From contig JAUIDY010000050.1 in the NCBI GenBank assembly GCA_030428385.1, positions 1-41,699 of the forward strand: a stretch of DNA of 41,699 nucleotides, written 5' to 3'. Of the stretch, positions 1 to 41,699 are shown in pieces. The DNA is from Rhodothermia bacterium (GTDB lineage Bacteria > Bacteroidota > Rhodothermia > Rhodothermales > JAAAOL01). Under the pieces are notes generated by a model, which was not told the origin of the DNA, did not search any database, and was given only the letters and a program-made list of their open reading frames with translations. The position numbers were made by a program, and so were the translations under genes. Numbering within the stretch: position 1 is the first letter of the stretch; every line of letters begins with the position of its first letter.

Positions 1-462
1 GTCCTGGCCTATTTCGCCATTCTACAACCCGACCTGTTCAAGCTGCCGCCGGAGCCGGTGCCGCCTGTGGCACAGGGCATGGAAGAATCGGAATTACAGC
101 AGCTAAAGGCGACCGTGCATCAGATCATGCGCGTGCGGCAATCCTATCTGGCACCCAAGCTCAAACTGGCCGAACTGGCCGAGCAGGTGCAGGTCTCGCC
201 CCATGTGCTGTCGCGGGTGATTAATGAGGGGTATGGGCAAAACTTCTCCGACTTCGTCAACCAGTACCGGGTGGAAGCCTTTATTGACCTGGCGCAGCAA
301 GACGGGCGTGAACACTACACCCTGTTGGCGCTGGCCTACGAGGCGGGGTTTAACTCGAAGACCACGTTCCACACGGCGTTTAAAAAGGTAACCGGCATGA
401 CGCCCGGCGCTTATCTCAAAAAACAGCCCCCAAACGGGGTAGCGGCGAGTTCAGGATTATAA
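1..462 (+). CDS. AraC-family transcriptional regulator, 3' part (gene starts before the window)
   Basis: The reading frame is open from base 1, so the start lies upstream. The visible 153 codons begin with a hydrophobic stretch (VLAYFAIL) followed by a Pro-rich linker, which suggests the C-terminal end of a membrane or sensory region. Two helix-turn-helix units of the AraC/XylS type follow. The first is around LAELAEQVQVSPHVLSRVIN and the second around ALAYEAGFNSKTTFHTAFKK, ending in the typical GMTPGAYLKK tail. AraC proteins bind DNA as activators or repressors. An N-terminal multi-span domain is known in a Bacteroidota-rich subgroup, and the hydrophobic stub fits that, but the sensor itself is outside the window. 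No target is evident; the next gene is a secreted T9SS substrate. Confidence 0.9.
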   Translation, partial: VLAYFAILQPDLFKLPPEPVPPVAQGMEESELQQLKATVHQIMRVRQSYLAPKLKLAELAEQVQVSPHVLSRVINEGYGQNFSDFVNQYRVEAFIDLAQQDGREHYTLLALAYEAGFNSKTTFHTAFKKVTGMTPGAYLKKQPPNGVAASSGL

Positions 463-546
463 AACCGTACGATTTAGCCCGCTCGGGCCCCGATTTTCCC
501 GTTTCCAATGCGTGAATCTGTGGAACGAAAAACGGGAACGCCAACC

Positions 547-1719
547 ATGAACATCCTCCGTCGGACGAAGGAACTGCTGCTTTTTCTGATGCTCACTACA
601 CTGGGAAGTAGCCTCTCAGCCGTCACCGCACAAACCGTGGGCACGGTGGCCGCGCTGTCGGCTTCGGATGGGCTTGCGCTTGATGCCGAAGGCAACCTGT
701 ATGCCACGCGTTATGCCTTTCCTCCGCAATTCGGCACCGTCTTTAAGGTCACGCCCGACGGTACGGTCACCACCTTTCTCGACAACCAGCCCGGCCCGGC
801 GGACTTGACGTTTGACGCGGCGGGTAACCTGTACGTCGCCAACTTCAACTCAAACTCGATTCTAAAAGTGTCGCCCACCGGAGAGGCAGCGACCTTTGCG
901 AGTGGGTTTCCCCTTCATGGTCCGCTGGGGTTGGTGTTTGATGACGAACAAAACCTCTATGTGCTCAACGATTTGTCGCCCACCGTGGTCAGGATCGATC
1001 CGTCGGGAGCCAAACAGGTGGCGGCGGTGTTGCCCAACAACTTTGGGTATGGCAGTGGCCTCACCCGCGACGAGGAGGGCAACCTGTACGCGGCTAGCTA
1101 TTCGCATGGCTCGGTATTCAAAATCGATGGCGATGGTCGCGTGACCCTATTTGCCTCGTCCTCTGCGCCGGGGTTTGGGTTTATTTTGTATGTCAACGGC
1201 GCGTTTTATGCGACCGGCATTCAATCGAATCGCCTGTACAAATTTACGATGGACGGCGAAGTCAGTATCTTCGCTGGAACCGGGATCGCGGGTCATGTGG
1301 ATGGCGAGGCGGCGTCTGCCCAGTTCTCTGGACCGAACGGATTGGTGGCGTCGCCTTCGGGCGACACGCTTTTTATCGCCGAAGGCGGCGGCTACATTCG
1401 CCGGGTGGTGTTAGAACCGATCAACACCGGGTTGTGGGAGCCTGATGCCGTGCCTCAACACATGGATCTCGGACAGAATTATCCCAATCCCTTCAACCCG
1501 TCCACGCATATTCGATACCGCCTGGACCGCGGGCAGCACGTCCGGCTTTCGGTGGTAGACCTGCTCGGAAAGGAAGTGGCGACCCTGGTGGATCGGCATG
1601 TACCCGCCGGGGTGTATGAGGTGCCGTTTGATGCGTCGTCATTGGCAGCGGGCGTGTACGTATATCGGCTGCACGCGGGAGGCCGGGAAATCACCCGCAA
1701 GATGGTGCTGGCTCGGTAG
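547..1719 (+). CDS. Secreted NHL/SMP-30-type beta-propeller protein with T9SS C-terminal sorting domain
   Basis: 390 residues from the ATG at 547. An in-frame ATG at 508 would add 13 residues before the signal peptide and is less likely. A hydrophobic signal sequence ending near AVTAQ is followed by about six propeller blades of the pattern D-x-x-G-N-L-Y-(A/V) (for example LALDAEGNLYAT, LTFDAAGNLYVA, LTRDEEGNLYAA). The last about 80 residues form a type A sorting domain: LGQNYPNPFNPST, a VVDLLGKEVATL strand, then GVYVYRL and a basic KMVLAR end. In T9SS bacteria this domain directs export through the outer membrane and cleavage or surface anchoring. The propeller probably binds ligand or partner protein; no catalytic residues are evident. 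It is flanked by two AraC regulators, either of which might control it. Confidence 0.88.
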   Translation: MNILRRTKELLLFLMLTTLGSSLSAVTAQTVGTVAALSASDGLALDAEGNLYATRYAFPPQFGTVFKVTPDGTVTTFLDNQPGPADLTFDAAGNLYVANFNSNSILKVSPTGEAATFASGFPLHGPLGLVFDDEQNLYVLNDLSPTVVRIDPSGAKQVAAVLPNNFGYGSGLTRDEEGNLYAASYSHGSVFKIDGDGRVTLFASSSAPGFGFILYVNGAFYATGIQSNRLYKFTMDGEVSIFAGTGIAGHVDGEAASAQFSGPNGLVASPSGDTLFIAEGGGYIRRVVLEPINTGLWEPDAVPQHMDLGQNYPNPFNPSTHIRYRLDRGQHVRLSVVDLLGKEVATLVDRHVPAGVYEVPFDASSLAAGVYVYRLHAGGREITRKMVLAR

Positions 1720-1856
1720 GGTGTGTGGTGCGCATCCTCAGACGGTGGGGTAACAGCGGAATCAGTTGTGTTTGTTTGGCTGTTGCTCGATACTTGGACA
1801 CCGGGCAAACACCTGGGAGGTGCACCGATGGTAGAAGAAACGCGCGGCCAGTTTAC

Positions 1857-2876
1857 ATGGGGAAAGTCACGTCTTTATTTGCTCGGAAAGTGGTAGAAGA
1901 GGTCGGCGAGGGAGTCGACAAGGAGGCGCTGCTGCGTACGGTGGGGTTAGATCGCACCGCGCCGGTTGATCCATCCTACATGCTGACGGACGCGGAATAT
2001 TATGACTTCCTGGAACGGGTGGCCCAGGCCGATCCGCAAGGCGTGACGATCCCCCTCCGGGCCGGAGCCGCCATGCGCTGCGATGACTACGGGGCGTTTG
2101 GGTTGGCATGGAAGTCGGCCACCACCCTGCGTGGCTCCTACGACCGTGCAGAACGCTATGCCCGCGTGCTGACCAGTGTGTCTACCTACGAAGTCGAGCC
2201 TGCACCGGAGGGGGCGTTTATGCACCTGCATCGGTCGGGCGAGCGCCGGCTGGGGCTGCGCCTTTCCAACGAGGCAACCATCGCCAGCATTGCCTCTATT
2301 AGCCAGCAGGTCGCCTCTGTGCCTTTTCGTCCGTTGGCGGTGTACTTCAAACATGGGGCTCCCAAAGATGTGGTGCACCATGAGGCCTACTTTAGCTGTC
2401 CTGTCTATTTTGGCACCGACCGCGATGCCTTGCTGGTGTCCACTCAAACCCTGCGCACACCCAACAAGCTGGGCGATGACGGCCTCTCGCGCTTTTTCGA
2501 GACCCACCTCGAAGCGGAAGTAGCGGCGTTTGGAGACGCCGTGCCGCTCGACCGTCAGGTGCGCGAGTACGTGGCAACAAACCTGAGCGAAGGAATCCCG
2601 ACGCTGACCGCTGTGGGGTGGCACCTGGGGATGAGTGCGCGGACGTTGCAGCGGCGGCTCGCGGCGCAAGGGTGGTCCTACCAAACGCTGGTGGATGAGG
2701 CGCGGCGACAGCTTGCCAAGCGCCTGCTCCAGCAAACCCGCTTTGCGTTGATCGAAGTGGCCTTCATGACAGGGTTTTCGGGGCAGAGTGCCTTCACGCG
2801 GGCGTTTAAGCGGTGGGCAGGCCAAACGCCGCGTTCGTTTCGCCTTCAAACCCAAACGCTCCCTCCGCCGTCCTAA
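1857..2876 (+). CDS. AraC-family regulator with arabinose-binding-like N-terminal domain
   Basis: 339 residues from the ATG at 1857. The frame is open back to 1725, but that leader is poorly protein-like and MGKVTSLFARK matches where such proteins begin. Residues about 15-190 resemble the all-alpha/beta ligand domain of the OruR/ArgR-like AraC subgroup (PF12625 type). Recognisable stretches are GLAWKSATTLRGSYDRAERY and a conserved segment around VYFKHGAPKDVVHHEAYFSCP. The C-terminal 100 residues carry the two HTH units (VGWHLGMSARTLQRRLAAQG and VAFMTGFSGQSAFTRAFKRW) and the GQTPRSFR tail. The gene sits 103 bp upstream of an NmrA-like reductase and a DUF1772 gene on the same strand, so it is a plausible regulator of that pair. 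Its inducer is unknown. Confidence 0.88.
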   Translation: MGKVTSLFARKVVEEVGEGVDKEALLRTVGLDRTAPVDPSYMLTDAEYYDFLERVAQADPQGVTIPLRAGAAMRCDDYGAFGLAWKSATTLRGSYDRAERYARVLTSVSTYEVEPAPEGAFMHLHRSGERRLGLRLSNEATIASIASISQQVASVPFRPLAVYFKHGAPKDVVHHEAYFSCPVYFGTDRDALLVSTQTLRTPNKLGDDGLSRFFETHLEAEVAAFGDAVPLDRQVREYVATNLSEGIPTLTAVGWHLGMSARTLQRRLAAQGWSYQTLVDEARRQLAKRLLQQTRFALIEVAFMTGFSGQSAFTRAFKRWAGQTPRSFRLQTQTLPPPS

Positions 2877-2979
2877 CTTTGGCGCGCAGGGTAAAAAGTT
2901 TGGCGTGGTCTGCAAAGAGAAGCAGAGGGAAGGGGTGGTATGCTATGGTTGTCTTCATTCAACAAACACGAAGCAAGCC

Positions 2980-3837
2980 ATGACTTCTCCTTCTTTTTCT
3001 TCAACGGCCTCCAGCGGTCGTGTTCTGGTACTGGGCGGCACGGGTAAAACGGGACGCCGCATCGCTGCGCAACTCAAGGCTAAGGGCGTTCCCGTTCGGA
3101 TTGGCTCCCGCTCGGCTTCTCCGGCCTTCGACTGGGATAACGACGCCACGTGGGAGGCCTGCCTCCAGGACGTCGATGCTATTTATATCACCTATGCGCC
3201 CGATTTGGCGATGCCCGGTGCCACCGACGCTATCCAGGCCTTGGTGGATCGCGCCAAAGCGCGGGGGGTGCAGCGGCTGGTGTTGCTCTCTGGCCGGGGC
3301 GAAGCGGAGGCGCAGGCCTGCGAGCGCATCGTGCAAAACAGTGGGCTTGCCTGGACGATCATTCGGGCAAGCTGGTTCTTCCAGAATTTCTCGGAAGGTG
3401 CTTTTGTGGACATGGTCCATGCTGGACACATCACGTTGCCCGCAGGCGACATCCCCGAACCCTTCGTGGATGTGGATGATATTGCGGAGATTGCCGTTGC
3501 TGCGTTCACGGAGCCGGGGCACACCGGCGAGGTCTATGAAGTGACTGGGCCGCGTTTGATGACGTTTGCCGAAGTGGCCGACGCCCTTTCAGAAGCCATC
3601 GGTAGCCACATTGCGTATGTGCAGGTCCCGCACGAGGCGTTTGTGGCGGGCGTACAGGCTTCGGGGGCACCGAAGGAGGTGGTCTGGATGTTGGATTACC
3701 TGTTCTCCACGGTACTTGATGGCCGCAATGCCCATCTCACCGATGGGATCCAGCGGGCGCTGGGGCGTCCGCCTAAAGACTTCACCGCCTACGCCCGCGA
3801 GGTGGCGGAAACGGGGGTGTGGGCCGTACCGGCCTGA
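2980..3837 (+). CDS. NmrA-family NAD(P)-binding protein (atypical short-chain reductase)
   Basis: 285 residues from the ATG at 2980 (MTSPSF); the frame extends upstream, but it overlaps the AraC gene there. A Rossmann fold starts at residue 14 (VLVLGG) with the dinucleotide motif GGTGKTGRR at 19-27. Later segments typical of NmrA-like proteins are VQRLVLLSG, WTIIRASWFFQNF, the FVDVDDIAEIAVAAF block and GEVYEVTGPRLMTFAEVA. This family includes NAD(P)H-quinone reductases, redox sensors and tailoring reductases. The usual SDR YxxxK pair is not obvious, so the protein could be a reductase or a nucleotide-sensing regulator. It is followed by a DUF1772 (anthrone-oxygenase-like) gene; together they resemble a small oxidative-tailoring or stress module under the upstream AraC regulator (inference). 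Confidence 0.88.
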   Translation: MTSPSFSSTASSGRVLVLGGTGKTGRRIAAQLKAKGVPVRIGSRSASPAFDWDNDATWEACLQDVDAIYITYAPDLAMPGATDAIQALVDRAKARGVQRLVLLSGRGEAEAQACERIVQNSGLAWTIIRASWFFQNFSEGAFVDMVHAGHITLPAGDIPEPFVDVDDIAEIAVAAFTEPGHTGEVYEVTGPRLMTFAEVADALSEAIGSHIAYVQVPHEAFVAGVQASGAPKEVVWMLDYLFSTVLDGRNAHLTDGIQRALGRPPKDFTAYAREVAETGVWAVPA

Positions 3838-3951
3838 TCAGGTCAACAGGCGGCGGTTGGGGGCAGGGCGAATGGGTCGTCATGCACCCTGCCGCCGGGG
3901 CACGCCCTTCACACTTTGTATTCGAGACAGGTATCCCTTCTTCCTATTCCC

Positions 3952-4434
3952 ATGCTTCTTCTGCTCCTCGCCACCCTCCTTTGCAGCCTCACCACCGGTT
4001 TTGTCTTTGCCTTCGCCGTGGTTGTGATGCCCGGTTTCCGCCCGCTGCCCGACCGAGACTATCTGCGCGCTTTCAAAGCCATAGATCGCGTCATTCAAAA
4101 CAACGATCCGCTGTTTATGCTGGTGTGGGGCGGGTCGGTGCTCCTTCTGATCGCGGCAGCCATCATTAACCCCAGCGGGCTTGAGGGGACGTGGCGACTA
4201 TGGCTCATCGGGGCGGTGGTCCTGTATGTGGTCGGCGTGCAGGTGCCCACCATGGTGGTGAACGTTCCGCTCAACAACCAACTGCAGGCTACCGACCTGG
4301 ACACCTTGGATGCGGCGGAGGTGCAGCAAGCCCGCGCGGCCTTCGAGCCGCGCTGGGTCTTCTGGAACTGGTTTCGGACCGTGGCCGGTGTACTAACCAC
4401 AGGATTGTTGCTGGTTCTGCTGAACGGTGGTTGA
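3952..4434 (+). CDS. DUF1772 (anthrone oxygenase-like) membrane protein
   Basis: 160 residues from the ATG at 3952; the upstream in-frame TTG at 3916 would put non-hydrophobic residues before the first membrane helix. Four membrane segments are visible: residues 1-27, about 58-78, 83-103 and 137-158. The pattern is that of DUF1772: MPGFRPLPDRDYLRAFKAID after the first helix, VPLNNQL in the third loop, and FEPRWVFWNWFRT before the last helix. Some fungal and bacterial family members act as cofactor-free anthrone oxygenases, while most bacterial ones are uncharacterised. It follows the NmrA-like gene by 114 bp in the same direction, a common pairing. No enzymatic claim can be made from sequence alone. 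Confidence 0.85.
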   Translation: MLLLLLATLLCSLTTGFVFAFAVVVMPGFRPLPDRDYLRAFKAIDRVIQNNDPLFMLVWGGSVLLLIAAAIINPSGLEGTWRLWLIGAVVLYVVGVQVPTMVVNVPLNNQLQATDLDTLDAAEVQQARAAFEPRWVFWNWFRTVAGVLTTGLLLVLLNGG

Positions 4435-4489
4435 GGCGGGTTCCGTTTTAGCGTTGATGTAGGGCAACGAACGGATTGCGTGTGGTGGC

Positions 4490-4521
4490 TTGTGCACATC
4501 GGTATATGCGTAGTATGTTGG
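4490..4521 (+). promoter_or_regulatory. Weak Bacteroidota-type promoter candidate upstream of the K+ channel gene
   Basis: TTG at 4490-4492 and TATGTTGG at 4514-4521 are spaced by 21 bp. The Bacteroidota/Flavobacterium consensus is TTG-N17-23-TAnnTTTG, and the -7 box differs at one position. It lies about 80 bp before the ATG at 4603. This is a pattern match only. Confidence 0.25.
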
Positions 4522-4602
4522 TGAAAACAGGTGGCTTCTGCATGGGACATCAGCCTTCCTGTTTCGAATGTCCAACAACACACCACGCCCTACCGGACGC
4601 CG

Positions 4603-6309
4603 ATGAAGCTCATCAGCACCCAGCTTTCCTACTTTTTCAGCGACAAGCAAGTGCAGCGCAACGTGTCGGCGTTGCTGAAGTATGTGGCGTTTGTGCTGCT
4701 GGTGGTGTTTCTCTTTGCCGAAGTGTTTCACCTGATCATGGTGCATGTGGAGCAGCAGGAGCATTCGTGGATCACGGGCCTGTATTGGACGCTCACGGTG
4801 ATGAGCACCCTCGGCTTTGGGGACATCACCTTCCAGACCGACATCGGGCGGATCTTCAGCATGGTGGTGCTGCTTTCCGGCGTGGTGCTGCTCCTGATTG
4901 TGCTCCCGTTTGCGTTTATCCGCTTCTTCTATGCGCCGTGGCTAGAGTCGCAAATTCGAATGCGGGCACCGCGCCAAGTGCCCCCGGGCACCCAGGGGCA
5001 CGTCATCATTTGTGCCTATGACACCATCGCGCCGGGGTTAATTGCACGCCTCAAGCACGACGGCATCCCGTACTTTGTGCTGGAGCCCGATCCCGCGAAG
5101 GCCTCGAACCTGTATCTGGAACAGGTCTCGGTGGTGGCCGGCGAGATTGATAGTACCATCACGTACGAGGCGCTTCAGCTCTCACAGGCGCGCATGGTCT
5201 TTGCCAACCGCGAGGACACCGTAAATACCAACATCATCCTGACGGTCCGCGAGACAGCGCCCAAGGTGCCGATCGCGGCCATTGCCAGCAAGGAAGATTC
5301 CATCGATGTGCTGGAGTTGACGGGGGCCACCCATGTGCTTCCGCTCAAAAAGTGGCTCGGCGAGCAACTCGCCAGCCGGGTGAATGCCGCGCATGCGAAG
5401 GCCCATGTTATTGGGCGCTTTCGCAACCTGCGCATCGCGGAACTGCCGGTGCACCATACCCCGATTGTTGGGAAAACCATCCGCGAGACGCGCCTGCGCG
5501 AAATGACCGGTGTGAGCATCATTGGTGTTTGGGAACGCGGGCGGCTGCATCCGGCCCGTCCCGGAACCGTGCTCACCGAAGCCAGCGTTCCCATCCTGAT
5601 CGGCACAGAGGCACAACTTGATGAACTGGACTACCTCTTTGCCATTTACGCCGCCAACCCGAACCCGGTGGTCATTATTGGAGGCGGAACCGTGGGACGG
5701 GCAGCAGCCCGGGCGTTGCAGCGCAACGAAGTCCCGGTGCATCTGGTGGATCAAAACGAGGCACTCTGCAACCGCCTGGGCGACGTATGCGACGCCGTGT
5801 TTCCCGGCGATGCCGCGGATTATCACCTGCTCGAACGGGCTGGTATCATGGACACTCCGTCGGTGTTGTTGTCGACCAACGACGATGCCGTCAACATCTA
5901 CCTGGCGTCGTATTGCCGCCACCTGAATCCCGAACTGCGCATCGTGAGCCGCATCACCCACGCCCGCAACACCGAGGCGATCCATCGGGCCGGTGCCGAC
6001 TTTGTGTTGAGCTACGACTCACTCGGTGTGGCCTCTACCCTTTCCATCCTGCAAGGACGCGAACTGGTGCTGCTGGGCGAGGGCGTGGACCTGTTCTCGA
6101 TCCCATTGCCGACGTCGCTGCATGGCAAGATGCTCGCCGAAACCGGGATCGGCGCACGGACGGGCCTCAATGTTATTGCCATTGAGCAAAACGGCACGTT
6201 TATCACCAATCCACCGGCGGCCACCCATCTCTTTCCTGGTGCCGAACTGCTCATGCTGGGGGACGCGCAGCAGCACCGGGAGTTCATTGAACTGTTTGCC
6301 ACCGCGTAA
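4603..6309 (+). CDS. Two-TM potassium channel fused to two RCK (TrkA-N/TrkA-C) modules
   Basis: 568 residues from the ATG at 4603 (MKLISTQ); an earlier in-frame start at 4531 adds a non-membrane leader. TM1 is at about 27-48 and TM2 at about 84-108. Between them lies the pore helix and filter TLGFGD at 69-74, a GFG variant of the K+ signature GYGD. Two consecutive RCK modules follow. The first (about 132-340) starts HVIICAYDTIAPGL, where the Gly-rich loop is degraded. The second (about 353-568) starts with an intact VVIIGGGTVGRA and an acidic VDQNE at the end of the second strand. Both have a TrkA-C-like part. RCK domains gate the pore in response to nucleotides or divalent ions. Carrying both RCK modules in one chain resembles BK/GsuK-like arrangements. 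It stands alone, with no adjacent transporter gene. Confidence 0.93.
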   Translation: MKLISTQLSYFFSDKQVQRNVSALLKYVAFVLLVVFLFAEVFHLIMVHVEQQEHSWITGLYWTLTVMSTLGFGDITFQTDIGRIFSMVVLLSGVVLLLIVLPFAFIRFFYAPWLESQIRMRAPRQVPPGTQGHVIICAYDTIAPGLIARLKHDGIPYFVLEPDPAKASNLYLEQVSVVAGEIDSTITYEALQLSQARMVFANREDTVNTNIILTVRETAPKVPIAAIASKEDSIDVLELTGATHVLPLKKWLGEQLASRVNAAHAKAHVIGRFRNLRIAELPVHHTPIVGKTIRETRLREMTGVSIIGVWERGRLHPARPGTVLTEASVPILIGTEAQLDELDYLFAIYAANPNPVVIIGGGTVGRAAARALQRNEVPVHLVDQNEALCNRLGDVCDAVFPGDAADYHLLERAGIMDTPSVLLSTNDDAVNIYLASYCRHLNPELRIVSRITHARNTEAIHRAGADFVLSYDSLGVASTLSILQGRELVLLGEGVDLFSIPLPTSLHGKMLAETGIGARTGLNVIAIEQNGTFITNPPAATHLFPGAELLMLGDAQQHREFIELFATA

Positions 6310-6533
6310 AAACGAGGCCGTCCTTCGTTCTTTCTGCAGGCAAGGCGCTTTTCAGCACGTGTTTAACGGGACGCACCGGATACAGCGAAGGGTCGCTTGT
6401 TTTGTCTGTTGCCGACGGCTATTTTTGCGCCGCGCTCCGTTCAACCACGGGCGAAGGGTAGCGAACGGCGATGGGTCCCCAAGCGCCATGCTTTGTCCCG
6501 ATGGGGTCACCAGACCGTTTCTAAAAAGGCTTC

Positions 6534-7268
6534 ATGTTTGACAACATCCCCAAGGTGCGTCCGCCGCTGCCCCAAGAGATCCGGGATATCTATGTGAGGC
6601 ATTACCAGGCAAACCGGAACGGAGAGACCTTTGCCTCTTCCATCGCCCAACGCATGGAATCATGGTTGCACCGGCACGTCGCACGGGATGTAGCCAACCG
6701 CCCAGATGCTGGCAAGTCGACGCTGGAATTGGGAGCCGGTACCTTGAACCAGTTGCGCTACGAACCCGCTGCTCCCGTGTATGACATTGTTGAACCCTTC
6801 ACGGATCTCTATCAAGACTCGCCGTTGCTTTCCAGGGTGCGGAATATCTATACGGATATTGCCGACGTTCCCGATCGTTACCGCTACGACCGAATCACAG
6901 CCGTTGCCACATTGGAGCATGTGTGTAACTTGCCCGACCTGATTGCGCGGAGCGGACTTCTGTTGGCAGGAGAAGGCGTTTTTCGGGCGAGTATACCCAG
7001 CGAAGGGACCTGGCTTTGGACGCTGGGCTGGACGTTGACCACCGGGTTGGAGTTTAAGCTGAAGTACGGGCTCGATTACGGGCTGCTTCTTAAACACGAA
7101 CATGTAAATTCAGCCCAAGAGATTGAGGACGTCTTGTCGTACTTTTTTCAGGATATGACGTGCCGTGTATTCGGGCTTTCCAAGTCGATCTCCTTTTATC
7201 GGTATTATGAATGTCGCCTTCCCCACCTGGATAAATGTCGTGCCTTTTTAAGTAGGCCTTCCACCTGA
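6534..7268 (+). CDS. SAM-dependent class I methyltransferase
   Basis: 244 residues. The SAM-binding motif I is LELGAGTLNQL (about residues 64-74), followed by the acidic end of the second strand (IVEP) and a motif IV/post-I block with ATLEHVCNLPDLI (about 124-136). This is the typical Methyltransf_11/25-like core found in proteins acting on small molecules, lipids or sugars. The N-terminal 60 residues include YVRHYQANRNGET and could contribute to substrate recognition. The substrate is not predictable. The gene is monocistronic, with 224 bp upstream in which no gene or clear hairpin was found, and with the secreted hydrolase gene downstream. Confidence 0.85.
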   Translation: MFDNIPKVRPPLPQEIRDIYVRHYQANRNGETFASSIAQRMESWLHRHVARDVANRPDAGKSTLELGAGTLNQLRYEPAAPVYDIVEPFTDLYQDSPLLSRVRNIYTDIADVPDRYRYDRITAVATLEHVCNLPDLIARSGLLLAGEGVFRASIPSEGTWLWTLGWTLTTGLEFKLKYGLDYGLLLKHEHVNSAQEIEDVLSYFFQDMTCRVFGLSKSISFYRYYECRLPHLDKCRAFLSRPST

Positions 7269-7369
7269 AAAGACGCCGCACCGGGTGGGAATACCGCCCC
7301 ACCGCTTCTTCGGGTTTTATCGCGTAGTTGTCCTTCGCCTCCTTTTTTCACCCCCAAACGTTTTCCCCC

Positions 7370-9355
7370 GTGCGTTTTTTCTTCTTGACGGTATCGGTAT
7401 GCTTCGTCAGCATTCTGTCTTTCCATTTCACCCCTGCCAGTGTCGCCCAATCGACGAAATGGGTAGGCACCTGGAGCACGGCTCCCCAACTGGTAGAGCC
7501 GAACAATAATCCGCCCAGCCCCGGCTTGAGCAATAACACGATTCGGCAAATTGTGCGGGTATCGCTTGGCGGTGATACCGTGCGCATGCGGTTCTCCAAC
7601 GAGTTCAGCACCAGCCCTGTCACCATGCAGGAGGTCCGCATTGCCGTCTCGCCATCGGGAAGGGACGCCATCGACCCCGGCACAGAAACGCTGTTGCTGT
7701 TTAACGGCGCACCGGATGTGACCATGGCGGCGGGCGGTGCCGTTATGTCGGACCCCGTTCCCTTTCCCCTGGAGCCGCTCACCACGCTGGCCATCACCAT
7801 CTATTTTGGCAGTACCTCCCCCAGCGTGACGGGCCATCCGGGGTCGCGAACCACGTCGTATATCCTCACCGGCAATGCGGTGTCGAACGCCGATTTTTCC
7901 GGCGCGGTACGCACTGACCACTGGTATGTGATCAACACGATTGAGGTGCTTGCGCCCGAAGACGCTGCCGCCGTCGCCATCATTGGGGACTCCATCACCG
8001 ACGGGCGTGGTTCCGGGACCAACGAACAAAACCGCTGGCCCGACGAACTGGCCAATCGCCTACAAGAAAACCCCGATACCCGGCAGGTGGCGGTGTTGAA
8101 CGAAGGTATTGGCGGCAACTGCGTGTTGCGCCCGTGTCTGGGGCCATCCGCGCTTAGCCGGTTTAACCGCGACGTGCTCCAACAGAACGGCGTGCGCTGG
8201 CTGATCATCCTCGAAGGCATCAATGATATCGGCGGGTCTTCCGGGGCGGGGATTGGCAACGACCTGATCGACGCCTACACCGAAATGATCCATCACGCCC
8301 ACCTCAATGGCATCTTCGTGTACGGCGCGACGTTGCTGCCCATGCAGGGCTCGTCCTATTTCTCCCCGCAGCGCGAAGCCGAACGGCAAATCGTCAACGA
8401 CTGGATTCGGACGACCGATATGCTCGATGGCGTCATCGACCTGGACCTGGCGTTGCGCAACCCCGCCGACACGCTGCGCCTGCTTCCCGAGGCGGACGAT
8501 GGCGACGGCCTGCACCCCAGCGAGGCGGGGCACCGCATGATGGCGGAAGCCGTGGACCTGGACTTGTTTCTGGGACGCGATCCGCTGGACTACACCGACG
8601 AAAGCACAACCCTGTTTTTTGAGCCTGAATGCGCCACGGTGGGGGCCAACTGGGATGTGTTGAGCGATGCCCTGGCTTCCGACGGCAAATTTGTGACCGT
8701 AAAGCCGGGAATTCAAAGCCTCACGGAAGCGCCAACCGGCCCGGAAAACCTCATCACGGTTCCTTTTTCGGTCGACAGCACCGGGGCGTATTCCGTCTTT
8801 GGGCGGGTCAACAACCTCACCTTTGATGATGACTCGTTCTGGGTGCAGATGGACGATGCCGGGTTTGAACTGCACAACGGCCTCGTCACCACCGGCTGGG
8901 AATGGGTTGACTTCGGCGATTTTGAACTGACCGCTGGGGCTCATACGCTCACCGTGGGATACCGTGAAGATGGTGCCCGCCTCGATAAGCTGGGCCTTTC
9001 GAATGCGCCTTTTGCGCCGCTGGGCCTGGGGGCAGACGCTGTTAACCGATGCACGTCGACAGGCGTGGAAAACGAAACAGAGGTGCCAGATGGGTTTAGG
9101 CTGGGCCAAAACTATCCCAACCCCTTTCATCCGGTCACAAGCATCGACTATTACTTGCCTCACCGGAGCGGCGTCACGCTGGAAATCTTCGACCTGAGCG
9201 GGCGCACGGTGGCTACGCTTGTAGACGGGGTGGAGCGCATCGGGAAGCAGACGATCACGTTCGACGGCTCCGACCTGGCGAGCGGGGTGTATTTTTATTG
9301 CTTATCCACCACCTCCGGCCTTGTCCAGCGGCGGATGATGGTGTTGGTGAAGTAA
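7370..9355 (+). CDS. Secreted SGNH/GDSL-type esterase with CBM-like domain and T9SS sorting domain
   Basis: About 661 residues if started at the GTG at 7370, which gives a clean signal peptide (MRFFFLTVSVCF, ending near SVAQS). The open frame extends to a TTG at 7328. An N-terminal beta domain (about 28-195, WVGTWSTAPQ) is followed by an SGNH hydrolase core: block I GDSITDGRG (Ser208), a Gly block NEGIGGN, block III GIND (Asn285), and block V DGLHPSEAGH (Asp379, His382). The WVGTWSTAP start is typical of GDSL lipases of the rhamnogalacturonan acetylesterase/arylesterase type. Residues about 415-548 look like a beta-sandwich carbohydrate-binding module. The tail has LGQNYPNPFHPVTS and GVYFYCLS, the T9SS type A sorting domain. 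The likely role is extracellular deacylation of a polysaccharide or lipid; the substrate is unknown. Confidence 0.9.
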   Translation: MRFFFLTVSVCFVSILSFHFTPASVAQSTKWVGTWSTAPQLVEPNNNPPSPGLSNNTIRQIVRVSLGGDTVRMRFSNEFSTSPVTMQEVRIAVSPSGRDAIDPGTETLLLFNGAPDVTMAAGGAVMSDPVPFPLEPLTTLAITIYFGSTSPSVTGHPGSRTTSYILTGNAVSNADFSGAVRTDHWYVINTIEVLAPEDAAAVAIIGDSITDGRGSGTNEQNRWPDELANRLQENPDTRQVAVLNEGIGGNCVLRPCLGPSALSRFNRDVLQQNGVRWLIILEGINDIGGSSGAGIGNDLIDAYTEMIHHAHLNGIFVYGATLLPMQGSSYFSPQREAERQIVNDWIRTTDMLDGVIDLDLALRNPADTLRLLPEADDGDGLHPSEAGHRMMAEAVDLDLFLGRDPLDYTDESTTLFFEPECATVGANWDVLSDALASDGKFVTVKPGIQSLTEAPTGPENLITVPFSVDSTGAYSVFGRVNNLTFDDDSFWVQMDDAGFELHNGLVTTGWEWVDFGDFELTAGAHTLTVGYREDGARLDKLGLSNAPFAPLGLGADAVNRCTSTGVENETEVPDGFRLGQNYPNPFHPVTSIDYYLPHRSGVTLEIFDLSGRTVATLVDGVERIGKQTITFDGSDLASGVYFYCLSTTSGLVQRRMMVLVK

Positions 9356-9541
9356 CCCTGCCCGTTTGATTTTCGATGAGTGTGCCGCCTTGAGGTACTT
9401 ATCGGCGGTGAGGTGTTCGAGGGGGTTTGCCATCGCTGCGAGGTGGTGCTATTTTTACAGACCCCGCTTGTCGCCTCTTGCCCGCTACGGGATGCCTGCG
9501 CGGGACCGTTCATCATGTAAAGCCCGGTACGGGAATACACC

Positions 9542-9898
9542 ATGCGTATTGTGCACGCCGTTGTTGCCCTTGTTTTTCTGCTCATGGCAGCGATCCAACT
9601 CAACGATCCCGATCCCTTGTACTGGGCCACGGTCTACGTCGTGGTTGCCGCCATTCCGGCTGCCCGCGTCTTCGAGAAACGCTTGCCCGCGATATGGCTG
9701 GTGGCAGGCGGCATGGTCCTGGCCGGGATGCTCATGTCGTTTCCCGGCTTCATCGACTACCTGGGTTCGGGCGACTACGGCTCGCTCGGCGGGGCGATGA
9801 TGGCAGAGAAGCCTTACGTCGAACCCGCCCGCGAATTTCTCGGCTTGCTCATCGCCGTCGGCTGCTTGGTGGCTTATCGGAGCCGGGGCACGTCGTGA
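9542..9898 (+). CDS. Transmembrane family 220 (TMEM220-like) protein
   Basis: 118 residues with an initial ATG at 9542. The N-terminal helix ends in the family hallmark QLNDPDPLYW, followed by two further hydrophobic segments (VVVAAIPAARVF and WLVAGGMVLAGMLMSF), a loop with conserved acidic residues and REFLG, and a last helix (LGLLIAVGCLVAY). This is the four-helix TMEM220 layout found in bacteria and animals. The molecular function is unknown. It stands between the secreted hydrolase and an isochorismatase-like gene with no strong sign of an operon. Confidence 0.85.
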   Translation: MRIVHAVVALVFLLMAAIQLNDPDPLYWATVYVVVAAIPAARVFEKRLPAIWLVAGGMVLAGMLMSFPGFIDYLGSGDYGSLGGAMMAEKPYVEPAREFLGLLIAVGCLVAYRSRGTS

Positions 9899-9951
9899 CA
9901 GGTGTGTGGTGCTTGTGTGTTTCTCTTCTTCCGTAAGTGCGTTGCCAGCAG

Positions 9952-10503
9952 ATGAAAGCGGTCCTCGTTATCGACATGCTCGAAGATTTTTTTGGCGACG
10001 GGGCGCTGCGAACTATGCGTGCTGACCTGGTGACGCGGATTAACCGTCTTACCGCACAGGCACGACAGGTCAACCTCCCGGTGATTTGGGTGCGGCAGGC
10101 CTTTCGAGACGATCTGGAAGATGCGTTTCTGGCTATGCGTAAACACAACATCCGCATCACGATTGCCGGGACGCCCGGAGGCGAAATCCTCGCGGAGTTG
10201 CAGCGGGCACCTGATGATCACGAGATCGTGAAGAAGCGCTACAGTGCCTTTTTTCAAACCGAACTCGATGCCCGGTTGGCAACGCTGCGCGTCACCGAAC
10301 TGGTGCTGGTGGGCGTCAATACCCACGCCTGCATCCGGACCACCGCCATCGATGCGTACCAGCGCGACCTGCATGTGGTCATCCCGTATGACGCCGTAGC
10401 CTCGCAGGACAGAGAACATCACGACGTGACACTGCGCTACCTCCAGCGCGAGATAGCCGAGGTGACGAGCCTGGACGATGTCTTGGCGCAGATGGTTTGT
10501 TAA
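9952..10503 (+). CDS. Cysteine hydrolase of the isochorismatase/nicotinamidase superfamily
   Basis: 183 residues from the ATG at 9952; a GTG 15 bp upstream is also in frame. The catalytic triad can be placed: Asp8 in VLVIDMLEDF, Lys94 in EIVKKRYSAF, and Cys127 in VGVNTHACIRTTAIDAY, with a cis-peptide region before the Cys. These enzymes hydrolyse amide bonds or isochorismate using Asp-Lys-Cys. Members include nicotinamidase, ureidoacrylate amidohydrolase and N-carbamoylsarcosine amidase. Length matches the family. The metal-site His residues of nicotinamidase are not evident, so a nicotinamidase assignment is not supported. The substrate is undetermined and there is no pathway neighbour. Confidence 0.9.
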   Translation: MKAVLVIDMLEDFFGDGALRTMRADLVTRINRLTAQARQVNLPVIWVRQAFRDDLEDAFLAMRKHNIRITIAGTPGGEILAELQRAPDDHEIVKKRYSAFFQTELDARLATLRVTELVLVGVNTHACIRTTAIDAYQRDLHVVIPYDAVASQDREHHDVTLRYLQREIAEVTSLDDVLAQMVC

Positions 10504-10613
10504 CCGGTCGCTTTCGCCTGTTTTTGTTGTCTTTACGCCTGTGTTTCGATAGCTTGTTTTGGGTGGGCATCTGCCCAGTCCTTCTGGTCAAACGAATCGT
10601 ATTTTCCGTTGTC

Positions 10614-11111
10614 ATGAGCCTGCTCTTCCCGAGAAACACGAGGCATGTATTCCTGTTGCTTGCTGTCGCTGTTATGCTTCCCCACATCGTTTGTGCACAA
10701 ACCGCTGCTGATTCTGTTGCCATCCTCCGCACACTCGATTCCTGGAACCAGGGATGGGAAGAGGCTGATGCAGAACGCGCCGTTCAAGCATACGCCGACG
10801 ACACGGACTGGACAAATGCGTTCGGCGACCGCGTGGTGGGGCGCGATTCGTTGCAGAAGACCCTTGCCTTTATCTTCAGCCTCGACTTTGTGATGGCAGG
10901 AGACTCTGGGGAAAATGAGTTCACGGATTTGACGTTTCTCACATCAGACGTGGCGTTGCTACGCAGCAAACTCGTGCGCGTAGGGCAGCAGGTGCGATCG
11001 GGAGAGACGATGCCAGATCGGCATGTGCATCACCTCCGCGTGTACGAACGCCGTAAGGGGGAATGGCAGATTGTGAGCCACCTGATCTCACAGGCACACG
11101 AAAAGCGTTGA
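10614..11111 (+). CDS. Secreted SnoaL-like/DUF4440 (NTF2-fold) protein
   Basis: 165 residues from the ATG at 10614 (MSLLFPRN); the longer open frame from 10497 lies in poorly coding sequence. A signal peptide ends at IVCAQ. The mature part has the NTF2-like pattern LRTLDSWNQGWEEADAERAV, then YADDTDWTNAFGDRVVGRDS, and a C-terminal HHLRVYERRKGEWQIVSH strand pair. This matches the SgcJ/EcaC or DUF4440 subgroup, small cone-shaped domains used as binding proteins or isomerases. Export to the periplasm is predicted. The exact role is not inferable. Confidence 0.82.
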   Translation: MSLLFPRNTRHVFLLLAVAVMLPHIVCAQTAADSVAILRTLDSWNQGWEEADAERAVQAYADDTDWTNAFGDRVVGRDSLQKTLAFIFSLDFVMAGDSGENEFTDLTFLTSDVALLRSKLVRVGQQVRSGETMPDRHVHHLRVYERRKGEWQIVSHLISQAHEKR

Positions 11112-11172
11112 GGCTGCCCGGTGCATCCATGCCGAAAGCCTGCAAGGAGTTCTCCGACGAAGTCATTCCGCG

Positions 11173-11703
11173 ATGAACGATAAACGATTGCTGCTTCGCC
11201 ACTTTCTTGCTGCGCTGGCCTACCGCACCCAGAAAGCGCTGCGTGGCGCGCCTGCCGACTTTGATTTCTTTGAGGCGGGGAACGCCGTGCGTACGCCGGC
11301 CGACCTCGTGCGGCACATGACGAGTGTATTGGGTTATGCGCGTACCTGTTTTATCGGCGGGCGGTACCGCGCCCAGGCGTTGCCTTCCTTGCAGGAAGAG
11401 ATCGTGCGGTTTCATGCGATGATCGAAGATCTGGCGCAGCATCTGACGGAGGGCACGCCCTTGCGCGAGGGCATGACCGAAGAGCAGTTGCTGCAAGGGC
11501 CGTTCGCGGATGCCATGACGCATGCGGGGCAACTCGCGCTGTTGCGGCGGCTGGCGGGCATCCCCGTGGCCCCGGAGAATTTTATCGTTGCGAAGATCGA
11601 CGCGAGCCGGTTGGGGCCGGATCAAGCAGATCCCGCTAGCCCCGATGCCGAGTGGCCCGAAGCTCCCGACGGATGGACCCCGCCCGGTGAGGCAAAGGCA
11701 TAG
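11173..11703 (+). CDS. DinB-like four-helix protein
   Basis: 176 residues. The sequence is helical, with His48 in PADLVRHMTSVLGYA and His117 in DAMTHAGQLALLRRLAG, the spacing and context of metal ligands in DinB/YfiT-like folds. It ends with the VAPENF and SRLGPDQ block seen in many DinB-like hypothetical proteins. DinB-superfamily proteins include bacillithiol or mycothiol S-transferases and damage-induced proteins of unknown function. The terminal 25 residues are Pro/acidic and probably disordered. It overlaps nothing and precedes a small membrane protein gene by 31 bp. Confidence 0.75.
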   Translation: MNDKRLLLRHFLAALAYRTQKALRGAPADFDFFEAGNAVRTPADLVRHMTSVLGYARTCFIGGRYRAQALPSLQEEIVRFHAMIEDLAQHLTEGTPLREGMTEEQLLQGPFADAMTHAGQLALLRRLAGIPVAPENFIVAKIDASRLGPDQADPASPDAEWPEAPDGWTPPGEAKA

Positions 11704-11734
11704 CGCGGCTCCACGTCGTAAAACCAGAGCATCA

Positions 11735-12088
11735 ATGGATGCGCTTTACTCATGGTCGCTTTTGCTTGCCCTGATTCTGGGAATCGGAGGGGTGTTGCTG
11801 GGCCTGTTTGTGGTGTGGCAGAATCGAACAAAGCCGGGCATAGCGGGAAGGGGGAATGGGGTGGCGTTCCGCACCGCGCGGGTGGGTGTGGTCGTAGGAA
11901 GTATCTGCCTGATCTTCTCCGTGATTGTGCATGGGCGATGGGGGCATGGGGCCGCCAGCGCTGAGCCCATGGATGCCGCCACGTTTGTGCAGATACATCC
12001 CAGCTTTGTGGTGGCGAGCATAGTGGTGCTGATCGGCGGTGGGCTCGTGCTTTACGCAAAGCGGCAGCAACAAAAGCAGCGGTCCTGA
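11735..12088 (+). CDS. Small three-helix membrane protein, unrecognised
   Basis: 117 residues from the ATG at 11735 (MDALYSW); the frame is open much further upstream, but that part is a shadow of the DinB-like gene. Hydrophobic segments lie at about 5-28, 46-67 and 90-109, with a basic Gln-rich C-terminus (AKRQQQKQRS). The last loop contains HGRWGHGAASAEPMD. No family was recognised. It might be co-transcribed with the DinB-like gene 31 bp upstream. Confidence 0.6.
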   Translation: MDALYSWSLLLALILGIGGVLLGLFVVWQNRTKPGIAGRGNGVAFRTARVGVVVGSICLIFSVIVHGRWGHGAASAEPMDAATFVQIHPSFVVASIVVLIGGGLVLYAKRQQQKQRS

Positions 12089-12229
12089 TTCGGTATCTTT
12101 TGCCGAATGCGCCTGTCTCGCGGTTTTTTGGGAGAGGCCGTTTGGGGAAACCTGCTGTTTTTGCGTCATGGTTGATAGCCCCCGTTCAATGAGGGGATTC
12201 GCTGCACCCAATGGACGAGCAAGGACATC

Positions 12230-13048
12230 ATGACCGACCAGCCCCATACGCCAGCTATGGCCACCGACCTACCCTCTCAAGAAGAAGCAACGCCATCGCG
12301 ACTGTTGCTCTACTGGCTCGACGAAGATGCTTTTTACAACGCTAAAGAAATCCTCCGCGAGGCAGGCATTAAACTCGTCAGCAGCAAACTGACGCCGTGC
12401 CAGGTGCTGCGGGCGTCGGGCAACACGGTGGTGTATGCATCGCCCGCGATGTGGAGCCGGGTCTGCGTTCGGCAAGGCTCGTGGTACCGCGATTCTCGCC
12501 GGTTTGGGCAATACATGATGGTGAGTGCCCGGAAGCTGCCTGAGGAACTGGACGCCTACCTGGATGCTGAGCTCCGGGAATCTGACTTTATGCCCGACGC
12601 GCTGCCGTCCACCGACGAACTGCAGGCGCTGGTCGATTCGGAGGCATACCAAACCGCCAAGCCCGAGGCGTGGGAGGCCAAAACCGCGATGGATGCCTTC
12701 ATGTACAAAACGCTCTTTACGCTGACACGCTTCTGGGGGTGGGGCGACAACCTGAAGCGGTACTGGCTCAGCCACAAGGCCACCCATGCCAACTTCCTGG
12801 CCCACCACTTCACCACGGAGATCGACGGTGAGGCGGTGCCTTATAGCGTGGCGACGAACGCCGGGATTTGCTCGTCCTGCGTCGAATATTTTAACATCGT
12901 CGACGACCAGTCGCGGAAGCTGGTGCGGGCATGCCCCGGTGCTGTCACCTTCGGCGGAGCCGAGCGGGATACGTACCTCGACATCATTCCGCTACCGCAA
13001 GTCACTGGGGATGGGCAAGCGCAGGGCGTTCCAGTGCTGGATGTGTGA
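12230..13048 (+). CDS. Unrecognised soluble protein with a CxxC plus Cys motif
   Basis: 272 residues with a convincing coding pattern. No family was recognised. Residues about 22-110 look like an alpha/beta region (LLLYWLDEDAFYNAKEIL, then VLRASGNTVVYASPAMWSRV). Residues about 145-200 are helical and Trp/His-rich (FWGWGDNLKRYWLSHKA, then HHFTTEIDG). The C-terminal part has NAGICSSCVEYFNIVDD with Cys214 and Cys217, and Cys235 in LVRACPGAV, followed by TFGGAERDTYLDI. Cys57 and Cys79 are further candidates. The CxxC-x17-C arrangement could hold a metal or iron-sulfur centre or a redox disulfide, but this is inference. No signal peptide is visible, so it is probably cytoplasmic. It is monocistronic and followed by 440 bp without an intact gene. 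Confidence 0.7.
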   Translation: MTDQPHTPAMATDLPSQEEATPSRLLLYWLDEDAFYNAKEILREAGIKLVSSKLTPCQVLRASGNTVVYASPAMWSRVCVRQGSWYRDSRRFGQYMMVSARKLPEELDAYLDAELRESDFMPDALPSTDELQALVDSEAYQTAKPEAWEAKTAMDAFMYKTLFTLTRFWGWGDNLKRYWLSHKATHANFLAHHFTTEIDGEAVPYSVATNAGICSSCVEYFNIVDDQSRKLVRACPGAVTFGGAERDTYLDIIPLPQVTGDGQAQGVPVLDV

Positions 13049-13150
13049 CCCGAACCTCGTTGTTTTGCGAAATGCGTTCTGGAATATTTGGGCCAAGAAA
13101 AAATCGCAGAACGTATGCCTTGGGAGTTGGAGGTAGGCAGAGAGGACCAC

Positions 13151-13240
13151 TCATAATGCGGCGTTTTCGATCAGCATCACATCGCTGGTGGCGTGATCGA
13201 CGGGGCTGTAGATGTGTGCTGCGCGTCGGGCGTGACGCTG
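13151..13240 (-). pseudogene. Remnant of the 3' end of a winged-helix/PD40 regulator gene
   Basis: Read on the minus strand, this piece encodes IYSPVDHATSDVMLIENAAL followed by a stop. The intact regulator at 14792-16936 ends IYSPVDHAASDVMLMENAAF and stop. At DNA level about 90 bp align to 14792-14882 with few substitutions and one missing base near 13217. That missing base breaks the frame before SVTPDAQH (intact copy SVTPDEQH). Similarity stops abruptly after 13240. It is either the leftover of a deleted paralogue or one side of a duplicated insertion boundary. Confidence 0.8.
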
Positions 13241-13328
13241 GAGCATGCATTTCTATTCTTCGCGATTCCGAATGCCACCGTATTGCGCGTTTTGAGAGCC
13301 GGTCGAGGCGGAGGATTCACCAATCGAT

Positions 13329-13362
13329 TTGGGGGCGTTAGCGGCAGGCCAACATATATTTG
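13329..13362 (+). promoter_or_regulatory. Bacteroidota-type promoter candidate before the cyclase gene
   Basis: TTG at 13329-13331 and TATATTTG at 13355-13362 match the TTG-N17-23-TAnnTTTG consensus with a 23-bp spacer. The -7 box matches fully. It lies about 127 bp before the ATG at 13489, leaving a long 5' leader. This is a pattern match only. Confidence 0.3.
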
Positions 13363-13488
13363 GGCTTTACGGGGTTGGTGATATTCCACGCTGCGTGTTC
13401 TACGGATCTTTGTGATGTTCTAACACATCAGGTTATCGTATCATGAGGGGGTAGCACACGTTCTCAGGGAGAGGTTTCCCGTCAAGCC

Positions 13489-14727
13489 ATGAACCGAGTC
13501 ATAAACTGGATCAGGGGATTTGCCAGCAGGCCAGAGGATTCCAGCGATGTCGCATTCACCAAAATGCTCATCGTAATTATTGCGCTCTGCTGTAGTGCAT
13601 GCGGCCTCGTGTGGAGTGCGATGTATTATGCCGTTTTTGGATTTGGTTTAACCATGGTGCTACCCCTTTCTTTTGTCGTGATTGTGGGAGCAGCCATCGT
13701 TCTCGCCCATCGAATGGCGGATCATCGACCGTTGATTTATGCCCAACTCTTCTGTATCACATGGATCTCAGCCCTAATCCAATGGAGTATCGGCAGCATG
13801 GACCAATCGGGATTGGTCATTGCGTGGAGTTTTCTGGGACCTCTGGGGGCGTTGATTTTTCTTTCCAGCCGTCAGGCAATCGTATGGATGGCGATGTTTC
13901 TGGGCATCGTCATCATCTCAGCAGCCGTTGAGCCTGCGCTTTTGGGGTATTCCTTGGTCGTGTCTGACCCTACTCGCATCCTGTTCTATTGCATGAACCT
14001 TGGCGTTTCTACCAGTGTGGTCTTTGCCGCGTCAGCCTGGTTTGTTCACACCATTCAGCGAGAACGAGGGCGTTCGGAAAGCCTGCTGGAAAAAATCCGA
14101 ACGCTTTTTGGTCAACATGTTTCTCGCGAGGTAGCCAATGAGTTGATCGCCAACGATGAGGGTGCATCGGAAAGCAAGAGCTATGAAGTGACGATCATGT
14201 TTCTCGATATTCGGGATTTTACCATACTTGCCGATTCTCGCGCTCCCAGGGAAGTTGCTAATTTTCAAAACACCGTGTTTAGCGAGTTGATCAACATTGT
14301 CAGGGCCCACAAGGGGATTGTTTTACAAATCCTTGGGGATGGCATTTACGCTGTGTTCGGCGCGCCGCTTGTGAATGAAACGCATGTGGTTGATGCCGTG
14401 AATGCCAGCTATGCCATGCTCGAAAAGACGAAGGAACTCAGTGAAGACGGCAAAATTCCCCCCATTAGGGTTGGGATTGGCTTGCATACGGGAAAAGTTA
14501 TTGCCGGAGAATTGGGGAACGAGTATCGGAAGCTCTATTCCCTAACGGGTAGTAACGTGATTATCGCTGCTCGGATTGAACAATTAAACAAAGACCTGCA
14601 GAGCCAATTTCTTATTTCAGAGGCTATTTATCACGTCATAAAAGCGAGCGGACACCCGGTTACGAGCCATGGAGCGATAAAGCTAAAAGGCATCGCAAAG
14701 CCGGTAGGTGTTTATCAACTAGCATAA
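13489..14727 (+). CDS. Membrane-anchored class III adenylate/guanylate cyclase
   Basis: 412 residues. Six hydrophobic segments fill residues about 24-188, followed by the LFGQHVSREVANELI linker typical of membrane class III cyclases, and the catalytic domain at about 232-412. Metal-binding Asp240 (MFLDIRDFT) and Asp284 (ILGDGIYAVFGAP) are present, as is the transition-state Arg362 (AARIEQL). However, the purine-recognition Lys position is Gln280, the Asp/Thr position is Ser351 (LYSLTGS), and the transition-state Asn is Ile358. It may therefore have altered nucleotide choice or weak activity. Codon use and composition look less GC-rich than the neighbours. The gene lies exactly between two copies of a regulator 3' end, suggesting acquisition. 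No cNMP effector gene is adjacent. Confidence 0.9.
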   Translation: MNRVINWIRGFASRPEDSSDVAFTKMLIVIIALCCSACGLVWSAMYYAVFGFGLTMVLPLSFVVIVGAAIVLAHRMADHRPLIYAQLFCITWISALIQWSIGSMDQSGLVIAWSFLGPLGALIFLSSRQAIVWMAMFLGIVIISAAVEPALLGYSLVVSDPTRILFYCMNLGVSTSVVFAASAWFVHTIQRERGRSESLLEKIRTLFGQHVSREVANELIANDEGASESKSYEVTIMFLDIRDFTILADSRAPREVANFQNTVFSELINIVRAHKGIVLQILGDGIYAVFGAPLVNETHVVDAVNASYAMLEKTKELSEDGKIPPIRVGIGLHTGKVIAGELGNEYRKLYSLTGSNVIIAARIEQLNKDLQSQFLISEAIYHVIKASGHPVTSHGAIKLKGIAKPVGVYQLA

Positions 14728-14791
14728 GGGAAGTGTCGGGCAACAGGTAGTTTGCGGTCCTGCTGGTTTTGCGTCAAGAACCTTTTTCGCC

Positions 14792-16936
14792 TCAAAACGC
14801 AGCGTTTTCCATCAGCATCACATCGCTGGCGGCGTGGTCGACGGGGCTGTAGATGATGTGCTGTTCGTCGGGCGTGACGCTGAAACCCCAACGGTCGAAG
14901 GGCTGCGAGGGATTGATGGGCAGCTTGGTGACAAGGTCGGTGGTGCCCGTGGCGAAGTCGAAGCGGTGGACGTGCAGGCTGTCCAGCAGCCGCTCCTGGG
15001 TGACGTAATACAGCGCGTCATCGGTGAGGTCCCAGTATGCAGCGTCTGCCTCGGGAAGCCATGCTTCTTCGGTGCCGCCGGGCGTCTTACGCCACAGCCC
15101 TGCTGCGTGGGGACGGGTGAAGAACAAAGTGCCATCGGTGGCACGTTGCCCCTTGCGTGCACCCTGCTGCGTGACTTGTTCCGCCGGACCCCCACCGAGC
15201 GGTTGTTTCCACAGTTGCCAGGTCCCGGTGCGGTCAGAGGCGAAATAGATGGCGGTGCCGTCGGGGGACCAGCGGGGCGCTACTTCGTGCGCGGGGCTGT
15301 CGGTGAGGCGCTGCGGTGGGCCACCGGCGGCATCAATCCGGTAGAGGTCGGCGTCCTGGCCCTGATGCACTTCAAAAAGCAGCCACCGTCCGTCGGGCGA
15401 CCAACGCGGGCTGTTGATGCGTGTTGCGTTGATGGTTGTGAGTCGTAGTGGGTTGGCCCCGTCGCGGTCGCTGATCCACACGGCGTCCGTCCCCGTCCGG
15501 TTGGAGACAAACGCGATCTGGCGACCATTGGGCGAGACGCGGGGATGGCGGTCGGCTCGGGTGGAGGCAATCAGCCGCGTCGCCTCGGGGGAGGCGGCCT
15601 GGGTGCTCCCAATCGGCGTCTGCCACACATTAATCTCATACGCCCACGATACAAAGGCCATGCGGGTGCCATCGGGCGACAGCGTCAGGCTTCCGGGGTC
15701 GGCGACGGGGGCCGAGCGCAGCAAGGCAGGCGCGGTTTGACCATCGGGACTCAGCCGCCAAATGCCGCATGCCTCCGTGCGGCAGCCCGAGAGCAGCACA
15801 TCGCCGTCTGGGGTCCAGGCGAAACCGTTGATGCGGGCCTGTTCAGGAAGCAAGGGGCGGGGGGGAGTAGCCGGGGTGGTGAGGTCCAGCACATGTGCCA
15901 TGCCAAGGCCCCCATTGGTGTGTCGCATAAATAGCAACTGGGCGCCATCGCGGGAAAAAACAGGCATCGTGTCGCCAGCCTCCGTGGCAGCAGGCGTAGT
16001 GAGGGGACGCGTGCTGTAATCGGCGAGGTTCAGGGCGAAAAGCCGCTGGACCCGCAAGGCCGAGTCGGGCGCGGCGAAAACCACTTGCTGCCCGTCGGGC
16101 GACCACGCCAGCCCGGTAACCCGGCACGATGTGTCGATGAGTTTTCGCGAGGCCCCGCCTTGTGACGGGATGTGATATAAGCCACACGCCTGCTGCCCAT
16201 AGCTGAAATAGGCGAGGGACTCGCCATCGGGCGACCATGCGGGAAACAACTCGGCGCCCTGCTGCTGTGTGAGGGCGACCGGGGTTTCGGCGTGGATCTG
16301 CTGCACGAACAGGTTTGAAGGGACGCCCTCCTCATCGAAGGCCACAAACGCCAGCCGTTCGCCATCGGGCGAGAACGTCGGAGAAATCTCGATGCCGGGT
16401 AAAGTGGTGACGGGGCGCAGTGAGGGAGAAAGAAGCGAGGCAGTGGGTGTGAGGGTGGAGGAAAGCAGGACGGCTCCAAGAATAAAGAGGACGGTGCCTG
16501 CAAGGGTCCACGGGAGCCAGCGGCGGGCCGGGGTGGTTGTTGGCGCTGGCGTGGCAGGCATCGACACCGAAAATGTGGGCACGCCATCGCCGGAAGGAGC
16601 AGGCGGCGGGGCAACGGGAGGTGCGGTGTGGATCGGGGCAATCAGCCGGTAACCGACGCCGCGAATGGTCTCGATGACGCGCGGCTGCCGAGGGTCGTCG
16701 TCGAACAGCTTACGCAGGTCCGAGATGGCATTGGTCAGCGAATGCTCGGTGACGATGGTGTCTTCCCATACCGCATCCAGCAGTTCCTCGCGCGTGACCA
16801 CGTCGCCGCGCTGTTCGGCCAGCGAGACGAGCAGCCGCATGGTGCGGGGCTCCAGTGTGTGCGTGCCCGCCGGGCCCACCACCCGGTTCAGGCGGGGCTG
16901 GATTTGCCAGGCTCCGATAGAAAATGCAGCGGTCAT
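14792..16936 (-). CDS. One-component membrane regulator: winged helix, one TM, TolB/PD40 propeller
   Basis: 714 residues. Residues 1-102 form an OmpR/CadC-type winged helix (LEPRTMRLLVSLAEQRGDVV, REELLDAVWEDT, SLTNAISDLRKLF, VIETIRGVGYRLIAP). A Pro/Ala/Thr linker (103-138) leads to one membrane helix at about 140-160. The rest carries about ten PD40 blades with WSPDG-like motifs, as in TolB. This gives the ToxR/CadC topology: DNA binding in the cytoplasm, propeller in the periplasm, probably sensing a protein or ligand there. The gene is head-to-head with a secreted DUF1579-like gene across 214 bp, so that gene is the most likely target, alongside autoregulation. A close paralogue with the same arrangement is at 21642. 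Its last about 90 bp recur at 13151-13240. Confidence 0.93.
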   Translation of the reverse strand: MTAAFSIGAWQIQPRLNRVVGPAGTHTLEPRTMRLLVSLAEQRGDVVTREELLDAVWEDTIVTEHSLTNAISDLRKLFDDDPRQPRVIETIRGVGYRLIAPIHTAPPVAPPPAPSGDGVPTFSVSMPATPAPTTTPARRWLPWTLAGTVLFILGAVLLSSTLTPTASLLSPSLRPVTTLPGIEISPTFSPDGERLAFVAFDEEGVPSNLFVQQIHAETPVALTQQQGAELFPAWSPDGESLAYFSYGQQACGLYHIPSQGGASRKLIDTSCRVTGLAWSPDGQQVVFAAPDSALRVQRLFALNLADYSTRPLTTPAATEAGDTMPVFSRDGAQLLFMRHTNGGLGMAHVLDLTTPATPPRPLLPEQARINGFAWTPDGDVLLSGCRTEACGIWRLSPDGQTAPALLRSAPVADPGSLTLSPDGTRMAFVSWAYEINVWQTPIGSTQAASPEATRLIASTRADRHPRVSPNGRQIAFVSNRTGTDAVWISDRDGANPLRLTTINATRINSPRWSPDGRWLLFEVHQGQDADLYRIDAAGGPPQRLTDSPAHEVAPRWSPDGTAIYFASDRTGTWQLWKQPLGGGPAEQVTQQGARKGQRATDGTLFFTRPHAAGLWRKTPGGTEEAWLPEADAAYWDLTDDALYYVTQERLLDSLHVHRFDFATGTTDLVTKLPINPSQPFDRWGFSVTPDEQHIIYSPVDHAASDVMLMENAAF

Positions 16937-17028
16937 GCGAAAAGCAGGATGCGTGGAACGTCAAGATCTGTGCCGCCAGCCTGGAAGGCAAGGGAAAAAA
17001 GGCCTCACCGCGTCTGCAAAAAGACGCC

Positions 17029-17072
17029 TTTGGCTAACCTTGAGGCAAACTTTAGCCATTCTGGAGGCTGCG
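17029..17072. promoter_or_regulatory. Possible 11-bp phased binding sites in the divergent promoter region
   Basis: Four consecutive 11-bp units start at 17029, 17040, 17051 and 17062 with a loose shared pattern T-T-(T/G)-(A/G)-G-(C/G)-C-A. Position 5 is G in all four and position 1 is T in all four. Winged-helix regulators of the OmpR/PhoB type bind direct repeats at this spacing. The match is weaker than the repeat array at 21592. An inverted repeat GCGTC/GACGC lies just beside it (17010-17027). Confidence 0.3.
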
Positions 17073-17150
17073 GATACGATGGTTGGCTATGCTTTGGTTG
17101 CCGCCTTCCTTTTTATGTCATCAACTATATCTCCCAAAGACCTGATCCGC

Positions 17151-18266
17151 ATGATGATCTTCAAGCCTGTCTTCCTGCTTGCCGCCCTGCTGGTGCTGCC
17201 GCTTGCCGCTCGCGCCCAGACCGCCAACGACGGTCACCTGTTTGACCAGGGCCGCGCCATGACCGAACGCAGCCCCCGCGCCTCCGACGTGATCGATCGT
17301 ATGAAAGGCTACCTCGGGCAGTGGGACGTCGCCGTCACGACCTATCCTACCGACACCACCACGGTTACGAGCCAGGGCCAGGCCGAGGTCACCTACATGA
17401 ACCGGGGCTATGCCTACCAGGAGCGTCTGCACGTGCCCGGTTACGACGCCGAAGGCACGGCAGCCAGCATGATGTCGTTTCTATCCTTCGATCCCACCAA
17501 CAACGTATGGGCACTCGGCGAAGCGAGCAGCTACACCGAGAGCATTAGCATGTACAACGGTGATTTCGAAGGCGGTAAACTGACGCTGGGCACTGTGCTC
17601 CGGGAGCGGGGTGGCACCCAACTGACGCATTACCGCCTTACCTACACCTTTGCGGGAAGCAACCAACTCACCATCTTGCTCGAATCGTCCACGGGCAACA
17701 CCACCGCGTGGAAACCGGTGGAGCAGCGCGTGTATCAGCGCCGGACACCCTCCGACACGTTTATGGCGACCATGGACGGGTATGGCGCGGCAGCGTCCGA
17801 CCTGCCGGAAGAAGCCCACGAGTTTGACTTCTTGCTAGGCACTTGGGATGCGGTACATAACATGCTGTTTGGCGGACAATGGATCCAGTTCCCCACCAAT
17901 GCCACCGCCGTGCGGGCCCTCGGTGGTAGCGCCATCCTGGAGCATTCGTGGTTCGACCTTGACCCCAACCTGCCCGATGCGGCGACCTCCATCATTCGCA
18001 TCTACAACCGATCCATGCGCCGTTGGGAGTCGCTCTATTTGCAGAACCGGAGCAATTCTTTGCTGTTTTTCGGTGGGGCGAAAGACGGGGAGGATCTGGT
18101 TCTGCATATGTTTGAATCGCATACCGCCGACCCGCCCATCAGCCGCTTTGTCTTCCACGACATCGGCACGGATACGTACGCGTGGTACGCCCAAAACAGC
18201 ACCGACCGGGGCCGCACCTTCAACAAGACGTGGACCATCGAGTTTACCCGACGGACAGGGGAGTAG
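17151..18266 (+). CDS. Secreted protein with two DUF1579-like (lipocalin-type) domains
   Basis: 371 residues from the ATG at 17151 (MMIFKPVFLL); the frame is open upstream into the divergent regulator's antisense. A clear signal peptide ends at AARAQ. Domain 1 (about 40-200) begins MKGYLGQWDVAVTTYP and domain 2 (about 225-370) begins EFDFLLGTWDAVHNML. Each shows the G-x-W-D start and repeated beta strands of DUF1579-like small-molecule-binding barrels, so the protein is probably a tandem duplication. It has no catalytic motif. It lies head-to-head with the winged-helix/PD40 regulator (14792-16936) and is the best candidate for its target. A single-domain relative lies at 19197-19748. Confidence 0.78.
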   Translation: MMIFKPVFLLAALLVLPLAARAQTANDGHLFDQGRAMTERSPRASDVIDRMKGYLGQWDVAVTTYPTDTTTVTSQGQAEVTYMNRGYAYQERLHVPGYDAEGTAASMMSFLSFDPTNNVWALGEASSYTESISMYNGDFEGGKLTLGTVLRERGGTQLTHYRLTYTFAGSNQLTILLESSTGNTTAWKPVEQRVYQRRTPSDTFMATMDGYGAAASDLPEEAHEFDFLLGTWDAVHNMLFGGQWIQFPTNATAVRALGGSAILEHSWFDLDPNLPDAATSIIRIYNRSMRRWESLYLQNRSNSLLFFGGAKDGEDLVLHMFESHTADPPISRFVFHDIGTDTYAWYAQNSTDRGRTFNKTWTIEFTRRTGE

Positions 18267-18276
18267 GACGGCGGAA

Positions 18277-19131
18277 TTAGGCGTCGGCGGGAAGTACCAA
18301 GAGGGCTTTGAGGATGGCGATGACCAACTCTTTGCGCTTTTGAGGCGGCCATTGCTCCCACACTTGCTCGCCTTCCATATTAAGGGCGTAGTAATAGACA
18401 TTGGAACCGCGCTCTACATACCCGACGAGCCAGCCCATCTCGCGGGTGGGCGTTACCTCCGCCGTACCGGTTTTTCCGCTCAGGCGGTAGGTGTCGGTTT
18501 CTTCCAGCACCATGATGGCCTTAAGGATCGCCGTGGTGCGTTCGGAGACGCCGAGATCACCCGTATAAACGCGGCGGAGGAACGCCACCTGCTCTTCAGG
18601 GGAAATCCGCAGGTCGCCTTCTAGCCAGAACAGGTCGACGGTGGGCGTTAAGGCTTGGTTGCCATAGGCAAACTGTGCGACGTACGCGTCCATGCGTTCG
18701 GGACCGATGCGGCGGGCGATTTCCTGATAGTACCAGTACACCGAGTTCTGAAATGCTGTGCGCAGCGTCGGGTCTTGTGTCCATGCCTCGGGCCACCATT
18801 CTTGCGGGGTGGTTTTATTCGGGTCAAACGGAAGAGAAAAATCCGGCCCGTCGGCCACTCCTGTTTCCAGCGCGATAAGGGTGTTGGGGATTTTAAACGT
18901 GGAGGCCGGGAGAAAGCGGGAGCGGGCGCGTTCGGGGTTATGGATGCGAATGTGTCCCGTTTGCCCGTCGACCAGCACAAACGTGCCGGGGCCATCCACG
19001 GAGGCAAAGAAGCTGTCGAGCACAACGGTTTCAACAAGGGGCGACGCCGGGGCTGGTGGTTCCGGGGGCGGCGGTTCGGCACACCCGACAAGCAGGACGA
19101 CAAGTAGCAGGGCAGGGAAAGACAGACGCAT
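18277..19131 (-). CDS. Class D (OXA-type) beta-lactamase, lipoprotein
   Basis: 284 residues from the ATG at 19131 (MRLSFPALLL), giving a lipoprotein signal with Cys17 in LLVGC. All class D landmarks are seen: STFK at 77-80 (nucleophile Ser77, Lys80 expected to be carboxylated), YGN at 156-158, Trp169 in FWLEGDLRISPEEQ, and KTGT at 220-223. The SxV motif is changed: the usual S-x-V is S-V-Y at 130-132 inside QNSVYWYYQEIARRIG. That Val normally lines the carboxylysine pocket. The enzyme hydrolyses beta-lactams in the periplasm, and lipidation would hold it on the membrane. No BlaR/BlaI genes or mobile sequences are adjacent, so it looks like an intrinsic chromosomal enzyme. It converges with the DUF1579-like gene, 10 bp away. 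Confidence 0.93.
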   Translation of the reverse strand: MRLSFPALLLVVLLVGCAEPPPPEPPAPASPLVETVVLDSFFASVDGPGTFVLVDGQTGHIRIHNPERARSRFLPASTFKIPNTLIALETGVADGPDFSLPFDPNKTTPQEWWPEAWTQDPTLRTAFQNSVYWYYQEIARRIGPERMDAYVAQFAYGNQALTPTVDLFWLEGDLRISPEEQVAFLRRVYTGDLGVSERTTAILKAIMVLEETDTYRLSGKTGTAEVTPTREMGWLVGYVERGSNVYYYALNMEGEQVWEQWPPQKRKELVIAILKALLVLPADA

Positions 19132-19196
19132 GAAGGGAGGCAAGAGGTGAAAGCCCAAAGACAACGGGAGGGCTCCTATGTTGCTCGGGTATGTCT

Positions 19197-19748
19197 TTAT
19201 TCTGGGGTGTCGTGCCGAACGTAGCGGGCGCGCTGGACGACTTGCCACGGGGCGTCGGCCCTAGGCGACATATAGAACGTCACCGAAAATGCCGAAGGGC
19301 TGAGGTCTGAGTAGACGTGTCGGGTTCGCAGCAGGCGGGTGCCGAGGTCGCGCTGCCAGGTGAACACCAGCGAATCGGCCTGCATTTGCCCCGCCGATTG
19401 GGTAAAGCCGCCATGTTCGGAGTCGATGCGGACGCGTTCGTAGTGGCCCATCATCGGTGCGCTGATCATGGTGAGCGCCTGAAAGGGGTGGTCATTCAGT
19501 GTGCCCTCAAAATGTTCAACCAGCACACAGCCCAGCACGTCCTGCGTGATCTGCGCCTGTGCTTGCGACTCCGCGAAGACACCGGGTGCGGTGCGATATG
19601 TCCAGGCAACGTCCCATGTCCCTTCGAGGGCTGTGAGTGGGCTGTCGGCCATAAGGTCACAGGCGGGTGTTTCGAAAGGCTTGGCGGTTGTCACAGAAGT
19701 CAAACAACCAAGGACAAGCAGGTTGATCAAAAAAGAGAAGGGGGTCAT
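19197..19748 (-). CDS. Secreted DUF1579-like protein
   Basis: 183 residues starting MTPFSFLINLLVLGC, a hydrophobic leader that could be a lipoprotein signal (VLGC) or an ordinary signal peptide ending near TTAKP. The mature part starts ALEGTWDVAWTYRTAPG and continues with beta strands (VLGCVLVEHFEGTL, then MMGHYERVRIDSEHGGF), the DUF1579/lipocalin-like pattern. It is transcribed in the same direction as the downstream beta-lactamase, 65 bp apart, and could share a transcript with it. The function is unknown; ligand binding is likely by fold. The 277 bp upstream (19749-20025) hold no recognisable gene. Confidence 0.75.
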   Translation of the reverse strand: MTPFSFLINLLVLGCLTSVTTAKPFETPACDLMADSPLTALEGTWDVAWTYRTAPGVFAESQAQAQITQDVLGCVLVEHFEGTLNDHPFQALTMISAPMMGHYERVRIDSEHGGFTQSAGQMQADSLVFTWQRDLGTRLLRTRHVYSDLSPSAFSVTFYMSPRADAPWQVVQRARYVRHDTPE

Positions 19749-20025
19749 AGCTGTTCTTTATGGCGGCGATGCAGCGCACGCGGTGGTTTTTTGGCTCCGG
19801 CCACAGGTTTCCGGTGGCATCCATTGCCATGCCATACGGACGCTGTAGCACCGCCGTTGTGGCAAGGGATACCTCCGTTGTTCTCCAGAGACGGTAGCGA
19901 TCCATTCTTGAAAAAGATACCGGGCCGAGGTAAGACATGCAGCATGCAAGAATGTTGCTTTTTTAGCACCAATGTTAGTGCGCTGACAAAACACGGGGCT
20001 CCTTAACTCTTCTCGATAGAACAGA

Positions 20026-21489
20026 TCACTTTGCTAACGTTGTTATCGTGTGCCAGGGGGTAAGCGGAAGATGCTGGGCTGCAGTTTGTTCAGGGTTTAC
20101 CCTTTCTCGCATCGCGGCGCGGTAGACATCGGTTGCATACGAACTGGGTTCGTCGAGGGTTTGAATGTAGTCGCCCGCCCACAGGAAACGATCCGGTTGG
20201 ACGAATGCGTTGATGGCTCCCTCACTCCCAATGCCATCGAGGGGGTAAAGCAGTAGCTTCCCGTTTGCAAACGAAGTCGCTTTTTCGACGCCCCGGAAGG
20301 AAAAGGTGACCTCACGGCGTCGTGCCTCCAACACGTCCGGCGCGCGTGTCCACGGACGCTCCACCACGCGGCGCAGCAACGACTCCGACATCGCATGCGA
20401 AACCACGGTGGCTCCTTGTGCCACCCAATAGCGCACCCCGGCAATGTGGGGCCAGGCCAGATCTGTTACGACGAGCACAATGGGTGTGTCATCGGTCAGG
20501 TTGAACAGTTGTTTGGCCCAGTCATGGTCTTGCTGTGCACGGGCTTCTCCCTGGGTGGCATCCAGGACATATAGCGTTCCCTCCAGGTAGGTGATGGCTT
20601 CGGTGTACCCTCGGTTTGCAAGGAGGTAGGTCTGTTCTGATACCTGCACAGTGTCGGGAGGAGTGGGGCGTAAGAAGGCGGGCGTTTGGTCAGGCAACGC
20701 CGGGATATGTTCATCAAGGCGCAGGGGCATCTCTTCGGAGGCAGTGGCCCACTCCATGATGCCTGTCGTGCGAAGTATTTCAGCCTCGCCATCCACCAGA
20801 CGGTTGCTGGAGAGCGGCACAAACGCGGTATCCATTTGCCACCAGGTGGCATACACGTATTCGACGTGCACCTGTCCCCACAAGTAGTGGGCTTCTTCTC
20901 GATCCAGCTTCACCGGAAAGTGGGTTTTGGGGTCAAGATACAACCGCTCGGGGCCCGTTTCCGTGGCACGTTCCAGGACAAGGCGGGGGAAATCGCGGTA
21001 CGTGCATTGCTGCTCCAGGACAAGGTGGTCGCTTTGTTGAAAATCGAAAAGCACCGCCCACGGATTCAGGTGGCGATCAGCGCCAAAAGAAAAGGGAACA
21101 GGTATCATCTGGTCGTCGCGTACCATCACGTTCTTGGTCGCATTGCGCATGACGGTCATTTCCGTGCGTCGTCCCATGCCGGGATAGGTGAGGCGCATCG
21201 TGCTGCGTTCCGTGCCGGTAGACGGATCATACAACAGGTCGTGGTCCTGCATCGCCATCAGGTAGGGCGGATAGGAACGGTCAGACTGATAGTTCTGGTT
21301 AAGGACATCGATGGTGACATAATGAAGCACCCGGTTGGCAGCATGATTGAGGCCTACGGCGTCGATCGCGTGTTGCAGCACCGCCTGGGCGTCGTGTCCG
21401 TGAACGGGCGTGCAGGCTTCATCGGTTTGTGCATAAAGTGGATGGGAGAAACAAAGCGAAACAACCAGGAAAAAGAGGAGGCGATACAT
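20026..21489 (-). CDS. Secreted metallo-beta-lactamase-fold protein lacking most metal ligands
   Basis: 487 residues from the ATG at 21489 (MYRLLFF) with a signal peptide ending at PLYAQ. Residues about 30-260 resemble the beta-rich N-terminal domain that precedes MBL-fold hydrolases in Bacteroidota. Residues about 285-450 follow the MBL fold order: VLDATQGEARAQQ, VLVVTDLAWPHIAG, VRYWVAQGATVVSH, and a final FLWAGDYIQ with Asp440. The expected THxHxDHxGG reads TDLAWPHIAG, so three of the four ligands (two His and the Asp) are replaced and only His348 remains. The later G-H-(S/T) His is also absent. It is probably a non-catalytic binding protein or has an unusual mechanism. It is head-to-head with the regulator at 21642 across 152 bp. 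Confidence 0.72.
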   Translation of the reverse strand: MYRLLFFLVVSLCFSHPLYAQTDEACTPVHGHDAQAVLQHAIDAVGLNHAANRVLHYVTIDVLNQNYQSDRSYPPYLMAMQDHDLLYDPSTGTERSTMRLTYPGMGRRTEMTVMRNATKNVMVRDDQMIPVPFSFGADRHLNPWAVLFDFQQSDHLVLEQQCTYRDFPRLVLERATETGPERLYLDPKTHFPVKLDREEAHYLWGQVHVEYVYATWWQMDTAFVPLSSNRLVDGEAEILRTTGIMEWATASEEMPLRLDEHIPALPDQTPAFLRPTPPDTVQVSEQTYLLANRGYTEAITYLEGTLYVLDATQGEARAQQDHDWAKQLFNLTDDTPIVLVVTDLAWPHIAGVRYWVAQGATVVSHAMSESLLRRVVERPWTRAPDVLEARRREVTFSFRGVEKATSFANGKLLLYPLDGIGSEGAINAFVQPDRFLWAGDYIQTLDEPSSYATDVYRAAMRERVNPEQTAAQHLPLTPWHTITTLAK

Positions 21490-21525
21490 CACACAAGGAG
21501 TTGGTGGAGAACAGACAACGTGCAA

Positions 21526-21551
21526 CCTGTACCCACCTTCTCAGGTACAGG
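21526..21551. promoter_or_regulatory. Perfect 8-bp inverted repeat in the divergent promoter region
   Basis: CCTGTACC at 21526-21533 and GGTACAGG at 21544-21551 form a perfect inverted repeat with a 10-bp gap. It lies 37-62 bp upstream of the minus-strand gene start at 21489. It could be an operator for a dimeric regulator or a hairpin in that gene's 5' leader. Confidence 0.4.
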
Positions 21552-21591
21552 CAGCGGCATATGAACATCGTCTCTTTGCAGGGCCAAAGTC

Positions 21592-21635
21592 CTGAGAAGT
21601 CGCTGAGACTGTCCTGAAATCCGCCTGAGAACCGC
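21592..21635 (+). promoter_or_regulatory. Four tandem 11-bp CTGA(G/A) repeats just before the winged-helix gene
   Basis: CTGAG starts at 21592, 21603 and 21625 and CTGAA at 21614, an exact 11-bp period. The third base group after the core also tends to end in C/G. The array ends seven bases before the ATG at 21642. OmpR/PhoB-type winged helices bind head-to-tail direct repeats one helical turn apart, so this is a strong candidate binding site for the regulator encoded immediately downstream (autoregulation and control of the divergent gene). Confidence 0.65.
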
Positions 21636-21641
21636 GCTTTT

Positions 21642-23783
21642 ATGGAAACCAGAGAGTCCCTTCTGTCCCTGCCCGCTGAGAGCTTTGAAATGCTGGGGTG
21701 GATGGTGACGCCTGCGCTGCATCGCATGGAGCGGGGCGGAACGGTGCGGCTGCTGGAACCGAAAGTCGTGGAGGTGTTGGCGGTGCTGGCGGCACGGGCC
21801 GGGACGCCTATTACCCGGCAGGAGTTGCTGGATACGGTCTGGGCCGACGTGGTGGTGACGGATGATGTGCTGACGCGGTGTATCTCGGAGCTGCGCAAAC
21901 TTTTCGGCGACGACGCCCGCAATCCTCATGTGATTGAGACGTTGCCGCGCATTGGCTATCGCTTGCTGGCTCCGGTGCGGTGGCTGACGGACCCGTCGGC
22001 TTCTGGCGATTCATTGGGCTCGTTGCCCCTTCCTGTACCTGTACCGACGACTGCGCCCGCAGGCATCAAAAAGACAGGGCATCCTGTCCGATGGATGGTG
22101 GGGGCTGTTGTTGGTGTGCTGGTCTTGGGACTGGGCTTTTGGATGGGCAGCCTGGAGCATGAGGATTCCGCACCTGTTTTCGTATCGCCAGTGGCATTGC
22201 GGCCCCTCACCACCGATCCGGCACAAGAAGTACACGCCCGCGTGTCGCCCGATGGGGAACGCGTGGCCTATGTCAGCGATGCCTCCGGGGCGTTTAACCT
22301 CTACCTGACCGATTTCCAGCCGGGAAGCACGCCGCTACAATTGACTGATGACCCAGTGCCTGAGCGAAGCCCCGTCTGGTCGCCGGATGGTACCGAAATC
22401 GCCTTCATTCGTCAACATGAGAACGTGTGCCAGGTCCTTCGGATGCCCGCCCTCGGGGGGCCTGAAACCCTCGTCGCGTCGTGTGCCTCGGCACGCTATG
22501 CCACCCTCGACTGGTCGCCGGATGGAAGCTGGCTGGTACTGGATGATCAGATGCCAGGCGAGACAGGCACGGTGCTGCATCGCCTCGATCTTGAAACGGG
22601 GCACTTGGCTCCGTTTAACTATGACCGCACGGGCAGCCGAGGCGATTATTATCCGCAGGTCTCGCCCGACGGGACCCGGCTTTCGTTCTTGCGCAGTTTG
22701 GGCGAGGGGCAAACCGACTTGTTTGTGTTGCACCTCGCGGACGGAGAGGTGGAGCGCCTCACCACGTTGTTGCAACCGATCAGTGCGCAGGCGTGGTCGC
22801 CGGATGGTACCGCGATTTTCTTCATCGAGGTAGTTAACGGACAGCCCATGTTACGCCGCTATGATGTGGCGACGGCGACCACGACCTGGGTGCCAGTGCT
22901 CGACGTTGGCTATCGGTTGAGCATAGGCAGCGAACGGATGGTGTTCGAGCAGCGCACCGTACGGATGAACTTGTACCGTGTGGAGCAAGACGAGGTGCTG
23001 ACTCCGTTGGCCGCTTCGTCTGCAACCGATAGGTTGCCCACGTTCTCTCCCGACGGCCAGCGCCTTGCCTTTCTTTCAAACCGGAGCGGTTCCTATCAGG
23101 TGTGGGTCCGTCGGGCAGAAGGCGGCTTGCCGCAACCCCTCACGGCTTTAAACGGCGTCGTTTTTTCGCCCCCGCACTGGTCACCCGACGGCCAGCGTCT
23201 GGTGCTGACCACGTTTGAAGAAGGCCAGGCCGAGGTGTATGTGGTGGATGCGTTCGGAGACAAACCCCGTTTGCTTACCGATCACCCTTCCAATGAGGTC
23301 TATCCCAGTTTTTCAGCCGACGGACGCTGGGTGTATTTTGGCTCGGATCGGACAGGGTCGATGGAGATTTGGAAGCAGCCCGTGGGGGGCGGTGAAGCCA
23401 GGCAGGTAACAACGCAGGGTGGCCTGATGGCGCTGGAAGCGCCGGATGGGACGGCGCTGTATTATACCAAAGAAGGGGTGCCGGGTGTGTGGAAAAAGGA
23501 AGACGCGGCACAAGAGCAGTTGGTACAACCTGCCGTAGACCTTTCCATGCTAGGGCGTTGGTGGCCCAGCCCTGAGGGTTTGGTTGCTTTGGTCGAGCAG
23601 CCGTTCGAACGAACGACCCATCATCTTATCGTGACGAACGCGAGAAAGACGGACACGCTACGGGTTTTGCACGACCTTCGGGTGGGGAGCGGGAGTGCTT
23701 TTCATCCGGCAACGCAGCAACTGGTCGTCCCCCGGATCGATCACTACGAGGCCGACTTGCAGTGGATGCCTGTGCCTCATTAG
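21642..23783 (+). CDS. One-component membrane regulator: winged helix, one TM, TolB/PD40 propeller (paralogue)
   Basis: 713 residues. The winged helix spans residues about 16-112 (LLEPKVVEVLAVLAARAGT, RQELLDTVWADV, VLTRCISELRKLFGDD, VIETLPRIGYRLLAPV). A linker leads to one membrane helix at about 150-170 (WMVGAVVGVLVLGLGFWMG). The periplasmic part carries at least eight PD40 blades with WSPDG/FSPDG motifs. Architecture, length and gene arrangement match the regulator at 14792-16936, though the C-terminal sequence differs, so these are old paralogues. Four phased 11-bp repeats lie just before the start. The likely regulon is itself plus the divergent secreted MBL-fold gene. What the propeller senses is unknown. 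Confidence 0.93.
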   Translation: METRESLLSLPAESFEMLGWMVTPALHRMERGGTVRLLEPKVVEVLAVLAARAGTPITRQELLDTVWADVVVTDDVLTRCISELRKLFGDDARNPHVIETLPRIGYRLLAPVRWLTDPSASGDSLGSLPLPVPVPTTAPAGIKKTGHPVRWMVGAVVGVLVLGLGFWMGSLEHEDSAPVFVSPVALRPLTTDPAQEVHARVSPDGERVAYVSDASGAFNLYLTDFQPGSTPLQLTDDPVPERSPVWSPDGTEIAFIRQHENVCQVLRMPALGGPETLVASCASARYATLDWSPDGSWLVLDDQMPGETGTVLHRLDLETGHLAPFNYDRTGSRGDYYPQVSPDGTRLSFLRSLGEGQTDLFVLHLADGEVERLTTLLQPISAQAWSPDGTAIFFIEVVNGQPMLRRYDVATATTTWVPVLDVGYRLSIGSERMVFEQRTVRMNLYRVEQDEVLTPLAASSATDRLPTFSPDGQRLAFLSNRSGSYQVWVRRAEGGLPQPLTALNGVVFSPPHWSPDGQRLVLTTFEEGQAEVYVVDAFGDKPRLLTDHPSNEVYPSFSADGRWVYFGSDRTGSMEIWKQPVGGGEARQVTTQGGLMALEAPDGTALYYTKEGVPGVWKKEDAAQEQLVQPAVDLSMLGRWWPSPEGLVALVEQPFERTTHHLIVTNARKTDTLRVLHDLRVGSGSAFHPATQQLVVPRIDHYEADLQWMPVPH

Positions 23784-23806
23784 CTTTCTCTGGAAGATTA
23801 ACGGGC

Positions 23807-24931
23807 TCAAAACGTCTCGCCTGCTACCAGCAAGCTATGCGCAAACCACATCGTCGGTACCTGCCCATGGAGGTCGCCCGTGGAGCGAGGGCGGTCGAGG
23901 TAGTACTGGATGTCCTGGCTCTGCCCAGTGCCCACACACACATCGGTGAGTTGCCCCTCCGCGTTGAGGTAACCCGTGAGTGCCGTCCACGCTTGGCGGT
24001 AGGCAGGGCGAAAGGCATCTTCTGGAAGCAACCCGCGCCGCACGCCCGTCGCCATCGCGTAGCCAAACATGGCCGTCGAAGACGTTTCTTTCCACGCGCT
24101 TTCCTCGTTGATGAGCTGCCGCCACATGCCGTCCTCGGCCTGGTACAGCAGCAGCGCGTCCATCATTTTGCGGTAGCCCGCGAGGATGGCGGCATGGCGC
24201 GGATGATCCGGGGGCAGTTCGGAGAGGATTTCAGCGAGCCCGGCGGCCACCCAGCCGTTGCCGCGCCCCCAGAAGAACGGAGCCTCGGGGCCGTGATAAA
24301 ACAGGCCGTTCGGTTGTTGCAACTGTTGCAGGTAGACGTCGGCCTCCACGGCGGCGCGGTCCAGGTAGGTGGTGTCCTGAGTGCTGCGGTACGCCTGCAC
24401 CTGCAAGCTGCCCACCATCCACACGTCGTCAATCCAGAAGCGCGACTGGTGCGTCAGGCCCTCGGGAAGCGGGTCTTCCCACTGATGGTCCGCGAGGTCG
24501 AGCCCTTCGTCCCACTTGGCTTCGTCGCCGTAGGTCATATAAATTTGGAGCGGCAGGATGCCATAGACGCTGGCGTCCACATGGTCGGCTTCTTTCAGCG
24601 AATCGGTGCCGGGCACGGTTTCGTAACGGGCCAGCAACTGGTGCAGCCGCGTTTCGTCGTCCAGGTAGTCGGCAAGACGAATGGCTGCGTAGCCCGCAGC
24701 GGCTTCGGCATAGTGAATGCCTGTGAAATGGTTCGCCCGATAGATCATGTAGTCGTCGCGGGCCAGCAGGTCGTCGATGATACGCGGGCCGACATCAGCC
24801 GGAGCAGGTGCGGCTAATTCGGCTACAGGGGGAGGTGTTGGTTCTTCGGCAGCGGGCTGGCAGGCCGAAAGGAGCAGACAAGCAACGAGGCAGGTTAGCG
24901 CAAAGAGGCGATGGGAGAAAAGGGAAAGCAT
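23807..24931 (-). CDS. Glycoside hydrolase family 105 (unsaturated rhamnogalacturonyl hydrolase-like) lipoprotein
   Basis: 374 residues from the ATG at 24931 (MLSLFSHRLF), which gives a lipoprotein signal with Cys24 in LLSAC. The (alpha/alpha)6-barrel signature of GH88/GH105 is clear: HVDASVYGILPL (Asp119), FWIDDVWMVGSL (Asp168/Asp169, the position of the catalytic Asp in YteR), FYHGPEAPFFWGRGNGWVAA (221-227), KETSSTAMFGYAMATG, and the final DVCVGTGQSQ region. These enzymes hydrate the 4,5-unsaturated uronic acid left by polysaccharide lyases and release the sugar. No lyase or SusCD pair is nearby, so it is a solitary enzyme here. It converges with the upstream regulator gene (23783). Confidence 0.92.
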   Translation of the reverse strand: MLSLFSHRLFALTCLVACLLLSACQPAAEEPTPPPVAELAAPAPADVGPRIIDDLLARDDYMIYRANHFTGIHYAEAAAGYAAIRLADYLDDETRLHQLLARYETVPGTDSLKEADHVDASVYGILPLQIYMTYGDEAKWDEGLDLADHQWEDPLPEGLTHQSRFWIDDVWMVGSLQVQAYRSTQDTTYLDRAAVEADVYLQQLQQPNGLFYHGPEAPFFWGRGNGWVAAGLAEILSELPPDHPRHAAILAGYRKMMDALLLYQAEDGMWRQLINEESAWKETSSTAMFGYAMATGVRRGLLPEDAFRPAYRQAWTALTGYLNAEGQLTDVCVGTGQSQDIQYYLDRPRSTGDLHGQVPTMWFAHSLLVAGETF

Positions 24932-25015
24932 GGTCGGGGGATAGGATGGCACAGCGGGTGGTCTGGCCCAAGGTATCATTTTTTCCCGGCGATTCCCAGA
25001 GTGCGGGCTGTGGGA

Positions 25016-25417
25016 TCAATCCCGCGTATGGACAATCGCAAAACGCTCGGTAAACGCCGACCGGGTGCCTTGCCAGTGCATCTCGTCGCCCCGAATCTCA
25101 ACGATCCAGTAGGAATCGTCGCCTTCGCCCGTATCGCTGTCTAGATATAACTCATTGGTTGCTGCATCGAGGGTCCAGCGGCCGGTGTTGCGTCCATGTG
25201 GATCGCCATCGCTTACAAAGGTGCCATCGGGGGCAAAGGCCACCCAGCGGTTGTCAGCCGGATTGTGTTGTGCCGTTACGTCTTCCCCGTTTTCAAGAAT
25301 GGTTTCCATCGCCCACCGCCCCGCTAGTTGCGCCGCTACCTCGTTCGAAGCAGTTTGGTTGGCGGTGGCGCAGGCGGGTAAGCACAGCAGCAGGAAAACT
25401 ACAACGAGGCGGGGCAT
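25016..25417 (-). CDS. Small lipocalin-like lipoprotein
   Basis: 133 residues from the ATG at 25417 (MPRLVVVFLLL), giving a lipobox LPAC with Cys near residue 16. The mature domain reads LAGRWAMETILENGEDV, then WVAFAPDGTFVSDGDP, GRNTGRWTLDAATNELYLDSD and YWIVEIRGDEMHWQG. This is the eight-stranded lipocalin-like/DUF4488- or heat-shock-HslJ-like pattern with an early GxW. The exact family was not fixed. It is presumably periplasmic or outer-membrane-attached. It is encoded in a same-strand series with RidA and AlkC but separated by 71 bp. Confidence 0.7.
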   Translation of the reverse strand: MPRLVVVFLLLCLPACATANQTASNEVAAQLAGRWAMETILENGEDVTAQHNPADNRWVAFAPDGTFVSDGDPHGRNTGRWTLDAATNELYLDSDTGEGDDSYWIVEIRGDEMHWQGTRSAFTERFAIVHTRD

Positions 25418-25488
25418 AGAGGCCGTCGGGTGGGGTGAGTTGGTAGCAACGAAAAGGGGACCGAGGCGGAGGGGAAAGGTTGCTACGC

Positions 25489-25866
25489 CTACGGGAAGGC
25501 CGCGATACATTCGATCTCGACCCGCGCATCCAAGGGGTTTTGCTTCACGGCAATGGTAGAACGGGCGGGGGTGTGTCCGTCGAATAGCTCGGCATACACC
25601 GCGTTCATGCCCGCAAAGTCGGCCATGTCTTTCAGGAAGACGGTGGTTTTGACCACGTTTTGCAGCGTCAGCCCCAACCCTTCGAGCACGATGGACAGGT
25701 TGCGGAGTACCTGCTCCGTTTGTTCACCGATGGTGGTGCCGACGAGTTGCATCGTGGCGGGATCGAGGGGCGTTTGGCCCGAGCAAAAGACGAGGTTACC
25801 TACCCGGATGGCATGGCAGTACGGGCCAATGGCCGCGGGGGCACCTTCTATGTTTTCTATGGTCAT
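25489..25866 (-). CDS. RidA family (YjgF/UK114) deaminase
   Basis: 125 residues, the normal length. Typical segments are AIGPYCHAIRVGNLVFCSGQ, the DPATMQLVGTTIGEQTEQVL helix, VVKTTVFLKDMADFAGMN, and the signature TPARSTIAVKQNPLDARVEIE. Arg102 and Glu119 occupy the positions of the catalytic Arg and Glu of RidA. These trimeric enzymes hydrolyse reactive enamine/imine intermediates such as 2-aminoacrylate formed by PLP enzymes. It lies 9 bp downstream of the AlkC-type gene on the same strand, so the two are probably co-transcribed. Confidence 0.93.
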   Translation of the reverse strand: MTIENIEGAPAAIGPYCHAIRVGNLVFCSGQTPLDPATMQLVGTTIGEQTEQVLRNLSIVLEGLGLTLQNVVKTTVFLKDMADFAGMNAVYAELFDGHTPARSTIAVKQNPLDARVEIECIAAFP

Positions 25867-25875
25867 GGCGTGGTG

Positions 25876-26994
25876 TCAGGTCGTTGCTGAAAGTTCAAAT
25901 GCGCCCAGTGGAACGGCCCGCCCATTGAGCAAGGCGTCGACGCGGTGTGCGCCAGGGTAGTGGGTGCGGGTGCTCATGTTAGAAACCCAGATGGTTTTTT
26001 GCAGCGACCGCTGTTCTTGGGGCGCCAGTTCCAAGGCGCTGAGCTTAAACACCTTGGGGCGCGTACTGCCGTTGGCTTTGACAAAATGCACCTGAAAATC
26101 AACCATCACACGCTGGGATGCAAGGTGGGTATTGACGACGCTGAAAGCGATGGTCACCTTCCCGCCGATGGTGGCTTGGGCAGGCGTGAGGCGGACGTCC
26201 TTCACATCGAGGTGTTCGCTGCTGCCGTAGCCCAGCACGGCCAGCGCGTCGGCGTCGCCGCGTTTGACAGCGGTGCGCAGAGCGTGGCGGACCAGCCACT
26301 GGCGTTCCTCGCTGGCTTCGTGCATCCACGCACGCGCCGTGTCCACGAGCAGTGCCGGGTGGTCCTTGCCGATATCGTTCAGGTTGTTCGCCACCGAGCG
26401 GCGCACGTACAGCGACGGGTCGTCTTTGAGCAGTTCCAGCAAATCTAGCACCGGGTGCGGGTCTTTTTGAAACATGCGCAGCCGCGACGCCCACGGCAGC
26501 CGGGGCCGCGTGCCCTCCGAGACCAGCCGCCGGACATGTTCGCTGGGGTCCTGGGTCCATTCGCGGAGGCGGGCTAGGGTGGCGTCGGGGTGGTGTTCCA
26601 GGAACGGGCGGATGCTGAACTCGGCGGTGAAGCGCTGGGTCAGTTCGTGCTGCGCCCGCATCGACACCTCGAAGTGATTCAGGCCATGCGTGGCAACGAA
26701 CATCGTGTGGGGCATGTAGAGAAACGGAGCCATGCCGTGACCTTCGGTGGTCGCCAGGGGTTCATCCAGCGAAGCCAACAGGATGTCCACTGCCTGTGGA
26801 AAATCGGTGGGTAAATGCCGGTGTAGCGCCTCGGCGATGTGTTGTCCACGGGGTTTGAGCTCCAGCGCCTCGTAGCCGTCCAGCGCATCGTGCAGGAACG
26901 ATTCGGTGGGAAACGCGGGGTGCACCGCCGCGATCATGCGGGCGATGGTGCGGGGGATCTTCGGTCCGTACTGGTTTTTCAGAGGTTCGGCCAT
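25876..26994 (-). CDS. alkC: AlkC-type DNA alkylation repair glycosylase with Ig-like domain
   Basis: 372 residues. Residues about 1-270 form ALK/HEAT-like helical repeats of the AlkC/AlkD superfamily: LKNQYGPKIPRTIARMIAAV, REWTQDPSEHVRRLVSEGTR, PRLPWASRLRMFQKDP, DDPSLYVRRSVANNLNDIGK and HALRTAVKRGDADALAVLG. From about residue 275 a beta-sandwich follows (TIGGKVTIAFSVVNTH, then QRVMVDFQVHFVKANG). This is the C-terminal Ig-like domain that distinguishes AlkC from AlkD. AlkC removes alkylated bases such as 3-methyladenine without base flipping. It is probably in one transcript with RidA. Confidence 0.88.
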   Translation of the reverse strand: MAEPLKNQYGPKIPRTIARMIAAVHPAFPTESFLHDALDGYEALELKPRGQHIAEALHRHLPTDFPQAVDILLASLDEPLATTEGHGMAPFLYMPHTMFVATHGLNHFEVSMRAQHELTQRFTAEFSIRPFLEHHPDATLARLREWTQDPSEHVRRLVSEGTRPRLPWASRLRMFQKDPHPVLDLLELLKDDPSLYVRRSVANNLNDIGKDHPALLVDTARAWMHEASEERQWLVRHALRTAVKRGDADALAVLGYGSSEHLDVKDVRLTPAQATIGGKVTIAFSVVNTHLASQRVMVDFQVHFVKANGSTRPKVFKLSALELAPQEQRSLQKTIWVSNMSTRTHYPGAHRVDALLNGRAVPLGAFELSATT

Positions 26995-27025
26995 GTGGAT
27001 TGGTCGCGGGTGGTGGTTCTAACGT

Positions 27026-27047
27026 GGGTCGCCACGGGGGGCGACCC
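27026..27047. repeat. Hairpin: 8-bp stem, 6-base loop
   Basis: GGGTCGCC at 27026-27033 pairs with GGCGACCC at 27040-27047. It lies in the 182-bp gap between the YdeI-like stop and the AlkC start (minus strand). No T-run follows on the minus strand, so a simple intrinsic terminator is not supported; a REP-like element is possible. Confidence 0.5.
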
Positions 27048-27090
27048 CTACGGGTGGTCTTTTTACTCGTTGGGGGTATTGCCGGGCGTG

Positions 27091-27110
27091 CGACGCGCCA
27101 CGGCGCGTCG
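27091..27110. repeat. Hairpin: perfect 9-bp inverted repeat
   Basis: CGACGCGCC at 27091-27099 and GGCGCGTCG at 27102-27110 form a very GC-rich perfect palindrome with two central bases. It is the second palindrome in the same 182-bp gap, followed by a C-rich tract (27138-27176). It could be REP-type repeats or a transcription barrier upstream of the AlkC-RidA pair. Confidence 0.5.
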
Positions 27111-27176
27111 GTACGGGGTGCCGTTTTGGATTTGGGACTCCCCATTCCCCCCTTCTCACCCCCCTTCCCCCATCCC

Positions 27177-27737
27177 TCAATAATAGGTTTCAATGTGGTA
27201 GCCAAATTGTTTATCCTGGGCGGTCATCTTGATGAGGTGGGCGAGGCGTTTTTCGTATTCGCCGGGGCGGCGGCGGGCGGTGTCGACGAAGGCAATGCGG
27301 ATGCGCTGGTAGGCGTCGGAATAGCGCTGGAAGTTGGCCCACACCTGCGGCTCGGCCTGGAGTGCGGTGCGGATGTCGTCGGGGAAGGCGAACGGTTTGG
27401 CCAGCACCTCGGCGACGGACGCGGCCACTTCGGGAAGCACCTGTCCGGCAGGGATGAGACGGCGAAGGCGCTCTTTGTTTGTCTGTGAGTAGCCGCTGGT
27501 GGGTTTGCGCGGCGTGTAGCGGTGTGCGAGGCGGGTTTCGTCGAGCGCCTTGCGCAGGCCGTCAATCCAGCCCACGCACAAGGCTTCCTCCACGGCATCG
27601 TTGTAGGGCACGCTGCGGATGCCGGTAGCTTTGCGGTGCAAGACGAGCCAGATTTCGTCTTTGGTGGCGTGGTGTTCGTGCAGCCAGGCCCGCCATTCGG
27701 CGCGGGTGGCCACATACACCGTTTCGGTGATGTCCAT
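27177..27737 (-). CDS. YdeI/OmdA-like protein (OmpD-associated family)
   Basis: 186 residues. The family pattern is clear: ATRAEWRAWLHEHHATKDEIWLV, then LHRKATG, PYNDAVEEALCVGWIDGLRK, the RYTPRKPTSGYSQTNKERLRRL block, and a C-terminal helical part with FQRYSDAYQRIRIAFVDTAR and RPGEYEKRLAHLIKM. Family members are small cytoplasmic proteins linked to antimicrobial or bacteriocin protection and to outer-membrane protein levels; the mechanism is not settled. It is transcribed away from the five-gene operon that starts at 27832. Confidence 0.88.
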   Translation of the reverse strand: MDITETVYVATRAEWRAWLHEHHATKDEIWLVLHRKATGIRSVPYNDAVEEALCVGWIDGLRKALDETRLAHRYTPRKPTSGYSQTNKERLRRLIPAGQVLPEVAASVAEVLAKPFAFPDDIRTALQAEPQVWANFQRYSDAYQRIRIAFVDTARRRPGEYEKRLAHLIKMTAQDKQFGYHIETYY

Positions 27738-27831
27738 ATTTAAGAAGGTGGCGATTCCGACAGATATTCAAAACAGGTTTTTCGTTTCCATAATACGTTG
27801 GCAGGTGTGACACCCCCGTTTCCTAGCCGTT

Positions 27832-29241
27832 ATGAAACCTACGCTTTTCTTGCCGCCGCTGGCACGTGTTGTGGGATGGACGCTGCTGCTCCTTATGATC
27901 CCCCGGTGGGTGCAGGCCCACGTCAAATGGTTTAGCGAGTTTAGCTTCGCGCACCGTCCGCTGACGCTTTCGGAAGCGGTGACGCCGCTGTTTCTGGGCC
28001 TCGCCGTGCTCAGCATGGTGGTCATTGGATATTGTGTGTTGCTCGACTACCGCCTGAAGGACGCCCGGTGGTACACCCGGATTCAGCAATGGTTGGCAGG
28101 CTATGAGGAGTACAGCACCTTGGTGATGCGCATCGGCATCGGGGTGGCGCTGCTGCTGGCATGGCAGGCGGACGCGCTGCTTGCCATCGAACTAGCGCTG
28201 CCCGCGGCGTGGATCGGGTGGTTTCAGTTTGGCGTGGCGTTTTTGCTGCTGTTCCGGCGCACGGTGCCGCTGGCCGGTGCTGGGTTGCTGGGGCTCTTTG
28301 GGGTCGGCATCTTGCAGGCCGGGGCGTTTCACATGCTCGATTATGCCTTTTTTGCCGGCGCGGGCTACTTCTTGCTGGTGCGCAGTTGGTTCAGCGAGCG
28401 GGTGCAGGCCACGGGGCTCCCGGCGCTGTATCTGAGCGTGGGCTTCTCGCTGTGCTGGGCCGCGCTCGAAAAGGTGATCTACCCGCAGTGGGGGCGCTAC
28501 GTGTTGGAGCAAAGTCCGCACCTCACGCTCGGCTTTGATATCGATTTTTTCCTCCTCGCCGCCGCCTTTGTGGAACTGAGCCTGGGCTACCTGCTCATCA
28601 TTGGCCTGCTCGAACGCCCGATGGCGCTGACCGTGACGGTGGTGTTTTTTACCACTACGCTCATCTTTGGCAAGCTCGAAGTGATCGGGCACACGCCCAT
28701 CCACGCCGCGCTGATTGTGTTCCTGCTCGAAGGCCCTGGCAAGATCTACCGCGCGCCGTACACCTTCCATCAGCGACTGCCGCTGCGCATGGCGTTTGCC
28801 GCCGTCAACTTCGCCGTGATGCTGACGCTGCTGTTGGTGCCCTATGCCTACGGCGCGATGCAGCGGTACGAACGGGCATTGGCCGAGGGACCGTCGCATG
28901 AACATCCGCCCATTGAACTCACCGCGCCTACGCCCATTCCCACCGTTACGCTGACCGTGCAGCCTGACCCCATCGACGGTTGGAACCTGCATCTGGCCAC
29001 CACCGATTTTCGTTTCGCGCCGGACGGCGTCGGGGGCCCGCCGGTGCCGGGCGAAGGCCATGCCCACCTGTACCTTAACGATGAAAAAATTGCACGGCTC
29101 TACGGAAACTGGTACCATATACCGGCTCCGCCCCCTGGCACCTACACCCTGCGCGTGACCCTGCACGCCAACAACCACGGGATGTTTTTGCACGAGGGGG
29201 CTCCCATCGCCGACACGTATCTCCTCACCATCGAGCCTTAG
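27832..29241 (+). CDS. DoxX-like multispan membrane protein with His-rich C-terminal periplasmic domain
   Basis: 469 residues. An N-terminal leader (VVGWTLLLLMIP, then RWVQA) would be cut to leave His30 as the first residue of HVKWFSEF; otherwise it is TM1. About eight more membrane segments fill 48-340, with ALEKVIYPQW and HIS-containing loops (HTPIHAAL) as in DoxX-like proteins. After a Pro/Thr linker, residues 365-469 form a beta domain with HAH at 410-412, HIP at 429-431, and HANNHGMFLHEG (His445, His449, His454). It is the first gene of a tight operon with a DUF2141 protein, an ABC ATPase and two ABC-2 permeases. His clustering suggests metal (perhaps copper) binding, but that is inference. 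Confidence 0.75.
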   Translation: MKPTLFLPPLARVVGWTLLLLMIPRWVQAHVKWFSEFSFAHRPLTLSEAVTPLFLGLAVLSMVVIGYCVLLDYRLKDARWYTRIQQWLAGYEEYSTLVMRIGIGVALLLAWQADALLAIELALPAAWIGWFQFGVAFLLLFRRTVPLAGAGLLGLFGVGILQAGAFHMLDYAFFAGAGYFLLVRSWFSERVQATGLPALYLSVGFSLCWAALEKVIYPQWGRYVLEQSPHLTLGFDIDFFLLAAAFVELSLGYLLIIGLLERPMALTVTVVFFTTTLIFGKLEVIGHTPIHAALIVFLLEGPGKIYRAPYTFHQRLPLRMAFAAVNFAVMLTLLLVPYAYGAMQRYERALAEGPSHEHPPIELTAPTPIPTVTLTVQPDPIDGWNLHLATTDFRFAPDGVGGPPVPGEGHAHLYLNDEKIARLYGNWYHIPAPPPGTYTLRVTLHANNHGMFLHEGAPIADTYLLTIEP

Positions 29242-29247
29242 GTTGCC

Positions 29248-29703
29248 ATGCCTCGCGTAGGCGTTTTTCTTTGCTGGCTGTTCATCGCCGGGGCGGCGTC
29301 TGTCCAGGCACAACCGGCAGAAGCAGAGACGGACCATCAAACCGGGACGCTGCGGATTGTGGTGGACAACATCGAGGAGGCCAAAGGAGCCATCGCGGCG
29401 GGTCTTTTCCGGGGACAAGAAGCCTACGAGGCGATGAATAACGCCTATTCTTCGGCCAAATTGCCCCTCACCGACACCACCTGCACATGGATCGTCGAAG
29501 GGCTTCCCTACGGCGATTATGCCGTGACGCTTTACCACGACAAGAATAACAACGGCGAACTGGACAGCAACCTCTTACGCATCCCGAAGGAGCCGTATGG
29601 GTTTTCCAACAACGCCCGCCCCACGTTCGGCCCGCCGGGCTTCGAGGCCGTGAAGGTCACCGTCGCCGCACCCGATACAACGATCCGCATTACCCTAAAC
29701 TGA
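29248..29703 (+). CDS. Secreted DUF2141 protein
   Basis: 151 residues with a signal peptide ending at SVQAQ. The family core is easily seen: GTLRIVVDNIEEAKGAIAAG, then CTWIVEGLPYGDYAVTLYHD, an acidic HDKNNNGELDSN loop (97-108), and IPKEPYGFSNNARPTFGPPG. DUF2141 proteins are small periplasmic beta-sandwich proteins of unknown role; the D-x-N-x-N-G-x-L-D loop resembles a calcium-binding loop. The start lies 6 bp after the upstream stop, so it is translated from the same message as the DoxX-like protein. Confidence 0.88.
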   Translation: MPRVGVFLCWLFIAGAASVQAQPAEAETDHQTGTLRIVVDNIEEAKGAIAAGLFRGQEAYEAMNNAYSSAKLPLTDTTCTWIVEGLPYGDYAVTLYHDKNNNGELDSNLLRIPKEPYGFSNNARPTFGPPGFEAVKVTVAAPDTTIRITLN

Positions 29704-29734
29704 ACGCGTCTTCTTTCCCCTGACGCCATCGCCT

Positions 29735-29739
29735 GGAGG
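29735..29739 (+). promoter_or_regulatory. Strong Shine-Dalgarno sequence before the ABC ATPase
   Basis: GGAGG at 29735-29739 is seven bases before the ATG at 29747. Most genes in this window lack such a site, so this supports the start and suggests stronger translation of the ATPase than of its neighbours. Confidence 0.5.
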
Positions 29740-29746
29740 ACGATTT

Positions 29747-30676
29747 ATGCTTGAAGTGGAGCACCTTCGTAAGCAGTACGGCACCTTCACGGCGGTAGAT
29801 GATGTTAGTTTCACGGCCCAGCCGGGGCAAATTTTTGGGCTGCTCGGCCCCAACGGCGCAGGCAAGTCGACCACCATCGGCTGTATCTCGGGTTTGCTCA
29901 AGCCCACATCGGGGCATATCCGTATCCTTGGGCACGATGTCGTCACGGCAGGCACGGCGTCGCGGCAGCAACTCGGGGTGGTGCCGCAGGATCTGGCGTT
30001 GTACGAAGACCTGCCCGCCCGCGAAAACCTGATGTACTGGGGCGCGGCGTATGGCTTGCGGGGGCAGGCGCTCAAAAGCCGGGTGGATGAGGTGCTGAAT
30101 GGCATCGGCCTGCTAGACCGCGCCAGCGATGCCGCCGGGACGTTCAGCGGAGGCATGAAGCGGCGGCTCAACTTCGGCTGCGCCATTGTGCATCGGCCCA
30201 AGGTGTTGTTGCTGGATGAACCCACGGTGGGCGTGGACCCGCAGTCTCGCGAGCGGCTGCTGGACCTGGTCCGCGAGCAAGCCGAGGCAGGCACCTGTGT
30301 GGTCTATACCACCCACTACATGGAAGAGGTGGAGCGGCTCTGCGAGCAACTGGTCATCGTCGATCACGGGCGCGTTATTGCCGCCGGGACGCTGGCCGAA
30401 CTGCGGGGCATGATGGGCGAGCGCGACGTGCTGCACCTCACGGGCGCATTCGATGCCGACGCCGTGCGCACGGCCTTTAAGCCGCTGGAAACGGTGCAGG
30501 TGCTCCATGCCGAGCCGGAGCAGCTACAGCTTTCGGTGCAGGATGCTCCACTGCATCTGGCCACCATCTTCGACACCCTTAACAACATCGAGGCGACGAT
30601 ACGCAGCACCACGCTCTCGCAGCCCAACCTCGAAAGCCTGTTCATCAAGCTGACGGGCAAAGCCCTGCGCAAGTGA
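29747..30676 (+). CDS. ABC transporter ATP-binding protein (ABC-2 exporter type)
   Basis: 309 residues. Walker A is GPNGAGKST (34-42), the Q-loop Gln is at 81 (VVPQDLALYEDLPA), the signature is SGGMKRRL (134-141), Walker B is VLLLDEPTVGVD (153-164), and the H-loop lies in VYTTHYMEEVE. The C-terminal 80 residues form the regulatory extension common in DrrA/NatA-like ATPases of drug, lipid or polymer exporters. It is followed after 3 bp and 2 bp by two ABC-2 permease genes and belongs to the operon begun at 27832. The substrate cannot be read from the sequence. Confidence 0.96.
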   Translation: MLEVEHLRKQYGTFTAVDDVSFTAQPGQIFGLLGPNGAGKSTTIGCISGLLKPTSGHIRILGHDVVTAGTASRQQLGVVPQDLALYEDLPARENLMYWGAAYGLRGQALKSRVDEVLNGIGLLDRASDAAGTFSGGMKRRLNFGCAIVHRPKVLLLDEPTVGVDPQSRERLLDLVREQAEAGTCVVYTTHYMEEVERLCEQLVIVDHGRVIAAGTLAELRGMMGERDVLHLTGAFDADAVRTAFKPLETVQVLHAEPEQLQLSVQDAPLHLATIFDTLNNIEATIRSTTLSQPNLESLFIKLTGKALRK

Positions 30677-30679
30677 GCC

Positions 30680-31894
30680 ATGTCATTCGTTCGCTTCGTC
30701 GTAAAAAAAGACCTCCGGCAGTTGCTCCGCCATCCCCTCATCCTGCTCTTGTGGGCCGGGATTCCGTTTGCTATCGGCACGCTGATCACCCTGATGTCGA
30801 GCGGCGGTAGCCTGCCGAAGGCGCAGGTTCTGGTGGTAGATGAAGACGAAAGCCTCGTAAGCCAGGTCATCGTCGGGGCGATGGGGACGGGGCCGGTACA
30901 GGAGATGATTGAACTGGAGACGGTGTCGCGGGCAGCAGGCGACGCGCGTATCGAGGAGGGCGACGGCACCGCGCTCCTGATTATCCCCGATGGGTTTGGC
31001 GATGCTTTTTTGGCCGAGACGCCGACCGAGCTCACGCTGCGCACCAACCCCGCGCAGGTGGTGCTGCCGGAACTGGTGGAGCAGGGCACCCGCGTGCTGG
31101 TGGATGGCGGCTTCTATCTCCACCGTATCCTCGGTGATGAACTGCGGGTGGTAGCCGAAGGCGACACCACCACGGCGACGGTGACACAGGCTGCCGCAAC
31201 CACACTCCGCGCCAGCCAGCGGCTCAAACCGTATCTGTTTCCGCCCGCCATTCAGGTAGAAGCCGCCGTCGAGGACGCAAATGCCTTTCCTGTCACCTTT
31301 GCGTTTTTGATGATGCCCGGCATGCTCATCATGGCGCTGCTGTTTACGGCGCAGGGGCTGGGGATTACGTATTGGGACGAGCGCGAAGGCGGTACGCTGC
31401 GGCGGCTGGCAGGCACGCCCACCAGCGTGACGTTGTTGCTGCTGGGCAAACTGGTAGCGGGTGCGTGCATCACGGCGGTGATCTGTGCGGTGTTGCTGGC
31501 AATAGGAATGGGCTACCACGGCTTGCCCTGGACACGCTTCCCGCTGGCGCTCGTGTGGATGGTGACGGCGGGTATGGTCTTTTATTTGGCGCTGGCGCTG
31601 GTACAGTTTCTGACCCCGCATCGGCGGGCGGGCACGTTTGCCACCAACCTCATCACGCTGCCGTTGCTGATGGCGGGCGGCAGCTTTTTCCCGATGGAGA
31701 CCATGCCGGGCTGGTTGGCGCAGGTGGGGCAATGGACGCCCAACGGCTACGCTCTCACCCAACTGCAAGCCATCCTGTTGGGCACCAGCAATGCCACCAC
31801 GCTGGGGCTGGCGTTTGGTGTGCTTCTTGGCGTCGGGGCCGTCTTTTTTGTGCTGAATGCGCGGCAGAATCACCGGATTGCAACCCTGAGCTAG
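30680..31894 (+). CDS. ABC-2 type permease (first)
   Basis: 404 residues. TM1 lies at about 17-36 (LILLLWAGIPFAIGTLI). A large extracytoplasmic domain (about 40-195) follows with VVDEDESLVSQVI and LRTNPAQVVLPELVEQ. Five further membrane segments in the C-terminal half include FLMMPGMLIMALLF and the GTLRRLAGTPTSVTLLLLGK coupling motif. This is the YhiH/NatB-like ABC2_membrane_3 topology. It pairs with the following homologous permease, probably as a heterodimer driven by the upstream ATPase. Confidence 0.92.
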   Translation: MSFVRFVVKKDLRQLLRHPLILLLWAGIPFAIGTLITLMSSGGSLPKAQVLVVDEDESLVSQVIVGAMGTGPVQEMIELETVSRAAGDARIEEGDGTALLIIPDGFGDAFLAETPTELTLRTNPAQVVLPELVEQGTRVLVDGGFYLHRILGDELRVVAEGDTTTATVTQAAATTLRASQRLKPYLFPPAIQVEAAVEDANAFPVTFAFLMMPGMLIMALLFTAQGLGITYWDEREGGTLRRLAGTPTSVTLLLLGKLVAGACITAVICAVLLAIGMGYHGLPWTRFPLALVWMVTAGMVFYLALALVQFLTPHRRAGTFATNLITLPLLMAGGSFFPMETMPGWLAQVGQWTPNGYALTQLQAILLGTSNATTLGLAFGVLLGVGAVFFVLNARQNHRIATLS

Positions 31895-31896
31895 CG

Positions 31897-33033
31897 ATGA
31901 AAAACGTCTGGTTTATCGCCTACAAGGATGTGCGTTACCTGCTGCGGGAGCGCTCGGTGATCCTCTGGGTGTTTATTATGCCGATCCTGTTTTTCTACTT
32001 CATCGGCACGCTTACCAGCACCCCCGTCGGAAGTGTGGCGCAGACCACCATGTTGGTGGTAGACGTGCCCAACGATGCCGGTTTCCTCGCCGATGAAGTG
32101 CAGCAGCGCCTCACCGAAGGCGGCTTTGTGCTCATGCCGATGGATTCGGTGGGCACCGCCGACGCCCCACCCATCCGTCTTCAGTTTCCGGTAGCCTTCA
32201 CCGACTCGGTGCTGGCGCAAAAGGGAGCCACCTTGCACCTGCGGTATGCCGAGCCGTCCCCGTCCGAGCCGCTCGATCTGCTGCGGGTGCAGCGGGCGGT
32301 GTATACCGTGCTGGCGGATCTGGCTGCGAGCTTGAGCGCCGGGCGCGAGACAAACGCCGCTACCTTTGCCGCGCTGGATGCCATGCCGCGTCCGTTGGGG
32401 CTGCGCGTCGAAGCTGCAACCCGCAGTCAATATATTCCGTCTGGTTTCGAGCATGCCATCCCCGGGCTCATCGTGATGTTTGTCCTGTTTGTGCTGGTCA
32501 CCAGTGGCTCTACGCTGCTGGTGGTGGAGCGCAACCGGGGCATGCTGCGGCGGCTGGCGAGCACACCCATCACCCGCATGCAGATTGTGTTGGGCAAGTG
32601 GGGCGGTAAGATGGTGCTGGGGGTGTTGCAGATTGCCGTGGGGCTGTTGATTGGCACCGTGCTCTATCAGATGAACTGGGGGCCGCGCTGGCCGATGGTG
32701 GTCGTCATCCTGCTGGCGTGGGGCTGTTGCTGTGCCTCCATCGGGCTGTTTGTGGGCAACGTGAGCCGCACCGAAGGGCACGTCACTGCACTGGGATGGC
32801 TCGTGACGATGTCGCTGGCGGCGCTGGGCGGCTGCTGGTGGCCCATCGAGGTGACGCCCCCGTGGATGCAGGCGATTCAAAAGGCGCTGCCCTCGGGCTG
32901 GGCGATGGACGCCATGCACAAACTCATCAGCTTTCAGTTGCCATCTGCCAGCGTAGTGCCGCACCTGATCGCGTTGGTCGTGGTCTCGGCAGTATTGCTA
33001 GGGCTTACCGCGCGCCGCTTCCGGTTTGAATAA
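31897..33033 (+). CDS. ABC-2 type permease (second)
   Basis: 378 residues from the ATG at 31897, two bases after the previous stop; the longer open frame upstream lies inside the first permease. It has TM1 (SVILWVFIMPILFFYFIGTL), a large extracytoplasmic domain starting TTMLVVDVPNDAGFLADEV, and five C-terminal membrane segments with the GMLRRLASTPITRMQIVLGK coupling motif. It shares fold and motifs with the first permease, consistent with gene duplication. It is the last gene of the operon; the next 539 bp hold only repeats. Confidence 0.92.
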   Translation: MKNVWFIAYKDVRYLLRERSVILWVFIMPILFFYFIGTLTSTPVGSVAQTTMLVVDVPNDAGFLADEVQQRLTEGGFVLMPMDSVGTADAPPIRLQFPVAFTDSVLAQKGATLHLRYAEPSPSEPLDLLRVQRAVYTVLADLAASLSAGRETNAATFAALDAMPRPLGLRVEAATRSQYIPSGFEHAIPGLIVMFVLFVLVTSGSTLLVVERNRGMLRRLASTPITRMQIVLGKWGGKMVLGVLQIAVGLLIGTVLYQMNWGPRWPMVVVILLAWGCCCASIGLFVGNVSRTEGHVTALGWLVTMSLAALGGCWWPIEVTPPWMQAIQKALPSGWAMDAMHKLISFQLPSASVVPHLIALVVVSAVLLGLTARRFRFE

Positions 33034-33119
33034 CCGATGTTACACGACGTGCCTTGAACGCAATACATAAACTTGCATCAGCATTCTTCTCTATGCCCAT
33101 TTTAACATCGGCCTTAGCG

Positions 33120-33228
33120 AAATCGGCGGCTCGGACCCGGAGCGCAGGAGACGAGCCAGAGAAACTTCCTGTCTGAGCGAAGCGAGTTTGAAGTTTCCCC
33201 GTCTCCGCAGCGCAGGGTCAGCCGATTT
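33120..33228. repeat. Long imperfect palindrome (REP-like)
   Basis: Outer arms AAATCGGC (33120-33127) and GCCGATTT (33221-33228) match perfectly. Further inward, GACCC/GGGTC, GAGAC (33148-33152) and GTCTC (33201-33205), and GAAACTTC (33161-33168) and GAAGTTTC (33190-33197) also pair. The whole can fold into one branched hairpin. Confidence 0.75.
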
Positions 33229-33249
33229 GGGTACCGCCTTGAGCTTTTG

Positions 33250-33275
33250 GTTCTTTTGGGTCAAGCCAAAAGAAC
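33250..33275. repeat. Perfect 10-bp hairpin with 6-base loop; right arm repeated at 33412-33429
   Basis: GTTCTTTTGG at 33250-33259 and CCAAAAGAAC at 33266-33275 form the stem. The 18 bases at 33258-33275 (loop and right arm) recur exactly at 33412-33429, without the left arm. Confidence 0.75.
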
Positions 33276-33291
33276 GTAAACCAATCTCGTG

Positions 33292-33382
33292 TCATCCCGA
33301 CGACAAAAAGGAGGAGAGATCTTCCACCTGATCGTTTAGCTGAGCCTGAAAGTGGGAGATCTCTCACATGCGTTCGAGATGA
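33292..33382. repeat. Second palindromic repeat
   Basis: GAGAGATCTTCCAC (33314-33327) and GTGGGAGATCTCTC (33352-33365) pair at 13 of 14 positions. Outer arms TCATCCCGAC (33292-33301) and the inverted copy around 33373-33382 pair at about 8-9 of 10. TCATCCCGA...GAGATGA elements are common dispersed repeats in Bacteroidota genomes. Confidence 0.7.
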
Positions 33383-33572
33383 AAAGAAATAACGTTTTGT
33401 CGTGTACTGAGGGGTCAAGCCAAAAGAACAAGCCTCTCCCCAATTCCCTCTGCTCCCAGGAGATGAAGAAAAAGACAGTGGCAGGTTTGTTGATCCTCCC
33501 CCCAGCCCCCTCCTTACTTCGTGAAGAGGGAGAGAAAGGCTGAAGCAGGACAAAAAAGCCTTGCGTTAACCG

Positions 33573-34061
33573 TCAGTTAATCTCCAGCGCTCCTTTGGCA
33601 TGGGAAGAAAGAGCTTGGAAGCAAGCGTCGTCGCGCCCGTCGCGCCAGATAATCGCCACGGTGTTGCCCCGGCGCAGGATTTCCTGCCCGTCGGCGTTGC
33701 TGGTGGCGGCTTCGTGCGCTTCCTGGGCCGTGACGGGATCGGAAAAGCGGAAGGCGATGATGCCCAGTTCGTGCGTGCTGTCATAGACGCCCATCAACGC
33801 TTCCTCGATGGCTGCCGGGGAGCCGTCGCCACGAAACGCCATCATGCTGATGCCTTCGATAAACGTCGCCCCGTCAGAAGCCATTGGGTTGGAGGTCATA
33901 AAAGGCGGGGCGTTGTCGTCGAGGGGACGGACGGTGCAGCCCTCGGGCAGGGCGGTTGGATCGATGATTAGTGCCTCTAGTGAGGCATGGGGGCCCATGG
34001 CTCCTTGCGGGGAGGCACACCCGAAGACGAAAAGAAGCGGAAGTAGCAGGAATCGGCGCAT
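33573..34061 (-). CDS. Lipoprotein of unknown function
   Basis: 162 residues starting MRRFLLLPLLFVFGC, a lipoprotein signal with Cys15. The mature part includes two Cys (CTVRPLDDNAPPF and DACFQALSSHAKG) that could form a disulfide, and strands around GIIAFRFSDPVTAQEAHEA and GNTVAIIWRDGRDD. No family was recognised. It lies 51 bp downstream of another lipoprotein gene on the same strand. Confidence 0.7.
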   Translation of the reverse strand: MRRFLLLPLLFVFGCASPQGAMGPHASLEALIIDPTALPEGCTVRPLDDNAPPFMTSNPMASDGATFIEGISMMAFRGDGSPAAIEEALMGVYDSTHELGIIAFRFSDPVTAQEAHEAATSNADGQEILRRGNTVAIIWRDGRDDACFQALSSHAKGALEIN

Positions 34062-34112
34062 GGCGGTGCGGGTTGGTTGACGGGAGGCTCAAGATAGGAA
34101 ACCCCGCCCATG

Positions 34113-34589
34113 CTATTCCTCTCCCGGCCGGTCGGTGGAGGCAACCGCCATGAGCGTCCACGTGCCATCGATTTTTTCCCATGCTTCCATCCATGCAAAC
34201 ACAGTGTGGTCTTCCTGCATCTCGCCCGCGTCATCTTCGTAGGTGAGCCGTACCCGCTTGTGCAGGATGGCGTAGGCCATGCTGCCGTCGTTGGAAATAC
34301 GAATACGCGGCGGCTCAATGTCTTCCCATTCTTGAAACGTCACGCTTCCAAAATAGCCCGCGAATCGTTCCAGGTTTTCTTCCGTAGTTTGTATCGCAAT
34401 GCGTCCCCCATTGAGCTGAATCAGCGGGTCGTTGAACATGGCGGCGAACAACGCGGGGTCGTAGGTGAGGTGGGCCGTTTGTTGCTGTTGGTGGAAGGCT
34501 TGCAGGGCCGCGCGGTCGGCGTCGAGATTGGTGGAAGCACAGCCTGAAAGTAGCGCAACGAGCAAAAAAGCGAGGAATGGTTTTCGCAT
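34113..34589 (-). CDS. DUF4440/SnoaL-like lipoprotein
   Basis: 158 residues from the ATG at 34589 (MRKPFLAFLL); the open frame upstream overlaps the divergent DUF2306 gene. The signal ends in LLSGC, a lipobox. The mature part shows the NTF2-like pattern: RAALQAFHQQQQTAHLTYDP, FAAMFNDPLIQLNGGRIAI, then AYAILHKRVRLTYED and MEAWEKIDGTWTLMAVAST. The domain is usually a binding or isomerase fold; the function here is unknown. Divergent from the DUF2306 gene at 34656. Confidence 0.78.
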   Translation of the reverse strand: MRKPFLAFLLVALLSGCASTNLDADRAALQAFHQQQQTAHLTYDPALFAAMFNDPLIQLNGGRIAIQTTEENLERFAGYFGSVTFQEWEDIEPPRIRISNDGSMAYAILHKRVRLTYEDDAGEMQEDHTVFAWMEAWEKIDGTWTLMAVASTDRPGEE

Positions 34590-34655
34590 GAGTGACAGAT
34601 TGATGATAAACACGGAAAAGCGTGCGCAGATGCGCGTGCCCAAGATGCGGCTGCT

Positions 34656-35258
34656 ATGCGGATTCTGAAAGTCCTTTTTCTCTGCATCCTGCCGTTCGGC
34701 GTGGCGGGTTATGCGGTGGTGGCCTATACGCTGTTTCCGGCGGGTGCACTGGTGCATCCCGACATGGCAGCAACATTCCAGGCGAACTGGCTGGGCATCT
34801 ACCTGCATGTGTTTGGCGCGGCGCTGGCGCTGGTACTGGGGCCGTTTCAGTTTGCCACCAACCTGCGGGCCCTGCATCCACGGGTGCATCGCTGGATGGG
34901 GCGGGCTTACCTAGGCATCGGAGTGTTGATCGGCGGCGGGGCCGGGTTGTACATGGCGGTGTTGGCCTTTGGCGGAATCGTGTCCAAGGTAGGGTTTGCG
35001 TGCTTGGCTATCGGATGGCTTTACACCGGGCTTCGCGCCTTGGTCGCCATCCGGCGGGGCACCATCGCTGCGCACCAGCGATGGATGGTGCGTAACTATG
35101 GCCTCACCCTCGCCGCCGTTACCTTGCGGCTCTACCTGCCACTTTCGGGCATCGCAGGCATCCCGTTCGAAGCTGCCTATCCTGCCATCGCGTGGCTGTG
35201 CTGGGTCCCCAACCTGTTCGTCGCCGAGTGGCTGCTAAAACGGCACCTGTATGTCTGA
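34656..35258 (+). CDS. DUF2306 membrane protein
   Basis: 200 residues with six or so membrane segments. The conserved His pattern of the family is present: IYLHVFGAALALVLGPFQF, LHPRVHRWMGRAYLG, and IAAHQRWMVRNYGLTLAAVT. Such His residues inside membrane helices suggest haem or metal coordination, as in cytochrome b561-like folds, but DUF2306 is uncharacterised. The stop overlaps the start of the following acetyltransferase gene by 8 bp, indicating translational coupling. Confidence 0.88.
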   Translation: MRILKVLFLCILPFGVAGYAVVAYTLFPAGALVHPDMAATFQANWLGIYLHVFGAALALVLGPFQFATNLRALHPRVHRWMGRAYLGIGVLIGGGAGLYMAVLAFGGIVSKVGFACLAIGWLYTGLRALVAIRRGTIAAHQRWMVRNYGLTLAAVTLRLYLPLSGIAGIPFEAAYPAIAWLCWVPNLFVAEWLLKRHLYV

Positions 35259-35715
35259 TCCGCGCCTCATCGTGCGTCCCGCCACGCCTGCAGATGCCAA
35301 CGCATGGGTGGAAATGCGCCACGCGCTGTGGCCCGAAGGTACCGACGCCGGGCACCGCGACGAAGTCGCCCAGTTCTTTCAAGGGACGTTTCCGCGCACG
35401 CCGTGGGCGGTGCTGCTCGCCGAAGATGAAACCGGAGCGGTTGTCGGTTTTGCCGAGGTGTCGATCCGGCCTTACGCCGAAGGCTGTGTCACCACCCGCG
35501 TCGCGTACCTCGAAGGCTGGTACGTGCGTCCCGAGGCCCGGAAGCAGGGCATGGGCCGGGTGCTCGTCGCTGCCGCCGAGAATTGGGGGCGGGCGCACGG
35601 CTGTCGCGAGTTCGCTTCCGACACGCAGCCCGACAACACCACCAGCGCCGCTACCCATCTGGCGCTTGGCTTCACCGATGTCGGCTTGGTTCGGTGCTTT
35701 CGGAAAGACTTGTAG
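35251..35715 (+). CDS. GNAT acetyltransferase resembling aminoglycoside 6'-N-acetyltransferase
   Basis: 154 residues. The GNAT acetyl-CoA loop is RPEARKQGMGRVLVAAAENW (preceded by YLEGWYV). The flanking segments match AAC(6')-I type enzymes: IVRPATPADANAWVEMRHALWP, EVAQFF, VVGFAEVSIRPYAEGC, REFASDTQPDNTTSAATH, and ALGFTDVGLVRCFRKDL. AAC(6') acetylates the 6'-amino group of aminoglycosides; chromosomal relatives may have other amine substrates. It overlaps the DUF2306 gene by 8 bp. No IS or integron feature lies next to it, so a housekeeping origin is likely. Confidence 0.85.
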   Translation: MSDPRLIVRPATPADANAWVEMRHALWPEGTDAGHRDEVAQFFQGTFPRTPWAVLLAEDETGAVVGFAEVSIRPYAEGCVTTRVAYLEGWYVRPEARKQGMGRVLVAAAENWGRAHGCREFASDTQPDNTTSAATHLALGFTDVGLVRCFRKDL

Positions 35716-35721
35716 CGGGGC

Positions 35722-36828
35722 TTATTTCGGCGTGTTGTCATCGAAGTCGTACCCCTCGTACATCCGGTTGAAGCGTACCGGGTCGGGGTTGTCCATGTAA
35801 TCGGGCGTGCCGAGGATGGTGGAGCCGGTATCGTCGATATAATAGTGGTCGGAGCCGACGGGCACGTCGTAGCTCTGGCCCGTGCTGGTGTCCCACACGC
35901 GGGTCTCATCGCGGAGGTAGCCGGTAAACTGGTCGTTCAACTGGCCTTGAACACGCTGCTGCTGTTGCCAGCTTTGCACCCCGGCATCGAACGCGGCGCG
36001 CTCGTCTGCAAAGCTGCGCTGGGTGGCGTCGAAGGCGGCCTGGTTCTGCGCCATACGCTGCTGGTGGGCGTTGAACATCGCCTGATTCTGCGCCATGCGC
36101 TGCTGATGCGCCTGTTGGCTGGCCTGCATCTTGGCCTGGTGTGCTTGCCGCTGGCGGGCCTTCCAGTGCGGGTTGGTTTGATGCGTCAGGGTGATGTGCT
36201 CCATGACGCGGTAGGCTTCGTTGGCGCGGTCCGGCGGGGCGATAAATCCCCGCACTTCACCCACCCACGTCGTGACACCAGGCATCGCAATACGGATCGT
36301 CGCAGCGATGAAGCCGCCCGCCGCCGGTCCATACGGCCCTTCGCAGGTGAAGGCCAACTCGGCGGCGTCGATCTGTGCCCCATTGACCCAGTCGCCCTCG
36401 CGCCGGGCTTTGTGTTCCAGCCGCTGCGCCTCGTCAGGCCGGGCACGTTCGCCGGTAATACTCAGGTTGCGGCAGCCGTGCGTGAACGCTTGGACGTTGT
36501 GACCCGCAAACGTCCGGGCATCCTGATACCGGGCGACATAGGTCACTCCGTCCGTTGTGCCGCCTTCGCGCAGGCCCATCATCATCGTCATCTGGTTCGG
36601 TTCCATGAACAGATACTGCGGCGGCAGCCCGCTCACCACATACACCTGCTGGTCTGGCGATGTGACCACCTTCCACATCCGCGTGATGGTTGATGACAGC
36701 CGGATCAGCGGGGCCGCCACGTTCCAGCCGTCGGGTGCGTCGAAGGCGTACGCCTGCTCATGCGGCTCGATGTAACGCCGGAAGCGCAGCACGCCGCTCG
36801 GCTCGGGATTCGGGTGGTGGGGCGTCAT
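35722..36828 (-). CDS. Unrecognised protein with a Gln-rich coiled-coil segment
   Basis: 368 residues from the ATG at 36828 (MTPHHPNPEP); the frame opens 72 bp further upstream at 36900. No signal peptide is visible with this start. Residues about 1-225 form an alpha/beta domain (FRRYIEPHEQAYAFDAPDGW, then VYVVSGLPPQYLF, HNVQAFTHGC, AELAFTCEGPYGPAAGG, TTWVGEVRGFIAPPDRANEA). Residues about 225-300 are a Gln/Ala helix with the unit HQQRMAQNQA present twice, probably a coiled coil. The end is acidic (DTSTGQSYDVPVGSDHYYID). No family was recognised. The segment layout recalls putative sigma-factor-associated or stress proteins, without proof. Confidence 0.65.
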   Translation of the reverse strand: MTPHHPNPEPSGVLRFRRYIEPHEQAYAFDAPDGWNVAAPLIRLSSTITRMWKVVTSPDQQVYVVSGLPPQYLFMEPNQMTMMMGLREGGTTDGVTYVARYQDARTFAGHNVQAFTHGCRNLSITGERARPDEAQRLEHKARREGDWVNGAQIDAAELAFTCEGPYGPAAGGFIAATIRIAMPGVTTWVGEVRGFIAPPDRANEAYRVMEHITLTHQTNPHWKARQRQAHQAKMQASQQAHQQRMAQNQAMFNAHQQRMAQNQAAFDATQRSFADERAAFDAGVQSWQQQQRVQGQLNDQFTGYLRDETRVWDTSTGQSYDVPVGSDHYYIDDTGSTILGTPDYMDNPDPVRFNRMYEGYDFDDNTPK

Positions 36829-36904
36829 GGACGTATCGAGGGTTTGTTGCAGCAAAGGGGGTTTATATACAATCCGTAAAACGGGCACCATTTGGCTCAT
36901 GGGC

Positions 36905-36943
36905 GAATCAGCATCTGTCCGTAATTTCTCCTTACGCTGATTC
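36905..36943. repeat. Inverted repeat in a divergent intergenic region
   Basis: GAATCAGC (36905-36912) and GCTGATTC (36936-36943) are perfect inverse copies, with CGTAA/TTACG nested inside. It lies in the 284-bp gap between two divergent genes, about 77 bp upstream of the minus-strand start at 36828. Confidence 0.5.
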
Positions 36944-37025
36944 GAGGGGGACGATCCGAACGGGTATGTGCGCGGGACCTGTTGTGTAGATAAACCAACA
37001 CCAGGTGGTGTAACCTTTGGAACGC

Positions 37026-37065
37026 TATGTCGTAGCGCTACATACTTATGTCGTGACTCTACATA
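37026..37065 (+). promoter_or_regulatory. Two tandem 19-bp operator-like repeats before the permease gene
   Basis: TATGTCGTAGCGCTACATA (37026-37044) and TATGTCGTGACTCTACATA (37047-37065) are 21 bp apart, two helical turns. Each is nearly palindromic (TATGT...ACATA). They lie 48-87 bp before the ATG at 37113. A dimeric winged-helix repressor, such as a PadR-type or BlaI-type protein, would fit; no such gene is adjacent. Confidence 0.6.
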
Positions 37066-37112
37066 GTGGAAGTGTGCGATGGTTCATCCCCACATCACCC
37101 CGCCCGAAAAGC

Positions 37113-39743
37113 ATGTTTGATCTGAACAAGGCGTTGGCCGCGTGGCGGCGGACGCTGGAGCACAACGCGGCGTTTACCACCGATGACATCGATGAGTTGG
37201 AGCAGCACCTGCGTGATGAAGTGTCGGTCTTGCAACAACAAGGCTTGGCCGAAAACGCCGCTTTCGAGCAAGCCCTGACGCATCTGGGTACCTACGGCGA
37301 TGTGCGGGCGGCGTACCAGCAGGTGTATTGGGGCAAGGCGTGGCGCACGCGGCGGCTCGGACAGGCGCTCGGCATCCGCATGCAGATGGGCAACACGTAC
37401 CTGAAGCTGGCCTACCGCAACCTGCTCAAGGACAAGCTCTCGGCGGGCATCAACGTGCTGGGTTTTGGCACCGCCATCGCGTGTTGCATTCTGGTGTTTG
37501 TGTTTATCCATCAGCAGGCCCACCTCGACACGTTTCATGCCGACGTAGACCGTCTCTTTCAGGTACAGCAGGTGCTGGCCGATTCCACGGGCAACAAGCT
37601 CCGCTTGGGCACTACCCCGATGCCGCTGGGACCGGTGCTGGAAACGGATTTTCCGCAGGTGGAGCTCAGCACGCGGGTGCAGCGCGGCGAGGCCACCGTG
37701 GACGTCAACGGCAGCCTGTTCGACGAGCGGCTGTTGTTCGTTGATGCAAACTTCCTGGATCTGTTTACTTTTCCCTTGCAATACGGGAGCAAGGAGGCGT
37801 TGTCGCGCCCAAATGAAGTGGTGCTCTCGCAGGCGCTGGCAGAGAAATACTTCGGCGGTACCGATCCGGTAGGACAACCCCTCACCCTGACGTTTGGCGA
37901 GGACGTGCATCAGACGTTTGTAGTTGGCGGTGTCGCAGCCCCGTTCCCGAACAACCGCGCCTTTGCGTTTCATCTGCTGGTGCCGTTTGGGCTGCAGGAC
38001 GCGCTGGGGCTGGCCGACCTCCACGACTGGGGCACACCCACGGCGGCGACATTTATCCGCGTACGGAGCGTGGAAGACTTGCCCGGCCTGGCCTCCCAGT
38101 TGACGCCGTTTCTGGCGCGGCGGCAGTCGGCCATTGACGCACGGGCGGAGCAGGCCCCGGCGACCTCCGGTTTTGCGTTTGAACACCTGCCCGAGATCGG
38201 GGCGAACGAAGAGGTGGTGATGGCGGCGTTTATGGGGGGCACCAGCCTCGCCGAGAACATTTTTATGGTGGTGCTGGGTCTGCTCATTTTGCTGCTCGCA
38301 AGCACCAACTACATCAACATCGCCATCGTCTCGGCAGGCCGCCGCATCAAAGAGATCGGGATTCGCAAGGTGGTGGGTGGCAACCGACGGCAACTCGTCG
38401 TGCAGTTCCTGACCGAGAACGTAGTGCTGTGCTTTTTTGCGCTGCTTGGCGGTCTGGCGCTGGCGTATTTTGTGTTGCTGCCGGGCTTCAACGCCCTGTT
38501 TCCGCCGCATGCGCCTACGTTTGTGATGGACCTGACGGGCAACGGGGCGTTGTGGGTGTTCCTGGGCGCGTTGCTCCTACTGGTGGCGTTGGTGTCGGGG
38601 GCGTATCCGGCGCTGTACATCGCCCGGTTCGAGCCGGTGGTTATCTTCCGGGGACGGCAGCAGTTTGGCGGGCGCAACCGCTTCATCCGCGGCTTGCTGG
38701 TTTTCCAATTCGCCCTCACGTTCATCGCGCTGATTCTGCCCATCGCCGAGGCGCAGCACGACCGCAAGCTGGCCAGCCGCGATTGGGGCTATGCCGCCGA
38801 TGAGGTGGTGGTTGTTCCGTTGCACAACGCCGCGTCGTACGACGTGCTGGCTCAGGCCATGCAGCAGCGTTCGGATGTGGTGACCGTGGCGGGCTCGCGG
38901 TACCATATCGGAGGGCGGCAGGGGGCAGCCGACATTCGGGTGGATGGGCTGGAACACCGGGTGCTGTTCTACGATGTGGGCGAGACCTATGCCGAGGCGA
39001 TGGGCCTCCGCCTGAAAGAGGGGCGGTTGCTGACGGCGCAGCAGCAAGACGCATTGGTGGTGAACGAAGCCTTGGCTGCCACGCTGGGGTGGACCGATCC
39101 AGTGGGGCAGGAAGTGGTGATGGGTAGCAAGACGTATGTGGTGGTGGGGGTGGTGGAAGATTTCTTGCGCCGCCGCTGGGCCGACACCGAGCCGCATTTC
39201 CTGCGGCTGGCCGCGCCCGCGTCGTTCCGGTACCTCATCGTGCAAACGCAGCCGGGCGCGACGGTGCGTGTGTTGCGGGCGCTGGAGGATCAGTGGACGA
39301 CCCTCCACCCCGATCTCACCTACGGCGGTTTTTACCAGGCCGATGTGTTTGAGGATGCCGATACCGACCCCTTCGTCTTCATCGGTTTCCTCACGCTGTT
39401 GCTCTCGTGTATTGGCAACCTCGGGTTGGTGGCGCTGCATGTGGCACGTCGGCGGAAAGAGATCAGCATCCGCAAGGTGATGGGGGCGTCGGGCCTGCGC
39501 ATTACGCGCCTGATGCTGACCTCGTTTTTCCGGCAGGTGGCCGTGGCCCTCGTGATCGCGATGCCGCTGGCGTACCTCCTGCTACAACGCCTGATGGACG
39601 AGCGCGTGGCCAGCTTCGACATGAGCGCCCGCCCGTTCCTGCTAGCGACTGCGCTGATGCTGGGCACGATGGTGCTCACGCTCACCACCCAACTCCTCAA
39701 GGCCGCCTCCGTCAACCCTGCTGAGAGCCTACGGGCGGAGTAG
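37113..39743 (+). CDS. FtsX/MacB-type ABC permease with N-terminal permease-prefix domain
   Basis: 876 residues from the ATG at 37113 (MFDLNKALAAW). Residues about 1-85 form the helical prefix domain often found on permeases regulated by PadR-like proteins (DDIDELEQHLRDEV, then ALTHLGTYGDVRAAYQ). It has TM1 near 108-130, a MacB_PCD periplasmic domain, an FtsX unit with RIKEIGIRKVVGGNRRQLV, a second TM/periplasmic domain, and a second FtsX unit with RRKEISIRKVMGASGLRITR. The end NPAESLRAE is typical. These proteins use mechanotransmission with an ATPase partner to move substrates or signal. No ATPase or PadR gene is nearby, so it is an orphan. It overlaps the convergent GNAT pseudogene by 15 bp. 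Confidence 0.93.
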   Translation: MFDLNKALAAWRRTLEHNAAFTTDDIDELEQHLRDEVSVLQQQGLAENAAFEQALTHLGTYGDVRAAYQQVYWGKAWRTRRLGQALGIRMQMGNTYLKLAYRNLLKDKLSAGINVLGFGTAIACCILVFVFIHQQAHLDTFHADVDRLFQVQQVLADSTGNKLRLGTTPMPLGPVLETDFPQVELSTRVQRGEATVDVNGSLFDERLLFVDANFLDLFTFPLQYGSKEALSRPNEVVLSQALAEKYFGGTDPVGQPLTLTFGEDVHQTFVVGGVAAPFPNNRAFAFHLLVPFGLQDALGLADLHDWGTPTAATFIRVRSVEDLPGLASQLTPFLARRQSAIDARAEQAPATSGFAFEHLPEIGANEEVVMAAFMGGTSLAENIFMVVLGLLILLLASTNYINIAIVSAGRRIKEIGIRKVVGGNRRQLVVQFLTENVVLCFFALLGGLALAYFVLLPGFNALFPPHAPTFVMDLTGNGALWVFLGALLLLVALVSGAYPALYIARFEPVVIFRGRQQFGGRNRFIRGLLVFQFALTFIALILPIAEAQHDRKLASRDWGYAADEVVVVPLHNAASYDVLAQAMQQRSDVVTVAGSRYHIGGRQGAADIRVDGLEHRVLFYDVGETYAEAMGLRLKEGRLLTAQQQDALVVNEALAATLGWTDPVGQEVVMGSKTYVVVGVVEDFLRRRWADTEPHFLRLAAPASFRYLIVQTQPGATVRVLRALEDQWTTLHPDLTYGGFYQADVFEDADTDPFVFIGFLTLLLSCIGNLGLVALHVARRRKEISIRKVMGASGLRITRLMLTSFFRQVAVALVIAMPLAYLLLQRLMDERVASFDMSARPFLLATALMLGTMVLTLTTQLLKAASVNPAESLRAE

Positions 39744-40157
39744 CTTCCGGAAAAATAGCTCACCGATCCCGCCCTCGTTTATGCCAGCGAGGAGGCCGCA
39801 TTCGTTGAATCCCATTCGCCGGTGCCACGCTTGCGGTTCGGGTTCATCCGCTTGCGAGGAACTGTAGAGTGCAATGTGACCACGGGCAGCTATGTGCTCT
39901 TCGGTAAAGGAGAGGAGGGCCTGCCCCACGCCCAAACGACGATGGGGCCGCATCACGAGGATCAATTCGATATAGGGTACCTTCGACCACAACTACTCCA
40001 GGCGCAGATAGCCGGCGCGTTCGTTGTCACGAAGGGCGATGAAAATATCTCCGTCAGCGAGCTTGCGACGGAGGATCGTTTTTGAGAGATGCTCGTCTTG
40101 CGAGACGAAGTCAAGGTCATGCTCCGTCGCATGGCGTACGGTGATCTTCGGCTTCAC
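39729..40157 (-). pseudogene. GNAT acetyltransferase gene interrupted by one amber codon
   Basis: Read from a GTG at 40157, the frame encodes MKPKITVRHATEHDLDFVSQ, then TILRRKLADGDIFIALRDNE, GYLRLE, then TAG at 39993-39995, and continues in the same frame with LWSKVPYIELILVM, RPHRRLGVGQALLSFTEEHI (acetyl-CoA loop) and AWHRRMGFNECGLLAGI to a stop at 39729. Both sides together make one ordinary GNAT protein of about 142 residues; the codon was probably TAT or TAC. No frameshift is present. It could be a recent pseudogene, a sequencing error, or readthrough. Confidence 0.82.
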
Positions 40158-40185
40158 GATGTTTGCGAATGCTGATGGAAATGTG

Positions 40186-40262
40186 ACAAAACAAGGTGCG
40201 CAGCGGGGGCTTCGCTCCGTGCATCCGTCTGCGTATGGCTTTGCCCTGTTAGCATGGCGTTA
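40186..40262 (-). other. attC-like imperfect palindrome (uncertain)
   Basis: On the minus strand GCCTAAC (matching the integron R'' core RYYYAAC) contains the stop codon of the fragment upstream and is followed by about 70 bp with partial inverted symmetry (CAGGGC against GCCCCCGCTG, TGC against GCGCA). The distal end reads GTTTTGT, which does not match GTTRRRY. The GNAT gene starts about 30 bp further on. Confidence 0.25.
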
Positions 40263-40370
40263 GGCCGAAAACCTCACCAAACGAGGGCCTTCTCCCGCAA
40301 GCTCCTCATCGATAATTTCAGAGATGAGACCCCAATCACCTCCAGCTAAGCCAGCGCTGAAACCGTGGGG
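40260..40370 (-). pseudogene. Possible 3' fragment of a gene
   Basis: An open stretch of 36 codons ending in TAA encodes GFSAGLAGGDWGLISEIIDE then ELAGEGPRLVRFSA. It looks protein-like but has an in-frame stop directly upstream (40371-40373) and no start. No family was recognised; it could be the tail of a lost gene. Confidence 0.3.
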
Positions 40371-40379
40371 TTATACATC

Positions 40380-41129
40380 CTATTTCTGCACGGCGAAGAC
40401 TTGGGTCTGGCGGCTTTTCCCATTGATGAACTCAACAAAGTAGATACCGCTGGGGATACGCCTTCCTGCAAGTTGCCATTGCACCCTCTGCGCGACGCCC
40501 GGTGTCAGCCTCACCGACTCTCGGTGTAGCACCTGACCTATGACGTTGTACATAGCCACTTCCGCCACCCCGGCGTGCTCGGTTTCTAGCTCAATGGTCA
40601 CGTACTGCTGGGCCGGGTTTGGATATATGTCGAGCCTTGATGCCGGTCTTGGATCAGTCGATTCGGTTGAAACGTAGAGCGAAAGATCAACAAATAATAG
40701 GACGGGGTTAGGCGCTGCGGTGTTTGCATAGATAAACAGCGTGTCCCCTGCCGCTGACGATTGCTTGCAGATCAGACACGGATCTAGCCAGGTAATCTCG
40801 AAGAGAGCCGTGTCTTGCGGCATCAGCGTTATTTCAGGTGGTGGTACGATGTGCAGGCTCCCGAATGAAAAGTTGAGTTCATACGTGCTATCGGGTGTTG
40901 AAAGGAGGGTAGACCAGCCGCGAGGAGTCAGGCCAAATTTGAGGCTATCAATCAAGAGTGGTTCGGTCCCGTCATTCCAGAATCTAACTTCGTTGACGGC
41001 TCCTTCCCGGTTACCGAAGAAAATAGTATCAGCTTCGAATGTGAGCCGCGGTTGTGCAGGTGCTGATCCTGCCAGCAAGCAGGAAAGCGCCCAGAGGCAC
41101 GCAAGGCTAATGAATCCATGAGGTTTCAT
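40380..41129 (-). CDS. Secreted protein with T9SS C-terminal sorting domain
   Basis: 249 residues. The signal peptide ends near GSAPAQ. The mature N-terminal part (about 28-155) is an Ig-like beta domain of the kind called ASPM/CHDL-like or choice-of-anchor: LTFEADTIFFGNREGAVNEV, then FWNDGTEPLLIDSL, and LMPQDTALFEITWLDPCLIC with two Cys (CLIC). The last about 80 residues form the T9SS type A domain (LDIYPNPAQQYVTIEL, YNVIGQVLHRESV, GIYFVEFINGKSRQTQVFAVQ). The composition is less GC-rich than the average here. It is exported to the surface by T9SS; the role is unknown. Confidence 0.85.
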   Translation of the reverse strand: MKPHGFISLACLWALSCLLAGSAPAQPRLTFEADTIFFGNREGAVNEVRFWNDGTEPLLIDSLKFGLTPRGWSTLLSTPDSTYELNFSFGSLHIVPPPEITLMPQDTALFEITWLDPCLICKQSSAAGDTLFIYANTAAPNPVLLFVDLSLYVSTESTDPRPASRLDIYPNPAQQYVTIELETEHAGVAEVAMYNVIGQVLHRESVRLTPGVAQRVQWQLAGRRIPSGIYFVEFINGKSRQTQVFAVQK

Positions 41130-41217
41130 TGTCTATATGGCCTTGGGGTGGATGTATGACAGATTTTCTATGGACGCTGGCGGCATTTTACGCACGGCGT
41201 CTACCGTTGAGGATATT

Positions 41218-41577
41218 CTAAGCACCGAACTGGCGGAGGTAGTGATCGACGTGCCGGTACCCATACCGTCCCCACATCGCCTGTGGCATCTGTCCCCATC
41301 TCCAGTGCGGCGTGAGTCCCTGGCCTTGCTGCTCGACGAATTCTGCCATCAGCGACTCAAGCTCGGCGACGTCAGACTCAAACACCTCGGGGGGCGTGCC
41401 GTCTATTTCCTGATCTTGCTCCGGGGCTGTTCGGAACCCCTTCGGCCATGGCAGGGGCGTGGTGAAGGCCACAAAGCGGAGGAACTTGACGCGCACTGTA
41501 GGCGGGTCTCCGGGGATGGGCCGATGGCCGAGAACGCCCCTGAACCAGTCGCACAGGTGGCAAACCGCTTGGTGTGG
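41218..41577 (-). pseudogene. DUF1569 gene truncated at its 5' end by an IS3-family insertion
   Basis: The minus-strand frame from 41577 reads PHQAVCHLCDWFRGVLGHRP, IPGDPPTVRVKFLRFVAF, TTPLPWPKGFRTAPEQDQEI, and ends MPQAMWGRYGYRHVDHYLRQ then FGA, stop at 41218. This is the DUF1569 (DinB-related) pattern with the conserved HVDHxLRQFG end. The first about 35 residues expected are missing; at 41578 the sequence changes to the left end of an IS. No in-frame start is available across the junction. The gene is therefore disrupted. Confidence 0.8.
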
Positions 41578-41600
41578 TGAACCGCCCCGGGTTTGCAGGA

Positions 41601-41627
41601 GACTCCAAACTTTGAGAACTTGGAGTC
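41601..41627 (+). promoter_or_regulatory. Hairpin covering the OrfA ribosome-binding site
   Basis: GACTCCAA (41601-41608) and TTGGAGTC (41620-41627) form a perfect 8-bp stem with an 11-base loop directly before the ATG at 41628. The likely Shine-Dalgarno GGAG lies inside the right arm, so outside transcription would yield a message with a masked start. Confidence 0.5.
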
Positions 41628-41699
41628 ATGAGCAAATCGAACAGGTACTCTCCCGAGGTCCGCGAGCGGGCCGTCCGCATGGTGTTCGAGCACGAACAC
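41628..41699 (+). CDS. IS3-family transposase OrfA, N-terminal 24 codons (runs off the window)
   Basis: The reading starts MSKSNRYSPEVRERAVRMVF, then EHEH, the N-terminal beginning of the OrfA helix-turn-helix protein (R-Y-S-x-E-x-R-E-R-A-V-R-M-V). OrfA binds the IS ends, and OrfA-OrfB frameshifting normally makes the full DDE transposase. Only 72 bases are inside the window. Confidence 0.85.
   Translation, partial: MSKSNRYSPEVRERAVRMVFEHEH

Follow-up and report, generated by a model that had tools for sequence, protein, structure and literature searches.

What role can a secreted MBL-fold protein play when most of its expected zinc motif has been replaced and a membrane regulator is encoded divergently beside it? 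This question is raised by a gene of a Rhodothermia bacterium that lies in a 41,699-nucleotide stretch of DNA, the whole of which was analysed and is referred to here as the window. The original prediction, made from the letters of the window, hypothesised that the conserved exported pseudoenzyme could act as a signalling ligand or receptor. We followed up this hypothesis by structure modelling, by a survey of homologues and by an analysis of the genes encoded next to them.

The focal gene and its product

The focal gene was present as a single copy in its own genome, and the features of the locus are listed in Table 1. The N-terminus of the focal protein was a Sec-type signal sequence, MYRLLFFLVVSLCFSHPLYAQ, in line with the predicted secretion, and no lipobox was seen in this signal peptide. 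No Pfam family, PF00753 and LolA-type families included, matched the focal protein at E values up to 1, and the sole NCBIfam match, to the class B core, was below threshold (18.5 bits vs. a cut-off of 100). The score of a homologue (L002) with PF00753 was likewise below the cut-off (14.0 vs. 22.7 bits). No solved structure was matched by sequence at E values up to 1. The focal family is unnamed and lies outside all Pfam and NCBIfam families. A tblastn search for carriage of the gene among 72,556 plasmid records gave no match, and a scan of positions 19700-21800 for sigma-70 promoters found none (0.8 expected).

Table 1. Coordinates of the focal gene, its parts and the adjoining regulatory features in the window.
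Feature	Positions	Strand	Basis or details
Focal gene, exported two-domain MBL-fold pseudoenzyme	20026..21489	minus	487-aa ORF, start at 21489
Sec signal peptide, ca. residues 1-21	21427..21489	minus	Sequence and hydrophobic segment 4-22
Predicted LolA/LolB-fold N-terminal domain, residues 24-268	20686..21420	minus	Model and structural matches
Predicted C-terminal MBL-fold domain, residues 274-487	20029..20670	minus	AlphaFold2 model and structural match
TDLAWPHIAG in place of THxHxDHxGG, residues 342-351	20437..20466	minus	Alignments
Asp440, bridging D221 position	20170..20172	minus	Invariant in 20 members
His473, H263 position, in QHLPLTPW	20071..20073	minus	Invariant in 20 members
Intergenic region between focal gene and regulator, 152 bp	21490..21641	.	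Divergent gene pair
Four [C/G]CTGA[A/G]A copies in exact 11-bp steps	21591..21630	plus	Starts at 21591, 21602, 21613 and 21624
Divergent membrane regulator	21642..23783	plus	Trans_reg_C winged helix, TM 153-171, periplasmic PD40/TolB-like propeller

An MBL fold with an altered zinc site

An AlphaFold2 model of the focal protein was built from 45 aligned sequences (mean pLDDT, 92; pTM, 0.89). The C-terminal domain of the model matched Bacillus cereus BcII C221D (3knr_B; Z, 19.2; rmsd, 2.7; 188 aligned), and its top Foldseek match was CphA (1x8i; E, 4e-9). Structure prediction, proposed earlier as a check, thus returned the MBL fold and not its absence. While this fold is shared with CphA and other B1/B2 beta-lactamases (Z of ca. 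19 to BcII), identities were only 9-18% among the matches listed, and the focal protein is without the zinc motif; it is not expected to hydrolyse beta-lactams.

The translation confirmed that TDLAWPHIAG occupies the place where the zinc motif was expected. In alignments with canonical two-domain members, the ligands H116, H118 and D120 were replaced by D343, A345 and P347, respectively, and H348 occupied the H121 position. At the H196 equivalent, where canonical members carry His, the focal DGIGSEGA has none. Residues H348, D440, H473, P347, E423 and W479 were invariant in 20 aligned family members, and H473 aligned with the C-terminal His of 33/33 canonical rows. The Asp of the predicted GD motif was present, in AGD at residues 438-440. 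The earlier view of a mostly erased zinc motif thus holds for the first zinc site and D120 but not for H348, D440 and H473; similarly, the later His of the fold, thought to be absent, is missing at the H196 position and retained at the H263 position. These alignments indicate the loss of the first metal site and a second site that is without D120 but keeps three ligand positions.

Homologues and the loss of the zinc motif

A scan of the collection found two relatives, one in a Gemmatimonadales MAG (44%) and one in an Acidobacteria MAG (42%). Whole-genome searches found the close family in 17 of 395 sampled Gemmatimonadota genomes, in one of 396 sampled Acidobacteriota genomes, and in one of 394 genomes from the phylum to which the window belongs, which was the source genome itself. 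Close homologues were found at 21 loci in 18 other genomes, all of Gemmatimonadota or Acidobacteriota. None of the 21 carried the H-H-D-H motif: the four positions read D-A-P-H in 17 and SVPH, TIPH or NVPH in three, and one (L109) is a broken frame that is misaligned in the motif region. The survey therefore bore out that close homologues share the loss of the zinc motif (21/21), and the possibility that the focal gene is a single degenerate case was ruled out.

Two further sets have the same two domains, namely a canonical set of 33 rows with H-H-D-H, D and H, and a wider degenerate set of 17 rows that are mostly TSDAWPH- or SDPWAH-like. The family comprised 73 rows, from which L059 and L033 were dropped since their fetched regions held no focal match, leaving 71 counted. 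Two of the 17 wider degenerate rows are oddities (L049 and L032), and one has a partial kinase neighbour (L089/L150); in addition to L109, L110 is a broken frame, and it was kept in both the full and the strict counts given below. The canonical members, exported LolA-MBL hydrolases of Acidobacteriota and Gemmatimonadota, can be aligned with the focal family across both domains and share with it the RxxxA.G, PD and GD landmarks; unlike the focal family, they keep H-H-D-H, H196, D221 and H263. Partly altered zinc motifs were seen in L032 (GHYHPHYLGG), L033 (GHHHPWYLGG) and L049 (THWHYDTVAG), which may represent further independent losses. At L108:7610-11103 (minus strand), a pseudo-MBL gene belonging to the close clade lies in tandem with another from the wider degenerate group.

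In a tree calculated without the motif columns, and leaving out L109, L110, L039, L083 and L089, the close family formed one clade (support 100), and the 33 degenerate rows tested (without L049 and L032) all fell on one side of a branch with a support of 56. The simplest reading of this tree is that the zinc site was probably lost in one ancient event, with the support of 56 for that branch. Two near homologues differed by a dN of 0.035 and a dS of 0.21 (dN/dS, ca. 0.16), indicating purifying selection on the protein. We are highly confident that the focal protein belongs to a conserved branch of exported pseudoenzymes, set apart from the zinc enzymes of the same two-domain architecture.

The retained residues bear on whether the branch is a remodelled enzyme, in which H348, D440 and H473, together with E423 or D343, would coordinate one metal ion or make up a catalytic site without metal, giving an enzyme of new chemistry. 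The invariance of H348, D440, H473 and E423 while H116, H118, D120 and H196 have gone, as well as the top match to CphA, is consistent with this, and mononuclear MBLs that use only the Zn2 side exist in subclass B2. On the other hand, most members have Pro in place of D120, which is a key ligand and acts as general base, and D343 is not invariant, being Ser, Thr or Asn in three close homologues. Moreover, the SPAH subclade of the wider degenerate group has Gln at the H263 position, so that not all of the degenerate branch has the H348/D440/H473 triad. A remodelled enzyme of this kind appears improbable.

A LolA-type N-terminal domain

When modelled alone (pLDDT, 93.4), the N-terminal domain matched 3bk5 (Z, 17.1; rmsd, 3.6; 204 aligned), 3buu_B of the LolA superfamily (Z, 15.4) and LolA3 (9tp6_A; Z, 15.0; Foldseek E, 7.8e-8). 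The model had the half-open beta-barrel of the LolA fold, and many LolA/LolB rows were among its structural matches; the match to RseB was lower than these (2p4b_A; Z, 7.4; rmsd, 5.8). Going by the model, the focal exported pseudoenzyme probably binds lipids. The canonical zinc-motif members also carry a LolA-like domain, which is therefore not special to the pseudoenzymes, and this counts against reading the protein as a sensor.

Linkage to LytS/LytTR genes in relatives

The original prediction also proposed to survey whether homologues share the divergent regulator found beside the focal gene. They do not: the window was the only place where a close homologue had a regulator with a winged helix and a propeller as its partner, and matches resembling the window's regulator also occurred near the canonical loci L160 and L170, so the idea of the same regulator everywhere was rejected. 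Most relatives had either no recognisable partner or a LytS/LytTR two-component pair. Linkage was defined as a LytS-type histidine kinase (PF06580) or a LytTR regulator within 2.5 kb of the gene, with neighbours identified by HMM scans of six frames; GntR (L100), AraC (L106) and Ser/Thr kinase (L107) genes beside close homologues were left out of the counts.

Such a neighbour was present at 8/21 close and 6/17 wider degenerate loci but at 0/33 canonical loci. When pooled, the difference between degenerate and canonical loci (14/38 vs. 0/33) gave a Fisher P value of 4e-5, the strict counts without L049, L032, L089/L150 and L109 (close, 7/20; wider, 5/14; canonical, 0/33; pooled, 12/34 vs. 0/33) gave 1.5e-4, and stratification by survey (Acidobacteriota, 3/8 vs. 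0/25; Gemmatimonadota, 11/28 vs. 0/8) gave a one-sided exact P value of 3.7e-4, all of which are optimistic because the rows are related by descent. Since degeneracy probably arose once, only one to three pairs were usable for comparing it with linkage on independent origins, and a redrawn genome sample consisted mostly of the same genomes and contained no new close homologue.

The background of PF06580 in the 18 close-set genomes was ca. 1.24 per Mb (101 matches in ca. 81.5 Mb in total). Among the 21 close loci, ca. 0.2 adjacent kinases were expected, while seven, full-length or cut by a contig end, were observed. In one assembly (G954), the neighbour of the close homologue was the sole PF06580 match. 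PF06580-type kinases were also present in 34 of the 39 genomes of the control set. These observations indicate that the tie of the branch to membrane regulators is non-random.

It could still be supposed that the neighbours are coincidental or the gene a decaying paralogue, the linkage being an artefact of sampling genomes rich in kinases, and the protein having no special role. The linkage is indeed partial, with no LytS/LytTR gene within 2.5 kb at 13 of the 21 close loci, and the rows share descent. Against this stand the excess of adjacent kinases over expectation and the surroundings of 34 other PF06580 loci in seven close-set genomes, only one of which (L259) lay near an MBL relative, itself degenerate (SDPWAH); decay is at odds with the low dN/dS. 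This explanation, already disfavoured, is very improbable.

The gene order was gene-kinase-regulator at L003, L102 and L111, and also at L002, where it was cut by the contig end; it was kinase-regulator-gene at L098, L113, L149 and L151, and divergent at L092, L093 and L099. Since the orders differ, one frozen arrangement does not account for the linkage. A crude scan of hydropathy predicted two to four membrane segments, and no large domain outside the cytoplasm, in the 11 adjacent kinases that were examined, suggesting that they have no obvious sensor of their own. These kinases were scattered among others on a tree (8 changes vs. 9.9 in shuffles), which ruled out that they form one clade; as they are not one lineage, there is no sign of tight co-evolution with the pseudoenzyme. 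At L109:4802-6748 (plus strand), the N-terminal part of a close homologue is joined to a LytTR DNA-binding domain, and this frame represents a fusion, or else a gene-kinase-regulator operon that was collapsed during assembly.

The window's own regulator and the shared intergenic region

The predicted membrane regulator beside the focal gene is real. With a Trans_reg_C domain, one predicted TM segment and six PD40 stretches, it has a CadC/ToxR-like layout. The phased repeats in the intergenic region scored higher at lag 11 than any other part of the window, and five copies of the motif, which was chosen after looking, were found in the 152-bp gap vs. 0.12 expected. Since PhoB-type winged helices bind 11-bp direct repeats, the four phased copies are a candidate operator for a winged helix of the PhoB/CadC type. 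That such an operator is common to sister regulators was rejected, as the lag-11 scores were 13-18 in seven other upstream regions and 19 for the second regulator of the window, compared with 21 here.

Among the 24 Trans_reg_C matches in the source genome, nine were of the long type. Sister long wHTH-PD40 regulators of this genome (L262, L264 and L265) are divergent to unrelated signal-peptide genes, which suggests a genome-wide pairing of regulators with exported genes. The second winged-helix-TM-PD40 regulator of the window (14792-16936, minus strand) is divergent to the frame at 17127-18266 (plus strand), which by eye resembles the DUF1579-type gene at 19197-19748 and matched no family. Two genes downstream of the focal gene and on the same strand, 18280-19158 (minus strand) encodes an exported class D beta-lactamase-like protein with a likeness to the sensor domain of BlaR1 as well (NF012161, 226.6 bits vs. 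a cut-off of 250; NF000326, 180 bits).

The exported protein may instead be a regulated effector, that is, a lipid- or lipoprotein-handling protein, dead or not, which is a mere target of the adjoining membrane regulator. The divergent arrangement, the candidate operator repeats between the two genes and the LolA fold of the N-terminal domain are compatible with this explanation, and we keep it high mainly because the sister regulators, the one at 14792-16936 among them, are divergent to other exported genes. It leaves unexplained both the LytS/LytTR bias of the degenerate loci over the canonical ones and the missing sensor domain of the adjacent kinases, and overall we consider it rather unlikely.

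An accessory sensor as the proposed role

The reading to which we give the most weight, at a probability of roughly 0.4, is that the exported pseudoenzyme, in the manner of RseB/MucB, is an accessory sensor of the membrane regulator next to it. The linkage to LytS/LytTR genes and the RseB-like fold of the N-terminal domain both support a signalling role, and the phased repeats between the focal gene and the regulator were counted in favour of the accessory sensor. We infer the function from the linkage, and the steps after export are put forward on that basis. Once in the periplasm, the protein would bind a lipophilic or envelope-derived ligand through its LolA-type domain, either alone or together with the altered MBL pocket. 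The protein would then serve as an accessory sensor of the membrane regulator encoded alongside, that is, of LytS/LytTR pairs in Gemmatimonadota and Acidobacteriota and of the CadC/ToxR-like winged-helix-TM-propeller regulator in the source genome. The activity of the kinase or regulator would be set by the state of the ligand, as that of MucA/RseA is by lipid-bound MucB/RseB, and the regulator may feed back on the promoter of the pseudoenzyme, here via the four 11-bp-phased repeats.

Two properties of the window's regulator weigh against this proposal. With a large propeller of its own in the periplasm, the regulator may do without a partner, and the divergence of its sisters to unrelated exported genes fits pairs of regulator and target equally well. 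A more far-reaching form of the accessory-sensor reading, which we offer tentatively and regard as doubtful, is a new three-component type of envelope signalling, in which an exported LolA-MBL zinc enzyme that lost its catalytic site, most simply once, would now be a periplasmic lipid-type sensor for different membrane regulators (LytS/LytTR in Gemmatimonadota and Acidobacteriota, the winged-helix-TM-propeller regulator here) and complete sensor-less kinases.

Comparison with known systems

RseB/MucB are periplasmic lipid-sensing regulators of sigma-E/AlgU and, like the focal protein, have a periplasmic LolA-type fold. They differ from it in lacking an MBL domain, in belonging to another sequence family and in having an anti-sigma factor, not a histidine kinase, as the partner. 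According to an extract of PMC7400510, the hydrophobic cavity of MucB senses lipids and releases MucA, thereby controlling a membrane regulator. By analogy, a LolA-type fold may be capable of the work proposed here.

PqsE is cytoplasmic, and its partner RhlR is a DNA-binding LuxR-type receptor, unlike the membrane regulators of the focal family. An extract of PMC12077149 describes the RhlR partnership of PqsE, a Pseudomonas MBL-fold protein, as separable from catalysis. Unlike the focal protein, PqsE keeps HxHxDH, binds iron and has a single domain. This analogy suggests that an MBL-fold protein can be the partner of a regulator.

Exported accessory proteins whose genes adjoin those of a membrane regulator or of a two-component system are described for ToxR/ToxS, VtrA/VtrC and DbfQ-DbfRS in extracts of PMC9214523 and PMC12714742. 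Unlike the focal protein, these accessory proteins are small, have other folds and are without an MBL-derived domain. A literature search of open-licence PMC articles found no published report of an MBL pseudoenzyme paired with LytTR systems. MBL pseudoenzymes and accessory sensors of the LolA/RseB type are both kinds already known.

Bacterial pseudoenzymes for which the enzyme ancestor is clear, the loss can be traced and a candidate for a new role exists are few. The branch offers a way to ask how a secreted zinc hydrolase turns into a signalling part. For LytS/LytTR systems in which the kinases are without a sensor domain and few signals are known, it also provides a candidate for the sensing part, and it would caution against annotating such proteins as MBL hydrolases or resistance genes.

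Follow-up and report, generated by a model that had tools for sequence, protein, structure and literature searches.

The locus and its genes

The window, which is the whole stretch of 41,699 nucleotides analysed here (contig JAUIDY010000050.1 of a Rhodothermia bacterium), carries a gene for a 713-residue regulator preceded by a four-unit array of direct repeats and, further upstream, by a divergently oriented gene (Table 1). The regulator shows Pfam matches to PF00486 (winged helix) and PF07676 (PD40 repeats). Among solved structures, the one nearest to it is that of the E. coli CadC DNA-binding domain (5ju7, E=1.7e-21), followed by ToxR and by response regulators. In the AlphaFold2 model (mean pLDDT 82.6) the chain is all-beta after the helix formed by residues 150-172, and a Foldseek search with this model retrieved TolB and other propellers. 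The initial annotation had described a one-component system with a periplasmic propeller, and both Pfam and the predicted structure support the one-component regulator and its propeller, while the periplasmic location is the one suggested by the order winged helix, transmembrane helix, propeller. The layout is that of CadC and ToxR, with an N-terminal winged helix, a single transmembrane helix and a C-terminal domain that is probably extracytoplasmic. Only the DNA-binding domain matches CadC proper; the whole-protein model NF007540 gives 82.1 bits against an NCBI cut-off of 400. No close orthologue was found in the genome collections searched, the best identity being 40%. Its genome contains 24 winged-helix domains of the OmpR/PhoB type, of which about 10 lie in long frames that resemble this one.

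The array is made of four consecutive 11-mers, TCCTGAGAAGT (21590-21600), CGCTGAGACTG (21601-21611), TCCTGAAATCC (21612-21622) and GCCTGAGAACC (21623-21633). Their CTGA cores start at 21592, 21603, 21614 and 21625, in exact 11-bp phase, and are identical in all four units, with G, G, A and G as the fifth base. The fourth unit is followed by GCGCTTTT and then by the ATG of the regulator at 21642, so that 8 bases separate the array from the start codon.

The divergent gene codes for a protein of 487 amino acids with no match in Pfam or the PDB and no homologue in the order. Its segment VVTDLAWPHIAGVRYW resembles, by eye, a metallo-beta-lactamase fold with the metal ligands lost. The same intergenic region also contains a perfect 8-bp inverted repeat, CCTGTACC-10-GGTACAGG at 21526-21551, for which the chance expectation in the window is none; it could be the site of a second, dimeric regulator.

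Table 1. Coordinates and evidence for the features of the two regulator loci in the window
Feature	Position	Strand	Evidence
Regulator of 713 aa with a winged helix of PhoB/CadC type (residues ~15-114), a disordered linker, a transmembrane helix (150-172) and a PD40 propeller region of TolB type (185-713)	21642..23783	+	Pfam, CadC structure match, AlphaFold2, Foldseek
Recognition helix of the winged helix, ~residues 74-88, DDVLTRCISELRKLF	21861..21905	+	Model helix 74-88, CadC alignment
Four-unit 11-bp direct-repeat array, core CTGA(G/A); proposed operator	21590..21633	+	Sequence, chance statistics, family recurrence
Candidate -7 element, weak: TCTCTTTG, differing from TAnnTTTG at one position	21571..21578	+	Consensus match; weak
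Divergent gene for an exported protein of 487 aa (signal peptide recognised by eye); candidate for a second target of the array	20026..21489	-	Sequence
Second winged-helix/transmembrane/PD40 regulator, paralogue ~37% identical over the matched 620 residues	14792..16936	-	Homology, Pfam
Four-unit 11-bp array of the second regulator, GCCTCCAGAAT GGCTAAAGTTT GCCTCAAGGTT AGCCAAAGGCG, CTCAAG-type core	17025..17068	-	Sequence
Gene divergent from the second regulator	17154..18266	+	Homologues divergent to winged-helix regulators in G008, G002 and G043

The array in the window and in the genome

Pairs of CTGA at 11-bp spacing occur 5 times in the window against 0.83 expected, and over all lags between 7 and 20 no other 4-mer of the window forms a four-fold in-phase run. 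Third-order Markov simulations give an expectation of 0.1 such four-fold runs over all these lags, and of 0.025 at lag 11. Together with the direct reading of the sequence, these statistics confirm the four 11-bp-phased CTGA(G/A) repeats that had been reported in front of a CadC-like regulator. The genome-wide search proposed along with them found three phased CTGA units nowhere else in the 6.19-Mb genome, and the reversed pattern, used as a control, gave none. Additional copies of the operator with up to three mismatches are at chance level (8 versus 5 in the control), with the exception of an array in front of a response regulator on another contig (C42). This latter array reads CTGAAA-CTGAAC-CTTAAA at 11-bp spacing (L175, 1500-1530), and the response regulator gene is divergent from that of a small exported protein.

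As the core was picked after the sequence had been seen, independent evidence has to come from its recurrence in homologues.

Recurrence of the phasing upstream of homologous regulators

The family considered comprises about 95 winged-helix/transmembrane regulators homologous to that of the window, drawn from Rhodothermales, Acidobacteriota, Gammaproteobacteria and other groups. For scanning, a 63-residue profile was effective, a full-length profile being too diverse. Identical 4-mers at each lag were counted in the 200 bases upstream of these homologues. A first set of 39 loci, excluding the window, gave 100 pairs at lag 11 and 64 pairs at lag 22, the remaining lags giving around 38. For 71 loci of Rhodothermales the counts rise to 182 and 147, respectively, against 77 +/- 14. 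The lag-11 excess of these 71 loci is absent both from the stretch 220-420 bases upstream and from the start of the coding sequence, and the regions upstream of 114 other genes of the same loci show none either (127 at lag 11 versus 118 +/- 34). The phasing is also displayed by 30 independent loci that do not belong to the order (Acidobacteriota, Cyclobacteriaceae, Gammaproteobacteria, Calditrichaceae and others), with 83 pairs at lag 11 versus 29 +/- 8; in this set a smaller lag-11 excess is likewise present 220-420 bases upstream (55 versus 27).

When the sets are combined into 94 non-redundant loci, again excluding the window, lag 11 reaches 249 versus 90.5 +/- 14.7 at other lags (z 11.3 relative to shuffled sequences), and the counts at lags 22 and 33 are 184 and 85. 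The period is sharp, lags 10 and 12 being close to background. The lack of an excess at lag 33 indicates that three units are typical of the family and that the four-unit array of the window is a long one. This excess, obtained with the window left out, refutes chance at the level of the family. As for the array itself, the choice of its core and lag was post hoc, which would favour a chance run picked out by eye, but given the expectation of 0.025 at lag 11 in the window and the independent recurrence elsewhere we regard such a run as extremely improbable.

Conservation, which the initial annotation had suggested checking in orthologues, holds in a family-wide form, that is among homologues rather than close orthologues. 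Arrays of 11-bp repeats are common in the family without being universal: a three-unit test applied to single loci is significant for 19 of 72 in the Rhodothermales-centred set, which includes the window, and a large subgroup with the helix TDDVLARCISELRKAL is mostly devoid of them. Where present, they vary in position, between about 130 bases upstream of the start codon and overlap with it. By eye, one gammaproteobacterial homologue (L222) has a TGAG array with a spacing of 10 bp instead of 11.

The variable placement also bears on whether the repeats could act in RNA, as a leader or ribosome-binding element. In the window they do lie in the presumed 5' leader, beside the start codon, but the arrays of homologues are often far upstream of it, and the period is that of known protein operators on DNA. 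The region of the array has an ordinary predicted fold (z 0.59) and no Rfam match, by which an RNA element was rejected; we give this reading almost no weight.

Core sequences and recognition helices

The words most frequently found at lag 11 in the family are TGAG, GAGG, CTGA and TGAT, and CTGA occurs on the sense strand at 7 loci versus 1 for its complement TCAG. Individual arrays vary around this theme. For example, L052, whose recognition helix is near-identical to that of the window regulator, has CTGA-CTTT-CTGA-CTGA, and L069 has CTGATTG-CTGACGA-CTGACCA. Others are GTGAGGTTT-TTGAGGTTT-CTGAGGTTT in L088, three copies of CTCATG in L038, and CTATCATT-CTATCAAA-CTGTCATT in L194, the last being similar to the pho box of E. 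coli. Shorter winged-helix proteins that have the helix VVSDSALTQCIK form a subgroup with TGAGCA arrays of 11-bp period, which either lie near the start codon or overlap it. The subgroup includes L192, L195, L124, L125, L127, L128 and L129, some of whose arrays were recognised by eye only.

Paralogues within one genome differ in their core (CTGAG, CTCAAG and CTCATGA). The second regulator of the window, located upstream of the first on the opposite strand, is preceded by its own four-unit array with a CTCAAG-type core. Its orthologue in G008 has nearly the same recognition helix, CTCAAG repeats at 11-bp spacing and the same divergent neighbour, and the arrays are less clear in the intergenic regions of G043 and G002. 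Across the family, similarity of recognition helices correlates weakly with similarity of operators (rho 0.20, p 0.04; p 0.08 when one clade is left out), and a recognition-helix code was rejected on account of this low correlation.

Comparison with known operators

The array shows the head-to-tail repeats and the 11-bp period of direct-repeat operators of the OmpR/PhoB type, and it precedes a PF00486 gene. M. tuberculosis PhoP binds 7-bp direct repeats with a required 4-bp spacer, three or four units being bound more tightly (PMC4832192). The likeness to this operator and to the pho box of PhoB extends to a winged helix of the same Pfam family, to the 11-bp period produced by a 7-bp motif and a 4-bp spacer, and to the possibility of binding more than two units (PMC4832192); moreover, the core in the window resembles the CTGTCA of PhoB/PhoP-type operators. 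Because the geometry matches the PhoP-type direct repeats, the array most likely serves the adjacent regulator as a head-to-tail operator, and on the sequence evidence we have good confidence that it would be bound, in the PhoB manner, by the winged helix of this protein. The claim of an OmpR/PhoB-type operator made in the initial annotation is well supported computationally, as the phasing recurs both within the order and across other phyla but not in controls, and binding is its predicted part.

The proteins themselves are less alike. PhoB and PhoP are soluble, phosphorylated response regulators, whereas the regulator of the window is a membrane protein devoid of a receiver domain. In this it is like E. 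coli CadC, which has an N-terminal DNA-binding domain, a linker, one transmembrane helix and an extracytoplasmic sensor (the side being inferred for the window protein), although the sensor of CadC is not a PD40 propeller. For E. coli CadC, a head-to-head arrangement on TTAxxxxT sites of AT-rich DNA has been modelled (PMC5430869), and such an arrangement is not found in front of the window regulator, which has CTGA(G/A) direct repeats instead. Vibrio cholerae ToxR is also a membrane-anchored winged-helix protein and binds direct repeats; its box, TNAAA-N5-TNAAT, has a 10-bp period (PMC7496328), in contrast to the 11 bp of the array. Judging from these features, the protein resembles CadC and ToxR while the geometry of its predicted operator would be that of PhoB and PhoP, unlike that of E. 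coli CadC. A survey of transmembrane regulators describes them as widespread and poorly known in mechanism, and a search of its text for these terms gave neither propellers nor binding sites (PMC10269533). In the part of the literature covered by our search, no described operator was found for regulators of the propeller class.

A real operator of this type could instead be bound by another protein, either a response regulator or a paralogue. The 24 winged-helix domains of the genome supply candidates, and the response regulator on C42 is preceded by a similar CTGAA array. Against this, the arrays recur specifically in front of the membrane-regulator family and their cores are paralogue-specific, as would be the case if each regulator marked its own promoter, and the genome has no second copy of the array. 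We consider another binder unlikely.

Proposed function of the array

If the adjacent regulator is the binder, several of its molecules would line up in head-to-tail order, each occupying a single 11-bp unit. As in PhoB and PhoP, the CTGA(G/A) core would be read by the recognition helix, and the wing would extend into the minor groove of the spacer. A signal perceived by the membrane-anchored propeller may then alter the cooperative occupancy of the array. As the latter is intergenic between divergent genes and next to the regulator start, it would probably exert feedback on the regulator, in the simplest case as a block to its transcription, and may also activate the divergent gene.

TAnnTTTG is the -7 consensus of Bacteroidota promoters. 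The sole element of this kind near the array is the weak candidate TCTCTTTG, which lies upstream of it; if it is used, the array would sit just downstream of the transcription start and would block transcription of the regulator. No sigma-70 promoter or terminator was found, a result of little information in this phylum. Autorepression, which had been proposed from the closeness of the array to the start, retains in its favour that the array adjoins the start codon and that the -7-like element is upstream; speaking against it are the variable positions of arrays in the family and the orientation of most of the genes, which are divergent from a possible second target. We consider it plausible, with slightly less than even confidence.

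CadC and PhoB activate from upstream sites, and the same operator might serve to activate the regulator, the divergent gene or both, which is a variant of the preferred explanation rather than a different operator. About 15 of the 19 family members that could be assessed are divergent from their upstream neighbour, some of these neighbours being FG-GAP proteins or tagged for type IX secretion. Several arrays of homologues lie well upstream of the start, that of L194 being upstream of a perfect TAnnTTTG, and the array of the window is at an activator-like distance, about -100 to -145, from the start codon of the divergent gene. An array ending 8 bases before the ATG of the regulator would, on the other hand, be unusual for activation, which we retain as a tentative possibility. 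Over the whole family, the position of the arrays relative to TAnnTTTG is too variable to decide between activation and repression.

Environmental bacteria possess many membrane-bound one-component regulators with propeller sensors, few of whose targets are known. The winged-helix/transmembrane/PD40-propeller class is expanded in Rhodothermales and also present in Acidobacteriota and other phyla, apparently with no described operator. We see about an even chance that each member marks its own promoter with an 11-bp array specific to the paralogue, in such a way that both a DNA code and a divergent exported target could be read from sequence. Should this hold for each regulator, one could predict without experiments its operator and its probable target, in many cases a neighbouring protein that is exported or secreted by the type IX route, and the specificity of recognition helices could be compared across many natural regulator-operator pairs. 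Membrane anchoring would then also seem compatible with head-to-tail arrays of three or four subunits in the manner of PhoB.

Finally, tandem repeats of a much longer unit were observed at one locus of the family (L120, in G002), where GCGAACCAGTCAGGCGTTGTGC-like units of about 33 bp are repeated 130-300 bases upstream of the winged-helix gene.
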